NCBI GenBank assembly: GCA_026984935.1
Contig: JALSRD010000006.1
Span: 27,778-91,777, forward strand
Reading direction: 5' to 3'
Length of the DNA stretch: 64,000 bases
From: Desulfobacterales bacterium
Lineage (GTDB): Bacteria; Desulfobacterota; Desulfobacteria; Desulfobacterales; JALSRD01
Position numbers and translations under genes: made by a program. The notes below the pieces were generated by a model. It saw only the letters and a program-made list of their open reading frames with translations. It was not told where the DNA came from and did no database searches. Shown piece after piece: positions 1-64,000 of the stretch. Every line of letters starts with the position of its first letter. The first letter of the stretch is position 1.

Positions 1-61
1 ACGCGCATCGCCGTGCGGCTTTTGGCCGGTCGATAGGGGCAGCTGGCGGTGCAATCGGCAT
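1..61 (-). CDS. possible 5' end of an unidentified gene, cut by the window edge
   Basis: A minus-strand ATG at 61 is preceded by an AAAGGA ribosome-binding site about 10 bases upstream, and the frame stays open for 20 codons to the window edge. It lies downstream of thioredoxin on the same strand, so it could be the next gene of that operon. The visible residues are Pro/Ala/Arg-rich and do not identify a family. The call rests only on start, ribosome-binding site and open frame. The region 62-224 holds nothing else I can support. Confidence 0.3.
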   Translation of the reverse strand, partial: MPIAPPAAPIDRPKAARRCA

Positions 62-224
62 TTGAATTCGTCCTTTCGGTGGCAGGTACCGGAACGCCAT
101 CGGAGGGGGCAGCGGTTTTTGCGGCTCCGGGGAATCATTGCCGGATGTCCGCTTCCCGGGCGGACCGTGTGTCACGGGCGTGCAGTGCGCGCAACCGGTC
201 CCGGATGGTTGCAACCTGCCGAAA

Positions 225-551
225 TCATAGCAGGTTGTTCAATGTTTCCTCCAATTTTGATTTGGCCACGATTCCAACGATCTGGTCCTGGAGTTTGCCG
301 TCCTTGAATACAATCAGCGTCGGGATGGCCTTAATGCCGTATTTGCTCGGTGTGACCGGGTTGTCGTCCACATTGCATTTCACGAATTTAACTTTGTCAC
401 CAAAGCTGCCGGCCAGATCTTCTACCACCGGTCCGATGGCCTTGCAGGGGCCGCACCAGGGCGCCCAGAAATCGACCAGCACCGGCTTGTCGTGCTGCAG
501 AACCTCGGATTCAAAACTGCTGTCATCAATTTCGACTACATTCTTTGCCAT
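225..551 (-). CDS. trxA: thioredoxin
   Basis: Small cytoplasmic dithiol-disulfide oxidoreductase of 108 residues, the usual length for bacterial thioredoxin 1. The active site WCGPC is at residues 32-36, the conserved Asp/Phe/Trp stretch VDFWAPW lies just before it, and the cis-proline sits in AIPT (Pro77). The ATG at 551 was chosen over longer in-frame starts because AGAAAGGAC precedes it and because a consensus sigma-70 promoter lies at 595-623, inside any longer reading. It would reduce ribonucleotide reductase, methionine sulfoxide reductases and similar clients. It is transcribed away from purN. Confidence 0.96.
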   Translation of the reverse strand: MAKNVVEIDDSSFESEVLQHDKPVLVDFWAPWCGPCKAIGPVVEDLAGSFGDKVKFVKCNVDDNPVTPSKYGIKAIPTLIVFKDGKLQDQIVGIVAKSKLEETLNNLL

Positions 552-594
552 GGCGGTGCCGTCCTTTCTATGGGAAGTGTAAACAGTAAGTCGG

Positions 595-623
595 ATTATA
601 GTTACCGTCAAAGGGATTGTCAA
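595..623 (-). promoter_or_regulatory. consensus sigma-70 promoter of thioredoxin
   Basis: Read on the minus strand, a perfect TTGACA (-35, 618-623) is followed by a 17-base spacer and a perfect TATAAT (-10, 595-600). Transcription should start near 588, giving a leader of about 37 bases before the trxA ATG at 551. Six-of-six matches in both boxes with optimal spacing suggest strong constitutive expression. Confidence 0.85.
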
Positions 624-790
624 CCTTGCCGGCCGCCGCCGGCCGCATTGATTCGCGGTTTGACATCTCCAGGTGCTTCTGCTATTTAACACACTAAAGA
701 TGCTTGTTATTTTGACAGTGTCCGGACCCTCGCGCGCCTTGAAATGCACAGGGGAATAGTAGTTGCCGGGCGGGAAGGGGGATTCTTTAT

Positions 791-1603
791 TTGGCCGCTT
801 CTTTACGTATCGGCGTGCTGCTGTCTGGCAGCGGGACAAATTTCAGGGCCATTGCCGAGGCCTGCCACAACGGCGCCATTGACGGGCAGGTGGTTTTCGT
901 GGGCTCCGATAATCCGCGAGCGAAGGGACTGGACTACGGGCGCCGGTGCGGCATTCCGGTGTTTACGGTGGACTACCGGTCTGTGATCCGCCGGGTGTGT
1001 GACGGTACGACCCCGACGGGGCCGTCTGATTTTGTGTTAGATGACGTGCAGGCTAAGCAGTCACTGATGCCTGCGCACAGCGATCCCGGCAAACTGAAAA
1101 GCTTTTTGATCTCGCGGGCCGCAGCCGAGGCGCAGCTGCTGGAAAAGATGGCGGCCTACCCCTTTGACCTGCTGGTATTGGCGGGTTTCATGCGCACCCT
1201 GACGCCCTATTTTCTCGACCGGGTGAATGTCGCGCCCCGACAGCTGCGCGTCATGAACATCCATCCGGCCCTGTTGCCGGCTTTTCCGGGGATCGACGGC
1301 TATGGCGACACCTTTCGCTACGGCTGCAAGGTGGCCGGGTGTACGGTGCATTTCGTGGACTACGGGGAAGATACGGGCCCCATTATCGCCCAGCGCGCCT
1401 TTCCAATCCGGGAAACAGACACCCTGGAATCGATCCGCAAAAGAGGTCTGCAGCTTGAATGGCAGCTGTATCCGGCATGCATCCAGCTGTTTGCCGAGGG
1501 CCGGCTGCGTCTTGTAAAGACCCGTTTGCAACCGCCGGTTGGGCAGCAGACCAGCCGGACGGTTGTCAGAATTGCACCTGACGGACAGACCCAGGCACCG
1601 TGA
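791..1603 (+). CDS. purN: phosphoribosylglycinamide formyltransferase (PurN)
   Basis: Transfers a formyl group from 10-formyl-tetrahydrofolate to GAR in de novo purine synthesis. The N-terminal LLSGSGTNF matches the phosphate-binding loop, and MNIHPALLPAFPG carries the catalytic Asn156 and His158. EDTGPII supplies the catalytic Asp (about 194). At 270 residues it is longer than the E. coli enzyme (212); the extra length is an insertion around residues 60-115, before the LVLAGFM strand. Start: TTG at 791, with GGAAGGGGG about ten bases upstream and no ATG nearby. Its TGA overlaps the next gene's ATG (TGATG), so the two are probably co-transcribed. Confidence 0.93.
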   Translation: MAASLRIGVLLSGSGTNFRAIAEACHNGAIDGQVVFVGSDNPRAKGLDYGRRCGIPVFTVDYRSVIRRVCDGTTPTGPSDFVLDDVQAKQSLMPAHSDPGKLKSFLISRAAAEAQLLEKMAAYPFDLLVLAGFMRTLTPYFLDRVNVAPRQLRVMNIHPALLPAFPGIDGYGDTFRYGCKVAGCTVHFVDYGEDTGPIIAQRAFPIRETDTLESIRKRGLQLEWQLYPACIQLFAEGRLRLVKTRLQPPVGQQTSRTVVRIAPDGQTQAP

Positions 1604-2787
1604 TGGACAAAATACTCATTGTTGACGACAGTGCCACCATCCGCAAGCTTCTCCTCTTCCATCTGAAAAACGAGCCCTATGTGCTGCTGGAATCCTGCGA
1701 CGGTCTGCAGGCACTGGATGCCTGCCTGCGTGAACATCCCGACCTGGTGATCTCCGATATCCAGATGCCGCAACTGGACGGCTATGGTTTGTGCCGTCGG
1801 CTCCAGCAGGACCCCCGCACGCAGGATATCCCGATCATCTTTTTATCCGCCAGGGCCGAGGCGGCGGACAAGATCAAAGGCCTGGAGCTGGGGGCGGTGG
1901 ACTATATCATCAAACCGTTCGACAGGGGCGAAATCCTGGTGCGCATCCGCAACCAGTTGAAAATCCGGCACCTGACCCGCTCGTTGATGGACGCCAACCG
2001 TCAGCTCAGGGAGAAACAGCGGCGTATCGCCGCCGACCTCGAAGCCGCCGCCCAGATTCAAAAGAGCCTCCTGCCCGCAGCGGTGCCCAGATTCTCGCAT
2101 GTGGGGGTGGCCTGGCGCTTTTTCCCCTGCGAGCAGGTGGGCGGCGATGTCATCAATATTTTCCAGTTGGATGAAGAGCACCTGTCGGCTTTCGTGCTGG
2201 ACGTCAGCGGCCATGGGGTGCCGTCGGCCATGGTTACGGTTTCGGTCTGCCAGGCGCTTTTGTCAAAAAGCGATTCCATTCTGAAACGGCCGATATCTCA
2301 CGCACCCTTTTACGAGCTGGCGGCGCCGGCCCAGGTGCTTACACGGCTGGATCAGGAATTTCCCTTTGAGCGTTTCGAGAAGTACTTCACCATGGTTTAC
2401 CTGGTATTGAATATCCGCAGCGGGCGGGTGCGGTACTGCAATGCAGCACACCCCAGGCCGGTGCTGCTCCGGGAAGACGGCCGTCTCGAGATGCTGGAGT
2501 CCGGCGGAACGGTCATCGGCATGGGAACGGGTGTGCCCTTTGAAGACAGCGAAGTCTGCCTGCAGTCCGGCGACCGGATTTTTCTGTACACCGACGGGAT
2601 TGTGGAGTACGCTGATCCGTCGGGTGAATTTTTCGGCGAAGAACGCTTCTGCCACAGGCTTCAGGAAACCCGTACGATATCGCTGGATGCCGTTTGCGAA
2701 TCCGTCATCCAGTCCATGACAGCGCACAGCGGCGAATTTACTCCCCAGGACGACATCACCCTGCTGGCGCTCGAGTTTCAGGGGTGA
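1603..2787 (+). CDS. response regulator with PP2C-type (RsbU-like) phosphatase output
   Basis: 394 residues. An N-terminal receiver domain (about 1-120) has the acidic pair in VDDS and the phospho-acceptor Asp52 in ISDIQMP. A short coiled linker (about 125-155) follows, then a SpoIIE/RsbU PPM phosphatase domain with VGGD, DVSGHG, YTDG and DDIT metal-binding motifs. Such proteins dephosphorylate a STAS anti-anti-sigma factor when a histidine kinase phosphorylates the receiver. The very next gene encodes a STAS protein and an RsbW-like kinase is three genes on, so a partner-switching pathway is the likely context. The ATG at 1603 overlaps the purN stop; a GTG at 1600 is the alternative start. 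Confidence 0.93.
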   Translation: MDKILIVDDSATIRKLLLFHLKNEPYVLLESCDGLQALDACLREHPDLVISDIQMPQLDGYGLCRRLQQDPRTQDIPIIFLSARAEAADKIKGLELGAVDYIIKPFDRGEILVRIRNQLKIRHLTRSLMDANRQLREKQRRIAADLEAAAQIQKSLLPAAVPRFSHVGVAWRFFPCEQVGGDVINIFQLDEEHLSAFVLDVSGHGVPSAMVTVSVCQALLSKSDSILKRPISHAPFYELAAPAQVLTRLDQEFPFERFEKYFTMVYLVLNIRSGRVRYCNAAHPRPVLLREDGRLEMLESGGTVIGMGTGVPFEDSEVCLQSGDRIFLYTDGIVEYADPSGEFFGEERFCHRLQETRTISLDAVCESVIQSMTAHSGEFTPQDDITLLALEFQG

Positions 2788-2836
2788 GTTCGGCCGCAGC
2801 GTTCAGCATGCACGTCATTCAAACAGGAGAGGGCCG

Positions 2837-3184
2837 ATGCAGATCGAAATCGAAAAACAGGACGGCGTCGCCGTCGTCAGGGCGTTGGAAAAACGGATTG
2901 ACGCCAGTTTGTCCGGTGAATTCAAGGCCAAACTCTTGGAGGCGATCCGGGAAGGCAACAAACGGATCGTACTTGATATTTCGATGGTGGAATTCATCGA
3001 CAGCAGCGGGCTGGGGGCGATCATTTCCGGCCTCAAAGCCGTGGGGGAAGACGGTAAACTGGTGGTTTCCGGCAGTACGGAAAACGTGCGCTCCATGTTC
3101 AGATTGACCCGCATGGACCGCATCTTTTCCATATATGACACCGAACAGGAAGCCGTGCATGCTCTGACCGCCGATAACGGATGA
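2837..3184 (+). CDS. STAS-domain anti-sigma factor antagonist
   Basis: 115 residues forming one STAS domain. EFIDSSGLGAI at about residues 52-62 contains the Ser (56/57) that RsbW/SpoIIAB-type kinases phosphorylate. The unphosphorylated form binds the anti-sigma kinase. The start is fixed by AGGAGAGGG just upstream of the ATG. It sits 49 bases after the PP2C response regulator that would reactivate it and just before glgP. Its partner kinase is probably the gene at 5745-6227. No sigma factor gene is visible in the window, so the downstream target is unknown. Confidence 0.93.
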   Translation: MQIEIEKQDGVAVVRALEKRIDASLSGEFKAKLLEAIREGNKRIVLDISMVEFIDSSGLGAIISGLKAVGEDGKLVVSGSTENVRSMFRLTRMDRIFSIYDTEQEAVHALTADNG

Positions 3185-3231
3185 ATGCGCATACCCGCAT
3201 GTGCTGCCGGCATGCGTGAGGAAGTACGTTT

Positions 3232-5691
3232 ATGGGATGTGAAAGCGATAGCCGTCTGCCGGAAACCGCGGATGAATTTAAAAACGCCATCTGCCGGCAC
3301 CTGAAAGACACCCTGGGCCAATACTGGGAGCAGGCTGCGGACAGGGAACTCTTCTGGGCCGGATCGCTGGCGGTGCGCGACATCCTGATCGAGAAGATGC
3401 TGCAGACCGAAGCGCGCTACCGCGATGCCGATGCCAAGCGGCTTTACTACCTTTCCATGGAGTTTTTAATCGGTCGTTCACTGGGGAAAAACCTCTATAA
3501 TCTTGGGATCCTGGCACCGTTTGCCGAAGCCCTGCAGGCCCTGGACCGCGATCTGGAGAAAATCCGGGACTGCGAACGCGATGCCGCACTGGGAAACGGC
3601 GGGCTGGGCCGGCTGGCGGCCTGTTTTCTGGACTCGCTGGCAACCATGGATATGCCCGGTTTCGGATACGGCATCAACTACCAGTACGGACTCTTCAAGC
3701 AGGAAATCGACAACGGCTACCAGAAGGAGAAACTGGACAACTGGCTGGTGCACGGCAGCCCCTGGCAGATTGAGCGGCCGGAGCGCGCTTGTATCATACC
3801 GATTTACGGGCGAATCGAACATGCACAGGATGTAAACGGCGCCTACAACCCCATGTGGTTGGACTGGCAGCTCATCATCGGCGTGCCCCATGACATGCTG
3901 ATTGCCGGCTACGGCGGCCGCAGTGTCAATTTCCTGCGGCTCTACTCGGCACGTGCATCCGATGAGTTCGACATGCAGATATTCAACCGCGGGGACTATA
4001 TTCGCGCCGTGGAACGGAAGGTGGCTTCGGAAACGGTGACCAAAGTGCTGTATCCCGCCGATGACATCGAAGCCGGCCGCGAACTGCGCCTGATCCAGGA
4101 GTATTTCTTCGTGGCCTGCGCGCTGCGCGACATCATGCGGCGCTATACGCAAAAGCATACGACATTTGACCCCTTTACGCACAAGGTGGCCATCCAGCTC
4201 AACGACACGCACCCTGCGCTGGCGATCGCCGAACTGATGCGCATGCTCGTGGATGAACACCAGGTGCCCTGGGAGGAAGCCTGGCGGATCAGCTGCGGGA
4301 CCTTCGCCTATACCAACCACACCCTGCTTGCGGAAGCCCTGGAAAAATGGCCCGTCGAACTGTTGGCGCGTGTGCTGCCGCGCCACCTGCAGATCATCTA
4401 TGAGATCAACCGCCGTTTTCTGGAACAGGTGGCGCAGAAATGGCCTGCTGATAACCAGCGCCTGCGGCGTCTGTCGCTCATCGAGGAAAGTTCGCCCAAG
4501 CAGGTGCGCATGGCACATCTGGCCATCGTCGGCAGCCATACCGTAAACGGCGTGGCCGCCCTGCACAGCCGGCTGCTTAAGGAAAACCTGTTTCCGGATT
4601 TCAATGCCCTGTGGCCGCAAAAGTTTACCAACAAAACCAACGGCATCACGCCGCGGCGTTGGCTGCTCAAGGCCAATCCGCACCTGTCGCGGCTGATTTC
4701 AGCACACATTGGCCGGGGCTGGGTGCGTGATCTGGAACGTCTGCGCGACCTGGAACCACTGGCCGCGGATGCCGGGTTTCGGGCGGACTTCGAGCGCATC
4801 AAGCGCCGCAACAAGGAACACTTGGCCGCGGTGATATTTGAAACCACGCGTGTGCGTGTGGACCCCGGGTCGCTTTTCGACATCCAGGCCAAACGGATCC
4901 ATGAGTACAAGCGCCAGCTGCTCAAGGTGATGAGCATCGTGCAGCGCTACCTGGCCATCGTGGAGCAAAGCCGCCTGCCGCAGGTGGTGCGCACGTTCAT
5001 TTTTGCGGGCAAGGCCGCGCCCGGGTACACGGCTGCCAAGCGCATGATCAAACTGATCAACAGCGTGGCACAGACCGTGAACCGGGACCCGCGCGTCAAG
5101 GGCCTCCTGAAGGTGGTATTTATTCCCGATTACCGGGTTTCACTGGCCGAAAAGATCATTCCGGCCGCCGATCTGAGTGAGCAGATTTCCACGGCCGGCA
5201 AGGAAGCCTCGGGCACGGGAAACATGAAATTTGCCTTGAATGGAGCCCTGACGGTGGGGACCCTGGACGGCGCCAACATCGAAATCATGGAAGAGGTGGG
5301 GGCCGAGAACATCTTTATCTTCGGCCTGCGAGCCGAGCAGATCCGGCAGATGCGCGCCCGGGGTACCTACAATCCCTGGGACTACTATTTGGCCGATGAA
5401 GATATCCGACAGGTCGTGGACGCCTTTGCCGGGAAACGCTTCTGTCCTGACGAACCCGGTCTCTTCCGCCCGGTTTTCGACGCGCTTTTGCACCAGGGGG
5501 ATGTCTATTTTCACCTGGCCGATTTCGGCCCCTATATTGAAACCGAGCGTCGCATCGATGACGGTTTTGCCGATAAAGCGGCCTGGACGCGCAAGGCCGT
5601 GCTGAATGTCGCGCGCATGGGAAAATTTTCGTCCGATCGCACGATATCCGAATATGCGCACGACATCTGGAATCTTAAGCCCGTCCAGTAA
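3232..5691 (+). CDS. glgP: glycogen/starch/alpha-glucan phosphorylase
   Basis: Releases glucose-1-phosphate from alpha-1,4-glucans (GT35 family, PLP-dependent, cytoplasmic). At 819 residues it has the normal family length. EASGTGNMK places the PLP-binding Lys at residue 666, followed by the typical LNGALTVGTLDGANIEI stretch. Other family blocks are ALGNGGLGRLAACF, QLNDTHPALAI and NGITPRRW. The start has GAGGAAG 8 bases upstream. It lies 47 bases after the STAS gene and 53 bases before an RsbW-like kinase, all on one strand. No other glycogen gene is in the window. This placement inside a partner-switching set is unusual and suggests co-expression with it. Confidence 0.97.
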   Translation: MGCESDSRLPETADEFKNAICRHLKDTLGQYWEQAADRELFWAGSLAVRDILIEKMLQTEARYRDADAKRLYYLSMEFLIGRSLGKNLYNLGILAPFAEALQALDRDLEKIRDCERDAALGNGGLGRLAACFLDSLATMDMPGFGYGINYQYGLFKQEIDNGYQKEKLDNWLVHGSPWQIERPERACIIPIYGRIEHAQDVNGAYNPMWLDWQLIIGVPHDMLIAGYGGRSVNFLRLYSARASDEFDMQIFNRGDYIRAVERKVASETVTKVLYPADDIEAGRELRLIQEYFFVACALRDIMRRYTQKHTTFDPFTHKVAIQLNDTHPALAIAELMRMLVDEHQVPWEEAWRISCGTFAYTNHTLLAEALEKWPVELLARVLPRHLQIIYEINRRFLEQVAQKWPADNQRLRRLSLIEESSPKQVRMAHLAIVGSHTVNGVAALHSRLLKENLFPDFNALWPQKFTNKTNGITPRRWLLKANPHLSRLISAHIGRGWVRDLERLRDLEPLAADAGFRADFERIKRRNKEHLAAVIFETTRVRVDPGSLFDIQAKRIHEYKRQLLKVMSIVQRYLAIVEQSRLPQVVRTFIFAGKAAPGYTAAKRMIKLINSVAQTVNRDPRVKGLLKVVFIPDYRVSLAEKIIPAADLSEQISTAGKEASGTGNMKFALNGALTVGTLDGANIEIMEEVGAENIFIFGLRAEQIRQMRARGTYNPWDYYLADEDIRQVVDAFAGKRFCPDEPGLFRPVFDALLHQGDVYFHLADFGPYIETERRIDDGFADKAAWTRKAVLNVARMGKFSSDRTISEYAHDIWNLKPVQ

Positions 5692-5711
5692 TGTCGGGAA
5701 GATGATATGCA

Positions 5712-5731
5712 GGCCGGCCGTAAGGCCGGCC
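5712..5731 (+). other. GNRA-type hairpin between glgP and the anti-sigma kinase gene
   Basis: GGCCGGCC (5712-5719) and its reverse complement (5724-5731) flank GTAA, so the RNA would fold into an 8-bp perfect stem closed by a GUAA tetraloop. No T-run follows, so it is not a classical intrinsic terminator. An mRNA processing or stabilising element that lowers expression of the following gene relative to glgP fits better. Confidence 0.6.
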
Positions 5732-5744
5732 GGGGAAACGTAGC

Positions 5745-6227
5745 GTGGGATTCAAAGCGCATACCAAGACATCTGTGGCGGCAATTGAGCTGAGCGCCGA
5801 ACTGGAAATTACCAGCCGTGTGGATGAAGTGGCCCAGGTGCGGCGCTTTGTCAGGAAGCTCTGCCGGTCACTGCCCGACGGATGCCTGCACCGGGAGCGC
5901 ATCAGCCAGATCGAGCTGGCCGTCACCGAGGTGGTGACCAACGTCATCCGGCACGCCTACGAAGGCGCCAGTGACCGCACCATCCACATCGCCGGTCAGG
6001 TGCGCGACGGGGTCCTGTCGCTGACATTCTACGACCGCGGCAAGCGCTTCGATCCCGCCAGTGTGCCGCCGCCGTGTTTTGACGGTTCCAAAAGCGGCGG
6101 ATTCGGGGTATATATCATTTCCCAGATTGCAGACGAGATCGACTACAGCCGCGATGAAACGGGGCGCAACCGGACGTGCCTGAAAATCAGGCTCGGTGAC
6201 GTGCAGACCGCTTCGCGAAACGGGTGA
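5745..6227 (+). CDS. RsbW-like anti-sigma regulatory factor (serine kinase, HATPase_c)
   Basis: 160 residues with one GHKL ATPase domain. The N-box region reads ELAVTEVVTNVIRHAY, the G1 box DRGKRFDP and the G2 box SGGFGVYII. There is no histidine-phosphotransfer domain, so it is an RsbW/SpoIIAB-type switch kinase rather than a sensor kinase. It should phosphorylate the STAS protein encoded at 2837-3184 and be antagonised by the PP2C response regulator at 1603-2787. The GTG start at 5745 has GGGGAAA 8 bases upstream. Whether it holds a sigma factor or another effector cannot be told from here. Confidence 0.88.
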   Translation: MGFKAHTKTSVAAIELSAELEITSRVDEVAQVRRFVRKLCRSLPDGCLHRERISQIELAVTEVVTNVIRHAYEGASDRTIHIAGQVRDGVLSLTFYDRGKRFDPASVPPPCFDGSKSGGFGVYIISQIADEIDYSRDETGRNRTCLKIRLGDVQTASRNG

Positions 6228-6245
6228 AAAGCCGGGGACGTTATC

Positions 6246-7316
6246 ATGGAAAAAGCCTTACGGCCTATGCACCGCCTGCTGGTTACCGGCGGATGCGGTT
6301 TCATCGGGACCAACTTTATCCGCTACCTGCTGCAGGACGCGGATTTCGACGGACAGATCGTCAATGTGGACAAGCTGACCTATGCCGGCAACCCGGAGAA
6401 CCTCACCGATGTCGCCGCGCAGTATCCCCAACGCTATGTCTTTGAACAGGCCGATATATGTGACTCCGAAGCGTTGAAGCGCATTTTCGATCGCTACAGT
6501 ATCGACAGTATCTGCCATTTTGCCGCCGAGTCCCACGTGGACCGCTCCATCGTCGCCCCGGACGCCTTCATCCAGACCAACATCGTGGGGACGTTCAATC
6601 TGCTCGAGCTGGCACGCGCGTACCGCACACGCCTGGTGCTGTTCCATCACGTGAGTACAGACGAGGTCTTCGGCAGCCTCGGGGACCACGGTGCTTTCAG
6701 CGAAGACACGGCCTACCGGCCCAACAGCCCCTACTCGGCCTCCAAGGCGGCCTCCGACCACCTGGTGCGCGCCTATCACAAGACTTACGGGTTGCCGGTG
6801 ACCCTGTCCAACTGTTCCAATAACTACGGGCCGTACCAGTTCCCGGAAAAGCTGATCCCCTTGATGGTGCTGAATGCGCTGGCCGATCAGCCGTTGCCGG
6901 TATACGGGGACGGCCAGAATGTCCGCGACTGGCTGTACGTCCGGGACCACTGCACCGCCGTCTGGCGGATCATGCAGCGCGGCCGCGCCGGGCAGACTTA
7001 CAACGTCGGGGGCGGCAGCGAAATGCGGAACATCACCGTGGTGGAGATGGTCTGTGATATTCTCGATGAGCTGGTGCCGCCGCAAAACGGCCGCAGCCGC
7101 CGCGAACTGATCACCTTTGTTACCGACCGGCCGGGCCACGACCGCCGCTATGCCATCGATTTTACACGTATCAGGGAGAAGCTGAACTGGCAGCCCGAAG
7201 AGTCTTTCGCATCGGGGCTGCGGAAAACCATCACGTGGTATCTGGATCAGCGCTGGTGGGTGGAGCGGGTTAAAAGCGGCCAGTACCGGGAGTGGATCAA
7301 ACAGCAGTATCACTAG
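6246..7316 (+). CDS. rfbB: dTDP-glucose 4,6-dehydratase
   Basis: Extended short-chain dehydrogenase that converts dTDP-glucose to dTDP-4-keto-6-deoxyglucose, the entry step to deoxysugars for surface polysaccharide. 356 residues. The NAD-binding GGCGFIGTNF is near the N terminus, STDEVFG carries the catalytic Thr/Asp/Glu, and Tyr163 and Lys167 form YxxxK in PYSASKAASDH. The start has GGGGACG upstream; an internal ATG seven codons later is also possible. The other rhamnose genes (rfbA, rfbC, rfbD) are not adjacent, so it stands alone behind the signalling genes and could belong to a related NDP-sugar dehydratase. Confidence 0.93.
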   Translation: MEKALRPMHRLLVTGGCGFIGTNFIRYLLQDADFDGQIVNVDKLTYAGNPENLTDVAAQYPQRYVFEQADICDSEALKRIFDRYSIDSICHFAAESHVDRSIVAPDAFIQTNIVGTFNLLELARAYRTRLVLFHHVSTDEVFGSLGDHGAFSEDTAYRPNSPYSASKAASDHLVRAYHKTYGLPVTLSNCSNNYGPYQFPEKLIPLMVLNALADQPLPVYGDGQNVRDWLYVRDHCTAVWRIMQRGRAGQTYNVGGGSEMRNITVVEMVCDILDELVPPQNGRSRRELITFVTDRPGHDRRYAIDFTRIREKLNWQPEESFASGLRKTITWYLDQRWWVERVKSGQYREWIKQQYH

Positions 7317-7394
7317 CCGCAAGCTGACCGCCGGGAAGGGGTGCCGGCAGCGGCAAATTGCAGCGCGGTAGCGCGATGGGAGTTTGAACGACAC

Positions 7395-9395
7395 GTGGAA
7401 CAGAACGTCAGGTCATTGCTGCCTTCCAGAGAGCAGGTCGAAAGTGTACTGGGCCGGCGGGTGAATGAGCTGCCCCCTTTCCCCCTGGTCGCGCTGAAGC
7501 TGCTGGAAATCACCCGTGACGACCGTAAGTCATCCGCCGATATCGCCAGGGTGGTCGAGGCCGACCCCTCCATCGCCGCCAAGACGCTGCGGATTGTCAA
7601 TTCGGCGGCATACGGCGCACTGCGCCAGATCTCCTCCATCAAGCATGCGGTGGTACTGCTGGGGGTGCTTGAGATTCGCGCCATTGCGCTGGCCGTCACG
7701 TTGTTTGAAAATATCGTGCGGCCCGGACACGGTGCTGCATTTGACCGTGTTTTTTTCTGGAAGCACTCGATCTGCATGGCGGCGCTTTGCCGGGCCATGG
7801 CCCAGGAACTGCGCTTTCCGGATCCCGAGGAAGCTTACGTCGCCGGTTTGCTGCATGACATCGGCAAGGTGATTATCGATTCCTATGGCAAGGTGCGCTA
7901 CGGTGCCTTCATTGCCGCCGCCCAAGATCACAACGGCGCTCTGGTCGATCAGGAGGACCGCCTGATCGGCCTGCGCCACGACGATGCCGGCGCCTATTTC
8001 TGTGATGCCTGGCAGATGCCCGAACGCCTGGTGCGCGCTATTTTGCTGCACCACCGGCGTTTCGGCCATCTCAAGCTCAACCAGGAAGATGCCACGCTGG
8101 TATCCGTGGTGGCGCTGTCCGATTTTATCACCTGGAACCAGGGTGTCGGGTCGGTCAACACGCCGCGCCAGCCAGTGCTGAGCCCGGAAGTGGCCTCCCA
8201 CGTACGGCTGGATCAGCTGGATCTTCAGAGCCTGATGGCCCGTATGGACCGGGAAATGCGGAGTACGGCGGATTATTACGGTTTCGGCTTCCCGTCTTCG
8301 GAAAACTTCCGTGAGAGTCTGCTGCGGGCCAACATCGACCTGGGCCAGAAAAACGCACGCTATTTTCAGCTGCACGGGAACCTGAAAAAGGAGCTGGAGA
8401 CCTTTTCACGCCTCAAAGAGAGTATCACCCGGCCGCATCGCAGCCTGGACCCCAAAGCCATTTTATCCGGCACCCTGGAAACCATTCAGCAGAGTTTTGA
8501 CTTCGACCGTGTTTTTGCCATGAAAGTGGACCCGGTCCACCGCCACCTGACGATCGTCCAGGCAATGGACCGCACGAACCTGGATGTCGATCTGGAGCGC
8601 CTGCGGATACGGCTGGATTCGTCCGCCAGCGGATTTATCGACTGCCTGCGCAGCCACGTCCCCATATTGATCAGCGGCCGTACACCGGACGAGGTCCGGG
8701 CGCTGGAGTCGTTAAAAGTCACTGAGCTGGGGGTGGTTCCCGTTGCCAGCAACAATAAGATCGTCGGTATTATCGGTGTGGACAATGCGGCTTCACAGGA
8801 TCCGCTGCAGCTGTCCGACCTGTCCGCCGTGGCCATCGTCACCAACGAACTGGGTATTGCGCTGGCAAACGCCAAAACCGTCGAGGAGATCAAAACCCGC
8901 GCCAGTCGCGACGGGCTGACCAACGTGTACAACCGGGCATCCATCGACACCTTTCTTAAGGAGGCCTTCAAGGCTGCGCAAAGCGGTGAAACCCGCCTGT
9001 CGCTGGCCATGATCGACGTGGACCATTTCAAGCGTTTCAATGACAGCTTCGGCCACCTGGCCGGGGACAGCATTCTCAAGCTGGTGGCCGGGACGCTGAC
9101 TAAATTTTCGCGATCCACCCAGATCGTGGGACGCTACGGCGGCGAGGAGTTTTTGTGCGTGTTAAACGGCACCGATCTCGAGGCGGCGCTCAATTACGGC
9201 GAACGCATGCGCCGCAAAGTAGAGGATCTGGGCCATCTGCTGATCAAACGCTTTCCGGGTTACCAACTGAGCATCAGTGTGGGTGTGGCGGCCTACGAAC
9301 CCGAAGTTAAAAGCCCCGCAGCGCTGATTGACCGCGCCGACCGTGCCATGTATCAGGCCAAACAGGGTGGGCGTAACCGGGTGATGCAGGCCTGA
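7395..9395 (+). CDS. HDOD - GAF - GGDEF protein (putative diguanylate cyclase)
   Basis: About 666 residues. An N-terminal HDOD domain contains the LPPFPLVALKLL entry motif and a retained His-Asp at 154-155 in LLHDIGK. A GAF-like domain spans about 360-490. The GGDEF domain has RYGGEEF with the active-site GGEEF at 582-586, so c-di-GMP synthesis is plausible. HDOD modules act as signalling scaffolds. No membrane segment is seen. Start: the GTG at 7395 with GGGAG 12 bases upstream; a GTG at 7341 extends the frame, but its purine-rich site directly abuts the codon. It is followed by a probable terminator and a convergent gene. Confidence 0.9.
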   Translation: MEQNVRSLLPSREQVESVLGRRVNELPPFPLVALKLLEITRDDRKSSADIARVVEADPSIAAKTLRIVNSAAYGALRQISSIKHAVVLLGVLEIRAIALAVTLFENIVRPGHGAAFDRVFFWKHSICMAALCRAMAQELRFPDPEEAYVAGLLHDIGKVIIDSYGKVRYGAFIAAAQDHNGALVDQEDRLIGLRHDDAGAYFCDAWQMPERLVRAILLHHRRFGHLKLNQEDATLVSVVALSDFITWNQGVGSVNTPRQPVLSPEVASHVRLDQLDLQSLMARMDREMRSTADYYGFGFPSSENFRESLLRANIDLGQKNARYFQLHGNLKKELETFSRLKESITRPHRSLDPKAILSGTLETIQQSFDFDRVFAMKVDPVHRHLTIVQAMDRTNLDVDLERLRIRLDSSASGFIDCLRSHVPILISGRTPDEVRALESLKVTELGVVPVASNNKIVGIIGVDNAASQDPLQLSDLSAVAIVTNELGIALANAKTVEEIKTRASRDGLTNVYNRASIDTFLKEAFKAAQSGETRLSLAMIDVDHFKRFNDSFGHLAGDSILKLVAGTLTKFSRSTQIVGRYGGEEFLCVLNGTDLEAALNYGERMRRKVEDLGHLLIKRFPGYQLSISVGVAAYEPEVKSPAALIDRADRAMYQAKQGGRNRVMQA

Positions 9396-9397
9396 TG

Positions 9398-9430
9398 TGC
9401 TGCCGGCGGATTGCCCCGGCACAGCATTTT
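9398..9430 (+). terminator. probable intrinsic terminator after the HDOD-GGDEF gene
   Basis: TGCTG/CAGCA and CCGG/CCGG pair into an interrupted stem with a two-base bulge and a 9-base loop, followed by TTTT. It starts 3 bases after the stop codon and lies between convergent genes. Confidence 0.5.
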
Positions 9431-9469
9431 CAGCTGTAATTTGGCAGGATTTGAAGCACCCGGGAAGGC

Positions 9470-10639
9470 TCAGAGCAGCTTGACGATCAACGGAATGGCC
9501 ACGAAGGTTCCCAGCGAACTGCCGATGTTGGTGAAAACGACCACCAGCAGGATGCGCGTAACGTTGTTTTTCCAGAACCCGCGCACCGAGAGGATATCTT
9601 CCGGCAGCCTTTCGAAATCCCGGACTTTGGGGCGGCGCGAAAAGGCCTCGACAAGCCCCGACACCCAACCTGCGGCGATCATGGGGTTCAGCGATGTGAG
9701 CGGCGCCGCCACCACCGACGAGAGAATCGTCAGCGGATGCGCCAGGGCGATCACGGCGCCCAGCCCGGCCAGCGCCCCGTTGGCCACCACCCACCAGACC
9801 AGCATGTGCGTGCCGGTGTGGGATCCGCCCCAGAAAAAACCCAGGCCGAAAAGGGTCAAAATGGCCAGTGGAATGGCCCATTTCAGGACATGCAGCAGTT
9901 TGCCGGGCGGCGGTACGCGCTCCAGATCGTCCACATTCACGGGTGTTTCCCAATATTTGGCGATGCCGGGCACATGGCCGGCGCCCACAACTGCAACCAC
10001 CCGTTGGCCGGGTGCTGTGCGGATTTTATACGCCAGGTAGCGGTCCCTTTCATCGATCAGGATCTTTTTGAGCTGTGGCATGGACTGGCCCACTTCGGCC
10101 AGGATGGATTCGAGCATATCCTGCTCTTTCATCTTTTCCACGTCTTCGGCCTCGATGTCATTTACCTCGGTAAAGGACAAGAGCAGCTGAAAGAGGAGCT
10201 TGATTTTCTGCGTGAAACGCATGCTGCGCCAGGTGCGTGAGAGGGTCACCCGGATGTCGCGGTCGGCCAGGTGAATATGGGCGCCGATGGCCTGGCCGCT
10301 TTCAATGGCCGCCAGCATTTCTTCACCGGGCTTGACATCCAGTTTTTTGGCGATGCGTTTCTGAAACGAGGCCAGCAGCAGATTGGACAGGAGCAGAAAA
10401 GCCTTTTTCTCCTTGATGACCTTGATGATGTCGGTTTCCTGCCAGGTTTTCTGCTGCAAAATGGCCTCGTACCGTGACGGACACAGCTCCACGCAGACCG
10501 TATCCGGCTTTTCGGCATCGATGAGCGACTTGACCAGCGTCACGCTTTCGCGCGATACGTGGGCCGTGCCGATCAGAATCACCTGCTGCCCGGCGGGAGT
10601 CTTCAGGCGGGTCACATTGCGGTTGTCTGTTGCACACAT
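9470..10639 (-). CDS. TraB/PrgY-family membrane protein
   Basis: 389 residues. The N-terminal soluble part has the family signatures LIGTAHVSRES (residues 18-28), the CVELCPSRYEAI region and a later GAGHVPGI. A C-terminal membrane part has several hydrophobic segments (for example AIPLAILTLFGLGFFWG and LLVVVFTNIGSSLGTFVAI). The family is named after the enterococcal pheromone-shutdown protein and is structurally related to Tiki/EreA-type hydrolases; its role in Gram-negative bacteria is not established. The ATG at 10639 is preferred because homology starts there; longer in-frame starts would run through the repeat element at 10674-10883. Confidence 0.88.
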   Translation of the reverse strand: MCATDNRNVTRLKTPAGQQVILIGTAHVSRESVTLVKSLIDAEKPDTVCVELCPSRYEAILQQKTWQETDIIKVIKEKKAFLLLSNLLLASFQKRIAKKLDVKPGEEMLAAIESGQAIGAHIHLADRDIRVTLSRTWRSMRFTQKIKLLFQLLLSFTEVNDIEAEDVEKMKEQDMLESILAEVGQSMPQLKKILIDERDRYLAYKIRTAPGQRVVAVVGAGHVPGIAKYWETPVNVDDLERVPPPGKLLHVLKWAIPLAILTLFGLGFFWGGSHTGTHMLVWWVVANGALAGLGAVIALAHPLTILSSVVAAPLTSLNPMIAAGWVSGLVEAFSRRPKVRDFERLPEDILSVRGFWKNNVTRILLVVVFTNIGSSLGTFVAIPLIVKLL

Positions 10640-10673
10640 TCGGTATATACTCTCTTTAAAATTCGGGTAAACC

Positions 10674-10883
10674 CAATTGATGATTTCGTAAAAGTTCGGA
10701 CTTTTCGCCTGCGCAGGCCTTTTCGGGGGCTGTGCAGCCAGCCGCGTACCGAATTCCGGGAACGGCGTCGTTACGCTCCTCAAAACAGCTTGGGATGGTT
10801 GACGCGCAACGATGCGCAGCGCTTTGCGACAAAAAGCCCTGAAATCCGCTCGAAACCGACTTTTTACGAGCCTGTCAATTGAT
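10674..10883. repeat. MITE-like repeat with imperfect terminal inverted repeats
   Basis: The left end reads TTCGTAAAAGTTCGG. The right end, read on the other strand, is CTCGTAAAAAGTCGG, an imperfect terminal inverted repeat. The octamer CAATTGAT flanks both ends as a direct repeat (10674-10681 and 10876-10883), consistent with a target duplication. The interior of about 190 bases has no convincing ORF. It lies between the divergent TraB gene and AAA+ gene and accounts for most of the gap 10640-10988. The family is not identified. Confidence 0.6.
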
Positions 10884-10988
10884 ATGGACCATAAATTACG
10901 GTGGTAGCCCGGTGAACCTATTATACCCCGGCCTTCAATGCAACCCAAATCGCGGCTGCCGGCAGCCGCTGCGTCCGGGAGGTGTCCC

Positions 10989-11810
10989 ATGACAGGCGGC
11001 GCATCCCCTGCGCTGCCCGGCGGTAACTTCATTATCGCCGCGGAACCCTACTATCTTGAGACCGGTGATGAGGTGCGCACGTTCCGGGCGGCCGCGGCCG
11101 CCCGGCTGCCGGTGATGCTCAAGGGCCCTACGGGTTGCGGCAAGACCCGTTTCGTCGAATACATGGCCTATCAGCTGAAGCGCCCGCTGATCACGGTGGC
11201 CTGCCACGAGGACCTGTTTGCCTCGGACCTGATTGGACGCTACCTGCTGAAAGATGACGAAACCGTGTGGATGGACGGCCCTCTGACCCAGGCCGTACGC
11301 ATGGGCGCCATCTGCTATCTCGACGAAATCGTGGAGGCCCGCAAGGACACGACGGTGGTCATCCACCCGCTGACCGACAGCCGCCGCTGCCTGAACATCG
11401 ACAAGAAGGGCGAGGTGCTGCGGGCGCACCCTGATTTTTTGATGGTTATCTCTTACAATCCCGGCTACCAGTCGGTTTTAAAGGACCTGAAGCAGAGTAC
11501 ACGCCAGCGCTTTGTGGCGCTGCAGTTCGACTATCCCGGGCCTTCCCAGGAAGCGGAAATCGTGGCCCGCGAAAGCGGAATCGACACGGGTATTGCCAGG
11601 CGCCTGGTGACCCTGGCCGCCAGGATCCGCAACGTCCGCGAACAGGGCCTCGCCGAAGGCGTGAGCACACGGCTGTTGATCTACGCGGCCCTGCTGGTCA
11701 AAGACGGAATTCCCGTGTCGCGTGCCTGCCGCACGGCGCTATGCCTGCCCATTACCGATGATGCGCGCCTTCAGGAAACCCTCGACGATCTGGTCTCGGA
11801 CCTGTTTTGA
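10989..11810 (+). CDS. NorQ/NirQ/CbbQ-type MoxR AAA+ ATPase
   Basis: 273 residues. Walker A is GPTGCGKT, Walker B is [11 protein letters not shown], and sensor 1 lies in [13 protein letters not shown]-terminal CbbQ/NirQ helical part follows. These ATPases act with a VWA-domain partner (NorD, CbbO) to remodel or insert cofactors into target enzymes. Here the partner is missing: the next gene encodes an unknown protein without a visible VWA domain. The ATG at 10989 is chosen because GGGAGG lies 6 bases upstream; an in-frame ATG at 10938 has no such site. Confidence 0.9.
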
Positions 11811-11894
11811 GAAACGGCCGCATGTCTGCCACACGGCAGCCCGGAAAGGATCGCGGCTGCCGGCGTGCCGGGATCCATCGCAGAAAGAACCGCC

Positions 11895-12368
11895 ATGCTG
11901 ATTTTCGATGATGTGTATGCCTGGGAAGGATGGGGCGGCGCCTTGCAGCTGCAGGCCGGCCGCTGCCGTTTGCGGATTTTTGATCTGCGCAAGGGGCCTT
12001 CCAAAAAAGTGGTGCTTTTCAAGCCTGTGATCGCACTGGTTTCCGAACTGCCGTCCGAAGCCGGCAAGAAAAAGAACTTTCTCTCCCTGCGCAGCTGCAT
12101 CGGGCACATTGCCACGCGTGTCAGCGAGGAGTTCTCGCTGGATCCCCAGCGCACCATGTGGGTGGAGTACTATCCGGCGCGGCATTACGGGCCGAACAAT
12201 GAAAAATGCATTCCCGAGCGCTTCGACCGGGTGCGGTTCAGATGGCGGGACGGCAAGGCGCTGCAGCCCGCCTGGGAGCCGCTGGAAGGGCCGCTGCGCG
12301 ACATGCTGCGCCAGCTGCAGACCACCGGCCGGCTATCCAACAAACCCAATAACCCAATAACCCAATAA
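11895..12368 (+). CDS. conserved-looking hypothetical protein, C terminus encoded by an 8-bp microsatellite
   Basis: 157 residues, no family recognised. It has no signal peptide or membrane segment, is rich in aromatic and basic residues, and contains the WVEYYPARHYG stretch. It follows the NorQ-type ATPase by 84 bases on the same strand, so it may be its partner or substrate. The start has AGAAAGAA upstream. The last ten codons and the stop lie in an AACCCAAT tandem array; since 8 is not a multiple of 3, each copy gained or lost would change the C-terminal tail. Confidence 0.75.
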   Translation: MLIFDDVYAWEGWGGALQLQAGRCRLRIFDLRKGPSKKVVLFKPVIALVSELPSEAGKKKNFLSLRSCIGHIATRVSEEFSLDPQRTMWVEYYPARHYGPNNEKCIPERFDRVRFRWRDGKALQPAWEPLEGPLRDMLRQLQTTGRLSNKPNNPITQ

Positions 12369-12395
12369 CCCAATAACCCAATAACCCAATAACCC
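12343..12395. repeat. AACCCAAT tandem repeat (six copies plus a partial)
   Basis: Six perfect head-to-tail copies of AACCCAAT run from 12343 to 12390, followed by AACCC. The array covers the 3' end and stop codon of the preceding gene and the short gap to the convergent reductase gene. The unit length makes it a candidate slippage site. Confidence 0.95.
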
Positions 12396-12414
12396 GGCCC
12401 GCCGGAACGGACTT

Positions 12415-12933
12415 CTAAAGTGAGGCACCGTCTTTCCTGACCCGGTAAACGGCGTGAATCAGGCCGTCGTCCAGCTGTTTCACGTGTGCCAGGCGCAGCG
12501 GCATCTCCAACTCAGCGGAAAACAGTGAAAGCCCCCGGCCGAAAACCAGCGGCGCGATGGTGAGGCGGATTTCATCGATCAGGTGGGCGCGCGCAAACAG
12601 TGTATTGATGGTCGCTCCGCCGGCCAGCACCGCTTGGTGATAGCCCTGTTTTTCAAGATCAGCGAGCAGATTCCGCGGCGCCTGGTTCGTGAAAACCAGG
12701 TTTTCCCATTGGGAGCGCCGGGCGGTATTGCGTGTCATGACGATGTTTTTGCGCCCCGGCAGGGGCTTTCCAATGGTGTCGAAGGTTTTGGAACCCATGA
12801 TCAGCACCCCGCTTTTGCGGGTGACTTCGACAAACAGTTTCTTGTCCGCGCGCCCGGTCCAGTCAGGAAAGTGCGCGGCATCGCGCGCGATCTTGCCGTC
12901 CGCTGTGACGGCCATCAGCAGAATCAGTTTCAT
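12415..12933 (-). CDS. dihydrofolate reductase / RibD C-terminal-like reductase
   Basis: 172 residues of the DHFR-like superfamily that also includes the RibD reductase domain. It shows LLMAVTADGKIA at the N terminus, MGSKTFDTIGKPLPGRKNIVMTR as the NADPH-binding region, and a C-terminal RLTIAPLVFGRGLSLF block. The last block is typical of RibD-type members rather than of true FolA. The substrate is not determined; it could be a pteridine or a riboflavin intermediate. The ATG at 12933 has AAAGG 6-7 bases upstream; a TTG two codons earlier is less likely. It follows the glycyl-radical enzyme on the same strand by 30 bases and may be co-transcribed with it. Confidence 0.85.
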   Translation of the reverse strand: MKLILLMAVTADGKIARDAAHFPDWTGRADKKLFVEVTRKSGVLIMGSKTFDTIGKPLPGRKNIVMTRNTARRSQWENLVFTNQAPRNLLADLEKQGYHQAVLAGGATINTLFARAHLIDEIRLTIAPLVFGRGLSLFSAELEMPLRLAHVKQLDDGLIHAVYRVRKDGASL

Positions 12934-12963
12934 GGGCAACCTTTAGCTTTCGTTAGCTTGCGT

Positions 12964-15327
12964 TCAAAATCCCCCGTGGGCCGTGCGCCGGATGATCTCT
13001 TCCTGCAGTTCACGGGTCAGATCCACGAAGTAGTCGCTGTAGCCGGCCACGCGCACGATAAGGTCACGATATTTTTCAGGCTGTTTTTGCGCGGCCCTCA
13101 GTGTGCGCGCATCCACCACGTTGAACTGGATGTGGTGGCCGTCCAGGCTGAAATACCCCCGTACCAGCTGGGCCAGTTTGGTGATGCCGGTTTCGTCCTT
13201 CAGAACGTCCGGCATGAATTTCTGGTTCAACAATGTGCCGCCCGTGCGCAAATGATCGATTTTGGCGGCGGATTTGAGCACGGCCGTGGGGCCGTGGGTA
13301 TCGGCGCCCTGGACCGGCGAGACGCCCTCCGAAAGGGGTTCGCCGGCCAGGCGGCCGTCGGGCATGGCACCCAGCATGGCGCCGAAGTAAACGTGCACCG
13401 TGGTGGGCAGCAGGTTGATGCGATGGACACCGCCGCGGGCGTCCGGGCGCCCGTTGACGGCATCGTGGTAGGCCGCGAAAACCCGCGTCATGATCCGGTC
13501 GGGGTAGTCGTCGTCGTTGCCGTACTTGGGGGTTTTTGTCAGCAACTGCCGCCGCAGCGCCGCGTGGCCTTCGAAATTGGCATTTAAAGCCCGCATGAGC
13601 TGCGGCAGGTCCAGGCGGCGGCGGTCGAATACGTGGTAGCGGATGGCCGTCAGCGCGTCGGTGATGCTGCCCAGGCCGACGCCCTGGATGTAGGTGGTGT
13701 TGTAGCGTGCGCCGCCGTCGTTGTAATCGCGGCCCTTTCGGATACAGTCGTCGATGAGCAGCGAGAGAAAAGGCACCGGCAGATACTTGGCGTGCATGCG
13801 CGCAATGATGTTGTTGCCGCGGATTTTGATGTCGACAAAGTGCCTGAGCTGCCGCTGGAAAGCGTCAAACAGGTCGTCGAATGACTTGAAATCTTCGATC
13901 CCGCCGGTTTGGGGCCCCAGTCGGCGGCCGGAAAGGGGGTCGATCCCGTTGTGGAGGGTGATTTCGAGCACCTTGGGCAGGTTGAAATACCCGCTCAGCG
14001 TGTAGCTTTCCCTGCCGAATGCGCCGCTTTCCACGCATCCGCTGGCACCGCCGCAGCGGGCGTCTTCAATGGTTTTGCCCTGGCGCAGGAGTTCCTGCAC
14101 GATGGCGTCGCTGTTAAAGACGGACGGCTGCCCGAAGCCGGTTTTTACGATTCGCAGGGCCCTTTTCAGAAACCGGTCCGGGGTTTTCTTGCTGATCTGC
14201 ACCATGGCGCTGGGCTGCAGCAGGCGCATTTCCGCCACCACGTCCAGGATCAGGTCACTGACTGCGTTGACCGCATCGGAGCCGTCCTTTTTCAGGCCGC
14301 CCAGGTTGATGAGTGCAAAATCGACGTAGGTGTTGCTCTCTTTGGCGGTGATGCCCACCTTGGGCGGCGCCGGATGGTTGTTAAACTTGATCCACAGGGC
14401 CTGCAGCAGCTCCCGCGCGGTTTCACGGCTCAAGGTGCCGGCATCGATTTCGCGCCGGTAAAAAGGGTATAAGTGCTGGTCCAGGCGGCCGGGGTTAAAG
14501 GCGTCCCAGGGGTTGGATTCGATGATCACGCCCAGGTGCAGGAACCAGTAGCCCTGCAGCGCTTCCCAGAAAGTGCGTGGCGCGTATGCCGGCACATGCT
14601 CGCAGATGCGGGCCATCTGCACAAGTTCACGCCTGCGCGCGGCATCGATTTCAGATGCGGCCAGCGCGGCCAGTTTGCGGGCGTGGCGCCGGGCATAGGC
14701 GATGACGGCGGCGGCGGCGATTTCCATGGCGTGCAGCTCCGCACGTTTGTCCAGCGCCAGGGGGTCGTTGAAAAAATCCAGTTTGCGGATGCGGCGGCGG
14801 ATCTGCCGGATCAGATCCTGCAGGCCCATCTGGAACATTTTTTCGCCCAACACCGTGTGGCCGGGGGCGCGCTGCTCCAAAAATTCCGTAAAGACACCGG
14901 CGCTGTAGGCCTTTTTCCAAGCGGCCGGAAGCTCTGCGAACAGCCGTTCGCGCAGGGACTTGCCGCGCCAGAAGGGGATGATTGTCTCACGGTAGGCCGT
15001 TCGCGTTTCCCTGTCCACGGCAAAGGGGGTCTTTTCGCGGCTGTCCAGGACATCCAGGTCCTGCAGGCGGTGCAGGCAGATTTCCGGATAAGTGGGCACG
15101 GCATGGGGGGCCGGGCCGCGTTCGCCCACAATCAGCTCCCCGTCTTCGATGCAGATCGACTTGTTTGCCAGCATGTAAGCCAAAATCCGGGCCCGCGCAA
15201 CGGGGACCGACAGCCCGTCCAGTTTCCCGCTTTGCCATGCACGCGTCAGCAGAAGGGCCCGTTCGGCCGAAACATGGGGCCGGGCCTCCAGGCTCTTTTG
15301 TCTCAGGTGGCCGATTCTGGCATTCAT
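12964..15327 (-). CDS. glycyl-radical enzyme, trans-4-hydroxy-L-proline dehydratase (HypD)-like
   Basis: 787 residues, the PFL-like radical barrel. The thiyl cysteine is Cys431 in SGCVESG and the glycyl-radical site is Gly762 in VRVAGYSD. The CVE-S/T context, the PTYPEIC and GHTVLGEK blocks, and KTPKYGNDDDY resemble what I recall of clostridial HypD more than the GCVEP motif of glycerol, choline or isethionate enzymes. HypD removes water from hydroxyproline to give pyrroline-5-carboxylate. No proC gene is adjacent, so the substrate remains an inference. GGGAGG precedes the start, one base after the activase stop. The enzyme would be oxygen-sensitive and cytoplasmic. Confidence 0.85.
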   Translation of the reverse strand: MNARIGHLRQKSLEARPHVSAERALLLTRAWQSGKLDGLSVPVARARILAYMLANKSICIEDGELIVGERGPAPHAVPTYPEICLHRLQDLDVLDSREKTPFAVDRETRTAYRETIIPFWRGKSLRERLFAELPAAWKKAYSAGVFTEFLEQRAPGHTVLGEKMFQMGLQDLIRQIRRRIRKLDFFNDPLALDKRAELHAMEIAAAAVIAYARRHARKLAALAASEIDAARRRELVQMARICEHVPAYAPRTFWEALQGYWFLHLGVIIESNPWDAFNPGRLDQHLYPFYRREIDAGTLSRETARELLQALWIKFNNHPAPPKVGITAKESNTYVDFALINLGGLKKDGSDAVNAVSDLILDVVAEMRLLQPSAMVQISKKTPDRFLKRALRIVKTGFGQPSVFNSDAIVQELLRQGKTIEDARCGGASGCVESGAFGRESYTLSGYFNLPKVLEITLHNGIDPLSGRRLGPQTGGIEDFKSFDDLFDAFQRQLRHFVDIKIRGNNIIARMHAKYLPVPFLSLLIDDCIRKGRDYNDGGARYNTTYIQGVGLGSITDALTAIRYHVFDRRRLDLPQLMRALNANFEGHAALRRQLLTKTPKYGNDDDYPDRIMTRVFAAYHDAVNGRPDARGGVHRINLLPTTVHVYFGAMLGAMPDGRLAGEPLSEGVSPVQGADTHGPTAVLKSAAKIDHLRTGGTLLNQKFMPDVLKDETGITKLAQLVRGYFSLDGHHIQFNVVDARTLRAAQKQPEKYRDLIVRVAGYSDYFVDLTRELQEEIIRRTAHGGF

Positions 15328-15328
15328 G

Positions 15329-16156
15329 TCAACCTCCCACCGTGACGTTGAATCCTGCGGTGCGAAAAAATTCTTGCATGCGTGAGACGGCCGTTTGCGG
15401 AGGCGGTTTCAGCCGGGCCGTTTTATGGGCCCGGGCCAGGCGCTGGTACTTGCCCTCGGCCGTGGAGTGAAACGGCAGAATGTCCACCTGTCGGATGCCG
15501 CCCAGCTGCTGCAGAAAGCGGCGTACCTTGGCCGGGTTGTCCCGCCGGTCGGTGATGCCGGGAATCAGCGCAAAGCGGATGATCAGCGGGCGGCCTCTGC
15601 GTGCCAGTGTTTGTAAATTTTCCAGAACAGGGCGGTTCGATACCCCCGTATAGCGTATATGCAGGTCTTCGTCCATGAGTTTGAGGTCGAACAGAAACAG
15701 GTCGGTTTTGGCGGCGATGCGCTCGATCACCCCGGCCGGCGCATAGCCGCAGGTATCGACGGTCGTGTGGATGTCTCGCTGCCGGCAGGCGGAGAGCAGT
15801 GCTTCCAGAAAGCGGGGCTGCAGCAGCGGCTCGCCGCCGGAAAAGGTGACGCCGCCACCGGAGGCGTCGTAAAAGATAACATCGTTTTCGATTTCGCGGA
15901 CCAGTGCAGCGACGGAGGTATGCCGGCCGATGGTGCACGAAGGGGTCGCACGGCTGTCCGCTGTGCCGGCCGCCTCGATGCAGGGCTGCTGCCCTTCGGG
16001 ATTGTGGCACCACCAGCATCGCAGCGGGCAGCCCTTGAAAAATACCGTGGTGCGGATGCCCGGGCCGTCATGGATGGCATAGCGTTTGATTCGGAAAATG
16101 GTGCCGATGGATCCCAAGCCTGCGGCGTCCGGGGCCGATATTCGGGTTGGATACAT
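15329..16156 (-). CDS. glycyl-radical enzyme activating protein (radical SAM)
   Basis: 275 residues. The radical-SAM cluster is Cys43-x3-Cys47-x2-Cys50 in GCPLRCWWCHNPE, preceded by the IHDGPGIRTTVFFKG block and followed by GGGVTFSGGEPLLQP. It would install the glycyl radical on the enzyme encoded one base downstream. The ferredoxin-like insert with two extra 4Fe-4S clusters found in many such activases is absent; only one Cys lies in the insert region. In that respect it resembles PflA. The ATG at 16156 fits the promoter at 16228-16256, which would place the transcript start near 16220 and leave no leader for the upstream ATG at 16216. Confidence 0.92.
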   Translation of the reverse strand: MYPTRISAPDAAGLGSIGTIFRIKRYAIHDGPGIRTTVFFKGCPLRCWWCHNPEGQQPCIEAAGTADSRATPSCTIGRHTSVAALVREIENDVIFYDASGGGVTFSGGEPLLQPRFLEALLSACRQRDIHTTVDTCGYAPAGVIERIAAKTDLFLFDLKLMDEDLHIRYTGVSNRPVLENLQTLARRGRPLIIRFALIPGITDRRDNPAKVRRFLQQLGGIRQVDILPFHSTAEGKYQRLARAHKTARLKPPPQTAVSRMQEFFRTAGFNVTVGG

Positions 16157-16227
16157 GTTGGTGCGCTCTCCGGAAATCAACCGCCGGCAGCTGGCCGATG
16201 GATTGGGAGTTTGCATATATCCCAATT

Positions 16228-16256
16228 AAAATAGAGCTTTTTTAGGGATTTGTCAA
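16228..16256 (-). promoter_or_regulatory. sigma-70 promoter of the glycyl-radical enzyme operon
   Basis: On the minus strand, TTGACA (16251-16256) is followed by a 17-base spacer and TATTTT (16228-16233, four of six matches). It drives the activase and enzyme genes leftwards. A second promoter for the liv operon starts about 20 bases away in the other direction. Confidence 0.65.
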
Positions 16257-16277
16257 ATTTTTTGCGTTTTTTAAACC

Positions 16278-16306
16278 TTGACAGCAAGACCCCTTTTCTA
16301 TATACG
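16278..16306 (+). promoter_or_regulatory. sigma-70 promoter of the liv operon
   Basis: TTGACA (16278-16283), a 17-base spacer and TATACG (16301-16306, four of six matches). The predicted transcript starts near 16313, about 75 bases before the livG ATG. It is back to back with the glycyl-radical operon promoter, so one regulator could act on both. Confidence 0.65.
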
Positions 16307-16386
16307 GAGCACCACATTGTCAAACCGATGGCCCCGGCTGATGGGTAATGCCGCCGAAGAGGAAAGGGTTTTCTTAACGGGTTATA

Positions 16387-17160
16387 ATGGCTCATCTTGC
16401 ACTGAAAAATGTATCCAAGAGTTTTGGCGGCCTTCTGGCGGTAGACAGCCTGGACCTGGAGCTGCCGGCCGGCAAGATCCTGAGTCTGATCGGGCCCAAC
16501 GGGGCCGGCAAGACGACGGTTTTCAACATGATTACGGGAGTCTATCCTCCGACACGCGGGAAAATCATTTACGACGGAAAGACCCTCAACCGCCTGAAGA
16601 GCAGCCGTATTGTCGCGCGCGGAATCGCGCGCACCTTTCAGAACATCCGGTTGTTTAAATCCATGACAGTCCTGGAAAACGTGGAAGTCGGCATGCACTG
16701 CCGCACGAAAAGCGGTGCCGTCAGGGCACTTCTGCGGACGCCCTTTACCTTGCGTGAAGAGCGCGCCATCGAGAATAAGGCATTGGAAATACTGGAATTT
16801 TTCAGTCTGCGGCGTTACAGCAACGAATACGCCTCCAATCTGCCCTACGGTGACCAGCGGCGTCTGGAGATTGCACGCGCCATGGCCGCCGAGCCCCGCC
16901 TGCTGCTGCTCGACGAGCCGGCCGCCGGCATGAACCCCAGTGAAACCGCCGAACTGATGCAGCTGATCCTGAAACTGCGCGATACCGGGATCACCATTTT
17001 ACTGGTGGAACATGATATGAAACTGGTCATGGGAATTTCCGAGATCGTCAGCGTGCTGGACCATGGACAAAAGATTGCCGAAGGATTGCCCGCAGAAATC
17101 CAGAAAAACGAAAAAGTGATCGAAGCCTACCTCGGCAGCGGACGCAAAAAGAAAAAGTAA
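16387..17160 (+). CDS. livG: branched-chain amino-acid ABC transporter ATP-binding protein LivG
   Basis: 257 residues. Walker A is GPNGAGKTT (36-44), the signature is [15 protein letters not shown], and Walker B is [13 protein letters not shown]. The [10 protein letters not shown] form and the C-terminal EKVIEAYLG are typical of LivG rather than LivF. It is one of two ATPases energising uptake of leucine, isoleucine, valine or related amides and acids. It is first in a five-gene operon livG-livK-livH-livM-livF, an order in which the binding-protein gene comes second. Confidence 0.95.
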
Positions 17161-17232
17161 AACCGCAGCCCGGCAGTCCATGGTGTGAGTGCCGGGGGAA
17201 ACGACAACCCACCAAATGAGAAGGAGGGAAGT

Positions 17233-18357
17233 ATGAAAAAAATTGCGATTGTCATCATGTGCGTGGCGCTGATCGCCGGCTTCCACGGCATGGCTGCCGC
17301 CAAGACCCTGAAAATCGGGACCCTCAGCCCCCTCACCGGCCCCTATGCCCAGGACGGCACGGACATCAAACAGGGTGTTCTGACCGCCGTTAAAGTGTTC
17401 GGCAAGCTGCCCGGATTTGACAAAGTGGAGGTTCTTCCCGGCGACTCGGCCTGTGACGGTGGCAAGGCCACCATGGCCGCCAACAAGCTGATCAACAGCG
17501 GTGTGCAGGTAGTAGTGGGCGCCTACTGCTCATCGGCCACCGAGCCGGCCCAGATTCCGCTGATGGACGCCAAGATCATCATGATCACACCGGCCTCCAC
17601 CAACGAACGGCTGACGCAGAAAGGTTACAAGTACTTTTTCCGCATGCCGCCCAGAGACGATGTGCAGGCCTGGTCCACGGTACAGTTCCTGGAGAAGAAG
17701 CTCAAGGCCAAAACCCTGGCGCTGATCGACGACAAGCAGACTTACACGGCCGGCCTGACTGCCAACATCACCAAGTTCGCCAAGAAAGACAACATGATCA
17801 AGATCGTGGCGCATGAATTCATCACCCCCGGCGACAGTGACTTTACCGCCGTGCTCACCAAGCTCAAGCGCCTGAATCCGGACGCCATTTACATGGGCGT
17901 GTACCAGCCGGAGGGTTCCAAGATGATCCGCCAAGCCCGCAAGCTGGACATGAAGTCGACCTTCATCAGCGAAGACGCGGTCTATCATCCCAAGTTCCTG
18001 GAAGTGGGTGGCAAGGCGGCCGAGGGGGTTTACCTGACGTTTGCCAAGGCGCCGGATTCTCCCGAGCGCCGCGCCTTTGAAAAAACCTACAAGAAGATGT
18101 GGAACGCCAAGAGCATCGGTTCCTACGCCTATTATGCCTATGATGCCGGCATGATGACGCTCGCGGCCATCAAAAAAGCAGGCACCGCGGATCCCGACCA
18201 ACTGGAAAAAACCATTCGCGAAAACACCTGGCCGGGCATCACCGGCAAGATCAAGTTTGACAGCAAGGGCGACCGCAAACTGGCACACATTATCTGGGTA
18301 GTGAAAAACAACAAGTTCGTGCCCTACTGGAATCCGATTACCGGAAAAGACCTGTAA
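17233..18357 (+). CDS. livK: branched-chain amino-acid ABC transporter substrate-binding protein
   Basis: 374 residues. A signal peptide (MKKIAIVIMCVALIAGFHGMAAA) directs it to the periplasm, where a type-I periplasmic-binding fold begins at KIGTLSPLTGPYAQDG. It captures the substrate for LivHM. The ligand cannot be told apart among branched-chain amino acids, amides or short organic acids. The start has the strong site AAGGAGGG 4-5 bases upstream. A perfect hairpin follows it at 18373-18402, a common way to give the binding protein more expression than the permeases. Confidence 0.93.
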   Translation: MKKIAIVIMCVALIAGFHGMAAAKTLKIGTLSPLTGPYAQDGTDIKQGVLTAVKVFGKLPGFDKVEVLPGDSACDGGKATMAANKLINSGVQVVVGAYCSSATEPAQIPLMDAKIIMITPASTNERLTQKGYKYFFRMPPRDDVQAWSTVQFLEKKLKAKTLALIDDKQTYTAGLTANITKFAKKDNMIKIVAHEFITPGDSDFTAVLTKLKRLNPDAIYMGVYQPEGSKMIRQARKLDMKSTFISEDAVYHPKFLEVGGKAAEGVYLTFAKAPDSPERRAFEKTYKKMWNAKSIGSYAYYAYDAGMMTLAAIKKAGTADPDQLEKTIRENTWPGITGKIKFDSKGDRKLAHIIWVVKNNKFVPYWNPITGKDL

Positions 18358-18372
18358 CAGTAAGAAAATAGG

Positions 18373-18402
18373 ACATCCGGCCGGTTACCATCGGCCGGAT
18401 GT
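18373..18402 (+). other. 11-bp perfect hairpin between livK and livH
   Basis: ACATCCGGCCG (18373-18383) pairs with CGGCCGGATGT (18392-18402) around an 8-base loop. No T-run follows, so partial attenuation or protection of the livK mRNA 3' end is more likely than full termination. Confidence 0.7.
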
Positions 18403-18474
18403 ACATTAACGGCTGGGGAGGTTTGGCGCTGTTTTCGAAAAGCAGCGGAAGCGGTTCCACGGAGATTTTGTTGC

Positions 18475-19395
18475 ATGACTTCAACCGGTTTCATCCTGCA
18501 GCAGCTGGTAAACGCCCTGTTTCTGGGCAGCATCTATGCCCTGATTGCACTGGGGTATACGATGGTTTACGGCATCATCGAACTGATCAACTTCGCCCAT
18601 GGCGAGCTTTTTACCGCCGGTGCGTTCATCGGCCTGATCGTACTTTCCGCGCTGCAGTCCGTCGGCTGGGTGGACAGCCACTTCATCCTCACCATGGTGA
18701 TTGTGTTCGCCATGGCCATGGCGTATGTGGCCGTTTTGGGGGTGGCCCTCGAGCACGTGGCCTATCGGCCGCTGCGGGATGCCTCGCGCCTGGCCGCGAT
18801 TCTGAGCGCCCTGGGGATGTCCATCTTCCTGTCCAACGGCATGATGCTCAGCCAGGGCGTATCGGACCGCGCCTATCCATCCATCTTCGGCGCCGAGGGC
18901 ATCACCGTCATGGGCGCCAAGATCACCAACGGCCAGATCTTCATCATTCTGCTGGCGGTGGCCCTGATGGTCGCCCTGCAGCTCTTTGTCCACCGCACGC
19001 GCCTGGGCAAGGCCATGCGGGCCACGGCCCAGAACCGCACCATGTCGCGCATGCTGGGCATCAACATCGACCAGACCATCCGCATCACTTTCATCATCGG
19101 GCCGGCCTTGGGGGCCGCGGCCGGTGTGATGGTGGGCCTCTACTACGGGGCCGTGCGGTTCGACATGGGGTTTATCTTCATGATCAAAGCCTTCGCCGCC
19201 GCCATCCTGGGCGGTATCGGCTCTATCCCGGGAGCCATGATCGGCGGGCTGATCATCGGCGGTGTCGAAGTGCTGTGGGCCGCTTTCCTGCCCAGCGCCT
19301 GGAAAGATGTGACCACCTTTACCCTCTTGATTCTGGTGCTGTATTTCAAACCCAGCGGACTCTGGGGACAGGGTGATGTCGAGGTGCGGGTGTAA
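18475..19395 (+). CDS. livH: branched-chain amino-acid ABC transporter permease LivH
   Basis: 306 residues, an inner-membrane permease with about eight hydrophobic segments. The N terminus has the family pattern GSIYALIALGYTMVYGIIELINFAHGE, and the C-terminal part carries KAFAAAILGGIGSIPGAMIGG, the loop that contacts the ATPases. It forms a heterodimer with LivM. Its TAA overlaps the livM ATG (TAATG), which points to translational coupling. Confidence 0.95.
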   Translation: MTSTGFILQQLVNALFLGSIYALIALGYTMVYGIIELINFAHGELFTAGAFIGLIVLSALQSVGWVDSHFILTMVIVFAMAMAYVAVLGVALEHVAYRPLRDASRLAAILSALGMSIFLSNGMMLSQGVSDRAYPSIFGAEGITVMGAKITNGQIFIILLAVALMVALQLFVHRTRLGKAMRATAQNRTMSRMLGINIDQTIRITFIIGPALGAAAGVMVGLYYGAVRFDMGFIFMIKAFAAAILGGIGSIPGAMIGGLIIGGVEVLWAAFLPSAWKDVTTFTLLILVLYFKPSGLWGQGDVEVRV

Positions 19396-20627
19396 TGATA
19401 CGTCAAGAAATCAAGAAACTGGCGGTTTACTCCGTTTTTCTGGCTATTCTGATTCTTCCCATGGTGGGCTTCCGGACGACGCATTTTGAGGCCGGGCGCG
19501 CCTTTAAAGTGCTGGGCCTTTTTATTGCCATCCTGGTGGCCAATTTTGTTGCCAAAGTCGTGCGCAGCCGGCGGGGGGAAGATCAGCTGCAGAAAGTATC
19601 GCTGGGCGACCGCATCAGCCTGCGTTTTGCCGAAATCCCTAAGATCTACACGCTCGGCCTGCTGGTGGCCGTTGCCGCCGTTTTTCCCCTGCTGGCGGAC
19701 AACTATATGATTGATGTGGGCATCACCTGCCTGATTTATGTGACCCTCGGTCTGGGGCTCAACATCGTGGTGGGGCTCTGCGGCCTGCTGGATCTGGGCT
19801 ATATCGCCTTTTACGCGGTGGGGGCCTACACCTACGCACTGCTCAATCTCAGGTTCGGTGTCTCTTTCTGGGCGGCGCTGCCGGCGGGTGTGCTGATGGG
19901 CATGTTCCTGGGCTGCGTCATCGGCTATCCGACCTTGAAGATGCGCGGTGATTACCTGGCCATCGTCACCATGGGGTTCGGCGAAATCATCCGCCTGGTG
20001 CTGAACAACTGGGATAAGCTGACCGCCGGACCCAACGGTCTGTTCGGCATGCAAAAGCCGACGCTTTATTACCCTGGATTTCATGACGGCGGGCTGCACT
20101 TGTCGGTCTACTCCATTAAAACCCTGCCGGCGTTGTACTACATGATTCTGATCATCGCCCTGCTGACACTGGTCGGGATCCGGCGCCTGAATGATTCGCG
20201 CATCGGTCGCGCCTGGGTGGCCGTGCGCGAAGACGAGACGGCCGCCGAGCTTTCGGGCGTGCCCACCACCTGGCTCAAGCTGCTGGCCTACGCGCTGGGA
20301 GCGGGATTCGCCGCCGTGGCCGGGGCGTTTTTTGCGGCCAAGCTCAGCTATGTCAACCCGAACTTCTTCATTTTCATGGAATCGTGCATCGTGCTGTGTA
20401 TCGTGGTGCTGGGCGGTTCCGGAAGCATCCCCGGTGTTATCGTGGCCGGTTTTATCCTCATCGCGGTGCCGGAAATTTTCCGGGAGCTGCAGAACTACCG
20501 CATGCTGGCCTTCGGCGCCATCATGGCCATCATGATGGTTCTGAAACCCGACGGGCTGATTCCCGCGCGCCGTCGCCGGGTGCAGATGGCAGAGCGGCGC
20601 CAGCTGGCAGGGGAGAGCAATGAATAA
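19395..20627 (+). CDS. livM: branched-chain amino-acid ABC transporter permease LivM
   Basis: 410 residues. The family core includes YVTLGLGLNIVVGLCGLLDLGYIAFYAVGAY, the GPNGL motif, and GRAWVAVREDETAAELSGV. Unlike minimal LivM proteins it has an N-terminal extension with two extra membrane segments (about 10-55) and a charged linker (SRRGEDQLQKV), as in E. coli LivM. It overlaps livF by 8 bases. Confidence 0.95.
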   Translation: MIRQEIKKLAVYSVFLAILILPMVGFRTTHFEAGRAFKVLGLFIAILVANFVAKVVRSRRGEDQLQKVSLGDRISLRFAEIPKIYTLGLLVAVAAVFPLLADNYMIDVGITCLIYVTLGLGLNIVVGLCGLLDLGYIAFYAVGAYTYALLNLRFGVSFWAALPAGVLMGMFLGCVIGYPTLKMRGDYLAIVTMGFGEIIRLVLNNWDKLTAGPNGLFGMQKPTLYYPGFHDGGLHLSVYSIKTLPALYYMILIIALLTLVGIRRLNDSRIGRAWVAVREDETAAELSGVPTTWLKLLAYALGAGFAAVAGAFFAAKLSYVNPNFFIFMESCIVLCIVVLGGSGSIPGVIVAGFILIAVPEIFRELQNYRMLAFGAIMAIMMVLKPDGLIPARRRRVQMAERRQLAGESNE

Positions 20628-21339
20628 GGCGGACGTTCTGGTTCTGAAAAATGTCCACACCTACTATGGCAACATTCACGCCCTCAAGGGTATCGACCTG
20701 GCGGTGCCGAAAGGCGGCATTGCCTGCCTGATCGGCGCCAACGGGGCCGGCAAATCCACCACGCTGATGACCGTGTCCGGTGTGCTGCGTCCCAGGCAGG
20801 GTGAGGTTTTTTTCGAAGGCCGTCCGATCCACGGGACAACCCCCGAGAAGGTGGCCGCCCTGGGAATCGCCCAGAGCCCGGAAGGCCGCCAGATATTTCC
20901 CCGCATGTCGGTGCTCGAAAATCTCGAGATGGGGGCTTTCCTGCGCCGCGACCGGGAGGGCATTCAAAAGGACCTGGAGTGGGTGTACAGCCTGTTCCCG
21001 ATACTGCAGGACCGCAGAAACCAGCTGGGCGGCACCCTGAGCGGCGGAGAACAGCAGATGCTGGCCATTGGACGGGCGCTGATGAGCCGGCCCTCGCTGC
21101 TGCTGCTGGACGAACCCTCGCTGGGACTGGCACCCAAAATCGTCGAAACCATTTTCGAGACGATTTTAGAGATCAACAAGCGCGGCACCTCCATTTTCCT
21201 GGTCGAGCAGAACGCCCAGATGGCGCTGAGCATCGCTGAAATCGGTTACGTCATGGAAACCGGCACCATTGTTCTGACCGATCGGGCGGATGCACTGCTG
21301 GAAAACGAGCAGGTCAAAAAAGCCTACCTCGGAGAGTGA
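20620..21339 (+). CDS. livF: branched-chain amino-acid ABC transporter ATP-binding protein LivF
   Basis: 239 residues. Walker A is GANGAGKST, the signature is LSGGEQQML, and Walker B is LLLLDEPSLGLAP. The IAQSPEGRQIFPRMSVLENL block is the usual LivF Q-loop region. It is the second ATPase of the transporter and the last gene of the operon, starting inside livM with GGGAGAG as its ribosome-binding site. Confidence 0.95.
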   Translation: MNKADVLVLKNVHTYYGNIHALKGIDLAVPKGGIACLIGANGAGKSTTLMTVSGVLRPRQGEVFFEGRPIHGTTPEKVAALGIAQSPEGRQIFPRMSVLENLEMGAFLRRDREGIQKDLEWVYSLFPILQDRRNQLGGTLSGGEQQMLAIGRALMSRPSLLLLDEPSLGLAPKIVETIFETILEINKRGTSIFLVEQNAQMALSIAEIGYVMETGTIVLTDRADALLENEQVKKAYLGE

Positions 21340-21347
21340 CCGCTGCC

Positions 21348-21369
21348 GCAGCACCCGGCCGCTGCTTTT
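21348..21369 (+). terminator. weak candidate terminator after livF
   Basis: GCAGC (21348-21352) and GCTGC (21361-21365) form a short stem with an 8-base GC-rich loop, followed directly by TTTT. The stem is only 5 bp, so this is a tentative end of the liv transcript. Confidence 0.35.
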
Positions 21370-21528
21370 AGCGTACCGCACCCTTCCCCCACGACCTTTG
21401 AGGCCGGGCGGCGCCTGTTCCCGCAATTGCAAATTTCTCCTTGAAATGGTGGCGTTCAGTCCCTATCTTGGTTGCAGCCGGCGGAAAAACACGGCCGTTT
21501 GCCGTGCCGGCCCGCCAAGGAGGGGAAG

Positions 21529-22053
21529 ATGCCCGGACAGGCACTGATCATCGTCGACATGCTCAATGATTTTGTCGATCCCGCAGGAGCGCTTTACTGC
21601 GGCCCGAGCGCGCGCAAAATCATCGGCTTTATTCAGGCCCGGCTGGCCGACTGCCGGCGCAGTGACTGTGTCGTGATTTATCTGCAGGATGCCCACGATG
21701 AAGACGACGCTGAATTCAAAAAATTCCCCAAACACTGCCTGGCACATTCATGGGGCAGCCGGATTATCCCTGAACTTGAGCCCGAACCTCATGAAAAGGT
21801 GATTCCCAAAAAACGCTATTCCGGATTTTACGGGACCGACCTGGCCGCAACACTAGTTGCGGCGGCGGTTTCCGAAGTTGAGGTGGTGGGTGTCTGTACG
21901 TCCATTTGCGTCATGGACACGGTAGGCGGGCTGGCCAACCGCGACTACAAGGTGCGCGTGCCAGTGGCCGGTGTGGCCGATTTCGATGCCCGCATGCATA
22001 CTTTTTCACTGCAGCGCATGAAACAGATCTATGGAGCGGATATCGTTACATGA
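21529..22053 (+). CDS. pncA: isochorismatase-family hydrolase, probable nicotinamidase
   Basis: 174 residues. The catalytic triad candidates are Asp10 in IIVDMLNDF, Lys94/95 in PKKRYSGFYGT and Cys127 in GVCTSICVMDT, with possible metal ligands Asp54/His56. Nicotinamidase deamidates nicotinamide to nicotinate. The next gene, overlapping by 4 bases (ATGA), is nicotinate phosphoribosyltransferase, which uses that product, so the pair forms an NAD salvage operon. AAGGAGGGG fixes the ATG at 21529. Without the context it could be another cysteine amidohydrolase. Confidence 0.88.
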   Translation: MPGQALIIVDMLNDFVDPAGALYCGPSARKIIGFIQARLADCRRSDCVVIYLQDAHDEDDAEFKKFPKHCLAHSWGSRIIPELEPEPHEKVIPKKRYSGFYGTDLAATLVAAAVSEVEVVGVCTSICVMDTVGGLANRDYKVRVPVAGVADFDARMHTFSLQRMKQIYGADIVT

Positions 22054-23375
22054 CGCCATTTAAACGCATCGGGCCGCTTTTCACCGACCTGTACGAGCTG
22101 ACCATGGCCGCCGGTTACCACCGCAACGGGATCTTTGAGCCGGCCACCTTTTCACTCTTTATTCGCGATCACCACCGGCAACGGGCCTTTTATCTGGCCG
22201 CCGGCCTCGAAGACGTGCTGCAGGAGCTGGCCGACTTTCGTTTTTCTCCCGAAGAGATCGATTACCTCAGAGAAACCGGTCTGTTTCAAACGGATTTCAT
22301 CGACTATATCCGCCAGCTGCATTTCAGCGGCGATGTATACGCCATGCCCGAGGGCACGGTTTTCTTTCCCGAGGAGCCGCTTGTCGAGATCGATGCGCCC
22401 ATCGTGGAGGCCCAGCTGCTGGAGACCTACCTGCTCAACACCATCGGCTTCCAGACCCTGATCGCCTCCAAGGCTGCAAGATGTGTGCAGGCAGCACGCG
22501 GAAAAGCACTGATCGACTTTTCACTGCGGCGCACCCAGGGCCAGGATGCCGGATTGAAAGTCGCGCGTAGCAGCTACATGGCGGGCTTTGCCGGCACCAG
22601 CAACGTACTGGCCGGTAAACTGTACAAAATCCCCATCTCAGGGACCATGGCGCATTCGTTCGTGACCGCTTTTGACACCGAGCTGGCGGCTTTCGAAGCC
22701 TATGCAGATGCCTTTCCGGACAGTTGTGTTTTGCTGATCGACACCTACGACACGCTGCAGGGTGCCCGCCATGCCGTCACCGTCGGCCGCCGACTGGCGC
22801 AAAAGGGCCATTTGTTGAAGGGCGTACGCCTCGACAGCGGTGACATAGTGGCTTTGAGCCGCGAGGTGCGCCGTATTCTGGATGCCGGCGGCTTGCCGGA
22901 TGTAAAAATTTTCGCCAGCAGCGGGTTCGACGAGTTTTCCATCACCCGAGCACTTGAAAAGGGTGCCTGCATCGATGCTTTTGGAGTGGGCACCAAAATG
23001 GGTGTTTCGGCGGATGCCCCCTACCTCGATATCGTTTATAAAATGGTCCATTTCAACGGCCGCGGGGTGCGCAAGCTGAGTCCAGGCAAGGCCACACGAG
23101 CCGGGCGCAAGCAGGTCTACCGCCGTCTGGATGGCCGGGAGCGCTACCTTGAAGACACCGTCGCCCTGCGTGAAGAGAGACTCCACGGGATGCAGCCGCT
23201 CCTGGAAAAAGTGATGCAGTCCGGCCAAATCCTGCAACCCATTGCGTCGCTTGACGACCTGCGCCGGCGGGCGGCATCCAATCTGGACGCCCTGGATCCG
23301 GTGTACAAAACACCATCGGCCCACAATGGCTATCCGGTTTCCATGAGCCGCCGCCTGCTGGAGATTCAGGGATAG
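22050..23375 (+). CDS. pncB: nicotinate phosphoribosyltransferase
   Basis: Makes nicotinate mononucleotide from nicotinate, PRPP and ATP. 441 residues, the usual length. Family blocks are LFTDLYELTMAAGYH at the N terminus, FSLRRTQG, GTMAHSFVTAF (with the catalytic His), LLIDTYDTLQGA, GVRLDSGD and FASSGFDEF. It overlaps the nicotinamidase gene, so the two salvage steps are translationally coupled. A longer in-frame reading exists upstream but lies inside pncA. Confidence 0.96.
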   Translation: MTPFKRIGPLFTDLYELTMAAGYHRNGIFEPATFSLFIRDHHRQRAFYLAAGLEDVLQELADFRFSPEEIDYLRETGLFQTDFIDYIRQLHFSGDVYAMPEGTVFFPEEPLVEIDAPIVEAQLLETYLLNTIGFQTLIASKAARCVQAARGKALIDFSLRRTQGQDAGLKVARSSYMAGFAGTSNVLAGKLYKIPISGTMAHSFVTAFDTELAAFEAYADAFPDSCVLLIDTYDTLQGARHAVTVGRRLAQKGHLLKGVRLDSGDIVALSREVRRILDAGGLPDVKIFASSGFDEFSITRALEKGACIDAFGVGTKMGVSADAPYLDIVYKMVHFNGRGVRKLSPGKATRAGRKQVYRRLDGRERYLEDTVALREERLHGMQPLLEKVMQSGQILQPIASLDDLRRRAASNLDALDPVYKTPSAHNGYPVSMSRRLLEIQG

Positions 23376-23529
23376 CAGCCAAGGCCGTTTATTTCCTTCC
23401 GATACGCCCGGCATTTCCGGCCGGCGGGATACGCTTTGCGATGGGCCGGAGCGGCGGGGCGTCAGGTCGGCGCGCACCCTTCATCCGTCAAATGCAATTG
23501 GCCACCGCACACCATAAACCGCAGCCGGT

Positions 23530-23558
23530 TTGATATTTTTGTACGATTCTGATAGAAA
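23530..23558 (+). promoter_or_regulatory. candidate promoter of the TPR-lipoprotein cluster
   Basis: TTGATA (five of six matches) is separated by 17 bases from TAGAAA (four of six). It lies in the AT-richer stretch about 50 bases before the lipoprotein start and after the pncB stop. Confidence 0.4.
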
Positions 23559-23610
23559 ACGGCATTAGCGATGCAATGGAGTATCAATCCAGGATGGGAG
23601 GCATAAAAAC

Positions 23611-25890
23611 ATGGGCCGACCGAAAGCCATCTTTCTTTTGTTTGTCGTCGTTTCCCTTCTCGCCACCAGCTGCTCTTCGGATGAGGAGAAAAGGGTCTCA
23701 TACCTCAAGAAGGGGCAGCAGTATTTCCAGAAGGGGGAGTATAAGAGTGCAGTGCTGGAGTTCAAAAATGCCATTCAGATTGACCCGCAGTATGCGGATG
23801 CCTATGCCGGCCTGGCCGAAACTTTTCTCAAACTGGGCAATGCCCGGGGTGCTTTCCAGGCGTATTCCCAGCTGGCCAAGCTAAAACCCCAGGATGTCGA
23901 TGCGCAACTCAAACTGGCCACTTTTTACATGCTGGGCAGAAAACTGGATGAGGCCAAAAAACGGGTGGACCTGGTGCTGGCCAAACAGCCGGACAACATC
24001 GAGGCCCTCTACCTGCTCGCCGGAATCCAGAGCCTGGGGAAAAACCTGTACGCATCGGCCTCGGTTTTCAGGAAGATCATCGACCTTGACAGCAAGCAGA
24101 CGCGCGCCTACCTGGGACTGGCCCGGGTGCTGATGCGGCAGGGCAAGCTCCAGGAGGCCGAGAAAAACCTGAAGCAGGCCATTTCCCTGAAACCGGACGA
24201 CATCCAAGCCCATCTGGCGCTGTTTGGCTTTTACGTCAGCACGAAAGCTTTTGCGAACGCTGAAAGAGAGATTCGGCAGACGATTGCGGCCCATCCTGAA
24301 AATGTCGACCTCTACCTGGTTCTGGGTAATTTTTACTTTCGCCGGAAAAAACCGGCGGCCGCTGAAAAAGCCTATCTGACGGCTGTGGATAAGGGGGCCA
24401 AGACGGTCAAACCCTATATGGTGGCAGCGGGATTTTACGAAGCCAGCCATCAAAAAGACAAGGCCCTGGCCATGTACCGCAAGGCCCTGGCGCTTGAGCC
24501 CGCAAACGTGCGGATTAAAAATACCATTGCACGGCATTACTTCCGAAACCGTGAAATGGCGCCGGCCACCAGGATCGTCGACGAGATTCTGAAAAAGCGC
24601 CCCAATTATTTCCCGACCCGCATGCTGAAAGGCGAAATTGCCGTTGTTCAGAAAAAATTTGACGCGGCCATCGAAATTTTCAACCAACTGATCAAGGAAG
24701 AACCCAATTCCTCCCGGGCGTATTATTTCAAAGGGGTCGCCTACCTCGGCAAGCACCAGATACGGCTTGCCAAAAACGCCCTGGCCAAGGCCATTGAGCT
24801 CAACCCCGACCATGCCAAGGCCCGGCTGCTGATGGCCGATATTTATCTGCGGGAACATGATTTCGAACTGGCGGCCAAAGCATGCCGTAAGATCCTGGAA
24901 AAATTTCCGCATATTTACCGTGCGCAGCTGATTCTGGGCGATGCACTCATGTACCAGAAAAAAGTCGGACAGGCCGCGCAGGTGTTCGAGCGTTTGATCA
25001 AAGAAAAACCGGACAATCCCGCAGGCTATTACCGATTGGGGCGCCTGCAGCAGATCGAGAAAAAATACGATCTGGCTCTCAAGAGCTTTGAAAAAGCGCT
25101 TTCGCTGAACCCCCGGCTCATGGATGTTTTCAGCAGCGTTGTGCTGCTGCAGGCTTCGCGTGGAAAATTCGAAGATGCCCTTGAGCGTTGCGACCGTCAG
25201 CTGGCGGTCGTCAAGAATTCATCGGCGGCCAAAGCCATTGTCTACACGCTCAAGGGGAGTCTCTTTCTGGCCAGGCACCAAAGAGATGCGGCGGAGGAAA
25301 ATTTTAAAAAAGCCATCGCTGTCAATCCCAATTACCTGCGGCCTTATTACCTCCTGGCGAGAATCTACCTGGCTGAAAAGAAACAGGACCAGGCGATTTC
25401 ACAGTACGCAGCGGTACTGGCCAAAAACCCGAAACAGGTGGCCCCCCATATGCTGTTGGGGACCATCTATGACATGCAGAAGCGCTTCGGCCTGTCCGAG
25501 AAGCACTACCGGCAGGCCCTGGAGCTCAATCCCGATTTTGCACCGGCGGCCAACAATCTGGCCTTTCTGCTGGCCCAGAAGAACGAGAAGATTGAAGAGG
25601 CCCTCGAGCTGGCCCAGAGGGCCAAGGAGAAACTGCCGGAAGATCCCAGCATCATGGACACCCTGGGGTGGGTCTATTACAAAAAAGGGCTATATGACAG
25701 CGCCATCGACGAATTTAAAGACAGCCTGGAGAAACTTCCTGAAAACCCGACGGTCAGGTATCATCTCGGTCTGGCGTATTACAAGAAAGGGCAAAAGGCA
25801 AAGGCCAGAACCGAGCTTCAAAAAGCACTGCACCTCGACAGAAATTTTGACGGCGCTGATGAAGCCCGCAAAATACTCGCCGCCCTGTAG
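23611..25890 (+). CDS. TPR-repeat lipoprotein (PrsT-like)
   Basis: 759 residues. A lipoprotein signal peptide ends in the lipobox LATSC, so the mature protein is probably anchored to a membrane facing the periplasm. The rest is about twenty tandem tetratricopeptide repeats (recurring patterns such as A-x-A-x5-A-Y-x2-L-x-P). Large lipoproteins of this kind accompany exopolysaccharide and PEP-CTERM sorting loci, where they are called PrsT; no EpsH exosortase is visible here. It leads a three-gene set with a coiled-coil membrane protein and an AAA-OmpA fusion. A scaffold for envelope assembly is the reasonable inference. Confidence 0.88.
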   Translation: MGRPKAIFLLFVVVSLLATSCSSDEEKRVSYLKKGQQYFQKGEYKSAVLEFKNAIQIDPQYADAYAGLAETFLKLGNARGAFQAYSQLAKLKPQDVDAQLKLATFYMLGRKLDEAKKRVDLVLAKQPDNIEALYLLAGIQSLGKNLYASASVFRKIIDLDSKQTRAYLGLARVLMRQGKLQEAEKNLKQAISLKPDDIQAHLALFGFYVSTKAFANAEREIRQTIAAHPENVDLYLVLGNFYFRRKKPAAAEKAYLTAVDKGAKTVKPYMVAAGFYEASHQKDKALAMYRKALALEPANVRIKNTIARHYFRNREMAPATRIVDEILKKRPNYFPTRMLKGEIAVVQKKFDAAIEIFNQLIKEEPNSSRAYYFKGVAYLGKHQIRLAKNALAKAIELNPDHAKARLLMADIYLREHDFELAAKACRKILEKFPHIYRAQLILGDALMYQKKVGQAAQVFERLIKEKPDNPAGYYRLGRLQQIEKKYDLALKSFEKALSLNPRLMDVFSSVVLLQASRGKFEDALERCDRQLAVVKNSSAAKAIVYTLKGSLFLARHQRDAAEENFKKAIAVNPNYLRPYYLLARIYLAEKKQDQAISQYAAVLAKNPKQVAPHMLLGTIYDMQKRFGLSEKHYRQALELNPDFAPAANNLAFLLAQKNEKIEEALELAQRAKEKLPEDPSIMDTLGWVYYKKGLYDSAIDEFKDSLEKLPENPTVRYHLGLAYYKKGQKAKARTELQKALHLDRNFDGADEARKILAAL

Positions 25891-25945
25891 CGCGTGAGAT
25901 ACCGGACGGCTGAAGCCCAGGAAAAGAGGACCGCTCGGGTGCGAG

Positions 25946-27094
25946 ATGAAATATTTGTCGTTTAAAATTCTGCTGAGCTGTATCCTGCTGCCCCCGCTGC
26001 TCTATGTTTTTTCGGTGCAGGGACTGGAAACCTGGTTGCAGCGCAAGTATACACGCGAAGTCGAGCAGGCCTGCACCGGCGATACCGCCCCGCTGTTTAG
26101 CGGCAATCTGCGCCTGAGAGACGCGGTCAGCGCTAATATCGACCGCTTTCTGCGCAACCGGCGGCTCACGGCATGGGGCGTCCGGATCGGTGTGACGGTA
26201 ACGACCGCGGGCGGGCTGCTGCTCTACCCGCCGGTCATCGAGGAGCCGCATGCGCCGCTGGTCTCAGACCCCATGAAAATCGCCGCTGAAAACTACCGCC
26301 TGATGCAGGCGGGCCTGCGGGTGAAGGTACAGGTGACACTGGCGTACAATACGCTGCTGACCAACGCCATTTTGGCCTTTTATATCCTCTTCTTCGGGCT
26401 GCTGCTCTATGTTTACTACCGCAAGGGCGCCCACCGTGTCCGGCAGGAGGCACTCGAAAAAAATCGCGAAATCGAACGCCTGAAGTCCTACGAGGAAAAG
26501 CGCAGCCGGGGGTTGAAAACCCTGCAGACCGAGCGTCAGCGGCTGTCAGCGGAACTGGAAGGGCTACGCCGGAAAGTAGAGCGGGAAAAAAACCGCGCCA
26601 GTCGCAACGAGGACCAGATGATCGAGGAAATCGTCGCGCTGGAAAAGAAAATTGCGGAAAACATTGCGCTGCAGAACACCCAACAGCGTGAAATCGAGAG
26701 CCTGACGGCAAAAATCCAGAGCTATGAAAAGCGCCGCAAACGCGGGGGAAAACATAAAGCCAAGGCCTCCGATGCGGCGGCCAGACGCTTCAAGGCGCTC
26801 TATAAAAATCTGACCATCGGGCGGCGTGCAGTGGAAGGGTTTGCGGAACTCACCGATGATATGCAGATCAAAGCCGAGGAGATTATCCATCAGCTGAACG
26901 AGGAACCGGACAGCGTTCCCATCAAACGCAAGGTGTTTGGCAAAAAGGGCATGGGAACCTTTTTTGAGGTGCTTTTTGCCTATAACGGCCGGCTGTATTT
27001 CCGGAAAGGCAAGGACCAGGGAGTGGAAATACTGGCCATTGGCACCAAGAACTCACAGGCCCGGGATTTGGAATTTTTGCGCAACGTGCCGTGA
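25946..27094 (+). CDS. two-pass inner-membrane protein with cytoplasmic coiled coil, unknown function
   Basis: 382 residues, family not recognised. A first membrane segment (about 7-27) is followed by a periplasmic domain of roughly 105 residues, a second segment (about 137-158), then a long charged coiled coil (about 165-255) and a basic C-terminal domain. The topology resembles chemoreceptor-like sensors, but no HAMP, kinase or methyl-accepting motif is present. It sits between the TPR lipoprotein and the AAA-OmpA fusion, and its stop overlaps a GTG in the frame of the next gene. It probably links periplasmic and cytoplasmic parts of one complex. Confidence 0.8.
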   Translation: MKYLSFKILLSCILLPPLLYVFSVQGLETWLQRKYTREVEQACTGDTAPLFSGNLRLRDAVSANIDRFLRNRRLTAWGVRIGVTVTTAGGLLLYPPVIEEPHAPLVSDPMKIAAENYRLMQAGLRVKVQVTLAYNTLLTNAILAFYILFFGLLLYVYYRKGAHRVRQEALEKNREIERLKSYEEKRSRGLKTLQTERQRLSAELEGLRRKVEREKNRASRNEDQMIEEIVALEKKIAENIALQNTQQREIESLTAKIQSYEKRRKRGGKHKAKASDAAARRFKALYKNLTIGRRAVEGFAELTDDMQIKAEEIIHQLNEEPDSVPIKRKVFGKKGMGTFFEVLFAYNGRLYFRKGKDQGVEILAIGTKNSQARDLEFLRNVP

Positions 27095-27114
27095 TCTACG
27101 GCCGGCGACATGTC

Positions 27115-28986
27115 ATGTACTGCAAATACTATCAACTCAAAGAAAAACCCTTCCAGATTACCACGGACCCCAAGTTCCTGTGGCTGGGGGAAAAGCACAA
27201 AGAAGCCTTGTCCATACTCAAGTACGGCATCCTGGACAACAAGTGGTTTCTGCTTTTGACCGGTGATGTGGGAACCGGCAAAACCACCCTGATCAATGCC
27301 CTTTTGAGAAGCCTCGATGAACGGGTGATCGTGGCCGCAGTCCCCGATCCCGGTCTGGAAGAACTCGACCTGTTCAATTTCATCGCCGATGCTTTTCATA
27401 TGGACAGGATCTTTTCCTCCAAGGGCGAGTTCCTGATCCATTTCAAGCGTTTCCTGAATGCCGCCCATGACAGCCATAAAAAAGTCCTGCTGATCATCGA
27501 CGAGGCCCAACAGCTCACGCAGCAGCGTTTGGAAACCATTCGCCTGCTCTCCAACATTGAAAGACAAGAAACCAAGCTGATCAACATCTTTTTTGTCGGT
27601 CAGAACGAGTTTAACGACATTCTGCGCCGTACGGAAAACCGGGCGCTGCGCCAGCGGATTACCATCAACTACAACATCGCGCCTCTCGCGCCAGCGGAAA
27701 CGGCGGCCTATATTGCTCACCGGCTGAAAGTCGCCCAGGCGGCAAAATCCATGTTTACCCCCGAAGCCGTTCGCCGCATTGCCATCCATTCCGGGGGGTA
27801 TCCCCGCCTGATTAACGTCCTGTGTGACTATGCGCTGGTAACCGGATACGTCAAGGGCATCCATCAGATTGGCCCCGACATTATATCCGAATGTGCCCGG
27901 GAGCTGAAAATTCCGGGTCGCAGTCCGGCTCCACAACAAGCACTCCCGGACGCACCTGCGCCGACTCCGCGTCCACAATCCGGCCCGTCGCCTTCGGGCC
28001 GACGGCCGCCGGCATCCGCCCCGGTGCCGTCTGCTGCCGCACATGCAGCCGTGATGCCTGCAAAAGCGGGGCACCCCGCCTGGCTGTGGGGCCTGCTGGG
28101 CATCTTGCTGGCCGCCGGCGTACTCCTTATGGGATATTATCTGGGATGGCGCCTGCCAAACCAAAAAGCGCCGATGATTGCCAAGGCCCCTGCCGTACGG
28201 ACCCCAAAAACCGCTGCAACCGGCGAAATGCAGGTGTCCACGCAGCTGCCCGAAGTCCATCCGCCCGTGGCGGCGGTTCCTGCAGCCCAGCGGGGCGCTG
28301 CCGCCACCCATCTGGAAGGCAGCCAGGCGACGGGCGGCGGCGGACGTGAGAGCGGGCAAACGCCTTCTGCGAACAGAGAAAATCCGGCCGGCAGTACAAG
28401 CGCTGGCCGGCGGGCGGCCACTTCTGCTGAGCCCGCCGGTTCGAATGCAGCGGCGGGCATGCCAGGGGGGCAGGAAATTTCACGCAACCAGCCTGCTGAC
28501 AGCGGCGGGCAGCGCAGTGCGCCGCCCCGGGCGCAATCTGCAACGCCCGTGGGCCCGGTTTTACACAGGGATGCTGCTCTTGCGGTGGACACGGATCTGG
28601 AAAAGCGTATTCAGGAACTTGCGCGCAGAAAAAAAATGGTCGTGTACTTTGGATACGACTCCAACGCGATGAAAGACACGACGCTCAGATCGCTGGATAC
28701 GCTTTCGGCGTTTATGCAGCGCTACCCGCGGGCAGAGATCACCATCAGGGGCTACACGGATTCATCAGGGGTATACAGTTACAATCAAAAGCTGTCTGAA
28801 TTCAGGGCCAACATGGTCAAAAGCTATCTGGTGGGCAAGGGCACAGATCCAGCCAGGATCAAAACCCGCGGCCTCGGGCCGGCAAATCCGGTGCAGTCCA
28901 ATCAGTCCGAAAAAACCCGCAGATTCAACCGCCGTGTAGAAATCGAGATTTTTTTTACCCCCCGCCACAAGGCGACAGCCGGGTGA
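27115..28986 (+). CDS. ExeA/GspA-type AAA ATPase fused to an OmpA peptidoglycan-binding domain
   Basis: 623 residues. The N-terminal cytoplasmic ATPase (about 1-265) begins with the ExeA-like YCKYYQLKEKPFQITTDP, has Walker A GDVGTGKTT at 50-58 and Walker B LLIIDEAQQL. A Pro/Ala-rich linker leads to one membrane segment (about 323-344), then a low-complexity periplasmic linker of about 140 residues and an OmpA C-terminal domain (about 500-620) with the TDSSG and NRRVEIEI blocks. ExeA proteins usually carry a short peptidoglycan-binding domain; an OmpA domain instead is unusual. It could use ATP to act on a wall-anchored assembly. The ATG at 27115 is preferred over a GTG at 27091. Confidence 0.88.
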   Translation: MYCKYYQLKEKPFQITTDPKFLWLGEKHKEALSILKYGILDNKWFLLLTGDVGTGKTTLINALLRSLDERVIVAAVPDPGLEELDLFNFIADAFHMDRIFSSKGEFLIHFKRFLNAAHDSHKKVLLIIDEAQQLTQQRLETIRLLSNIERQETKLINIFFVGQNEFNDILRRTENRALRQRITINYNIAPLAPAETAAYIAHRLKVAQAAKSMFTPEAVRRIAIHSGGYPRLINVLCDYALVTGYVKGIHQIGPDIISECARELKIPGRSPAPQQALPDAPAPTPRPQSGPSPSGRRPPASAPVPSAAAHAAVMPAKAGHPAWLWGLLGILLAAGVLLMGYYLGWRLPNQKAPMIAKAPAVRTPKTAATGEMQVSTQLPEVHPPVAAVPAAQRGAAATHLEGSQATGGGGRESGQTPSANRENPAGSTSAGRRAATSAEPAGSNAAAGMPGGQEISRNQPADSGGQRSAPPRAQSATPVGPVLHRDAALAVDTDLEKRIQELARRKKMVVYFGYDSNAMKDTTLRSLDTLSAFMQRYPRAEITIRGYTDSSGVYSYNQKLSEFRANMVKSYLVGKGTDPARIKTRGLGPANPVQSNQSEKTRRFNRRVEIEIFFTPRHKATAG

Positions 28987-29026
28987 GGCAACCGGCCGCG
29001 TCTCCTGCGGCAGCATCTTGCAGCGG

Positions 29027-29575
29027 TTAGGCCGCGACGCTTTCCTGTACCAGCGCCATGCCCAGCTTGAGCGCCTTGCGATTGATGTCGAGAAATCCGG
29101 AGGGGATGCGCCGGGTCAGCACCTTTTCGACGGATGTTTCCGAGATGAGTTCCGTCAGGCCCAGCACCGCGCCCAGCATACAGATGTTAAAAACGATCGG
29201 CTTGCCGATCTCTTCCAGTACACGGACGTACATGGGGAGTTCAATCTGGCGGGCATCGACTTTACGTTCGGTTTTCACGAAACGGGTGTCGGTGAGCAGC
29301 AGCCCTCCCGGACGGATGATGGGATAGAATTTGTTGTAGGCGGTCTGGGTCAGGCAGATCAGCACGTTGGGCTGAAAAACCTTGGGAAAGTATATTTCGG
29401 AGTCGGAGATAATGACATCCGAACGTGTCGCCCCGCCGCGGGCTTCGGGGCCGTATGTCTGCGACTGTACGGCGTTCAGGTTTTCATACAGCACAGCGGC
29501 CTCGGCCAGGATAATGGAGGCGGTGATGACTCCCTGACCGCCGGAGCCCGAGAATACGATTCGGCACCGTTCCAT
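29027..29575 (-). CDS. korC: 2-oxoacid:ferredoxin oxidoreductase, gamma subunit
   Basis: 182 residues with the gamma-subunit block RIVFSGSGGQGVITASIILAEAA at the N terminus, QSQTYGPEARGG, and the LTQTAYNKF region. Together with KorA, KorB and KorD it oxidatively decarboxylates a 2-oxoacid (most likely 2-oxoglutarate) to an acyl-CoA and reduced ferredoxin, or works in reverse. It is the last gene of the four-gene operon, 2 bases after korB. Confidence 0.92.
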   Translation of the reverse strand: MERCRIVFSGSGGQGVITASIILAEAAVLYENLNAVQSQTYGPEARGGATRSDVIISDSEIYFPKVFQPNVLICLTQTAYNKFYPIIRPGGLLLTDTRFVKTERKVDARQIELPMYVRVLEEIGKPIVFNICMLGAVLGLTELISETSVEKVLTRRIPSGFLDINRKALKLGMALVQESVAA

Positions 29576-29577
29576 GG

Positions 29578-30381
29578 CTAATTCCCTTTCATCGCTTTTT
29601 CGATGACGTCGTCGTACGCGCTGCAGTATTCCGTCGTCTCCTTCTGTACGAAGATGCCGCGTTCGATCAGTTCAGGATGTTCACGCTTGGCTTTGGAGCC
29701 GATGGGCGTGGTGATTTTTTTAAAGCGCTCCACCATGTCCACGGCGCTTCCCAGGCGGTTTTTGCGCCCGAAATAGGTGGGGCACTGGGACATGACCTCC
29801 ACCACCGAAAACCCTTCGTGGAGGATGGCCGCCTTGAGCAGATCGGTGATCTGGCGCGCATGATAGGTGGTCGTACGGGCCACAAAGGTTGCGCCCGCCG
29901 CCGAGGCCAGATCCACCACGTCGAAGTCGCTGTCGATGTTGCTGTAAGGCGCGGTGGTGGCCAGGATGCCCTGACCTGAGAGCGGTGAATACTGGCCGCC
30001 GGTCATGCCGTAGATGCGGTTGTTCATAACCACGGCCGTCAAATCGATGTTGCGCCGGGCGGCGTGGATAAAATGGTTGCCGCCGATGGCCAGGGCATCC
30101 CCGTCGCCCATGGGGACGATCACGTTGAGCTCCGGGCGGCTCAGCTTGACGCCGGTGGCAAAGGCCAGCGCGCGCCCGTGCAGCGTGTGCAGGCTGTGAA
30201 AATCAACATAGCCGGATATGCGCGAAGAGCAGCCGATGCCGGATACCATCACGATTTCGTTTTTACTCAGGCCCAGTGCGTCGATGGCCCGCAGCATGCT
30301 GTTCAAGACGATGCCGTGTCCACAGCCGGGGCACCACATGTGCGGGAAAAACCGCTCCCTGATGTAATCCTTGACCGCCAT
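29578..30381 (-). CDS. korB: 2-oxoacid:ferredoxin oxidoreductase, beta subunit (TPP-binding)
   Basis: 267 residues. The TPP/Mg motif is GDGDALAIGGNHFIHAARRN followed by NN, and the [4Fe-4S] ligands include the Cys pair in HMWCPGCGHG and Cys in SGIGCSSR. The split four-subunit form with a 267-residue beta subunit is the KorB/VorB type. It sits between korA and korC with 2-base gaps. Substrate preference between 2-oxoglutarate and branched 2-oxoacids cannot be read from the sequence. Confidence 0.93.
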   Translation of the reverse strand: MAVKDYIRERFFPHMWCPGCGHGIVLNSMLRAIDALGLSKNEIVMVSGIGCSSRISGYVDFHSLHTLHGRALAFATGVKLSRPELNVIVPMGDGDALAIGGNHFIHAARRNIDLTAVVMNNRIYGMTGGQYSPLSGQGILATTAPYSNIDSDFDVVDLASAAGATFVARTTTYHARQITDLLKAAILHEGFSVVEVMSQCPTYFGRKNRLGSAVDMVERFKKITTPIGSKAKREHPELIERGIFVQKETTEYCSAYDDVIEKAMKGN

Positions 30382-30383
30382 GT

Positions 30384-31532
30384 CTATACACCCTTTCCCT
30401 CGATGATGCGCAGCGTATTACGGATGTCGGCATCCGTGATGAAAACACCGTCGACACGGTTTGCCAGAACCACCCGGTCCGGTTTTTCCACGGCCCGTTT
30501 GACCTCGAGGACGATCTGGCCCATGTTCATTTCCACGACCAGAACGAAGCGTGCGCGGGCGCATTTTTCCCGGACCAGGTCGTAGGGGAAGGGCCACAGG
30601 GTCTGGAGTTCGAGCAGCCCCAGGCGTTCGCCTTTTTTGCGCTGGCTCTTAACCACATGCAGCGCCGAACGCGCAGCCGATCCGTAGGAGATGAATATGT
30701 TGTCAGCATCTTCCAGGTGGTATTCCTTATATCTGGCGATGTGGTTGACGTTGTTGTGGATCTTATCCACCAGGTGCCGGATCAGGCCGTGTACAATGGG
30801 GGGGCTGTCCGATGGAAAGCCCCACATGTCGTGGTACAGGCCGGTAACATTATAGCGGTGAATGCCGCCGAAATCCGCCATGGGCAGCCGGCCGTCCTCA
30901 CGCGGCAGATAGGGATGAAAATCAACGCCGCCCTTTACCGCCGTGCGCAACCGTTCGACCAGCGGAATTTCCCCCTTTTCCGGCAGCACCAGGCGCTCGC
31001 GCATGTGCCCGATGCCTTCGTCAAAGAGCAGGATAACCGGCGTGCGATAGGTTTCGGCCAAGTTGAAGGCCTCTACCGTGATCTGGAAGAGGTCCTGGTG
31101 GCTGGAGGCCGTCATGGCAATGATGGCGTGGTCTCCGTGGGTCCCCCAGCGGGCCTGGTAAACATCTCCCTGGCTACCGTGGGTCGGCAGGCCGGTGGAT
31201 GGGCCGCCCCGCTGAACGTTGACGATTACACAGGGGATTTCCGCCATGATGGCGTATCCCAGCCCTTCCTGCATCAGCGAAAATCCGGGACCGCTGGTGG
31301 CGGTCATCACCTTGTGCCCGGTCAGAGAGGCCCCGATGATGGCACAGATCGACGCGATTTCATCTTCCATCTGGATGAACTTGCCACCCTTGCGGGGCAG
31401 GCGCTGTGACAGCAGTTCGGCGATTTCGGTCGAAGGAGTGATCGGGTAGCCGGCAAAAAAATCCAGTCCGGCGTAAATCGCCGCTTCGACGCACGCTTCA
31501 TTCCCCTGCACAAATTTTATCTGTTTAGCCAT
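30384..31532 (-). CDS. korA: 2-oxoacid:ferredoxin oxidoreductase, alpha subunit
   Basis: 382 residues with the pyrimidine-domain blocks GNEACVEAAIYAGLDFFAGY, PITPSTEI and ATSGPGFSLMQEGLGYA. A domain-II region carries FDEGIGHMRERL. The ATG at 31532 begins the homologous MAKQIKFVQGNEA; a longer frame would overlap korD. It is the second gene of the operon, starting 4 bases after the ferredoxin gene ends. A KorA subunit of this length without its own gamma domain fits the four-subunit enzyme. Confidence 0.93.
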   Translation of the reverse strand: MAKQIKFVQGNEACVEAAIYAGLDFFAGYPITPSTEIAELLSQRLPRKGGKFIQMEDEIASICAIIGASLTGHKVMTATSGPGFSLMQEGLGYAIMAEIPCVIVNVQRGGPSTGLPTHGSQGDVYQARWGTHGDHAIIAMTASSHQDLFQITVEAFNLAETYRTPVILLFDEGIGHMRERLVLPEKGEIPLVERLRTAVKGGVDFHPYLPREDGRLPMADFGGIHRYNVTGLYHDMWGFPSDSPPIVHGLIRHLVDKIHNNVNHIARYKEYHLEDADNIFISYGSAARSALHVVKSQRKKGERLGLLELQTLWPFPYDLVREKCARARFVLVVEMNMGQIVLEVKRAVEKPDRVVLANRVDGVFITDADIRNTLRIIEGKGV

Positions 31533-31536
31533 GGTT

Positions 31537-31746
31537 TCACTCTGTTTGGGTTTCCACTTCGATTGCAAGATCGGGGCAGCGCAGCTCACACTGCAGGCAG
31601 CAGATACAATCCTGGGCTCTTGCCACGGTCACCTTGTCCTCGGAATCGAGTTCAAGGACATTGGTGGGGCAAAAGTGGACGCAGATGCCGCAGCCCTTGC
31701 ACCACTCGCGAATGATATGGTGTGCTTTCAGTTTTGGTTTGGCCAT
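31537..31746 (-). CDS. korD: 2x[4Fe-4S] ferredoxin subunit of the 2-oxoacid oxidoreductase
   Basis: 69 residues with two complete cluster motifs: Cys16-x2-Cys19-x2-Cys22-x3-Cys26-Pro and Cys47-x2-Cys50-x2-Cys53-x3-Cys57-Pro. As the delta subunit it passes electrons from the TPP/FeS core to soluble ferredoxin. It is the first gene of korDABC and is transcribed divergently from mltG across a gap of 182 bases. Confidence 0.93.
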   Translation of the reverse strand: MAKPKLKAHHIIREWCKGCGICVHFCPTNVLELDSEDKVTVARAQDCICCLQCELRCPDLAIEVETQTE

Positions 31747-31928
31747 GCAATCTTCCTCCCAACATCCGGGGTATCATGCATTCAGGCTTTATTGGCTTTG
31801 ATATTGAAAGTCAAGGGAATTCGGGGACCTTGCTTTGGAACATCCCCCGGCGGATCGGCCGGGCTTTGACAAGCCGCCGGGGCTCTGGCATAGTCGGGTG
31901 CAGGCGGCTGTACCCGCCTGGGGAAGCG

Positions 31929-32948
31929 ATGAGCGGAGGACATGTGAAAAAAGGCTGGCCGGTTCTGTTGTTGGCGCTTGCCGTGCTCCTGGGGCTCGGC
32001 GTTTACCTCAAGGTCCAGGTGCATGCCTTTCTGGCACGCCCCTGCGGCAGGCGGAATGTGGAAAAAGTGGTTGATGTCAAGCCGGGCCAGAGCCTGCGGG
32101 CCCTGCTGGACGCCCTGCACGCCGACGGTATCGTCGACAGTCCGTTCCGTTTACGCCTGCTGGCGCGCATCGCCGGCTACGACCGCCGCATCCAGGCCGG
32201 TGAGTACCGCCTGTCGGCGGCCATGCGGCCCCGGGAGCTGCTCGATACCCTGGCCCGCGGGAAAGTGCTGCGCCACAAACTGACCATTCCCGAGGGCTAC
32301 ACGCAATACCAGATTGCGCGGGCCTTTGAAAAGAGCGGGATCGGATCGGCCGCGGCATTTCTGAAAGCCGCCGCGGACAAGGCGCTATTGAAACGTTTGG
32401 GCATCGATGCCCCCACAGCGGAAGGCTACCTGTTTCCGGACACTTATTTTTTTGAAAAGGGAGTTGCACCGCGAACGGCCGTTGAAACCATGATCGCGCG
32501 TTTCTGGGAAACTTTCGATACCCGCTGGAGGGCGCGCGCCGGAGCCATGGGACTCGGGGTGCACCAGGTGGTCATCCTGGCGTCGATGATCGAGAAGGAA
32601 ACCGCCGACCCCGACGAACGGCCGCTGATCGCATCGGTTTTTTACAACCGGATGAAACGGCACATGCGCCTGGAGAGCGACCCCACGGTCATCTACGGCA
32701 TCCGGGATTTTAACGGCAACCTGACGCGCAAGGACCTGGACACCCCCACGCCTTACAATACCTACCGCCGCAGGGGGCTGCCGGCCGGGCCCATCGCCAA
32801 CCCGGGGGCGGCGGCTCTAAAGGCCGCCTTGTACCCGGCTGACACGCGCTTTTTGTACTTTGTCGCCAGGCGCGACGGTACCCACCAGTTTTCCGCCAGC
32901 CTGGAGGCCCACCGACGGGCGGTCAGGAAGTACCAGCGGCGGCGTTAG
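31929..32948 (+). CDS. mltG: endolytic murein transglycosylase MltG
   Basis: 339 residues. One N-terminal membrane segment (about 8-26), a LysM-like region, then the YceG catalytic domain with EGYTQYQIA, EGYLFPDTYFF, SMIEKET (catalytic Glu) and SDPTVIYG. It cleaves nascent glycan strands in the periplasm and limits their length. The ATG at 31929 (GGGGAAG upstream) is chosen because it starts just before the membrane anchor; the frame is open further upstream but would overlap korD. It converges with the DUF2062 gene. Confidence 0.95.
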   Translation: MSGGHVKKGWPVLLLALAVLLGLGVYLKVQVHAFLARPCGRRNVEKVVDVKPGQSLRALLDALHADGIVDSPFRLRLLARIAGYDRRIQAGEYRLSAAMRPRELLDTLARGKVLRHKLTIPEGYTQYQIARAFEKSGIGSAAAFLKAAADKALLKRLGIDAPTAEGYLFPDTYFFEKGVAPRTAVETMIARFWETFDTRWRARAGAMGLGVHQVVILASMIEKETADPDERPLIASVFYNRMKRHMRLESDPTVIYGIRDFNGNLTRKDLDTPTPYNTYRRRGLPAGPIANPGAAALKAALYPADTRFLYFVARRDGTHQFSASLEAHRRAVRKYQRRR

Positions 32949-32980
32949 GGCCTGCCGCTGCATTGGGCGTGAACCGCAGA

Positions 32981-33484
32981 TCAGGTTTTCTTTTTGTGCT
33001 TTTTGCGGCGCAGCTTCTGCTTGATTTCCAGCTGGTATTTGCTGACAGCCTGATAGGAAAAAAAATAGCCGGCAATGGCCAGGGGCAGGCCCAGAACGAC
33101 ACCGCCCACAATCATCATGGTCAGCACGTGGGGTGTTCTCTGAAGCAGCGCCCAGAGCGTAGAAGTGTCAAGGTAAGGCGGGGGCGTATTTATTTTGGAA
33201 AAGCCGCAGATTTTGGCGCCGGTAAGGTAGGTGATGCTGTAGAGCACCGGCGCCGTCAGGGGGTTGGAAATCCAGACGGCGGCGGCGGCTGAAATCTTGT
33301 TGGCCTTAAAGAGCGTGGCAAAAAAGACGGCGATCAGCATCTGAAACCCCATGAAAGGTGTCATTCCCACAAAGAGCCCCAGAGCGAAACCCAGCGCAAT
33401 TTCACGTGGGTGGCCGTGGATTTTGAGAAAGCGTTCGTAGGCGTCTTTCAGCGATTTGGGCCGTTCGAAACGGGGGAGCGCCAT
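32981..33484 (-). CDS. DUF2062 membrane protein
   Basis: 167 residues. Family features are IALGFALGLFVGMTPFMGFQ, AAVWISNPLTAP (the conserved NPxTxP motif), and a C-terminal basic tail (KLRRKKHKKK). Three to four hydrophobic segments place it in the inner membrane. The function of the family is unknown; members often occur near lipid or envelope genes, and here it converges on mltG. The ATG at 33484 matches the usual N-terminal start; upstream codons have no ribosome-binding site. Confidence 0.85.
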   Translation of the reverse strand: MALPRFERPKSLKDAYERFLKIHGHPREIALGFALGLFVGMTPFMGFQMLIAVFFATLFKANKISAAAAVWISNPLTAPVLYSITYLTGAKICGFSKINTPPPYLDTSTLWALLQRTPHVLTMMIVGGVVLGLPLAIAGYFFSYQAVSKYQLEIKQKLRRKKHKKKT

Positions 33485-33680
33485 ACGGTTCTTACCATGC
33501 TGGCAGTTCGTAGCTGCACAATACGTAAAAGCGCATCGCGGCGGGGCAACCGCACGCGGCATGCGCCGGATCCGGGATCAATTGCACACAAAACGCTTCT
33601 ATTAGCAGATTGGCGTAAATTTTCAACCGTGGAATAAGGCCGGCCGCCATTGGGCAGAGTATTGCCCTGCAGAAACAAGG

Positions 33681-34625
33681 TCATGCATCCGGCGGCTGGG
33701 CTTGGCGGTCGATTTCAGCCAGCAGGGCGGTGATGCGGCCGCGGGCCTTCAGGTCTGCAAGCCAGTCACCGGGAATGGCCGCCGGGCCCAGGTAGGCCCC
33801 CAGCACCATGCCGGTCATCAGCCCCCGCGCCGACGAATCCCCCCCGGCCATGACGTTTTCAATCAGGGCTGCGCGCAGATCATTTTCGTACTTGGCAATC
33901 AGGTGGATGGTGGCTGGAAAAGAGGCCTCGATTTCACACATCTGGCCGAATTCGATGATGGTTTTGCGCGTGTCGTCGGCAATGCTGTCCAGCCCCTGAT
34001 TGACCCATTCCGCTATCGGCGCATTTTCGTAAGGCCGTCCGGCAGCCGTCCGGATCGCCGCCACCGGCGATTCGCCGCCGAGGACCGATATCGCGACGTG
34101 CGCGAAAAACAGCGCACTGGCAATGGTGACGGGGTGGTTGTGGGTCATGATCGTCTGGCGGCGGGCGGCGTCCAGAAAACGGTCCGGGTCGTTGCGGTAA
34201 AGGTAGCCCAAAGGGGCGATACGGGCCGCACCGCCCAGGTCCGTGGCACCGGTTTCCTCCGAATCGGCACCGGCTTCCAGGGGAGCTTTGCCGGCGGCGA
34301 AGTTTTCCAGTGTGGCGGTGGTGGATTTGTCGATGTAGCCGTCGTAGTCTTTGAAAAAACGGCGCCAGGCGGCGGCGAAATCATCAATGTCGAATTGCCC
34401 CCTGCGAGCCACAGATTCCAACAGCACCAGCGTCTGATCGCCGTAATGGGTGAATTCACCGCGCTCCTTTGTCGGATGCCAGGATTTGACGATGGGTTTG
34501 AGCAGCTTTTCCACGCGGCCGACCTTGCGGTCGATGACATTGGTGTTGTATATCCAGTGCGCCCCCAGGGCCAGCGAATCGGCGGCAAAAGATGCCATAA
34601 CCATTGCCTGCGCATTGTCTTTCAT
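33681..34625 (-). CDS. ADP-ribosylglycohydrolase-family protein
   Basis: 314 residues. The family's metal-binding pieces are visible: SFAADSLALGAHW at the N terminus, GDQT near residue 60, and GGDSSARG near residue 270 in place of the usual GGD-TDT. It may remove ADP-ribose from proteins or hydrolyse a related N-glycosidic bond; members with the SSAR variant are poorly characterised. AAGGAGG directs the ATG at 34625. No ADP-ribosyltransferase is in the window, so the natural substrate is open. Confidence 0.85.
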   Translation of the reverse strand: MKDNAQAMVMASFAADSLALGAHWIYNTNVIDRKVGRVEKLLKPIVKSWHPTKERGEFTHYGDQTLVLLESVARRGQFDIDDFAAAWRRFFKDYDGYIDKSTTATLENFAAGKAPLEAGADSEETGATDLGGAARIAPLGYLYRNDPDRFLDAARRQTIMTHNHPVTIASALFFAHVAISVLGGESPVAAIRTAAGRPYENAPIAEWVNQGLDSIADDTRKTIIEFGQMCEIEASFPATIHLIAKYENDLRAALIENVMAGGDSSARGLMTGMVLGAYLGPAAIPGDWLADLKARGRITALLAEIDRQAQPPDA

Positions 34626-34880
34626 TGCAGCCTCCTTGACGGTTTCAGAGTAAAAAACCGGAACGTCCGGTCGTGGCGAAAAGCATACCATGCAATGTAA
34701 TACCGATGTTTTTGCATGGCAAGCACGATTCCGAAGCGGCGCGTATGGCGCCATCTCCTCTGGACACAGCGGCGGGCGGGGTGGTAGAGAATTGTCGACT
34801 GCAGTCAGGATCATCGCACGGTGTAGCGTGTGTCAGGTTGCAAAGAGCGCCCAAATCCTGCAGAAAAGGAGGAAAAGGCC

Positions 34881-35288
34881 ATGCGTGTATTGTTCTGGTA
34901 CTGCAACCGGTTTGCCTGGAAGCCCACCCTTCAGACCCTGGAAGATGCGCCCGTGGCCCGTGCGGCGGTATATGAAAAGGTGGTGGTGGCATTTGTCCAC
35001 GTTGAACCGGGTGACACGCAAAAGGGGAGTGCCGCCGAAACCAAACTGGTCAAAAACGCCAAGTGGCTGGCCCGCAAGTGGGGCATCCGCCAGGTGGTGC
35101 TGCACTCTTTTTCACACCTGGCCACAGAAAAAGCCGATCCGGCCGCAGCCAGAAACCTCATCGAAAACGCCTGTGCGAGGCTTGCGCAGGCCGGCTATGA
35201 AACCGTGCAGACACCGTACGGTTTTTTCAATGACCTGGAAATCAAGGCTCCCGGGCAGCCGCTGGCGAGGATTTTTAAAAAGTTTTAA
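34881..35288 (+). CDS. free-standing threonyl-tRNA synthetase editing-domain protein
   Basis: 135 residues aligning by eye along its length with the N-terminal editing domain of archaeal ThrRS (tRNA-Thr_ED, D-aminoacyl-tRNA deacylase-like fold). Recognisable blocks are MRVLFWYCNRF, VVLHSFSHLATEKADP, and YGFFNDLEIKAPGQPLARI, which match the archaeal HxHLS, PFGW and VKGHPLAE regions. In archaea the domain removes serine from mis-charged tRNA-Thr. Standing alone in a bacterium it could act in trans on mis-charged tRNAs or another ester. The start has GGAGG upstream. Its gene stands alone between a divergent and a convergent neighbour. Confidence 0.82.
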   Translation: MRVLFWYCNRFAWKPTLQTLEDAPVARAAVYEKVVVAFVHVEPGDTQKGSAAETKLVKNAKWLARKWGIRQVVLHSFSHLATEKADPAAARNLIENACARLAQAGYETVQTPYGFFNDLEIKAPGQPLARIFKKF

Positions 35289-35339
35289 CCCGGCACCATC
35301 CTGTGCGGCCGGCGTTTTGAATGCAATTGGCCTGCGCAT

Positions 35340-35372
35340 GCACAGCCGGGATTTCATGCGGACCGGCTGTGC
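35340..35372. other. 10-bp perfect inverted repeat between convergent genes
   Basis: GCACAGCCGG (35340-35349) and its complement (35363-35372) flank a 13-base loop. It lies between the convergent editing-domain and PfkB genes and could end transcription from either side, although no T-run follows on either strand. Confidence 0.5.
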
Positions 35373-35396
35373 CGTCGGCCCATGTGCGCCCGGGCA

Positions 35397-36332
35397 TCAA
35401 AGAAAGACGCCGAAATGATCCCGCAGGCGATCCTCGAATGCCTCGATAGAGAAACGGTGTTCCTGGGTGCCGGTCTCTTCCACGGCAAAGCTGGCGCAGC
35501 AGGCGCCCATGCAGGCGGACTCGAGCAGGGATTTTTCCCGGGCAAGACCGGCCAGCAGGCCGGCGCGGTAGGCATCGCCGGCGCCGGTGGGGTCGGCCAC
35601 GCGGCGCGGTTTCCCGGTGCCGATGGTATGCACCCCGCTTCCGCTGTGCAGCACCGAACCGTCTTGGCCGCGGGTGATAATGAGGGCGGTCGTGCGCTGC
35701 AGCAGCGCATCTTCGTCGAGACCGGTTTTTTGCTGGATCATCCCGAGTTCATAGGCGTTGCAGATCAGCAGCCGCGCACCGTCGGTCAGCTCCCTCAGAT
35801 GCCCGGCGCTGAGAATCGGAATGGCCTGGCCGGGATCGAAGATATGGGCAATGGCGTGTTTTTTGTAGTAGCGGCTGCAGGCCAGCATGTCGTCCAGGTT
35901 GCCCGGCGAGACGATGGCCAGGGTATCTGCATCCGGGGGGGGCGCGAAGGCACATCCGGCGGCAACCTGCATGGCGCCCGCGTTGAAGGCCGTGATCTGG
36001 TTGTTGTTGCGGTCGGTGACGATGTAGGCACAGGCGGTGGGTTCTTCCGGCACCTGGCGGATGCCTTCCAGCGGCAGGCCGAGATCGTCCAGCCGCCGGC
36101 GGTAACGCTCGAAATCGGTGCCCGCGGACGCCACGATCAGGGGCTTTCTGCCCAGCAGCGCCAGGTTGTAGGCGATGTTTCCGGCGGTCCCGCCGAAGCG
36201 TTCGCGCACACCCTTGACGGGAAAGCTGACGTTGAGCATGTGCAGCTTGTCCGGCAGGATATGGTCTTCGAACTTTCCCTCAAATTCCATGATGCGGTCG
36301 TAGGCCAGCGATCCGGACACGATCAGACGCAT
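35397..36332 (-). CDS. PfkB-family carbohydrate/nucleoside kinase
   Basis: 311 residues. Ribokinase-fold signatures are the N-terminal SGSLAYDRIM, GGTAGNIAYNLALLG, and the C-terminal DPTGAGDAYRAGLLAGLA with the catalytic Asp and anion hole. The overall pattern (SLAYDRI, LNVSFPVKGVRERFGGTAGN) resembles adenosine-kinase-like bacterial members, but the substrate cannot be fixed. AAGGAGC precedes the ATG at 36332. It stands alone, convergent with the editing-domain gene and divergent from nth. Confidence 0.88.
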   Translation of the reverse strand: MRLIVSGSLAYDRIMEFEGKFEDHILPDKLHMLNVSFPVKGVRERFGGTAGNIAYNLALLGRKPLIVASAGTDFERYRRRLDDLGLPLEGIRQVPEEPTACAYIVTDRNNNQITAFNAGAMQVAAGCAFAPPPDADTLAIVSPGNLDDMLACSRYYKKHAIAHIFDPGQAIPILSAGHLRELTDGARLLICNAYELGMIQQKTGLDEDALLQRTTALIITRGQDGSVLHSGSGVHTIGTGKPRRVADPTGAGDAYRAGLLAGLAREKSLLESACMGACCASFAVEETGTQEHRFSIEAFEDRLRDHFGVFL

Positions 36333-36521
36333 TTTTTTGCTCCTTGCAGGCTACGGTGGGAAAAATCACTCTGGCATGTATACCATTTGCTCATTTTTAG
36401 CAATATATGGTGGTGACGAACCTGGTGTCAGTGTATTGACTCGGCGATGGCGGATGCCAATGTACGTACGGCTTGCGGCATGTGCTCCGGCCATAGATCC
36501 GGGTCCATGGGGAATCTGCAA

Positions 36522-37169
36522 ATGAACATCGGACGATTCATCAGAACTTTGCAGCGGCACCGGGCCGGCTGGCAGGCGCCGGTGGTGACGCTGGTCGCCA
36601 AACGGGGTGCTGCGCCTTTCGAGATTCTGGTCTCCACGCTGCTGTCGCTGCGCACCAAGGACGAGGTCACCGCCGTGGCCACCCAGCGCCTGCTGGCGGC
36701 GGCGCGCACGCCGCCGGCGATGCTGGCGCTGACGCAGGCAGACATCCGGCAGTGCATTCACCCGGTGGGGTTCGCGCCCACCAAGGCCCGGCGGCTGCAC
36801 GAGATCAGCCGCATGCTGCTGGAAAAACATGACGGCCAGGTGCCGGACAATCTTGCACAGCTGCTCGAACTGCCGGGTGTGGGGCGCAAGACCGCCAACC
36901 TGGTGCTGTCCGAAGCCTTTGGGCAGGACGCGGTCTGCGTGGACACGCACGTGCACCGCATCAGCAACCGCATCGGCTATGTGCGCACGCGCACGCCCGA
37001 AGCCACTGAATTTGCGCTACGCGAAAAACTGCCGCGGCGCTACTGGCGAGCCTACAATCCGTTGCTGGTGGCCTTTGGCCAGGTCATCTGCCGGCCGATT
37101 TCGCCCTTTTGCAGCCGCTGCCCGGTGGTGGGCATGTGCCCGCGCGTGGGCGTGGGCAAATCGCGCTGA
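36522..37169 (+). CDS. nth: endonuclease III (DNA glycosylase/AP lyase)
   Basis: 215 residues, standard length. The helix-hairpin-helix LPGVGRKTA includes catalytic Lys123, and Asp141 lies in VDTHVHR. The C-terminal [4Fe-4S] loop is Cys190-x6-Cys197-x2-Cys200-x5-Cys206. It removes oxidised pyrimidines in base-excision repair. The ATG at 36522 has GGGGAA upstream; in-frame ATGs 5 and 25 codons earlier are possible. It converges with the sigma-54 activator gene, with only 14 bases between them. Confidence 0.95.
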   Translation: MNIGRFIRTLQRHRAGWQAPVVTLVAKRGAAPFEILVSTLLSLRTKDEVTAVATQRLLAAARTPPAMLALTQADIRQCIHPVGFAPTKARRLHEISRMLLEKHDGQVPDNLAQLLELPGVGRKTANLVLSEAFGQDAVCVDTHVHRISNRIGYVRTRTPEATEFALREKLPRRYWRAYNPLLVAFGQVICRPISPFCSRCPVVGMCPRVGVGKSR

Positions 37170-37183
37170 GCACCGCGGGCAGG

Positions 37184-38713
<1,530 letters not shown>

Positions 38714-38971
38714 AGACGTTTAGCAGAATACACATCGTGTGTGAAAAAGTTATATGCCCGAAACCGGACCGTTAAAGAAGCCTTTGGGAACATAGGCCGA
38801 CTTTTCCCCTAAACTATACATTTTTGTAGGAAATGGCAACGAAAAAGTGGTGGGCCTGCAGAAACCCGCGTTTTTTTGCGAAGTTTCGTGAACGCGTGCG
38901 CGGTCTCTTCTCGATAGGTAACGGGCCCTCCATCTACGGACGACAAGATACCGCCCGGTTGGTGCGAAAGT

Positions 38972-39982
38972 CTATCCGGGTTTGAAATGATTCCAGCCGC
39001 TGGGGGTAAGCGGGGTGCGGCGGCCACCGGCGCTTTCGATTTCCAGTTTGCCGCTGTCCGTGATCTGGCCGATGACGTGCAGGGGGTTGCCGAACTGTTC
39101 GCTGAAGCCCTGCTCGACGGCCTGAAAATGGGTCGGTTCCACCGTAAACAGGAGGGTGTAATCCTCTCCGCCGGCCAAGGCGTACTCCAGCGCGTCATAG
39201 CCGAAATGGTTGCAGAAACGGTGCAGGTCTTTTGAAAGCGGTATGCGATCGGCGTGCAGGCAGGCGCCCACACGGCTGGAGCGCGCAATTTGCCACAAGT
39301 CGGCGCTCAAGCCGTCACTGACGTCGATGGCGGCGCTGACGGCGCCGCTGCAGGCCAGGAAGCGGCCCTCCGCAAGGCAGGGCCTTGGCAGCACGTGCGC
39401 CTGGAAAAGATTTCTAAAGGCAGGCGTTTCGGGCGTGATGTGGTTTAAAATCAGATGCAATCCGGCCCGACTGTCTCCCAGAAAGCCGCTTACGCAGATA
39501 TGGTCACCCGGACGGGCACCGTCGCGGCAGAGCATCTGAGCGGCGGGCACCGACCCGGTGACGGTGATGCTGATGGCGAGATCGCTTTTGGATGCGGTGG
39601 TGTCACCGCCCAGGATGTTGACGCCATATTCGCCGGCCAGTGACTGCATGCCCCGATAAAAATCTTCCAGGTAAGCGAGGCTGCAGCTTTCGGGGACGGC
39701 AATACCCACAAAGGCCTGGCGGGCGGTACCACCCATGGCGGCGATGTCGCTCAGGTTGACGGCCAGCGCCTTGTGTCCCAGGTTGAAACCACTGGTGGCG
39801 GCCTTGAGAAAGTGCACACGCTCCACCAGCAGGTCCGTTGTCACCAGGACCAGCTCCCCGACCGCCGGTTCGTAGGCGGCGGCATCATCGCCGATGGCCC
39901 TGATCACGGATTGCGGCCGAATCAAGCAGCCTTGTCGGATCCTGTCGATGAAACCAAACTCACCGATGTCTGCCAGCGTCAT
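38972..39982 (-). CDS. thiL: thiamine-monophosphate kinase
   Basis: 336 residues. The N-terminal FGFIDRIR, AIGDDAAAY and LVTTDLLVERVHF blocks carry the Mg/ATP-binding Asp residues; further blocks are GGDTTASKSDLAI and the AGGEDYTLLF motif. It phosphorylates TMP to the cofactor TPP, the last step of the pathway. Its ATG overlaps the stop of the shortened thiE by 4 bases, so it is the distal gene of the TPP-riboswitch operon thiM-thiE-thiL. Confidence 0.95.
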   Translation of the reverse strand: MTLADIGEFGFIDRIRQGCLIRPQSVIRAIGDDAAAYEPAVGELVLVTTDLLVERVHFLKAATSGFNLGHKALAVNLSDIAAMGGTARQAFVGIAVPESCSLAYLEDFYRGMQSLAGEYGVNILGGDTTASKSDLAISITVTGSVPAAQMLCRDGARPGDHICVSGFLGDSRAGLHLILNHITPETPAFRNLFQAHVLPRPCLAEGRFLACSGAVSAAIDVSDGLSADLWQIARSSRVGACLHADRIPLSKDLHRFCNHFGYDALEYALAGGEDYTLLFTVEPTHFQAVEQGFSEQFGNPLHVIGQITDSGKLEIESAGGRRTPLTPSGWNHFKPG

Positions 39983-40299
39983 GGGTGCATCTCCCCGGCC
40001 CGGCGGATGGTTTTCCGGAGGTCCGCGGCGGCCTTCCGGGAATCGTCTGCCGCCGCGATGGCGGACACCACGGCCAGGGCCACATCCAGACGGTCGTTGA
40101 TGATCAGCGGCACCCGGTGCGCTTTCAAAAATGCCTGGATGGATCGGGCTTCGGCGACGAATTCACGGGTGCCGGCCGTCTTTTCACGCAATTGCACACA
40201 GCTGACACCGCCGGGCACGGCCGCTTGAACGCTTTCCAGGGTGGACCGGCCGCGGTCGGTCACCAGGTAGCGTGAGTAATCGATGGAAACGGATTGCAT
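39979..40299 (-). pseudogene. thiE: thiamine-phosphate synthase with an internal in-frame deletion
   Basis: 106 codons against about 210 for a normal ThiE. The first part matches the ThiE N terminus (RYLVTDR, VQLREK, PLIINDRLDVALAV). The text then jumps straight to what is normally the C terminus (VSAIAAADDSRKAAADLRKTI). About 100 central residues are missing, including the Mg/pyrophosphate-binding GxHxGQ region and the late GIGGI phosphate-binding loop. The frame is kept and the overlap with thiL is intact. It is unlikely to be active. The two fused segments could have shared a TGGCCGTG-like word that allowed deletion. An assembly error is the alternative. Confidence 0.7.
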
Positions 40300-40344
40300 A
40301 TCGTGCTGTCCGGCAACAGCCTGCCTGAGTTTGGGAGGATGCGC

Positions 40345-41157
40345 CTATGTTTCGATTGGCGCGATTTGGGCGCCGGCTTCCAGTTCCTGCGGCGTCAGGC
40401 TGTAGAGCGCATCGAGCAGGGCAACCTGGAAGCTGCCCGGCGCGGCCGCTTTATAGGCGGCTTTCTGGCCGGCCAGGCCGAAAAAAGCCAATGCCGTGGC
40501 TGTGGCGGCGACGGGATCGTCGTCCACCGCCAAAAAGGCTCCTACAACAGCCGAGGCGGTACAGCCGGTACCGGTGACACGGGCCATGAGGGCACAGCCG
40601 TTGGCCACCCGCAGGGTCTGGGCACCGTCGGTCACCAGGTCCACCGGTCCGGTGACGGCCAGTGTCACGCCCAACCGGCGCGCCAGGATGCCGGCTGTGT
40701 CGACGGCTTCCTCCACCGCGTGTCGGCTGTCCACACCTCTGGCCCCGGACGAGCCACTGCGCAGCGCCAGGATTTCGGAAGCATTGCCGCGGACCACCCG
40801 GATGTCCAGAGTGTCGAGGAGTTTTCTGGCGGAAGCGGTGCGAAAGGCCGTGGCACCGACGCCCACCGGATCGAGCACCACCGGTGTATTCAGCGCGTTG
40901 GCCCTTCTGCCAGCGGCAATCATGGCGGCCACCCAGTCCTCATTCAAAGTGCCGATGTTCAATACCAGGGCACCGGCCAGGGCGACCATTTCTTCAACCT
41001 CTTTTTCACAATGCGCCATCACCGGTGCAGCCCCCATGGCCAGCAAGGCATTGGCCGTGGTGTTCATGACCACAAAATTGGTGATATTGTGGATGAGCGG
41101 GTTTTTTTCTTTCACGGCCACCAGGTTGCGGGCGGCTCTGGCACCCATATTCGGCAT
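40345..41157 (-). CDS. thiM: hydroxyethylthiazole kinase
   Basis: 270 residues. Ribokinase-like salvage enzyme that phosphorylates 4-methyl-5-hydroxyethylthiazole. Family blocks are NPLIHNITNFVVMNTTANALLA, DPVGVGATAFR, and VTGTGCTASAVVGAFLA with the catalytic Cys. GGGGGAGG sets the ATG at 41157. It is the first gene behind a TPP riboswitch and its terminator, so it is expected to be switched off when thiamine pyrophosphate is plentiful. Thiazole salvage here would normally feed ThiE, which is broken in this operon. Confidence 0.95.
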   Translation of the reverse strand: MPNMGARAARNLVAVKEKNPLIHNITNFVVMNTTANALLAMGAAPVMAHCEKEVEEMVALAGALVLNIGTLNEDWVAAMIAAGRRANALNTPVVLDPVGVGATAFRTASARKLLDTLDIRVVRGNASEILALRSGSSGARGVDSRHAVEEAVDTAGILARRLGVTLAVTGPVDLVTDGAQTLRVANGCALMARVTGTGCTASAVVGAFLAVDDDPVAATATALAFFGLAGQKAAYKAAAPGSFQVALLDALYSLTPQELEAGAQIAPIET

Positions 41158-41180
41158 GCTTCCTCCCCCTTTGCAATCAA

Positions 41181-41209
41181 AAGGCCGTTTCCCCAGGGGA
41201 AGCGGCCTT
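41181..41209 (-). terminator. riboswitch-linked intrinsic terminator before thiM
   Basis: On the minus strand AAGGCCGCTTCCCC pairs with GGGGAAACGGCCTT (one mismatch), and the 3' side runs into TTTTGATT. It lies between the TPP riboswitch and the thiM start, the position expected for a transcription-termination expression platform. Confidence 0.75.
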
Positions 41210-41235
41210 GGCAATCACGCACGGTACTTGCTCGT

Positions 41236-41312
41236 TTTCTCCCTGCGCCGGCATTATCCGGATCAGGTTCGACGGGTATGCTCTCAGGCTGACAGGCCAC
41301 CCCAGGAAACGT
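41236..41312 (-). promoter_or_regulatory. TPP riboswitch (THI element)
   Basis: Read on the minus strand, the element has the conserved GGGGTGGCC start, the CTGAGAG internal loop, and the GAACCTGATCCGGATAATGCC core followed by GGCGCAGGGAG closing the other arm. This is the thiamine-pyrophosphate aptamer. It precedes a terminator hairpin and the thiM-thiE-thiL operon. Confidence 0.95.
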
Positions 41313-41388
41313 ATGCATTGTTTGTGAGAGCACTACAACACGGTGGGCCGCTTTCTGTCAAGCTTAAAGATTCCCGCTGTCGGACCGA

Positions 41389-43680
41389 TCAGGCAGCCGC
41401 AAACTCCTCGGCCAGCTTTTTGTCAATGACGTAGATGCACACTTCCTTGGCACCTCGCTGGGAATATTTGTACTTGCTGATCAGGTTGTCGATGAGGAAA
41501 TTGACATCATCTCTGATGCGTTTGTCGTAGGTTTTGAAGTCTTCTTGGCCGTAGTCCTTGATGGCGCGCCGGAAGTTTTCGTTTTCCAGGAAAGGATCCA
41601 ACACTTTTTCCTTGAGGTTGTACACGTAGCGTTCGTAAAGCGACTGGTAGAGGCGTGTGGCGGTCACGTCCTTTTCTTCAATGATGATTTCCTGAGGCAG
41701 CGTTTCTGCTGTGTATTCGCGCTGGGTGTCACGCCGGAAAGCGCGGCGCCTTTCTTTGCCGGCCGTCGCGCCCAGCAGCCGGCTTTCCATGCTGTCTAAA
41801 AATTCCTCGCTGATTTCAAGCTTTTCACCGGTAAAACGGCTGGTCTCCACCGATCCGATTTCGAAATTGATGGCAAACAGGTAGTTCCGGATGTCCCTGG
41901 AAATCTGCTCTTCGTTGTAGTAGTAAAGGGATTCCTTGACTTCCTGCAGGATCGTGTAGTTGTACATGCGCTGCAAAGACTCCAAAAATCCTTCCGGGAT
42001 GGACCCTTTGTGCTCTCCGATGAATCTTTCGAAAAAAGTAAAAAGATCGGTCATGTCAATGAGCTTGTCTTCGCGGCTGTAAATGGAGTAGAATTTGTTG
42101 AAGATACGGATGGAGTCGCGGCCCGAGATGCCCCGTTTGCCCTCGTTTTCCGACTCGGCCAGGATCTTGCGCCGCAGTTTGGCGGTCAGCCGCTTACGGT
42201 CTTCCTCCGAGAGCCAGCTGGGAATGACGCCGGTGTAGATTTCCATTTTCAGCAGCAGCAGGTCCTTGTCGCAGTATAGTTGGTACTTGCGGGGTTCCGG
42301 AATCCATTCACGCATGGCCACGGAGGCGGGATTCAAACGCGAGGAGATGATGACGCGGGCGAAGTTGCGCAGCACGCGCGGCAGGAAGTTTTCCTCGATG
42401 TGGCGCCCGAAAATATTGCGGTAGATCTCCACCTCGGTTTGGACATCCATGACATAGGGGATGGTGATGGTTTCGATGCGGTCGGAAAAGGATTTGAAAA
42501 TTTCGACATTGCGCTTGTCTTCGGGATTCATGACGGCCAGCAGCAGCGACTTGACATTTTCCTCGATATCCTCGACCTTGTGCACGCCTTCGCTGATGAT
42601 GTTGTGCAGTTCGACGAAACGCTCCTTGTTGTGGGATTTGATGTCCATCAGCGCGTAAACGCCATCGTTGGTCTTGGCGTATTCGGAAAAGATGTATTTC
42701 ACCAGATTGCTGTTGTTTAAGATGGTGTTGATGCTGCGCTGCAACATGGGATTGGACATCACGCTCTGGCGCAGCGGGCGGTCGCCAGGATTGAAGACGC
42801 TGATACCTTCCCCCAGCCGCCGGTTGAAGGCGTATGGCCGTACATAGATCATTTTGAAAATTTTACGCGGCTGGTGGAGCCGCGTCAGCAGGGCATCGTA
42901 CAGTGAACTGCAGATGGTGCAGGGATTGTCCCGGAAAACCCACTCGTACTCCTTGCTGTCGGAAAGCTGCCACTTGAATTCGTTGTTTTCGAACAGCTGA
43001 TCGAAGAAATCCCGGCGATAGGCCTTGGGGATCATCAGAATCGGGTTGTCGTGGCTGGGACAGGGAATTTCCAGTAAATCACTGAAAAACGGCCCCGCCG
43101 GTTCGTCGTCAAAGCCCACCGGCTCTTCCTGCCCGTTGGCGTCCAGCAGCCTGGCGAGCTTTTGAACCAGCGGGTTGATCTGGCGGCGGCCAAAGGATCC
43201 CAGGATATCCCGATCCAGGCGCCAGACCGTTTCGTAGCGCATGCCGGCTTCAGAGTTGGCGTATTCGGCAAACCTCATCAGCAGGTTGTTTAAAAAGGTG
43301 CTTTTGCCGCATCCCGGGGGACCCTCGAAGACATAAATTTTGTTCTGCTGGGCGCTGCGCTCCAGGGATTCAGCCATGTTGATCAAGCGGTTGGCGAAGA
43401 TGCGGTCGGCGAAAAACGGATGGTCCGCGCCCTCCACAAACAGCCGGTCGCAGTCGTAGCATACGAAATGGATGGATTCGGGGTCGTCGGGATATTCTTC
43501 GGTTCCCGTTCCCACATAGTGTTTGATCATGTCGTGAAACAGCTGGAAAATGTTGCGGATCAGGGGCTTGGGCTTTTTCACGAGCAGGTCGAGGTAGTCC
43601 TCGAAGGGCATGGCGGTGTACTGATCGCGGTTGCTGATGTCCTGCGTCAGATGCTCCAGAGCCTTTTTGATCTTTTCCAT
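41389..43680 (-). CDS. PrkA-family AAA serine kinase, second (divergent) paralog
   Basis: 763 residues. Walker A is EGPPGCGKST near residue 120, and the large PrkA-type AAA region is followed by a C-terminal kinase-like part. It differs strongly from the canonical PrkA at 46916-48976: it has an insert with Cys residues (IPCPSHDNP, NPCTICSSL) and a longer C terminus with DVNFLIDNLISKYKYSQRG. It is the last gene of the prkA-yeaH-spoVR-prkA2 series, 71 bases after spoVR. GGAAAGG precedes the ATG. The pair suggests two kinases with different targets or a hetero-complex. Confidence 0.85.
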   Translation of the reverse strand: MEKIKKALEHLTQDISNRDQYTAMPFEDYLDLLVKKPKPLIRNIFQLFHDMIKHYVGTGTEEYPDDPESIHFVCYDCDRLFVEGADHPFFADRIFANRLINMAESLERSAQQNKIYVFEGPPGCGKSTFLNNLLMRFAEYANSEAGMRYETVWRLDRDILGSFGRRQINPLVQKLARLLDANGQEEPVGFDDEPAGPFFSDLLEIPCPSHDNPILMIPKAYRRDFFDQLFENNEFKWQLSDSKEYEWVFRDNPCTICSSLYDALLTRLHQPRKIFKMIYVRPYAFNRRLGEGISVFNPGDRPLRQSVMSNPMLQRSINTILNNSNLVKYIFSEYAKTNDGVYALMDIKSHNKERFVELHNIISEGVHKVEDIEENVKSLLLAVMNPEDKRNVEIFKSFSDRIETITIPYVMDVQTEVEIYRNIFGRHIEENFLPRVLRNFARVIISSRLNPASVAMREWIPEPRKYQLYCDKDLLLLKMEIYTGVIPSWLSEEDRKRLTAKLRRKILAESENEGKRGISGRDSIRIFNKFYSIYSREDKLIDMTDLFTFFERFIGEHKGSIPEGFLESLQRMYNYTILQEVKESLYYYNEEQISRDIRNYLFAINFEIGSVETSRFTGEKLEISEEFLDSMESRLLGATAGKERRRAFRRDTQREYTAETLPQEIIIEEKDVTATRLYQSLYERYVYNLKEKVLDPFLENENFRRAIKDYGQEDFKTYDKRIRDDVNFLIDNLISKYKYSQRGAKEVCIYVIDKKLAEEFAAA

Positions 43681-43751
43681 GCTGCGCCTTTCCCGGGAAA
43701 CGCCCCGGGCCTGCCGGTGTGCTCGAACAAGCCGGCAGGCATTCCCGCCAA

Positions 43752-45401
43752 TCAGAGAGTTTTCTTGCTCAGTTTACGGTCCCTCATGGTGTACCGCACG
43801 CGTTGCCAGGTGACGCTGCCCACATTTTCCTGGGCATCCGTGGCTGCTGTGCCGGCAGGCAAGTCCTTTCCCTCCGGTGCGCCGATACTGACCACCTCGC
43901 TGGTTTCCAGGTGCACCGGTGCGCCCCAGAGAAACTCGATGCCCAGCATGGTGTTGGCGATAAACTCCTGTACCAGCGGCTTTTCCTCGAAACGGTGTAC
44001 CAGGTAAAGTTCTCCGTCTTGGCCCTGTTCTTCATCCACCTCGATGACCGGCGGGTGGTAGAGGCTGTCGAGCACCATCTGGCGATAGTCGTCGGCCTTG
44101 CGGCTCTTGACGTAGAACTCCCACACCATGCGGTCGCGGTTGAGGCGGCGACCGGCCACGAAGAGGTTATTGGCGGTGACAAAGTCCTGGTCCACAAAGT
44201 TCTTGATGAACAGGAAGTCGCAGAAGTTTTCGCGGATGCTGAAGATATATGAACGCCCCCTGCCGGTGGCGCGGTCGAAACGCCGGCGCTGGTCCGCATC
44301 CAGAATGCGCTGGAATTCGATGGAGAGCCGGCCCTGATCGGCCATTTGCTCAATGGCATAGAACAGGCGCATGCCCAGGGCGTAAGGATTCAGCCCCACC
44401 CGCGGCATGGCGGTGACACTGGCGTTGACGCGTGCGAAATCGACTTCGTGCCCGTTGATGCGGTTGTCCTGTAGAAAGAGGGTTTCGTGCCAGTAGCTGG
44501 CCCAGCCCTCGTTCATGATCTTGGTCCGAATCTGCGGCTGGAAGAAAAGCGACGTGTTGCGCACCACCTGCAGCACGGTTTGCATCCACTTGTTCTCTTC
44601 GCGATTGAGCATTTCGGAATGTTCGAGCAGGTACTGCATCAGGTCAGGCATGTGGACGTGACGGGTTTCGCGATTTCTGCGGTAGAGGGCGTCGAATTCC
44701 GGGTAGTCGCGGATGATGTCTGCAAAAAAAGTCTGCTCACCCTGGTCGCCGAACTGCTGCAGGCAGTCGTTGTAGCGCTTGATCTCCTGCACATAACGGG
44801 TGGTGGAGACTTTTTTCTCCTGCTGCAGAAAAACATCGAAGTAGTAGTTGACGCGGCTGGAAAAGTCGGCCAGCGGTGTGCGGTCCAGGCGGTAGAGTTC
44901 GTGGTGAAACCCCACCAGGTTGTCGATGCCGCGGGCAAATTCGATGATGTAATCCACCCAGCGGCCCTTCTCCGAGCGCAAGGCCGCGATCAGGCGTTTG
45001 TCGGCCAGGGCCTGTCCGTTGAAGTCGTAATCCCAGGTATGGCGGAAAAACAAATTGTTCTGGAAAAAGTCGATGTGTCCCAGCACGTGGTAGAAAATCA
45101 TCACGTTGAGCCAGTCAGGGTTGTTGTCGTTGTAAAAGGATACCGCCGGCCGTGTGTTGATCACGGTTTCGAAGGGGTTGCCCGGGTAAAGTTCATACTT
45201 GCCCTTGCCCTTGAGGACTTCTACGTCGTGCACCCAGTAGTCATACAGTGTCGGGATCATCACCTTGGGGGACAATTCCAGCAGGTCCCGGTTGGAGACG
45301 ATATACTCCAGGGTTTCGTCTTCGAAACGCAATCCGGCATCACGGGCCCGCCGCTTGCAGCCCTGCATAATCCTTTTGGTATGCTGGTCAATCAGTTCCA
45401 T
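43752..45401 (-). CDS. SpoVR-family protein
   Basis: 549 residues. Family blocks are VMIPTLYDYWVHDVEVLKGK, NDNNPDWLNVMIFYHVLGHIDFFQNN, MNEGWASYWHET and LNPYALGMRLF; the conserved His/Glu residues in these suggest a metal site. SpoVR is named for a role in B. subtilis spore cortex formation, but it is widespread in non-sporulating bacteria, where it travels with PrkA and YeaH (E. coli YcgB). The ATG at 45401 has GAGG 9 bases upstream; a GTG three codons earlier is less well placed. No sporulation gene is in the window. Confidence 0.92.
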   Translation of the reverse strand: MELIDQHTKRIMQGCKRRARDAGLRFEDETLEYIVSNRDLLELSPKVMIPTLYDYWVHDVEVLKGKGKYELYPGNPFETVINTRPAVSFYNDNNPDWLNVMIFYHVLGHIDFFQNNLFFRHTWDYDFNGQALADKRLIAALRSEKGRWVDYIIEFARGIDNLVGFHHELYRLDRTPLADFSSRVNYYFDVFLQQEKKVSTTRYVQEIKRYNDCLQQFGDQGEQTFFADIIRDYPEFDALYRRNRETRHVHMPDLMQYLLEHSEMLNREENKWMQTVLQVVRNTSLFFQPQIRTKIMNEGWASYWHETLFLQDNRINGHEVDFARVNASVTAMPRVGLNPYALGMRLFYAIEQMADQGRLSIEFQRILDADQRRRFDRATGRGRSYIFSIRENFCDFLFIKNFVDQDFVTANNLFVAGRRLNRDRMVWEFYVKSRKADDYRQMVLDSLYHPPVIEVDEEQGQDGELYLVHRFEEKPLVQEFIANTMLGIEFLWGAPVHLETSEVVSIGAPEGKDLPAGTAATDAQENVGSVTWQRVRYTMRDRKLSKKTL

Positions 45402-45449
45402 GAGCGTCACCTCGCCGCGTACATGCCGGTGCGATAAATCGCCAAAACC

Positions 45450-46847
45450 TCAGGCTTCAACTTTTTCTGAAATCAGGTGCTTGATGCCCTGGATCAGGCG
45501 CGATTCATCGGCATCCTGTTCAATGACGTCCATCCGCAGCAGGTCGGGTTTTTCATCGATCCATCCCGATTTTTTGATATATTTTTCCACTTCGCTCTGT
45601 TTGCCGCCGGCAGAGGCGATGGTGATACCCACGCGGTTGCTGAAGGTGAGCATTTTTTCGAGTTCCGGCAGCGCCTTGTCGCCGCGTGTGTCCCAGTCAT
45701 CGCCGTCGGTGCCGTGAAAAACATAGATGTTGTAGTCCTGGGCCAGGCTTTCCTTTTCGACGATTTCGTTGACCAGGCGGTAGGCACTGAAGACCTGGGT
45801 GCCGCCGGCCACCCGGGAGTTGTAATAGGTGTAAAAATCCACCACCTCCTTGGCATCGGTGTCGTGCAGGATGAAGCGGGTCTCCACCTGTTTGTCGTAC
45901 TGGTAGAGCAGCCAGCTGTATATCAGCACGTGCTGCGAGACCACCAGTTCGGTGGCCCTGCCGGCCATGGAACCGGAGTAATCCCGCAGGAAGAAGACCA
46001 ACGCCTGGGATTCGTAGTCGCGTTCGCGCGACAGAATGCGGTAGATCCGGTCCGAAGGTGCGATCAAGAATTTGGAGGGGTCGATGTTGGACGGGTCAGG
46101 AAGGTTGCCCAGCGTGATGTTGGTTTCGACGATCTGGCGCAAGGTGGCTTTCTTGTCCAGAAACTGTCCGAAACCGCGGTTCCTGTCGGTGAGGTCATAG
46201 GTGTAGTGGGTCAGGGAGCGCTTCTTGCCCTTGTCCTGGAGGTTGGGCAGCTCGAATTTTTCCGTCAGGATCTTTCCCAGGTCGTAGGCATTGGATTCCA
46301 GTTCGTGCTGCCCATCTTCGCCCTGACCCGGACCGCCGGCACCGGTACCCTCGGCTTCACGCACCGGCTGTTCGCCGATGACCTCGCCTTCCTCGCCTTG
46401 GCCGGAGCCGCCGGCCTGCCCTTCTCCGGATGATTCGCGGAAGGTGTTGTCGTGGATGAATTTTTCCTCCACCGTGGTTGGTACGACCACCACCTTGTCC
46501 CGGCCGCCGCGTCCCGGCTTGATCAGTTTGCCCACCCGGATCTTGCGCGGAAAGCCGTCCTTTTCACGCTGCCGGTCACGTTCCAGCAGTTCATCGATGG
46601 AGCGGATGCGGGCCGTATAGGTGCTCTCCAGCGCCGCGATGCCCTGCAGTACCGTCAGATCGTGGTAATCGTAGATGCTTGCAGGGGCGGTGGCTGCCCG
46701 CTGTCCGGATGGTTCCGGCGCACATTTGTCCCCGGCAACGCCGTGGCCGCCGGCAGCACGGAGCTCGGAGAGAATCTTTTCCTCCTGTTCGGCTGACAGG
46801 CCGTCGTCCTCAAGCTTGCGGTAGAGCTTCTCCAGCTTGGCGTCCAT
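45450..46847 (-). CDS. yeaH: YeaH/YhbH-family (DUF444) VWA-like protein
   Basis: 465 residues. The C-terminal half has a VWA-like domain with the metal-site motif DYSGS in FLRDYSGSMAGRA, and the N-terminal half is acidic with Glu/Gly-rich low-complexity stretches. In E. coli the yeaG-yeaH pair (PrkA and DUF444) is induced in stationary phase and nitrogen starvation. AAGGAGA precedes the ATG at 46847. It lies between prkA and spoVR, all on one strand. Confidence 0.92.
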   Translation of the reverse strand: MDAKLEKLYRKLEDDGLSAEQEEKILSELRAAGGHGVAGDKCAPEPSGQRAATAPASIYDYHDLTVLQGIAALESTYTARIRSIDELLERDRQREKDGFPRKIRVGKLIKPGRGGRDKVVVVPTTVEEKFIHDNTFRESSGEGQAGGSGQGEEGEVIGEQPVREAEGTGAGGPGQGEDGQHELESNAYDLGKILTEKFELPNLQDKGKKRSLTHYTYDLTDRNRGFGQFLDKKATLRQIVETNITLGNLPDPSNIDPSKFLIAPSDRIYRILSRERDYESQALVFFLRDYSGSMAGRATELVVSQHVLIYSWLLYQYDKQVETRFILHDTDAKEVVDFYTYYNSRVAGGTQVFSAYRLVNEIVEKESLAQDYNIYVFHGTDGDDWDTRGDKALPELEKMLTFSNRVGITIASAGGKQSEVEKYIKKSGWIDEKPDLLRMDVIEQDADESRLIQGIKHLISEKVEA

Positions 46848-46915
46848 GGCCGTTCTCCTTTCCCTGCCAAAGGCCTCTTTACGGGCTTCCGCACGGTTTC
46901 GCCGCGGCGGCAGGA

Positions 46916-48976
46916 TCAGGTTTCGTCTTCCTGGGTGCAGAAGTACTCGATGGTCTTCTGGGCACAGGTCTTGCAGTAGCTGAGCTTGTGCAGCATGGTG
47001 TCGACCATGCGGTCGTAAAGCTTCTGGTTCTCCTCGTTGGTGCGGTTGGCCAGTGCGCCGATCAGGCTGCCGGCGCCGGCGATGTCGGATTTCAGGCGCA
47101 CATCGGTGACCGCCTTGACCAGTTCAAGGTTGTCCATGAAATCGTAATTGGGGTCCACCGAGATCTTCTGGCCGTAGATTTTGCGGATCGATGTACGGAA
47201 GGTTTCGCGCTGCTCTTCGGTCTTCAAGCCCAGGCGCTCTTCCACGCTGTTGATGTAGCGTTCGTCGATTTTCAGCGCCCGCAGCTCCTGGGTTTGGGGG
47301 TCTTTGTACTTCCACATCTTGTCGGGGCCCAGGTTCTCGGCGTCGATGCCGATAATCATGTTGACGTAGCTCATGACGTCTTTCTTGATGGCCAGCGGTT
47401 CGTCCATGTAGGCATTGAACATTTCGGTCATGATGCGTTCCCGGTAGAGCCCTTTGGCCAGTTTGATGTCTTCCAGGTACTTGGCGCGGTCGTTGGCGTC
47501 GGTGACGTAGTCCAGCGTCACCCGCTCCAGGGCCTTGAATACGTCGTAGGCGAACATGCACTGGCCTTCGTTGGTCTCGGAGCTTTCGCCCAAGAGCTGG
47601 ATGGCGCGCCCCAGGTTGCGCTGACCCAGTCCCTTCTGGCCGAAGCGCTTGGTGATGTTGGGATCCTGGTTGAGCATGTCGATGACTTCGGCCAGGGTCT
47701 TGATGCTCTTTTCACCGGCCACTTCACCGGCTGACAGTTTCATGGTTTCCACCGGCGTGAGTTTTTCGGAGCGCGGCAGCCGCGTGAGCACCACGGCCAC
47801 CGAAGCCGCGTAGTTCAGATTGGGGTCCTGGTGCAACGCTTCCTTTTCGAGCGTCGTCTTGGCTTCGCTGCCGATGGCATAGGTGGTGAGTTCCTCCTGC
47901 AATTTGTAGTTGGTGTTGTGGGAGACGTAGCAGAGCCTGCAGCGGTCCACGATGGGCGCCTCTTCCCTTTCGGCCAGGAAGTGGTTGAACTCCGAGTTGT
48001 TGCTGGTGGCCACGATCAACGTGTCGATGGGCCACTTGAATCCGTCGATTTCGATGGTACGGTTTTGAATGACCCCCAGGTACACCTGCACCAGGTCTTT
48101 CTTGTTTTTGAATATTTCGTCGACGAAATGAATTCCCCCGCCGGCCACACGTGCCAAGGCGCCGCGCCGCAGGTCGAAGCGGTAGGGGTTGTTGGTGTCA
48201 CTGATGTGCAAAAGTCGCTGGATGGATTCTTCCCCCAGCAGGTCAACGGCGGAAGAGGTGATCTTGTCCTTGGCGGGATACTTGCCGGTAATCGTTCCCA
48301 GGCTTTCGATGAGCGGCACCGGCACCACCTCGATGAACTTGAGCATCTCGTTGATATCGCCGCCAGCGAAGTTGCGGATTTCATTCCAGATGTATCCGCT
48401 GCAGGCGCCCAGCGGGCGGTAATTTTCGTAAACCTTTTCGATCAACTGGTCGTCGAAGCGGATCTGGCTGGCCAGATAGGCCTTGTTTTCATCTTCCGTT
48501 TCAAAGAGATTCATGCCCAGGATCATGGGGTCTTCGTAAGTCTGCGACTCGATGGTTTTGATACGGCCGTAACCCTCGAGCCGGTCGAGATGGATAAAAC
48601 GAAAGGTGTATTTGCGGTTTTGGTCGTGGCTCAGAAACTGGCGGTACTTACCGCACAGGTAGTCGACGAAAAAAGTCTTGCCGTTGCCGGGTTCGCCTAC
48701 CAGGACGTAGGCCATTTCTTTGGAAGATCCGCCCTCAGAGGCATCTTTCACGAAGGAGACGAAGCTGTTGATTTCGTCGTACATCCCGATGACATGCTTG
48801 GGGCCCGTGCGGAACAGGTGAAAATCATAGGTGGTTTTGCCGTTTACGACCACCTTGCGGATTTCATCTCCCAGAATCATGCGGGCAACACCCTGATAGG
48901 CATTTTCAAAGCTGCGTTTTCCCTCTTTGACCGCAACCAGGTGGTGCCGCAGTGACGCCGTGTCGTTGCTGTTCAT
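46916..48976 (-). CDS. prkA: serine protein kinase PrkA (YeaG)
   Basis: 686 residues, close to the canonical length (640-690). Walker A is GEPGNGKTFF near residue 95. The PrkA blocks RRGALARVAGGGIHFVDEIFKNKKDLVQVYLG and NNSEFNHFLAEREEAPIVDRCRL are complete. PrkA is an AAA+ protein with a C-terminal kinase-like domain; both Ser kinase and protease roles have been reported for the family. AGGAGG is directly upstream of the ATG. It is the first gene of the four-gene series that includes yeaH, spoVR and a second PrkA. Confidence 0.95.
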   Translation of the reverse strand: MNSNDTASLRHHLVAVKEGKRSFENAYQGVARMILGDEIRKVVVNGKTTYDFHLFRTGPKHVIGMYDEINSFVSFVKDASEGGSSKEMAYVLVGEPGNGKTFFVDYLCGKYRQFLSHDQNRKYTFRFIHLDRLEGYGRIKTIESQTYEDPMILGMNLFETEDENKAYLASQIRFDDQLIEKVYENYRPLGACSGYIWNEIRNFAGGDINEMLKFIEVVPVPLIESLGTITGKYPAKDKITSSAVDLLGEESIQRLLHISDTNNPYRFDLRRGALARVAGGGIHFVDEIFKNKKDLVQVYLGVIQNRTIEIDGFKWPIDTLIVATSNNSEFNHFLAEREEAPIVDRCRLCYVSHNTNYKLQEELTTYAIGSEAKTTLEKEALHQDPNLNYAASVAVVLTRLPRSEKLTPVETMKLSAGEVAGEKSIKTLAEVIDMLNQDPNITKRFGQKGLGQRNLGRAIQLLGESSETNEGQCMFAYDVFKALERVTLDYVTDANDRAKYLEDIKLAKGLYRERIMTEMFNAYMDEPLAIKKDVMSYVNMIIGIDAENLGPDKMWKYKDPQTQELRALKIDERYINSVEERLGLKTEEQRETFRTSIRKIYGQKISVDPNYDFMDNLELVKAVTDVRLKSDIAGAGSLIGALANRTNEENQKLYDRMVDTMLHKLSYCKTCAQKTIEYFCTQEDET

Positions 48977-49106
48977 AGTGCCTCCTCATGAAAAGTATGC
49001 GTCGGAACGTTCATGGAAACCCCGCCGGCGGTTGACCACACCAGCGACGCTTTCTGTCCATAAGATAAGACGTGTGCCTTTGGGTGCAACGGCGGCGGTG
49101 CTGGTC

Positions 49107-49613
49107 TCAGCCCTTCAGGACATGCCCCAGGATGTGCCCTAATTCGGGGAAAATCAGCGCCTTGCAGGCCAGTTTGCAGGCCTTCAGGCTGCCGGGCATA
49201 CAGAAAACCGCGCTGAGGCCGATAATGCCGGCGGCGGCGCGCGAGAGCATGGCAGCCGAGTCGATCTGTTCAAAACTGAGTTGTGCGAACAGGAAAGCGA
49301 AAGCCGAAAGCTCTTTGTCGAACATGGGGCGGACGGCTTCGATGGTGACATCCCGGGCGCTGATTCCGGTGCCACCGGTCAGCAGCACGGCTTGGGCGCC
49401 GGACTGATCCATGGCCTCGGAAAGTGCCTGCCGCACGGCCTCCACCGCATCGGGGACCACCACATGGCTGACGACGCGGTGCCCCTCCTTGGCGGCCCGC
49501 TTGGCGATCCACTGCCCGCTCTTGTCGTCGGCCAGGCTGCGGGTCGTTGAGACGCTGATAATACCGACCTTGATGTGCCGTGGTGCGTTGGCTTTGTGTG
49601 TTTTCGTGCCCAT
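49107..49613 (-). CDS. moaB: molybdenum cofactor biosynthesis protein MoaB/Mog family
   Basis: 168 residues. Blocks are VGIISVSTTRSLADDKSGQWI, the LLTGGTGISARDVTIEA loop, and IIGLSAVFCMPGS. The family adenylates molybdopterin or helps metal insertion; the GGTGxxxRDxT loop is the MPT-binding site. It is divergent from mobA across about 220 bases. The single domain fits MoaB/Mog rather than MoeA. With mobA, moaE and moaC it forms a Moco cluster a few kilobases from the nitrate reductase that needs the cofactor. Confidence 0.92.
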   Translation of the reverse strand: MGTKTHKANAPRHIKVGIISVSTTRSLADDKSGQWIAKRAAKEGHRVVSHVVVPDAVEAVRQALSEAMDQSGAQAVLLTGGTGISARDVTIEAVRPMFDKELSAFAFLFAQLSFEQIDSAAMLSRAAAGIIGLSAVFCMPGSLKACKLACKALIFPELGHILGHVLKG

Positions 49614-49833
49614 GTCTCTTTCGTCCGACTGTTTCTGTGTGCAACCCGGCCGCAGGCGGCGGCTGCACTGATTTTCTGTACGCCTGCGCTGTTTTTAAGT
49701 CGCCCCCTCTTTTCGATTCCTTACATACCCGCCGGCCAAAGATCAAGGCGTTTTGCCGGAATTGCCTTGATTTTGACGGCCGTTTTGCATACCTTGAGGG
49801 CATGCAATCGAAACTTCGGGGTAAGGCGCTGAA

Positions 49834-50463
49834 ATGAAGATCCCCTGCAGCGGTGCAATTCTGGCCGGCGGGATGAACAGCCGCTTCGGCGGACGGGAAA
49901 AGGCTTTTGTGAAAGTGGGCGGACGTCCGCTGATCGACCGCATCTACACAGTCTGCCGGCCGCTGTTTTCAGACTTGATCCTGGTGACCAACAATCCGGC
50001 GGCCTACCTGGCGTGGGACCTGAATATCGTCAGTGACCTGTTTTCCATGCGATCGTCGCTGACCGGAATCCATACGGCACTGTTTTATGCCGCCAATCCC
50101 TACGTTTTCGTGGTGGCCTGTGATACACCCTTTCTGCAGCCGGCGCTGGTTGCCTCCGTTGTAGATGCCATCGATGCGCGTTTCGATGCCATCATGCCCG
50201 AGACCACCAAGGGTCGCGAACCACTGTGTGCCGCCTATGCCACCCGCTGCCTGCACGCCGTCGAGCAGAACCTGTGGCAGGATAAACTGAAAATTCAACG
50301 GACCTTTAAACCCCGGCGGACCAAATTTCTGCCCGAAACGCTGCTGCGGCAAAAAGATCCGCTGCTGCGCTCTTTTTTCAACATCAACACGCCGGCGGAC
50401 CTGGATGCGGCCGAACAGATGCTCGCGGCCGCAGAAGCCGGTGAGACGGAGACAACGCCGTGA
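49834..50463 (+). CDS. mobA: molybdenum cofactor guanylyltransferase
   Basis: 209 residues. The nucleotide-binding LAGGMNSRFGGREKAF has the GGxSxR-like pattern, and VACDTPFLQP contains the metal-binding Asp. It attaches GMP to Mo-molybdopterin to make the bis-MGD cofactor used by NarG. The start is an ATG with GGGGTAAGG upstream. Its stop overlaps the GTG start of the following gene (GTGA). Confidence 0.9.
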   Translation: MKIPCSGAILAGGMNSRFGGREKAFVKVGGRPLIDRIYTVCRPLFSDLILVTNNPAAYLAWDLNIVSDLFSMRSSLTGIHTALFYAANPYVFVVACDTPFLQPALVASVVDAIDARFDAIMPETTKGREPLCAAYATRCLHAVEQNLWQDKLKIQRTFKPRRTKFLPETLLRQKDPLLRSFFNINTPADLDAAEQMLAAAEAGETETTP

Positions 50464-50819
50464 ATGCAAACGCCCTGATCGCACGCATCCGGAGTCACCC
50501 GCGTTTTGCCGAGGTGGGTATGATTCTGTGCCATAACGGTGTGGTGCGCGCCACTTCGCGTGACGGCCGGCGGGTGCACGGCCTGCGGGTGGCCGTGGAT
50601 CACACCCGCCTGGCGCAGATCATCGCCCAGGCCAGAAAACGCCCCGGTATTGTCGCAGTCCTGGTTGAAATTGCCGAAGATGTCGACCTGGCCGTGGGAG
50701 ACGATGTCATGCTGCTGGCGGTCGCCGGTGACATCCGTGAAACGGTCATCGCCGTGCTGCAGGATACGCTGGACGCCATCAAGAACACCGTCACCCGCAA
50801 AACCGAGTTTTTTGAGTAA
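50460..50819 (+). CDS. short MoaE-like molybdopterin synthase large-subunit homolog
   Basis: 119 residues against about 150 for MoaE. The fold is recognisable from VGMILCHNGVVR (the first strands of MoaE) and from AVGDDVMLLAVAGDIRETVIAVLQDTLDAIKNTVTRKTEFF, which aligns with the end of MoaE. The HRVG segment before it is missing, and the Lys-Lys of the usual PIWKKE is reduced to RKTE. Activity as a normal synthase subunit is therefore uncertain. The GTG start overlaps the mobA stop, and moaC follows by 13 bases. No moaD gene is adjacent. Confidence 0.72.
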   Translation: MNANALIARIRSHPRFAEVGMILCHNGVVRATSRDGRRVHGLRVAVDHTRLAQIIAQARKRPGIVAVLVEIAEDVDLAVGDDVMLLAVAGDIRETVIAVLQDTLDAIKNTVTRKTEFFE

Positions 50820-50832
50820 AGGATACCGCCGC

Positions 50833-51321
50833 ATGCCTTCTTTCACGCACATCGACGACGCCGGGCGGGTGCGCATGGTGGATGTCACCGCCAAAGCGCC
50901 CAGTGACCGCCGGGCGGTTGCCCGGGGGGTGGTGCGCATGCAGCGCGCCACCTTCGAAAAGATCCAGCAACAGGGGATCAAAAAGGGCAACGTCCTGGAG
51001 ACGGCGCGCATCGCCGGCATCATGGCCGCCAAACGTACCGCCGAACTGATTCCCATGTGCCACCCGCTGAACATCAGCCACGTGCAGGTGGACTTTTTCC
51101 CGGACGAGCAGCGCCATGCCATCGGCATCCGGGCGCAGGTGCGCATCTTTCACCGTACTGGTGTCGAAATGGAGGCCCTGACCGCGGTTTCCGTGGCGGC
51201 GCTGACCATTTACGATATGTGCAAGTCCTACGACCGGGCGATGGAAATTTCGGACATCGGCCTCCTGCAAAAATCCGGCGGCAAAAGTGGCACCTTTGAG
51301 CGTGAAGTGCCGCGGTCATGA
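50833..51321 (+). CDS. moaC: cyclic pyranopterin monophosphate synthase MoaC
   Basis: 162 residues. It converts the MoaA product to cyclic pyranopterin monophosphate, the first stable Moco intermediate. Family blocks are VDVTAKAPSDRRAVARG, AAKRTAELIPMCHPL, VEMEALTAVSVAALTIYDMCK and the KSYDRAMEI segment with the catalytic Lys and Asp. The ATG at 50833 follows AAAGGA. No moaA is in the window. Confidence 0.95.
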   Translation: MPSFTHIDDAGRVRMVDVTAKAPSDRRAVARGVVRMQRATFEKIQQQGIKKGNVLETARIAGIMAAKRTAELIPMCHPLNISHVQVDFFPDEQRHAIGIRAQVRIFHRTGVEMEALTAVSVAALTIYDMCKSYDRAMEISDIGLLQKSGGKSGTFEREVPRS

Positions 51322-51361
51322 GAGATGTTTCGACAAAAAGGTGACCGTCCAAACAGCATAT

Positions 51362-52621
51362 ATGGCTCTTTTTGCAACCGGCGCGGCATGCGGCCTCCTG
51401 ATCGGCTGGTTTGCCGCCCGGTTGAAGAGCAGCGAACATATCGCGGAGCTTACGGCGCAGCTGGCGCGGTTTGAGGCGGAACTGGACCATGCGCGCCGTG
51501 CGATGCAGGAAAAACGCGATCTTTTGTCGGAAGCCAGCAGCGGCATCCTCAGCGACTACCAGACGCTGGCGCGCCAGGCCCTTCAGGAAAACAGCCGCGC
51601 ATTTCTTGATCTGGCGCGGTCGGCATTTGCCGGCTATCTGGAGTCGGCCCGACGGGACCTGGAGAACCGGCAGGGCGGTATCCAGGAAATCCTGCGGCCG
51701 GTTCAGGACTCCCTGTCGCGCTATGAGCAGCAGATTCGGGAACTGGAGCGTTCGCGGCAGCACGCTTACGGCAGCCTGACCGAACAGGTGGCTGCCCTGT
51801 CCAGGGACCAGTATCGTCTGCAGCAGGAGACCGGCAGGCTGGCCAGGGCCCTGCGTGTGCCGCACGTGCGCGGACGCTGGGGCGAGATGACCTTGCGGCG
51901 CGTGGCCGAACTGGCCGGCATGGTCAATCGCTGCGATTTTTTCGAACAGGCCGGCACAGCGACGGAAAACGGCGTGCAGCGGCCGGATATGGTGGTGCAC
52001 CTTCCGGGCAAGCGCCTGGTCGCCGTCGACGCCAAAGCCCCTCTGGATGCCTATTTGAAGGCTCTGGAAGCCGAAGACGAGCATCAGCGCCGGGAGATGC
52101 TCAAGCGTCACCTGGCCCAGCTGGAGTCCCATGTAACGCAACTTTCCCGCAAGTCCTACTGGGCCGGCCTCCAGCCGTCGCCGGAATTTACGGTGCTCTT
52201 TATCCCGGGGGAAAATTTTTTCAGCGCCGCCCTGGCCCAGAACGACCGCCTGCTCGAATTTGCGGCCCGCAAAAACATCGTGCTGGCCAGTCCCGTCACG
52301 CTGATCTCGCTTTTGAAGACCGTGGCCCTGGTATGGCGCCAGGAAACCGCTGCACAGAATGCCACGGCCATTGCCGGGCTGGGGCGCGAGCTCCATGCAC
52401 GCCTGGGGTCATTGACCGCCCAGCTGCAGGCACTGGGCAGCCATATGGAGAAGTGCGTCAGCGGTTACAACCGCATGGTGGGCAGCTTTGAACGGCGCGT
52501 GCTGGTATCGGCACGCAAATTCGAACAGTTCGGCATTGCTTCTGGCAAAGAGGCGGCACTGTCCGCAGCCGATCCCCTTGAAGAATCCATTCGGAAACCT
52601 GCAGTGAAACGCGACCCATGA
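51362..52621 (+). CDS. rmuC: DNA recombination protein RmuC
   Basis: About 419 residues. An N-terminal membrane segment (ALFATGAACGLLIGWFAA) is followed by a coiled coil (about 25-190) and the RmuC nuclease-like domain with RGRWGEMTLRRVAELAGM, VDAKAPLDAYL and FIPGENFFSAAL. RmuC limits inversions at short repeats and is a PD-(D/E)xK-like protein. The ATG at 51362 places the membrane segment at the N terminus, but a GTG at 51341 is a plausible start. The 3' end overlaps mltA by 4 bases. Confidence 0.9.
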   Translation: MALFATGAACGLLIGWFAARLKSSEHIAELTAQLARFEAELDHARRAMQEKRDLLSEASSGILSDYQTLARQALQENSRAFLDLARSAFAGYLESARRDLENRQGGIQEILRPVQDSLSRYEQQIRELERSRQHAYGSLTEQVAALSRDQYRLQQETGRLARALRVPHVRGRWGEMTLRRVAELAGMVNRCDFFEQAGTATENGVQRPDMVVHLPGKRLVAVDAKAPLDAYLKALEAEDEHQRREMLKRHLAQLESHVTQLSRKSYWAGLQPSPEFTVLFIPGENFFSAALAQNDRLLEFAARKNIVLASPVTLISLLKTVALVWRQETAAQNATAIAGLGRELHARLGSLTAQLQALGSHMEKCVSGYNRMVGSFERRVLVSARKFEQFGIASGKEAALSAADPLEESIRKPAVKRDP

Positions 52622-53835
52622 AAAAGAAAAACCGTTTGTTCATGCGCCAACTGGCCGTTGTCGGATTCGGACTGCTGCTGGCTGCTTCGGCCTGCAGCCT
52701 GGAAGCTCCCCTGTCGCCGCCGGCCCGCCCCGCCCTGGTCCGGCTGGAGCAGGCCGATTATCCTGATTTTTATGACGACTTGGACTTTGTAAGTCTCGAC
52801 TACAGCCTGGGCCAGAGCCTGATCTATCTGCGGTCGTTGCCGCCACAACGCACCTTTGCGTTCGGCGCTGACCACTATTCCAGCGCCCATATGATCCGTT
52901 CCCTGGAGCGTTTCGGCACGTTTGTCCAGGCGCACCCTTCCCGGCGGCAGTTGAACCGCTTTATCCGCGCGCATTACCGCGTCTATCGATCCAGCGGCCG
53001 TGCCGCCACGCATGACGTGCTGTTTACCGGCTATTTCCAACCCACGCTGCAGGGCAGCCTGACCCCGACGGCCGAGTTCCGCTACCCGGTGTACTCCCGG
53101 CCGCCCGACCTGATCACCATCGACCTTTCGCAGTTTGCCGAGAAATACCGCGGTCAGCGCCTCACCGGGCGCCTCGCGGGCCAGACCTTTGTGCCTTACT
53201 ATGACCGCCGTCAGATCGATGGCCGCAGCGGGTTCGACTCCCGGGGCACCGAACTGCTGTGGGTCAAGGACCGCATCGACCTCTTTTTCCTGCAAATCCA
53301 GGGTTCGGGCAAGGTTTACCTGACCAACGGGCAGGCGCTCTACCTGCACTACCAGTCCAGCAACGGCCGGCCCTATCGCAGCATCGGCAAACTGCTCATC
53401 GATCAGGGCAAAATCCCGCGCTCCCAGATGTCCATGCAGCGCATCCGGACCTATCTTTCAACCCACCCCGAAGAGATCGATGCGGTGTTGGGCTACAATC
53501 CCAGTTATGTCTTTTTCGAGGTGGTTCCCCAGGGACCGTTGGGATATTTGGAAGTGCGGCTGACCCCCGGCCGGTCGCTGGCCGTCGACCACCGGGTATT
53601 TCCCATGGCCGGGCTGGCATTTGCCGATACCCGCAAACCGCTGATCGACGGCAATGGCCGCATCGATGCCTGGGCGGCCTGCCGCCGCTTTCTGCTGTGC
53701 CAGGACACCGGCGGGGCCATTCGCGGGCCTGGGCGCGCCGATCTGTTCTATGGCAGCGGCAGATACGCGGAAATCGCCGCCGGTCACATGCAGCAGCCCG
53801 GCCAGCTCTACTTCCTGGTGTTAAAGCCCGGGTAA
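52618..53835 (+). CDS. mltA: membrane-bound lytic murein transglycosylase A
   Basis: 405 residues. A lipoprotein signal (LLAASACSLEA, lipobox Ala-Ser-Ala-Cys) anchors it to the envelope. MltA family blocks are VLFTGYFQPTLQGS, IDLFFLQIQGSGKVYL and CQDTGGAIRGPGRADLFYGSG with the catalytic Asp. It cleaves peptidoglycan to 1,6-anhydro products. The stop codon TAA belongs to the left end of the IS66-type MITE at 53832-53991; without it the reading would continue as LKPGM and stop one codon later, so the insertion costs only the last Met. Confidence 0.94.
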   Translation: MKKKNRLFMRQLAVVGFGLLLAASACSLEAPLSPPARPALVRLEQADYPDFYDDLDFVSLDYSLGQSLIYLRSLPPQRTFAFGADHYSSAHMIRSLERFGTFVQAHPSRRQLNRFIRAHYRVYRSSGRAATHDVLFTGYFQPTLQGSLTPTAEFRYPVYSRPPDLITIDLSQFAEKYRGQRLTGRLAGQTFVPYYDRRQIDGRSGFDSRGTELLWVKDRIDLFFLQIQGSGKVYLTNGQALYLHYQSSNGRPYRSIGKLLIDQGKIPRSQMSMQRIRTYLSTHPEEIDAVLGYNPSYVFFEVVPQGPLGYLEVRLTPGRSLAVDHRVFPMAGLAFADTRKPLIDGNGRIDAWAACRRFLLCQDTGGAIRGPGRADLFYGSGRYAEIAAGHMQQPGQLYFLVLKPG

Positions 53836-53991
53836 GCGTTCACGGGGCACCGCATCTGCTTGGTTGTCGGGCCCTTGCAGTACAGGAGGTACGCCTGCAC
53901 ACCCGCCGCCGCACATCTGCAGCACCCCATAAGTGCTTACAGTTCGGCGGGTTACTGTAAAATAGACGGTGGCAACCCCGTGGACGGTTAC
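53832..53991. mobile_element. IS66-type MITE (non-autonomous insertion)
   Basis: The 160-bp element starts GTAAGCGTTCACGGGG; its right end read on the other strand is GTAACCGTCCACGGGG, a 16-bp terminal inverted repeat with 14 matches. The octamer AAGCCCGG flanks it on both sides (53824-53831 and 53992-53999). GTAA ends and 8-bp target duplications are hallmarks of the IS66 family. There is no transposase ORF, so it needs one elsewhere in the genome. The left end supplies the stop codon of mltA. Confidence 0.8.
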
Positions 53992-54000
53992 AAGCCCGGG

Positions 54001-54270
54001 ATGTGAAAAGAACCGGAGGCAATGGCGCCACCTGGAGATTTTGAGAAGAAGGAATCGCAAGGCTGAATTGCTGGAGATAAAAGCGGCTTGCACACATGCA
54101 GGTGACGCCGGTGGTCTTCAGCATGGCGGGAGGTGTTTATGAGGCAGTACGTTTCCTCGCCATGGACGGCCTGCTTGGCTTCCGATGCCAAAACTGGAAC
54201 CTGAAGGGCCCTTCACCAACGGCCGAGATTTGCACTTGTCGCTCCGAGTGCAGTGCCGCCCGCCGATGGG
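54001..54270. other. non-coding stretch between the MITE and the ferredoxin gene
   Basis: About 270 bases with short open frames in several phases but no ribosome-binding site joined to a plausible protein. A 21-codon ORF behind GGGAGG at about 54139 looks like chance. No repeat, hairpin or promoter stands out. Confidence 0.5.
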
Positions 54271-54486
54271 TTAATCACACGAACTGTGCACGATGGCCTC
54301 TTCCGGGCACACCGCGACGCAGGTGCAGCACTCGATGCACTGGTCGATGTAGGCGGCCACCGCTTTGCCGCCGGTGAGTTCATAGACTTCCCCGGGGCAC
54401 TGGTCCACACACATGGCATGGCCCGTGCATTTGTCATAGTCGACCTCAATGGTCACCGCATCGCTTTTCCAGGTCTTTACATCCAT
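54271..54486 (-). CDS. ferredoxin with a His-substituted first cluster
   Basis: 71 residues. The second motif is complete (Cys50-x2-Cys53-x2-Cys56-x3-Cys60, with an extra Cys54). The first reads Cys20-x2-His23-x2-Cys26-x3-Cys30, so the second ligand is His instead of Cys. The same C-x2-H-x2-C pattern marks [3Fe-4S] ferredoxins, so cluster I may be [3Fe-4S] or an unusual [4Fe-4S]. It is last in the nar-narK series on the same strand, 165 bases after narK, with AAAGGG before the ATG. It may carry electrons for nitrate or nitrite reduction, but this is only inferred from position. Confidence 0.85.
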   Translation of the reverse strand: MDVKTWKSDAVTIEVDYDKCTGHAMCVDQCPGEVYELTGGKAVAAYIDQCIECCTCVAVCPEEAIVHSSCD

Positions 54487-54651
54487 TGTCTGTACCCTTT
54501 CCGTAACATTATCTCTGTTTGGCGTTTTTATCTTTCAGGGTTGTCGCATGGTATGTTCTCAATAAGTTCCGGCAGGCGCGCACAATATGCATTTCGGGTT
54601 CGCTACTGGTGTCCATTCGGAAAAATCGAAACGCAGGGTTGCCGCTGACAC

Positions 54652-55953
54652 TCAGCCGGCGTCGGAGACGGCTGCCGGGGCAAAGCGGTTTAAAACAGCA
54701 AACAGCAAAAGCGCCAGCAGGGACAATCCCAGGAAAACGATAAACCCGCGGGCGTATCCCGCGGCGCCGCCCATTTTGACGAACAGGCCCATGAGCGGCG
54801 GAATGACAAAGCCGCCGAAGGCGCCCAACCCGCCGACAATGCCCGCCGCACCGCCCACCGCCGCAGGGCTGTACTTGGGGACCAGCTTGAACACCGCCGC
54901 ATTTGCAAAGCCCATGCCCAGGGCCATCAGCATCTCGCCGGAAAAGGCCAGTGGAAAAGTGGGTCCCGCCAGGACCAGCAGGGCGGCACCGATACACACC
55001 ACCGTAAAAGACAGCAAAACCACCTTTTCACCGGCCATGCGGTCGGACAAGTAGCCGCCGGCCACCCGCAGCAGGCTCGAGGACAGGGAATAAGCGGCGG
55101 TCAACAATCCGGCTTTGACCAGACTGAACGAAAACAGTTCGGCCCAGTAGGTGGGGAACCAGACCGTGAGTGCGATAAAGCCGCCGAATGAAATGAAATA
55201 GAAATAGGTCAGGATCCAGGTGCGCCAGTCCGAGCCGGCTTTTTTTACGGATGCCATGGCGGTTCCGGTAGGAATCAGCTCCTCGCCACAGGCCAGCAGC
55301 AGGGCGTCCGGGTCGATGTCGATGCCCATCTCGCGGTACTGGAAATAGGGCGCGTCTTTCATGAAGATGGAAACCAGCGCGATCAGGGCCACCAGGAATA
55401 TCAGCCACAGCACGTAGGAGACCGTAAAACCCAGGGAGACCACCAGAAAGGGCAGCAGCAGGGCAAACATCCCGGGCGCCAGGTTCCCCAGCCCGCCGTA
55501 AAGGGCCAGGGCGGCACCCTGTTTTTTCTGGGGATACCAGTAAGAGACCGAAGGGATGCCCACCGAGAAAACCGCAATGCCGCAGCCGCAAAGGACACCG
55601 AAAAACAGGAAAAAGGGGTACTGCGTGACCGTGGGGCTTTTCGATATGCTGAACATGAAGGTGATGCCGGCGATACCGGTGGCCGCCAGGGTCAGGAGGA
55701 TAACGATGGGCTTTTTACCGCCGGAGCGGTCGACCATGGCACCGAAAGGAATCCGCAGCAGTGATCCGCTGAGCGCCGGGCTGGCCGCCAACAGCCCCAT
55801 CAGCAGGGGGCTCATGGCCATGGTCTGTTTGAGTTTGGCGACAATCGGTCCGAAGGCCGAAACACCCGCAAAACCGGCGAAAAAGGCGATCGTAATCCAG
55901 GTCAGGGCCTGTACCGGACTGGACTTGGCATAACAGACGTTATTGTCATCCAT
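54652..55953 (-). CDS. narK: NarK-type nitrate/nitrite MFS transporter
   Basis: 433 residues with about twelve membrane segments. Family-like blocks are RIPFGAMVDRSGGKKP (the MFS loop 2-3), FGVLCGCGIAVFSVGIPSVSYWYPQKKQGAALALYGGLGN around the nitrate signature, and FANAAVFKLVPKYSPAAVGGAAGIVGGLGAFGGF near the second signature. It would import nitrate and/or export nitrite for the reductase. AAAGGAGC precedes the ATG. It lies 71 bases after narI on the same strand. Confidence 0.9.
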   Translation of the reverse strand: MDDNNVCYAKSSPVQALTWITIAFFAGFAGVSAFGPIVAKLKQTMAMSPLLMGLLAASPALSGSLLRIPFGAMVDRSGGKKPIVILLTLAATGIAGITFMFSISKSPTVTQYPFFLFFGVLCGCGIAVFSVGIPSVSYWYPQKKQGAALALYGGLGNLAPGMFALLLPFLVVSLGFTVSYVLWLIFLVALIALVSIFMKDAPYFQYREMGIDIDPDALLLACGEELIPTGTAMASVKKAGSDWRTWILTYFYFISFGGFIALTVWFPTYWAELFSFSLVKAGLLTAAYSLSSSLLRVAGGYLSDRMAGEKVVLLSFTVVCIGAALLVLAGPTFPLAFSGEMLMALGMGFANAAVFKLVPKYSPAAVGGAAGIVGGLGAFGGFVIPPLMGLFVKMGGAAGYARGFIVFLGLSLLALLLFAVLNRFAPAAVSDAG

Positions 55954-56024
55954 GAAGCCGCTCCTTTCCCGACTGCCCGGGCAGCCGGTTCGAAAAACCG
56001 GTGGACGCAGGTGCGCGGATCTTT

Positions 56025-56705
56025 TTAAAGCGTAGGACTGCCCACCTTGCGCCGAAAAACGAGGGGGCGTCTGAAAAAATACATGAAAGGTGCACTCCAG
56101 ATGTGCACCAGCCGGCTGAAAGGCGAAAAGCCCAAAAGTGCCAGGGCGCTTAAAACATGGATTTTGTAACTTAAAGGAACCGCTCCCATCAGGCTGGGCT
56201 GGGGTGAAAAGGTCAGGATACTACGGATCCAGGGAGCGACGCTGTCCAGGACGTAGAAGTGGCCGAAGATCACGTTGTAAATTCCGCTGCCGGTTGCAAC
56301 GGCCAGCCCCGCCAGGGTGATATAGTCGTTTGTCGTAGTGGTCATGCGGATGCGCTGGCGGCGGCGTCTGCGCCAGAGGAGCAACAGGCAGCCGACAAAT
56401 GCCGCCAGCCCGAATACCAGGCCCGTGTAGTAGGCCAGCTGGGTGTGGGCCTGACCGCTGATGCCGGCAGCATCGAACACATACTGGGGAATCAGCAGCC
56501 CGCCGGCATGGCCCAACAGGGTCAGCAGGATGCCGTAGTGAAACAGTGTGATGCCGAAAAAGTGCCCCTTTTTATCGAGGAACTCACTGGAGCGGGCATT
56601 CCAGGCATAGGCATCGGTCACGTAACGCCAGGCGTGGCCCACCACGAAAACCGTCAGGGCGATGTAGGGAAAAACCACAAAGGCCAGAATATTTGCCGTA
56701 GACAT
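56025..56705 (-). CDS. narI: respiratory nitrate reductase, gamma subunit (cytochrome b)
   Basis: 226 residues, five predicted membrane helices, matching NarI. The N terminus has FPYIALTVFVVGHAWRYV, and the heme-b His candidates lie in HAWRYV, LFHYGILLTLLGHAGG and near the C-terminal HVLSALALLGFSPFSRLVH. It takes electrons from quinol at the periplasmic face and passes them to NarH. AAGGAGC precedes the ATG. It follows narJ by about 20 bases. Confidence 0.95.
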   Translation of the reverse strand: MSTANILAFVVFPYIALTVFVVGHAWRYVTDAYAWNARSSEFLDKKGHFFGITLFHYGILLTLLGHAGGLLIPQYVFDAAGISGQAHTQLAYYTGLVFGLAAFVGCLLLLWRRRRRQRIRMTTTTNDYITLAGLAVATGSGIYNVIFGHFYVLDSVAPWIRSILTFSPQPSLMGAVPLSYKIHVLSALALLGFSPFSRLVHIWSAPFMYFFRRPLVFRRKVGSPTL

Positions 56706-56726
56706 GGCATGCTCCTTGTGTTCGGT

Positions 56727-57290
56727 TTAAGGACTGGCATCGTCTTGGCTAAAGGCTCCGGGCGGCCGGTGATCAGTCGCCTGGAGGGACATGCGGTCCA
56801 GATGATCCATCAGGGGTGCATAAACGTTTCCCGATGTCCGGAGGCGCTGTGCGATGGTGTGCACCGCACCCAGACAGGACCACAGACGGTCAGCATTGGC
56901 GGCATCGGGATGGATAGCCAGGAATTCCAACACCATGGGCAGATAGTCTGGCAGTTCCGGCACGGCGGCACCGTACCCGGCCCGGTCGTACACCTGCTGC
57001 AGGGCGCTTAAAGCCCGGCCGCGCTCGGCGTCATCGCCCAACAGGTGGTAGGTCAAGTTCAGGCAGGTGTCCGGCGCCATGTCAAAGGACGCCGTAAACT
57101 GCTCCTGGAGCTCGATCAGCGGTGTATTCTGCAACCAGGCGCTGAATCGCTGCAAAATGCCACGTGCCCGCGGGTCGTCGATCGCCGCGATGGCCTCCGA
57201 AATCTCCGGCAGGCTGCGCATCAGCGCGTCGTCCGGATACTGCAGCAGAAAAGCGATCAGTTTGAACTGTTTTTGGCGCTGCACCGTCAT
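56727..57290 (-). CDS. narJ: nitrate reductase molybdenum-cofactor assembly chaperone (delta)
   Basis: 187 residues, slightly shorter than E. coli NarJ (236). The TorD/DmsD-like fold is suggested by FKLIAFLLQYPDDALM, FTASFDMAPDTCLNLTYHLLGDDAERG and the LPMVLEFLAIHPD motif. It binds the apo NarGH complex and allows Moco insertion. GAGG is 7 bases before the ATG. Unlike in most nar operons it does not abut narH; a 426-base gap separates them. Confidence 0.93.
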   Translation of the reverse strand: MTVQRQKQFKLIAFLLQYPDDALMRSLPEISEAIAAIDDPRARGILQRFSAWLQNTPLIELQEQFTASFDMAPDTCLNLTYHLLGDDAERGRALSALQQVYDRAGYGAAVPELPDYLPMVLEFLAIHPDAANADRLWSCLGAVHTIAQRLRTSGNVYAPLMDHLDRMSLQATDHRPPGAFSQDDASP

Positions 57291-57716
57291 CTGGCATCCT
57301 CACAGCAACCGTTGCAGGAGGGTAAATTGCGATTGCCGGTAAAAGCGGTTGCACGTTTCAGTTTCAGACCGCTGACGCGAACCCGCAGTACAACGCGACG
57401 ATGAGGCCGGCGGTGAATCGTATCCGCAAACACCAAGCTGTCGCGGGATTTCCGTAGTAAAAGCAATGACCATGGCAAAGACCGGCTCTTTTTGGGGCCA
57501 GAACCGGCCGAGCAAGAGAAGTTTCCTGAAACTTGACGCTTTCCACCTGCCATCGGCCAACGATTTTTCAGCAGACCACGAAATTGAGATTTTTCAACTC
57601 TTCCTCACCGCACCCCTATCAGCCAACTGTCAGCCGCCAAGACTTCCGTTGCGTCGGTTTTTTCCGGCCCCCGGGGCCGATTGGCAACCATCGGTCCAGA
57701 TTTATACCCCTTGCGG
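57291..57716. other. unexplained 426-base gap inside the nar operon
   Basis: The stretch between narH and narJ has less GC than its neighbours and contains short minus-strand ORFs (60-88 codons) in all three frames, none with a recognisable family. One frame has a hydrophobic run (FTAGLIVALYCGFASAV) that could be a relic of a membrane gene. No terminal repeats, tandem repeats or clear promoter were seen. It may be a decayed gene, a regulatory spacer or an old insertion. Confidence 0.5.
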
Positions 57717-59147
57717 TCAATCCGGGGAGCACCCGGCAAACCCGCAGCGTCCCTGTTCCGGGTACAGCGGCGCATCTTCCGCTCCGCTGGACGTGGGGAT
57801 CACAAAACGGTCCTTTCGGCGGGCGATGGCCAGCAGTTCGTACATTTCCTGTATGGTTCCGGCCGTCAGTCCGGCATCGGAAAGCGGCTGCGTCTCCGCG
57901 CTGTCGCCGACGCGCTGTGTGCGCATGTAATTCCGCATAGCCGCCAGCTTTTGCAATGCACGCCGTACCGGCAGCTCATCGCCGGCGGTCAGCAGGTTGG
58001 CCAGGTAGGTGACCGGAATGCGCATGCGGTCGATGGCCGAAAAGGCGTCGGCGTCGCCCACTGCGCCGCTGACAGGACTCAGCGGCGGGATGTACCACAC
58101 CATGGGCAGGGTGCGGAACTCGGGGTGCAGCGGCAGGGCCAGTTGCCACTGTTTGATCAGCTTGTAGGCCGGCGAGCGGGCAGCGGCGGCGAGCACATTG
58201 GGAGAAAGGCCCTGGAAGCGGGCGGCGGCCGTCACTTCCGGGTCGCAGGGGTCGAGCATCACGTCCAGGTGCGCGGCGTAGATGTCCTGCGTTTGCGGCT
58301 GTGCGGCGGCCCACTGGATGCGGTCGGCATCGTACAGTATGACGCCCACATAGCGGATGCGGCCCACGCAGGTGCGGGCGCACAGCGTCGGCAGGCCGGC
58401 TTCGGTGCGCGGGTAGCAGAAGAGGCACTTCTCCGAACGGCCGTTTTTCCAGTTGAAGTAGACTTTTTTATAGGGGCATCCCGACACGCAGTAGCGCCAT
58501 CCCCGGCAGCGCTCCTGATCCACCAGCACGATGCCGTCCTCTTCGCGCTTGTAAAGGGCGCCGGATGGACACGACGCCACACAGGCCGGGTTGAGGCAGT
58601 GCTCGCACAGCCGGGGCAGGTAAAATAAAAAGACCCTTTTGAAGGTCAGGTAGACGGCATGTTCTATGTTCCGGAAGTTGACGTCCTGCCTGCCGGTTTT
58701 ATTGACGCCGGCCAAATCGTCTTCCCAGTTGGGCCCCCACTGGATGCGCATGGCATCTCCGGTGATCTGCGACCGGGGGCGTATGGCGGGCTGATGTTTT
58801 TGGGTTGGGCTGGAAATCAAATGGCCGTAGTCGTAGGTCCAGGGTTCATAGTAGTCGTCTATCGCGGGAAGATCGGGGTTGTGGAAAATGCGTGCCGCCT
58901 TGACCGCGCGCCCGCCGGCCTTCAGTGCCAGCTTGCCGTTTTTCAGGATCCAGCCGCCGCGGTGCATATCCTGGTTTTCCCACTGGCGGGGGTATCCGAT
59001 GCCCGGTTTGGTCTCCACGTTGTTAAACCACATGTATTCAGTGCCGGAGCGGTTGGTCCACACATTTTTGCACGGGATGCTGCAGGTGTGGCAGCCGATG
59101 CACTTGTCCAGGTTCAATACCATTGCCATCTGGGCTTTAATCTTCAT
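57717..59147 (-). CDS. narH: respiratory nitrate reductase, beta subunit
   Basis: 476 residues carrying four FeS clusters. The first motif has Cys16, 19, 22 and 26 exactly as in E. coli NarH. CRGWRYCVSGCPYKKVYFNW contains the Trp that makes one cluster [3Fe-4S]. Further Cys motifs are in CEHCLNPACVASCPSGA and KCLFCYPRTEAGLPTLCARTC. It transfers electrons from NarI to NarG. It overlaps narG by 11 bases. Confidence 0.96.
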   Translation of the reverse strand: MKIKAQMAMVLNLDKCIGCHTCSIPCKNVWTNRSGTEYMWFNNVETKPGIGYPRQWENQDMHRGGWILKNGKLALKAGGRAVKAARIFHNPDLPAIDDYYEPWTYDYGHLISSPTQKHQPAIRPRSQITGDAMRIQWGPNWEDDLAGVNKTGRQDVNFRNIEHAVYLTFKRVFLFYLPRLCEHCLNPACVASCPSGALYKREEDGIVLVDQERCRGWRYCVSGCPYKKVYFNWKNGRSEKCLFCYPRTEAGLPTLCARTCVGRIRYVGVILYDADRIQWAAAQPQTQDIYAAHLDVMLDPCDPEVTAAARFQGLSPNVLAAAARSPAYKLIKQWQLALPLHPEFRTLPMVWYIPPLSPVSGAVGDADAFSAIDRMRIPVTYLANLLTAGDELPVRRALQKLAAMRNYMRTQRVGDSAETQPLSDAGLTAGTIQEMYELLAIARRKDRFVIPTSSGAEDAPLYPEQGRCGFAGCSPD

Positions 59148-62100
59148 ACCAGTCCACCTCCCCGGCCTTGCGCACGACGATCACTTCGTCGCGCTGCGAC
59201 CCCACCGGCCCGTAGTAGTTGAAGCCGTAGCTGAGCTGGGCGTAGCCGCCGATCATGTGCGTGGGTTTGACCATGATGCGCGTCACGCTGTTGTGTGTCC
59301 CGCCCCGCTGGCCGGACATTTTGGATCCGGGGGTATTGATGAGCCGCTCCTGGGCGTGGTACATGAAGGCCTTGCCCGGCGGTATGCGGTGGCTGACCAC
59401 GGCCTTGGCCATGACCACGCCGTTGACGTTGAAGCACTCCAGCCAGTCGTTGTCGCCGGCACCCAATCTCTTGGCGTCCTCGTCGTTGATCCAGATGGCC
59501 TCGCCGCCGCGAAAGAGCGTCAGCATGGTCAGGGTATCGGAGTAGGTGCTGTGGATGGACCACTTGGAGTGCGGCGTCAGGTAGTTTAAAATCAGCTCGG
59601 GCTGGTCGCCGCGTTTGACTTTCGTCGATCCCAAAGCCTGCATGTCCAGAGGCGGCCGGTACAGCGGCAGGCTCTCGCCGAAGTCGCGCATCCAGGGATG
59701 GTCCAGATAAAAGTGCGCCCGCCCGGTCAGCGTGCGAAAGGGAATTTTTTCCTCGATGTTGATTACAAAGGGCGCATAGCGCCGCTGGTGGGACTCGATG
59801 CCGCTCCAGACGGGAGAGGTAATGATCTTGCGCGGCTGGGCCGTGATGTCGTTAAAATCGATTTTTTCGGCCTGCCGTTGGCGGCTCAGGTGCGCCAGTG
59901 CCAGGCCGGTCTTTTTTTCAACCCCGCGCCAGGATTTGACCGCCGTCTCTCCGTTTGTTTCCGGCGCCAGGCAGAGGATAGCCTCGGCCACCTGCCGGCC
60001 GGTCTCCAGCAACGGCATACCGCAGCTGACCCCCGGCTGGTGTACAACACCGACTTTTTCTTTCAACGCCTCATATTCTTCTGCGGCTTTCCAGGAAACG
60101 CCTTTGGACCCCACACCGGCGCGGTGCACCAGAGGGCCTAAGGCCGTCATCATGTCGTAGGTATCGGCAAAGCGCCGCGTGACCACTGTAAGATTCGGCA
60201 GGTTGCGGCCGGGGATGGGCTCAGCCTCCCCACCGTGCCACGGGGCAACTTCAGGCTGCATGATCTCGCCGGGGCTGTCGTGCTGCAGGGCCGTGGCCAC
60301 CAGATCCTTTCTCTCGCCCAGGTGCACAGCCGCAAGTTCTGAGAATTTTTCGGCGATGGCTTTAAACTGCTCCCAGTTGGTGCGCGCTTCCCAGGGTGGA
60401 TCGATGGCGGGATTGAAGGGGTGGATAAAGGGGTGCATGTCGGTGGTGCTCAGGTCGTGCATCTCGTACCAGCTGGCCGCCGGCAGGGCCACGTCGGCGT
60501 ACATCGCGCTGGTGGACATGCGCAGTTCGCAGGTCACCAGCAGGTCCAGTTTGCCCTCGGGCGCCGGATCGCGCCAGCGGATCTCGTCGGGACGTACGGC
60601 GGCATCGCTGTTGAAAACCGCGCTGTCCACCCCCAGCAGGTGTTTCAAAAAATATTCGTGGCCCTTGCCGCTGGCCCCCAGCAAATTGGCGCGCCACAGA
60701 AAGAGCACCCGCGGAAAATTGGCGGGATCGTCGGGGTCCTGGATGGCGAATTTCAGCTTCTTTGCTTTGAGCTGTTTCACCGCGTAAGCGACGATCTCGT
60801 CGTCGTCGGCCGCACCGGCGGCGGTTGCCGCATCACAGAGCGCGATGGGGTTGCAGTCGAACTGGGGGTAGGACGGCAGCCAGCCCTGGCGGGCGGCGAT
60901 GACGTTGTAGTCGGCCGCATGACGGTGTTTCAAGGAACTGGCAAAGGGCGACATGAGGGCTTTTGCGTCCAGATTGTCGTAGCGCCACTGGTCGCTGGCA
61001 AAGTAAAAAAAGGAGGTGCCGTTCTGCTGGCGCGGCGGGCGCTGCCAGTCCAGTGCGAAGGCCAGCTGGGCCCAGGCCGCCTGGGGGCGGACCTTTTCCT
61101 GTCCCACGTAATGTGCCCAGCCGCCGCCGTTGACGCCCTGGCAGCCGCACAACGTGGTCAGGTTCAAAATGGCGCGGTAGGCCATGTCGCTGTGAAACCA
61201 GTGGTTGGTGCCGGCGCCTAAAAAGATCATGGACTTGCCGCGGGTTTTTTCGGCATTTTCGGCAAATTCGCGCGCCACGCGGATGACGTCGGCGCGCGGC
61301 ACCCCGGTGATGCTCTCCTGCCAGGCCGGGGTGTAGGCCGTCGGGTCATCATAGCTGGGCAGGACTCCCTTTTCAGGCGCCGCGCCATTGGGCGCCAGGC
61401 CCAGGTGGGCCACCAGCAGATCGAACACGGTGGCCACCAGCAGGTCTCCGTCAGGCGTGGCTACGGATTTGACCGGCACGCGGCCGGTGGCCGGCTGCGC
61501 ACCGGCCAGCTCGAAGCGTGCAAAACCCGCCTGAACCCACTGGTCACAACTGCCGGCAAAACTGAGCTGCGGCGAGAGTGGCCGGTCGTCGGCGTCGCGC
61601 AGGTTCAGGTTCCAGCGGCCGCTATCGTCCCAGCGGAAACCGATGCTGCCGTTGGGGACGCAAAAACGCTGGCCGGCGTCGTCGTAGAGCATGGTTTTCC
61701 AGTCCGCGTTTTTGACTTCCAGCCCGAAATCGGAAGCCCGCAAAAAACGGCCGGGTACATAGGGAATTTGCGGGTCCGCACGTTTTTCGAGCACGACCAC
61801 GAAGGGCAGGTCGGTGTAGCGTTTGGCATAATCGGTGAAATAGTCGGACTGCCGCTCAAGGTAGAATTCCCTGACGATCACGTGCGTCATGGCCATGGCC
61901 AGCGCTCCGTCGGTACCGGCCCGGGCCGGCAGCCATGTGTCGGCAAACTTGACGTACTCGGCGTAGTCCGGCGCCACGGCCGTCACGCGCGTGCCGCGGT
62001 AGCGCGCCTCGGTGAAAAAATGGGCGTCGGGCGTGCGCGTCATGGGCAGGTTGGTGCCCCAGACGATCATGTAGGTGGACGCATACCAGTCCGCGCTTTC

Positions 62101-62844
62101 GGGCACGTCGGTTTGTTCCCCCCAGACCTGCGGCGAGGCCGGCGGAAGGTCACAGTACCAGTCGTAGAAACTGATCATGGAGGCCCCGATCAGCGAAAGG
62201 AAGCGCGCGCCCGATGCATAGCAGACCATGGACATGGCCGGGATGGGTGTAAAGCCGAAGATGCGGTCCGGACCGTGGGTTCCGATGGTGGATACCAGCG
62301 AGGCGGCCACCAGGGTGGCGGCTTCGTCCCAGGATGCGCGCACGAATCCGCCCTTGCCGCGTAACTGCTGGTACCGGCGGCGTTTTTGGGGATCATCGGC
62401 AATGGACTTCCAGGCGTCGACCGGGTCTTTGTGTTCAGCGATGGCCAGACGCCACATTTCCAGCAGGGCGGAACGGATCAGCGGATGCTTGAGGCGCACC
62501 GGGCTGTAAGTATACCAGGAGAAGGTCGCCCCACGCGGACAGCCGCGCGGTTCGTGGTTGGGATACCCCGCACCGCAGGCCGGATAATCGGTGCGCTGGG
62601 TTTCCCAGACGATGATGCCGTCTTTGACGTATACGTCCCACGAGCAGGAACCGGTGCAGTTGACGCCGTGCGTTGAGCGCACCTTTTTGTCGTACTGCCA
62701 GCGCCGGCGGTAGAATTTCTCCCACTGCCGCTGTCCGCAACGGATTTCACCCCAGTTCCCGGATACGCGTTCCTCACGGCATCCGAATACGCTGCCCTGC
62801 TGGCGTAGAAAGCGCAGCGCCTGAAAAATCTTGCTGGCGGCCAT
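59137..62844 (-). CDS. narG: respiratory nitrate reductase, alpha subunit (bis-MGD)
   Basis: 1235 residues (E. coli 1247). The N-terminal FS0 cluster has His59, Cys63, Cys67 and Cys102, where E. coli has His49, Cys53, Cys57 and Cys92. The YDWYCDLPPASP block contains the Asp that ligates Mo. WGTNLPMTRTPDAHFFTEARY and HEPRGCPRGATFSWYTYSP match the E. coli enzyme closely. No Tat signal, so the active site faces the cytoplasm. It is first in the operon. Nitrate is reduced to nitrite. Confidence 0.97.
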   Translation of the reverse strand: MAASKIFQALRFLRQQGSVFGCREERVSGNWGEIRCGQRQWEKFYRRRWQYDKKVRSTHGVNCTGSCSWDVYVKDGIIVWETQRTDYPACGAGYPNHEPRGCPRGATFSWYTYSPVRLKHPLIRSALLEMWRLAIAEHKDPVDAWKSIADDPQKRRRYQQLRGKGGFVRASWDEAATLVAASLVSTIGTHGPDRIFGFTPIPAMSMVCYASGARFLSLIGASMISFYDWYCDLPPASPQVWGEQTDVPESADWYASTYMIVWGTNLPMTRTPDAHFFTEARYRGTRVTAVAPDYAEYVKFADTWLPARAGTDGALAMAMTHVIVREFYLERQSDYFTDYAKRYTDLPFVVVLEKRADPQIPYVPGRFLRASDFGLEVKNADWKTMLYDDAGQRFCVPNGSIGFRWDDSGRWNLNLRDADDRPLSPQLSFAGSCDQWVQAGFARFELAGAQPATGRVPVKSVATPDGDLLVATVFDLLVAHLGLAPNGAAPEKGVLPSYDDPTAYTPAWQESITGVPRADVIRVAREFAENAEKTRGKSMIFLGAGTNHWFHSDMAYRAILNLTTLCGCQGVNGGGWAHYVGQEKVRPQAAWAQLAFALDWQRPPRQQNGTSFFYFASDQWRYDNLDAKALMSPFASSLKHRHAADYNVIAARQGWLPSYPQFDCNPIALCDAATAAGAADDDEIVAYAVKQLKAKKLKFAIQDPDDPANFPRVLFLWRANLLGASGKGHEYFLKHLLGVDSAVFNSDAAVRPDEIRWRDPAPEGKLDLLVTCELRMSTSAMYADVALPAASWYEMHDLSTTDMHPFIHPFNPAIDPPWEARTNWEQFKAIAEKFSELAAVHLGERKDLVATALQHDSPGEIMQPEVAPWHGGEAEPIPGRNLPNLTVVTRRFADTYDMMTALGPLVHRAGVGSKGVSWKAAEEYEALKEKVGVVHQPGVSCGMPLLETGRQVAEAILCLAPETNGETAVKSWRGVEKKTGLALAHLSRQRQAEKIDFNDITAQPRKIITSPVWSGIESHQRRYAPFVINIEEKIPFRTLTGRAHFYLDHPWMRDFGESLPLYRPPLDMQALGSTKVKRGDQPELILNYLTPHSKWSIHSTYSDTLTMLTLFRGGEAIWINDEDAKRLGAGDNDWLECFNVNGVVMAKAVVSHRIPPGKAFMYHAQERLINTPGSKMSGQRGGTHNSVTRIMVKPTHMIGGYAQLSYGFNYYGPVGSQRDEVIVVRKAGEVDWYED

Positions 62845-62942
62845 CGTGCTACCTCCGTGGCTGGGTGTGACGTCTGCCGGCTCAGCGCCCGGAAAACGCA
62901 GGTACGGCTGGCTTGGTTGTATTTTTTATGCGGATCTTACCA

Positions 62943-62965
62943 CATTGTGTGCTCGCCGCACAATG
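62943..62965. promoter_or_regulatory. palindrome upstream of narG
   Basis: CATTGTG and CACAATG form a perfect 7-bp inverted repeat with 9 bases between. It lies about 100 bases before the narG ATG and near AT-rich minus-strand stretches that could be -10 elements (62934-62939 and 62925-62930). It does not match FNR (TTGAT-N4-ATCAA) exactly, though a TTGTG-type half is CRP/FNR-like. A nitrate- or oxygen-responsive operator is possible. Confidence 0.4.
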
Positions 62966-63109
62966 AAATTCGTATGCCCGCCATGATTGATCATTGCCCC
63001 AATTCCCGGTGAATCAGGAGAATCGCTTGAGCTTTACGGTGGTTTTGAGAACATGCATCGCTGTCAGCGCATTCCAGCCGGCGCGACGGCCGCAAAGGGT
63101 TGCACGGCC

Positions 63110-63559
63110 TTATCGTTTGGGCAAAATTTCTTCGGGAAGCTTCGGGAAACGTTTTTTAAGTTCAGAAAAGAAATCAGGATTACCGAGACATTGCGGGTTG
63201 TCATCTTCGGTGCATGCCAGTTCCGCCACGATCCAGATCCCTTTTTGCCGGCGCACAAGGGCAAAAATGTCTTCATAACGATTTTGGCCGTCCGCCGATC
63301 GGGGCAGAACATGTATCCAGGACCATCCGTCCTTGACTTTCAGGGATTTTACGACAAATACCAGGTCGGTTCCCAGCAAGCCCTGCATCCTTTGCCGCAG
63401 CGCATCAAGGATGGCCCGGCGTACCGGATTTCCGGGCTGCTGATTCCCGGAAGACGCAAAAGCCAATGGGGTCGCCAGGATAGAGAGGACCAGGCAGAAT
63501 GCGGCCAGCCGGCGAATCGCTGCCACCAATCCGTGGAGGTCGTCTGTTCTTGGCGGCAT
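63110..63559 (-). CDS. small secreted protein of unknown function
   Basis: 149 residues. The N terminus has a positively charged start and a hydrophobic run ending in ATPLAFA, a good signal peptide, so the protein is probably periplasmic. The mature part has the pattern VVKSLKVKDGWSWIHVLPRS with a WIVAELACTEDDNPQC pair of Cys. I do not recognise the family. AGGAGG before the ATG at 63559 sets the start. It follows the repeat-protein gene on the same strand by 16 bases and so probably shares its transcript. Confidence 0.75.
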   Translation of the reverse strand: MPPRTDDLHGLVAAIRRLAAFCLVLSILATPLAFASSGNQQPGNPVRRAILDALRQRMQGLLGTDLVFVVKSLKVKDGWSWIHVLPRSADGQNRYEDIFALVRRQKGIWIVAELACTEDDNPQCLGNPDFFSELKKRFPKLPEEILPKR

Positions 63560-63575
63560 GGCTATCCTCCTGCCA

Positions 63576-64000
63576 TCACGGCGCCCTGACGGTAATGGGC
63601 ACCCTGGCCAGCAGTTTGGCGCCGTATCCCAGGATGTAGCGCACCTCATAGGTGCCGGGCTTTTGGGGTGCCGTCAGTCTGGCCGGATTGCCACCGGAAA
63701 CATACGCCAGCCCGAGGTAGCTGTCGGGCGTCTGGTCCGGGCGGGCGATGGTGATCAGGTCGTCCGGGTTGCCGGGCCCCTGCCAGCGGGCCGTGAACCG
63801 GGACGCGGCCTTGACCGCCGCCGGCGCTTCGATTTTGGCGCTGACGGGCTGGACGGTGACGGACGCGCGGGCCAGCAGCTTGGCGCCGCGGCCCAGGATG
63901 TAGCGCACCTCGTAAGCGCCGGGGTCGGCGGGCGCGCGCAGTCTGGCCGGATTGCCACCGGAAACATACGCCAGCCCGAGATAGCTGTCGGGCGTCTGGT
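63576..64000 (-). CDS. C-terminal part of a protein with 88-residue tandem repeats (cut by window edge)
   Basis: At least 141 codons, open to the right edge, ending at 63576. The visible part holds one full and one partial copy of an 88-residue repeat (period 264 bases), with GLAYVSGGNPARL, YEVRYILG, GAKLLAR and ITV/VTV elements. Such beta-rich repeats occur at the C termini of some VWA-domain exported proteins, so a surface or periplasmic role is possible. The start and the rest of the gene lie outside the window. Confidence 0.75.
   Translation of the reverse strand, partial: QTPDSYLGLAYVSGGNPARLRAPADPGAYEVRYILGRGAKLLARASVTVQPVSAKIEAPAAVKAASRFTARWQGPGNPDDLITIARPDQTPDSYLGLAYVSGGNPARLTAPQKPGTYEVRYILGYGAKLLARVPITVRAP

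What the first reader, a model, noticed from the sequence alone, without database searches (positions are those of the whole stretch)
53824..54000. IS66-type MITE that supplies the stop codon of mltA
A 160-bp element has 16-bp terminal inverted repeats (14 of 16 matches) beginning GTAA and an 8-bp direct repeat AAGCCCGG on both sides. Both traits are those of IS66 elements. It landed within the last codons of mltA, and its GTAA end provides TAA; removing the insert restores a reading that ends one Met later. It is a clean example of an insertion that is nearly neutral to the gene and yet changes its 3' end and mRNA tail.
Basis: partly seen in the sequence, partly recalled or inferred. Interest (0 to 1): 0.7.

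Follow-up and report, generated by a model that had tools for sequence, protein, structure and literature searches.

The report
Hairpin IS66-type MITE ending mltA
A 160-base piece of mobile DNA, one of a family found in many genomes of the same bacterial order and likely moved by IS66-type transposases, lies in the last codons of a cell-wall enzyme gene and provides its stop codon, apparently at the cost of one amino acid; the insertion itself looks ordinary, but relatives of the element share a hairpin that is better conserved than the spacer beside it.

Summary
Positions 53832-53991 hold a 160-bp element with 16-bp inverted ends (14/16) between perfect copies of AAGCCCGG, the only such structure of 100-300 bp in the window and none in 10 shuffled windows. 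mltA ends in the element's own GTAA. Joining the flanks gives 406 aa ending LKPGM; the nearest other MltA (87% identical) is 406 aa ending LKPGV. The IS66 reading holds: 42 of 389 genomes of the order match, home included, 7 of them by 27-29 bases only; of 135 full-length copies 84 have a perfect and 25 a 7-of-8 duplication; complete single-ORF IS66 elements in other genomes have matching ends and 8-bp duplications. Against: the home genome has one copy and no IS66 transposase, and IS and MITE share only 15-19 terminal bases. A new variant of a known kind, moderate interest.

The parts
52618..53835 (+). mltA, membrane-bound lytic murein transglycosylase A; its last codon GGG ends with base 1 of the element and its stop TAA is bases 2-4
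   Evidence: Pfam MltA PF03562 and 3D PF06725 over cut-off; NCBIfam murein transglycosylase A below cut-off (156.2 of 242 bits); ORF
53824..53831 (.). left copy of the 8-bp target duplication AAGCCCGG
53832..53991 (+). 160-bp IS66-type MITE
53832..53847 (+). left terminal inverted repeat GTAAGCGTTCACGGGG; identical over 16 bases to the end of IS66 copies in G279 (L262, L276, L286, L289)
53833..53835 (+). TAA of the element's GTAA end, used as the mltA stop codon
53832..53940 (.). 109-bp hairpin module (conserved across genomes; weaker in this copy)
53925..53940 (-). inner inverted copy of the element end (12 of 16 to the left end); in no copy examined does it carry a target duplication
53941..53975 (.). 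variable tail between hairpin and right end
   Evidence: mean pairwise identity 0.495 over copies from 17 genomes
53976..53991 (-). right terminal inverted repeat, reads GTAACCGTCCACGGGG inwards
53992..53999 (.). right copy of the target duplication AAGCCCGG
54000..54006 (+). GATGTGA: presumed original mltA end (joined to the left flank it reads GGG ATG TGA)
   Evidence: nearest other MltA ends ...LKPGV
54271..54486 (-). small 4Fe-4S ferredoxin gene, convergent with mltA; the MITE lies at the mltA side of the gap

Best explanation
The 160-bp sequence at 53832-53991 is a non-autonomous IS66-type miniature transposon, flanked by an 8-bp direct repeat, that was likely carried into the last codons of mltA by a single-ORF (ISBst12-like) IS66 transposase acting in trans, and its GTAA end now supplies the mltA stop codon. 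Shown by sequence: inverted ends, 8-bp repeats, the stop codon inside the element, absence of a transposase gene, related elements in other genomes of the order with their own 8-bp repeats, and complete IS66 elements with matching ends. Inferred: that such a transposase moved this copy (none is found in this genome), that the old protein ended LKPGM, and that the loss of one residue is nearly neutral. Also inferred: the internal 109-nt hairpin is kept by selection in the family, most likely because the folded strand aids movement or makes insertions at gene 3' ends tolerable; it does not appear to act as a second transposition end.
For: Structure found once in the window and not in 10 shuffled windows. 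Matches in 42 of 389 genomes of the order, home genome included, 7 of the 42 only over 27-29 bases; 40 or more scored copies in G158, G014 and G324. 109 of 135 full-length copies have a duplication matching 7 or 8 of 8; 8 of 2000 random pairs do, with a smaller choice of offsets. None of 29 other mltA loci of the order (L044-L072, E up to 1e-3) carries the element. Complete IS66 elements: 10 of 10 full-length single-ORF copies examined (1560-1587 bp, four genomes) have matching ends and perfect 8-bp duplications, as does 1 of 2 copies of a 2818-bp type; the transposase of G327 passes the NCBIfam IS66 cut-off (232.6 against 180 bits). Nearest other MltA, 87% identical, is 406 aa ending LKPGV against 405 ending LKPG, as the joined flanks predict. 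Hairpin: 13 of 39 pairs with two-sided changes against 4.0 (sd 1.2) in shuffles; interior 0.824 and inner end 0.895 mean identity against 0.495 for the tail. Inner end: 0 of 249 copies with a 7- or 8-base duplication there.
Against: The home genome, 99.45% complete by its record, has one copy and no IS66 transposase. Copy-rich G158, G014, G317 and G273 have no PF03050 match, though G014 and G317 keep weak relics by protein search; assembly loss of repeats or another transposase is possible. IS and MITE share only 15-19 terminal bases. In this copy the hairpin is weaker (bases 1-109 fold at -35.5 against -59.6 kcal/mol for the consensus) and the whole element folds end to end instead; its best full-length match elsewhere is 79% identical, so it may be old or of an unsampled subfamily. 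The covariation is modest: RNAalifold's covariation term is -0.15, the number of pair types is not above shuffles (55 of 500 reach it), and sliding the partners by -2 still scores 0.068 against 0.086. Of 11 IS66 copies 9 lie inside open frames, unlike the MITE. No transposition was observed.
Confidence: 0.88

Rival explanations
1. The MITE belongs to another transposase family with 8-bp duplications; the likeness of its ends to IS66 is convergence or recruitment.
For: Four copy-rich genomes have no PF03050 match; nothing beyond 15-19 terminal bases is shared.
Against: IS66 elements with closely matching ends and 8-bp duplications occur in genomes that also hold the MITE (G324, G327, G279, G159, G049); 15-16 bases are identical to the window's or the consensus ends in G279, G324 and G049, fewer in G159.
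Confidence: 0.08
2. The sequence is a host repeat, such as a REP/BIME-like palindrome or a 3'-end RNA element, kept for a function at gene ends; transposition is incidental.
For: Conserved, modestly covarying hairpin; 32 of 95 copies lie within 30 nt of a stop against 6.6% of AT-matched sites; the window element folds better than 200 of 200 shuffles (z -3.16).
Against: Perfect 8-bp duplications in 84 of 135 copies, copies 94-97% identical to one another's query in G158, 0 of 29 other mltA loci with a copy, no Rfam match near a gathering score in the 5 loci searched, no terminator-like site inside the window copy.
Confidence: 0.08
3. The hairpin's covariation comes from template-switch repair of imperfect palindromes, not from selection on the fold.
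For: Such repair of imperfect palindromes is known (recalled, no call); two-sided changes are few (25 of 1091 cells).
Against: Unpaired positions in the arms, such as the CATCTGC motif that stands in the same sense in both arms, are mostly conserved too, which repair would tend to erase.
Confidence: 0.3

Closest known systems
IS66 family, ISBst12 group (single-ORF IS66 elements), e.g. ISDge4 of Deinococcus geothermalis (PMC12898284, passages seen)
   Same: ISDge4: ends beginning GTGA and GTAA, imperfect inverted repeats, 8-bp direct repeat, one 449-aa transposase ORF; the IS66 copies of G327 here have one 466-aa ORF and 8-bp duplications
   Different: The MITE has no transposase gene and shares only terminal bases with the IS66 loci found
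MITEPye1 of Paracoccus yeei (IS1182-type; PMC11578231, passages seen)
   Same: Non-autonomous, inverted ends, direct repeats, long stem-loop predicted, preferentially intergenic
   Different: Other transposase family; 1-3 copies per chromosome; no third end mentioned in the passages seen
MITECca01 of Cardinium (IS982-type; PMC9769881, passages seen)
   Same: Non-autonomous relative of an IS, abundant
   Different: Keeps short subterminal IS sequence and has a resident parent IS; circa 240 bp
REP/BIME palindromes (PMC2817692, PMC3733652: only the starts of their abstracts seen in the listing)
   Same: Palindromic repeats named for lying outside genes
   Different: REPs are 20-40 bp by the abstract of PMC3733652; here 160 bp with 8-bp duplications and IS66-type ends

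Membership tests
IS66-type MITE | terminal inverted repeats like those of IS66 elements, starting GTAA | tested here: met
   14/16 ends; left end 16/16 identical to IS66 copies in G279
IS66-type MITE | 8-bp target duplication | tested here: met
   8/8 in the window; 84 of 135 copies 8/8, 25 of 135 7/8, 26 fewer. Published IS66 elements ISPpa5a and ISPpa7 are tabulated with 8-bp repeats (PMC3281130, passages)
IS66-type MITE | no transposase gene inside | tested here: met
   160 bp; the ORFs of 60 aa or more that overlap it run through it into the flanks
IS66-type MITE | multiple dispersed copies in the host genome | tested here: not met
   1 copy in G000; met in other genomes, e.g. 28 in G317 and 40 or more in G158
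IS66-type MITE | autonomous partner with matching ends in the same genome | tested here: not met
   no PF03050 and no IS66 protein match in G000; met in G324, G327, G279, G159 and G049
IS66-type MITE | interior derived from the parent IS (not required of every MITE; recalled) | tested here: not met
   only 15-19 terminal bases shared with 60 loci around IS66 matches, some overlapping
IS66-type MITE | mobilised by an IS66 transposase | not testable with these tools
   needs a transposition assay
ISBst12 group of IS66 (the proposed partner) | single transposase ORF of the IS66 family | tested here: met
   466-aa ORF at L103:1372-2772, NF033517 232.6 bits over a cut-off of 180; group definition from PMC12898284
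REP/BIME | short palindromes of 20-40 bp (listing) without target duplication (recalled) | tested here: not met
   160 bp with 8-bp duplications

The most novel reading that the evidence does not exclude
A class of bacterial MITEs in Desulfobacterales carries, between ordinary IS66 ends, a third silent end folded into a 109-nt mismatched hairpin that is itself the selected part. The hairpin makes the element a structure-dependent passenger of ISBst12-like transposases that settles at stop codons, where it rewrites gene 3' ends and serves as a portable mRNA tail.
Probability: 0.3. Interest if true: 0.65.

Novelty: new variant of a known kind. Interest (0 to 1): 0.45.

Why it matters
It gives a clean case of a mobile element supplying a gene's stop codon, with a near relative showing the predicted old length. 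It links a hairpin MITE found across an order to single-ORF IS66 elements, including ones in G324, whose chromosome has the same length as the cultured Desulfosarcina widdelii PP31, where mobility can be tested. That the hairpin is better conserved than the spacer beside it raises a testable question: whether a folded strand matters for this kind of transposition or for tolerance at gene 3' ends.

Tried and rejected
Home-genome partner: none. Rfam, 5 loci: two matches far below gathering score, one of them over a MITE copy (L024, mir-124, 22.7 against 49 bits). Plasmids: no match. Viral contigs: 0 exact matches to the 28-base consensus end. MltA relatives in genome contigs: 21 stretches matched a pattern, none confirmed. 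Inner end as a second transposition end: 0 of 249 with 7 or 8 matching bases. Stop donation as a special adaptation: 9 of 22 open frames is near one frame in three. Orientation preference at stops: none, 16 hairpin-side and 17 tail-side. Terminator-like sites: none inside the element; two at 54412-54428 on the plus strand. Near-stop bias as mere AT preference: 6.6% expected against 32 of 95; leaving out copies inside genes it is 32 of 84 against about 17%. Genes were called as longest open frames, so this is indicative. IS66 copies: 9 of 11 inside open frames, too few to compare and against a shared site preference. Literature: the listings (several of them capped) showed no IS66-family MITE of this kind; subscription papers and ISfinder were not searched.

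Rows dropped: one search kept hits that reach both ends of the model (135 unique of 333 hits); searches used only the 109 copies with 7 or 8 matching duplication bases, of these 99 or 95 with long enough flanks. The random control allowed 5 offsets, the copies more. In one search the inner end was tested at one offset, the outer end at up to 45. One search scored at most about 40 copies per genome. One search's pattern found the MltA end in 25 of 29 relatives. The structure counted was taken from the consensus of copies of the same family, which favours it on cells paired. One search used 17 genomes, those with a full-length copy that I named by hand.

Full report
Check of the observation. The window shows a 160-bp element at 53832-53991 with 16-bp inverted ends (14/16) between perfect copies of AAGCCCGG. 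Nothing else in the 64-kb window has an 8-bp direct repeat around 13/16 or better inverted ends 100-300 bp apart, and 10 block-shuffled windows give none. The mltA reading frame (MltA and 3D domains) ends in bases 2-4 of the element.

Empty site. Joining the flanks gives a 406-aa protein ending LKPGM. A protein search scored 7998 candidates and listed the best 120; apart from P0001, the window's own cluster (405 aa, same end, one residue different), the nearest is P0002, 87% identical, 406 aa, ending LKPGV. So the predicted extra residue exists in a near relative; its DNA could not be read here. The same-genus genome G053 has MltA 67% identical, with 14 residues after the shared proline (window: 1) and other DNA behind it. 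In 25 of 29 other relatives whose end was found, MltA runs two to about seven residues past the LKP-like motif. The end of MltA is thus variable, which fits a nearly neutral insertion, but neutrality was not tested. None of the 29 relatives' loci (L044-L072, with up to 1.5 kb on each side) has the element.

Spread. The element is alone in its genome of 3.9 Mb in 112 contigs, which has no IS66 transposase. The DNA query matches 42 of 389 genomes of the order, home genome included. Apart from the home copy, listed matches are 70-86% identical over 67 bases or more, or 93% over 27-29 bases; 7 genomes have only the latter. Ten stretches around such short matches were fetched. Nine were compared: they show a second subfamily with the same plan, a hairpin of about 107 bp followed by a tail, one of them (L082) cut by its contig end; in the open frames listed around them I recognised no transposase by eye. 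G158 has 40 scored copies out of 64 candidates, 94-97% identical to the query copy, which looks like a recent burst; G014 has 40 (134 candidates), G324 41, G317 28, G273 20, G159 19, G327 12, G104 9, G279 3, G049 2; same-genus G053 has none. An exact 42-base pattern finds 68 stretches in named genomes, among them Desulfosarcina widdelii PP31 and many Desulfobacteraceae assemblies; G324 has the chromosome length of that D. widdelii record. One stretch is from a Kiritimatiellae assembly whose isolate series (GH) also has a carrier, so it may be misbinned.

Target duplications. Of 135 unique full-length copies cut from the loci then held, 84 have 8/8 and 25 have 7/8 matching flanking bases; 26 have fewer. 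Random pairs with five offsets gave 8 of 2000 at 7 or more. Among the 84 perfect ones, targets are AT-rich with a tendency to a purine first and a pyrimidine last; AAGCCCGG is among the most GC-rich.

Partner. IS66 transposases (PF03050) occur in 16 of 30 MITE-bearing genomes tested. The single-ORF type was examined end to end: 10 of 10 full-length copies (4 of G327, 4 of G279, 1 of G324, 1 of G159; 1560-1587 bp) have perfect 8-bp duplications and ends such as GTAAGCGTTCACGGGG (G279), GTAACCGTTCACGGGG (G324), GTAAGCATTCACGGGG (G327) and GTACCCATTCACGGGG (G159). A 2818-bp type in G049 has GTAACCGTTCACGGG at both ends, with a perfect duplication in 1 of 2 copies. The G327 transposase passes the NCBIfam IS66 cut-off. 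ISDge4, a published single-ORF IS66 element, has GTGA/GTAA ends and an 8-bp repeat (PMC12898284, passages); two Paracoccus IS66 elements are tabulated with 8-bp repeats (PMC3281130, passages). Beyond 15-19 terminal bases the MITE shows no similarity to the IS66 loci. Against this: G158, G014, G317 and G273 have no PF03050 match, with weak relics of the single-ORF transposase in G014 and G317 only.

Hairpin. Bases 1-109 of the consensus fold as one long stem with internal loops; the element end recurs inverted near 94-109. In 28 copies, one per genome, 93.4% of cells pair, 13 of 39 pairs show two-sided changes (shuffles 4.0, sd 1.2) and slid registers give at most 3. The support is modest: pair types are not above shuffles (55 of 500 reach the value), the register slid by -2 keeps a covariation score of 0.068 against 0.086, and RNAalifold's own consensus has 25 pairs, 6 with two-sided changes, and a covariation term of only -0.15. 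In full-length copies from 17 genomes mean pairwise identity is 0.978 (left end), 0.824 (hairpin interior), 0.895 (inner end), 0.495 (tail) and 0.816 (right end). A passenger needing only its ends should not keep its interior better than its tail, unless hairpin modules were joined to different tails. The inner end carries no 7- or 8-base duplication in any of 249 copies (one offset tested), whereas 108 of 249 show one at an outer end (many offsets tested). In the window copy the hairpin is weaker (-35.5 against -59.6 kcal/mol); the whole element folds end to end, better than 200 of 200 shuffles (z -3.16).

Where copies land. Of 95 copies with good flanks, 32 lie within 30 nt of a stop, 13 within 30 nt of a start, 39 elsewhere between genes and 11 inside genes; sites matched for AT content would give 6.6%, 8.4%, 24.4% and 60.6%. 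In one search, counting a little differently, 33 copies near a stop split into 6 that cut the end of a gene, 14 whose duplication touches the stop codon and 13 downstream, with no side preference. So the mltA case is one of several; selection against insertions within genes explains part of the pattern. Of 11 IS66 copies 9 lie inside open frames, so the bias is not shown for the IS. Genes were called as longest open frames. In the window itself the element holds one promoter-like match (53936-53963, plus strand; 0.4 expected in shuffles of the region) and no terminator-like site.

Verdict. I call the element an IS66-type MITE by its ends, its duplication and the matching IS66 elements in related genomes, while the partner is absent from the home genome. 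The family's conserved hairpin with a silent third end is the part I would follow up.

Noticed in passing
L073-L082: Second subfamily with the same ends and plan (about 107-bp hairpin with another interior, then a tail often starting AGGACGGAG); 9 of the 10 stretches were compared.
   Followed up: partly
L265, L277 (G049): A 2818-bp IS66 with ends GTAACCGTTCACGGG; one copy has a perfect 8-bp duplication, another only 5 of 8.
   Followed up: no
L331: MITE match in a Kiritimatiellae assembly of the same GH isolate series as a Desulfobacteraceae carrier; possible misbinning or transfer.
   Followed up: no
alignment A1, both hairpin arms: The motif CATCTGC stands in the same sense in both arms (CACCTGC in some copies), opposite itself, so the stem keeps symmetric internal loops; also seen in the second subfamily.
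   Followed up: partly
window 53936-53963: A sigma-70-like promoter match (9 of 12) on the plus strand inside the element, pointing towards the convergent ferredoxin gene; 0.4 expected by chance.
   Followed up: no
window 54271-54486: Small 4Fe-4S ferredoxin, weakly like HgcB (46.6 bits against a cut-off of 99), convergent with mltA.
   Followed up: no
G049: 33 PF03050 matches in a genome of about 4.2 Mb, many identical, yet only 2 copies of this MITE were scored.
   Followed up: no
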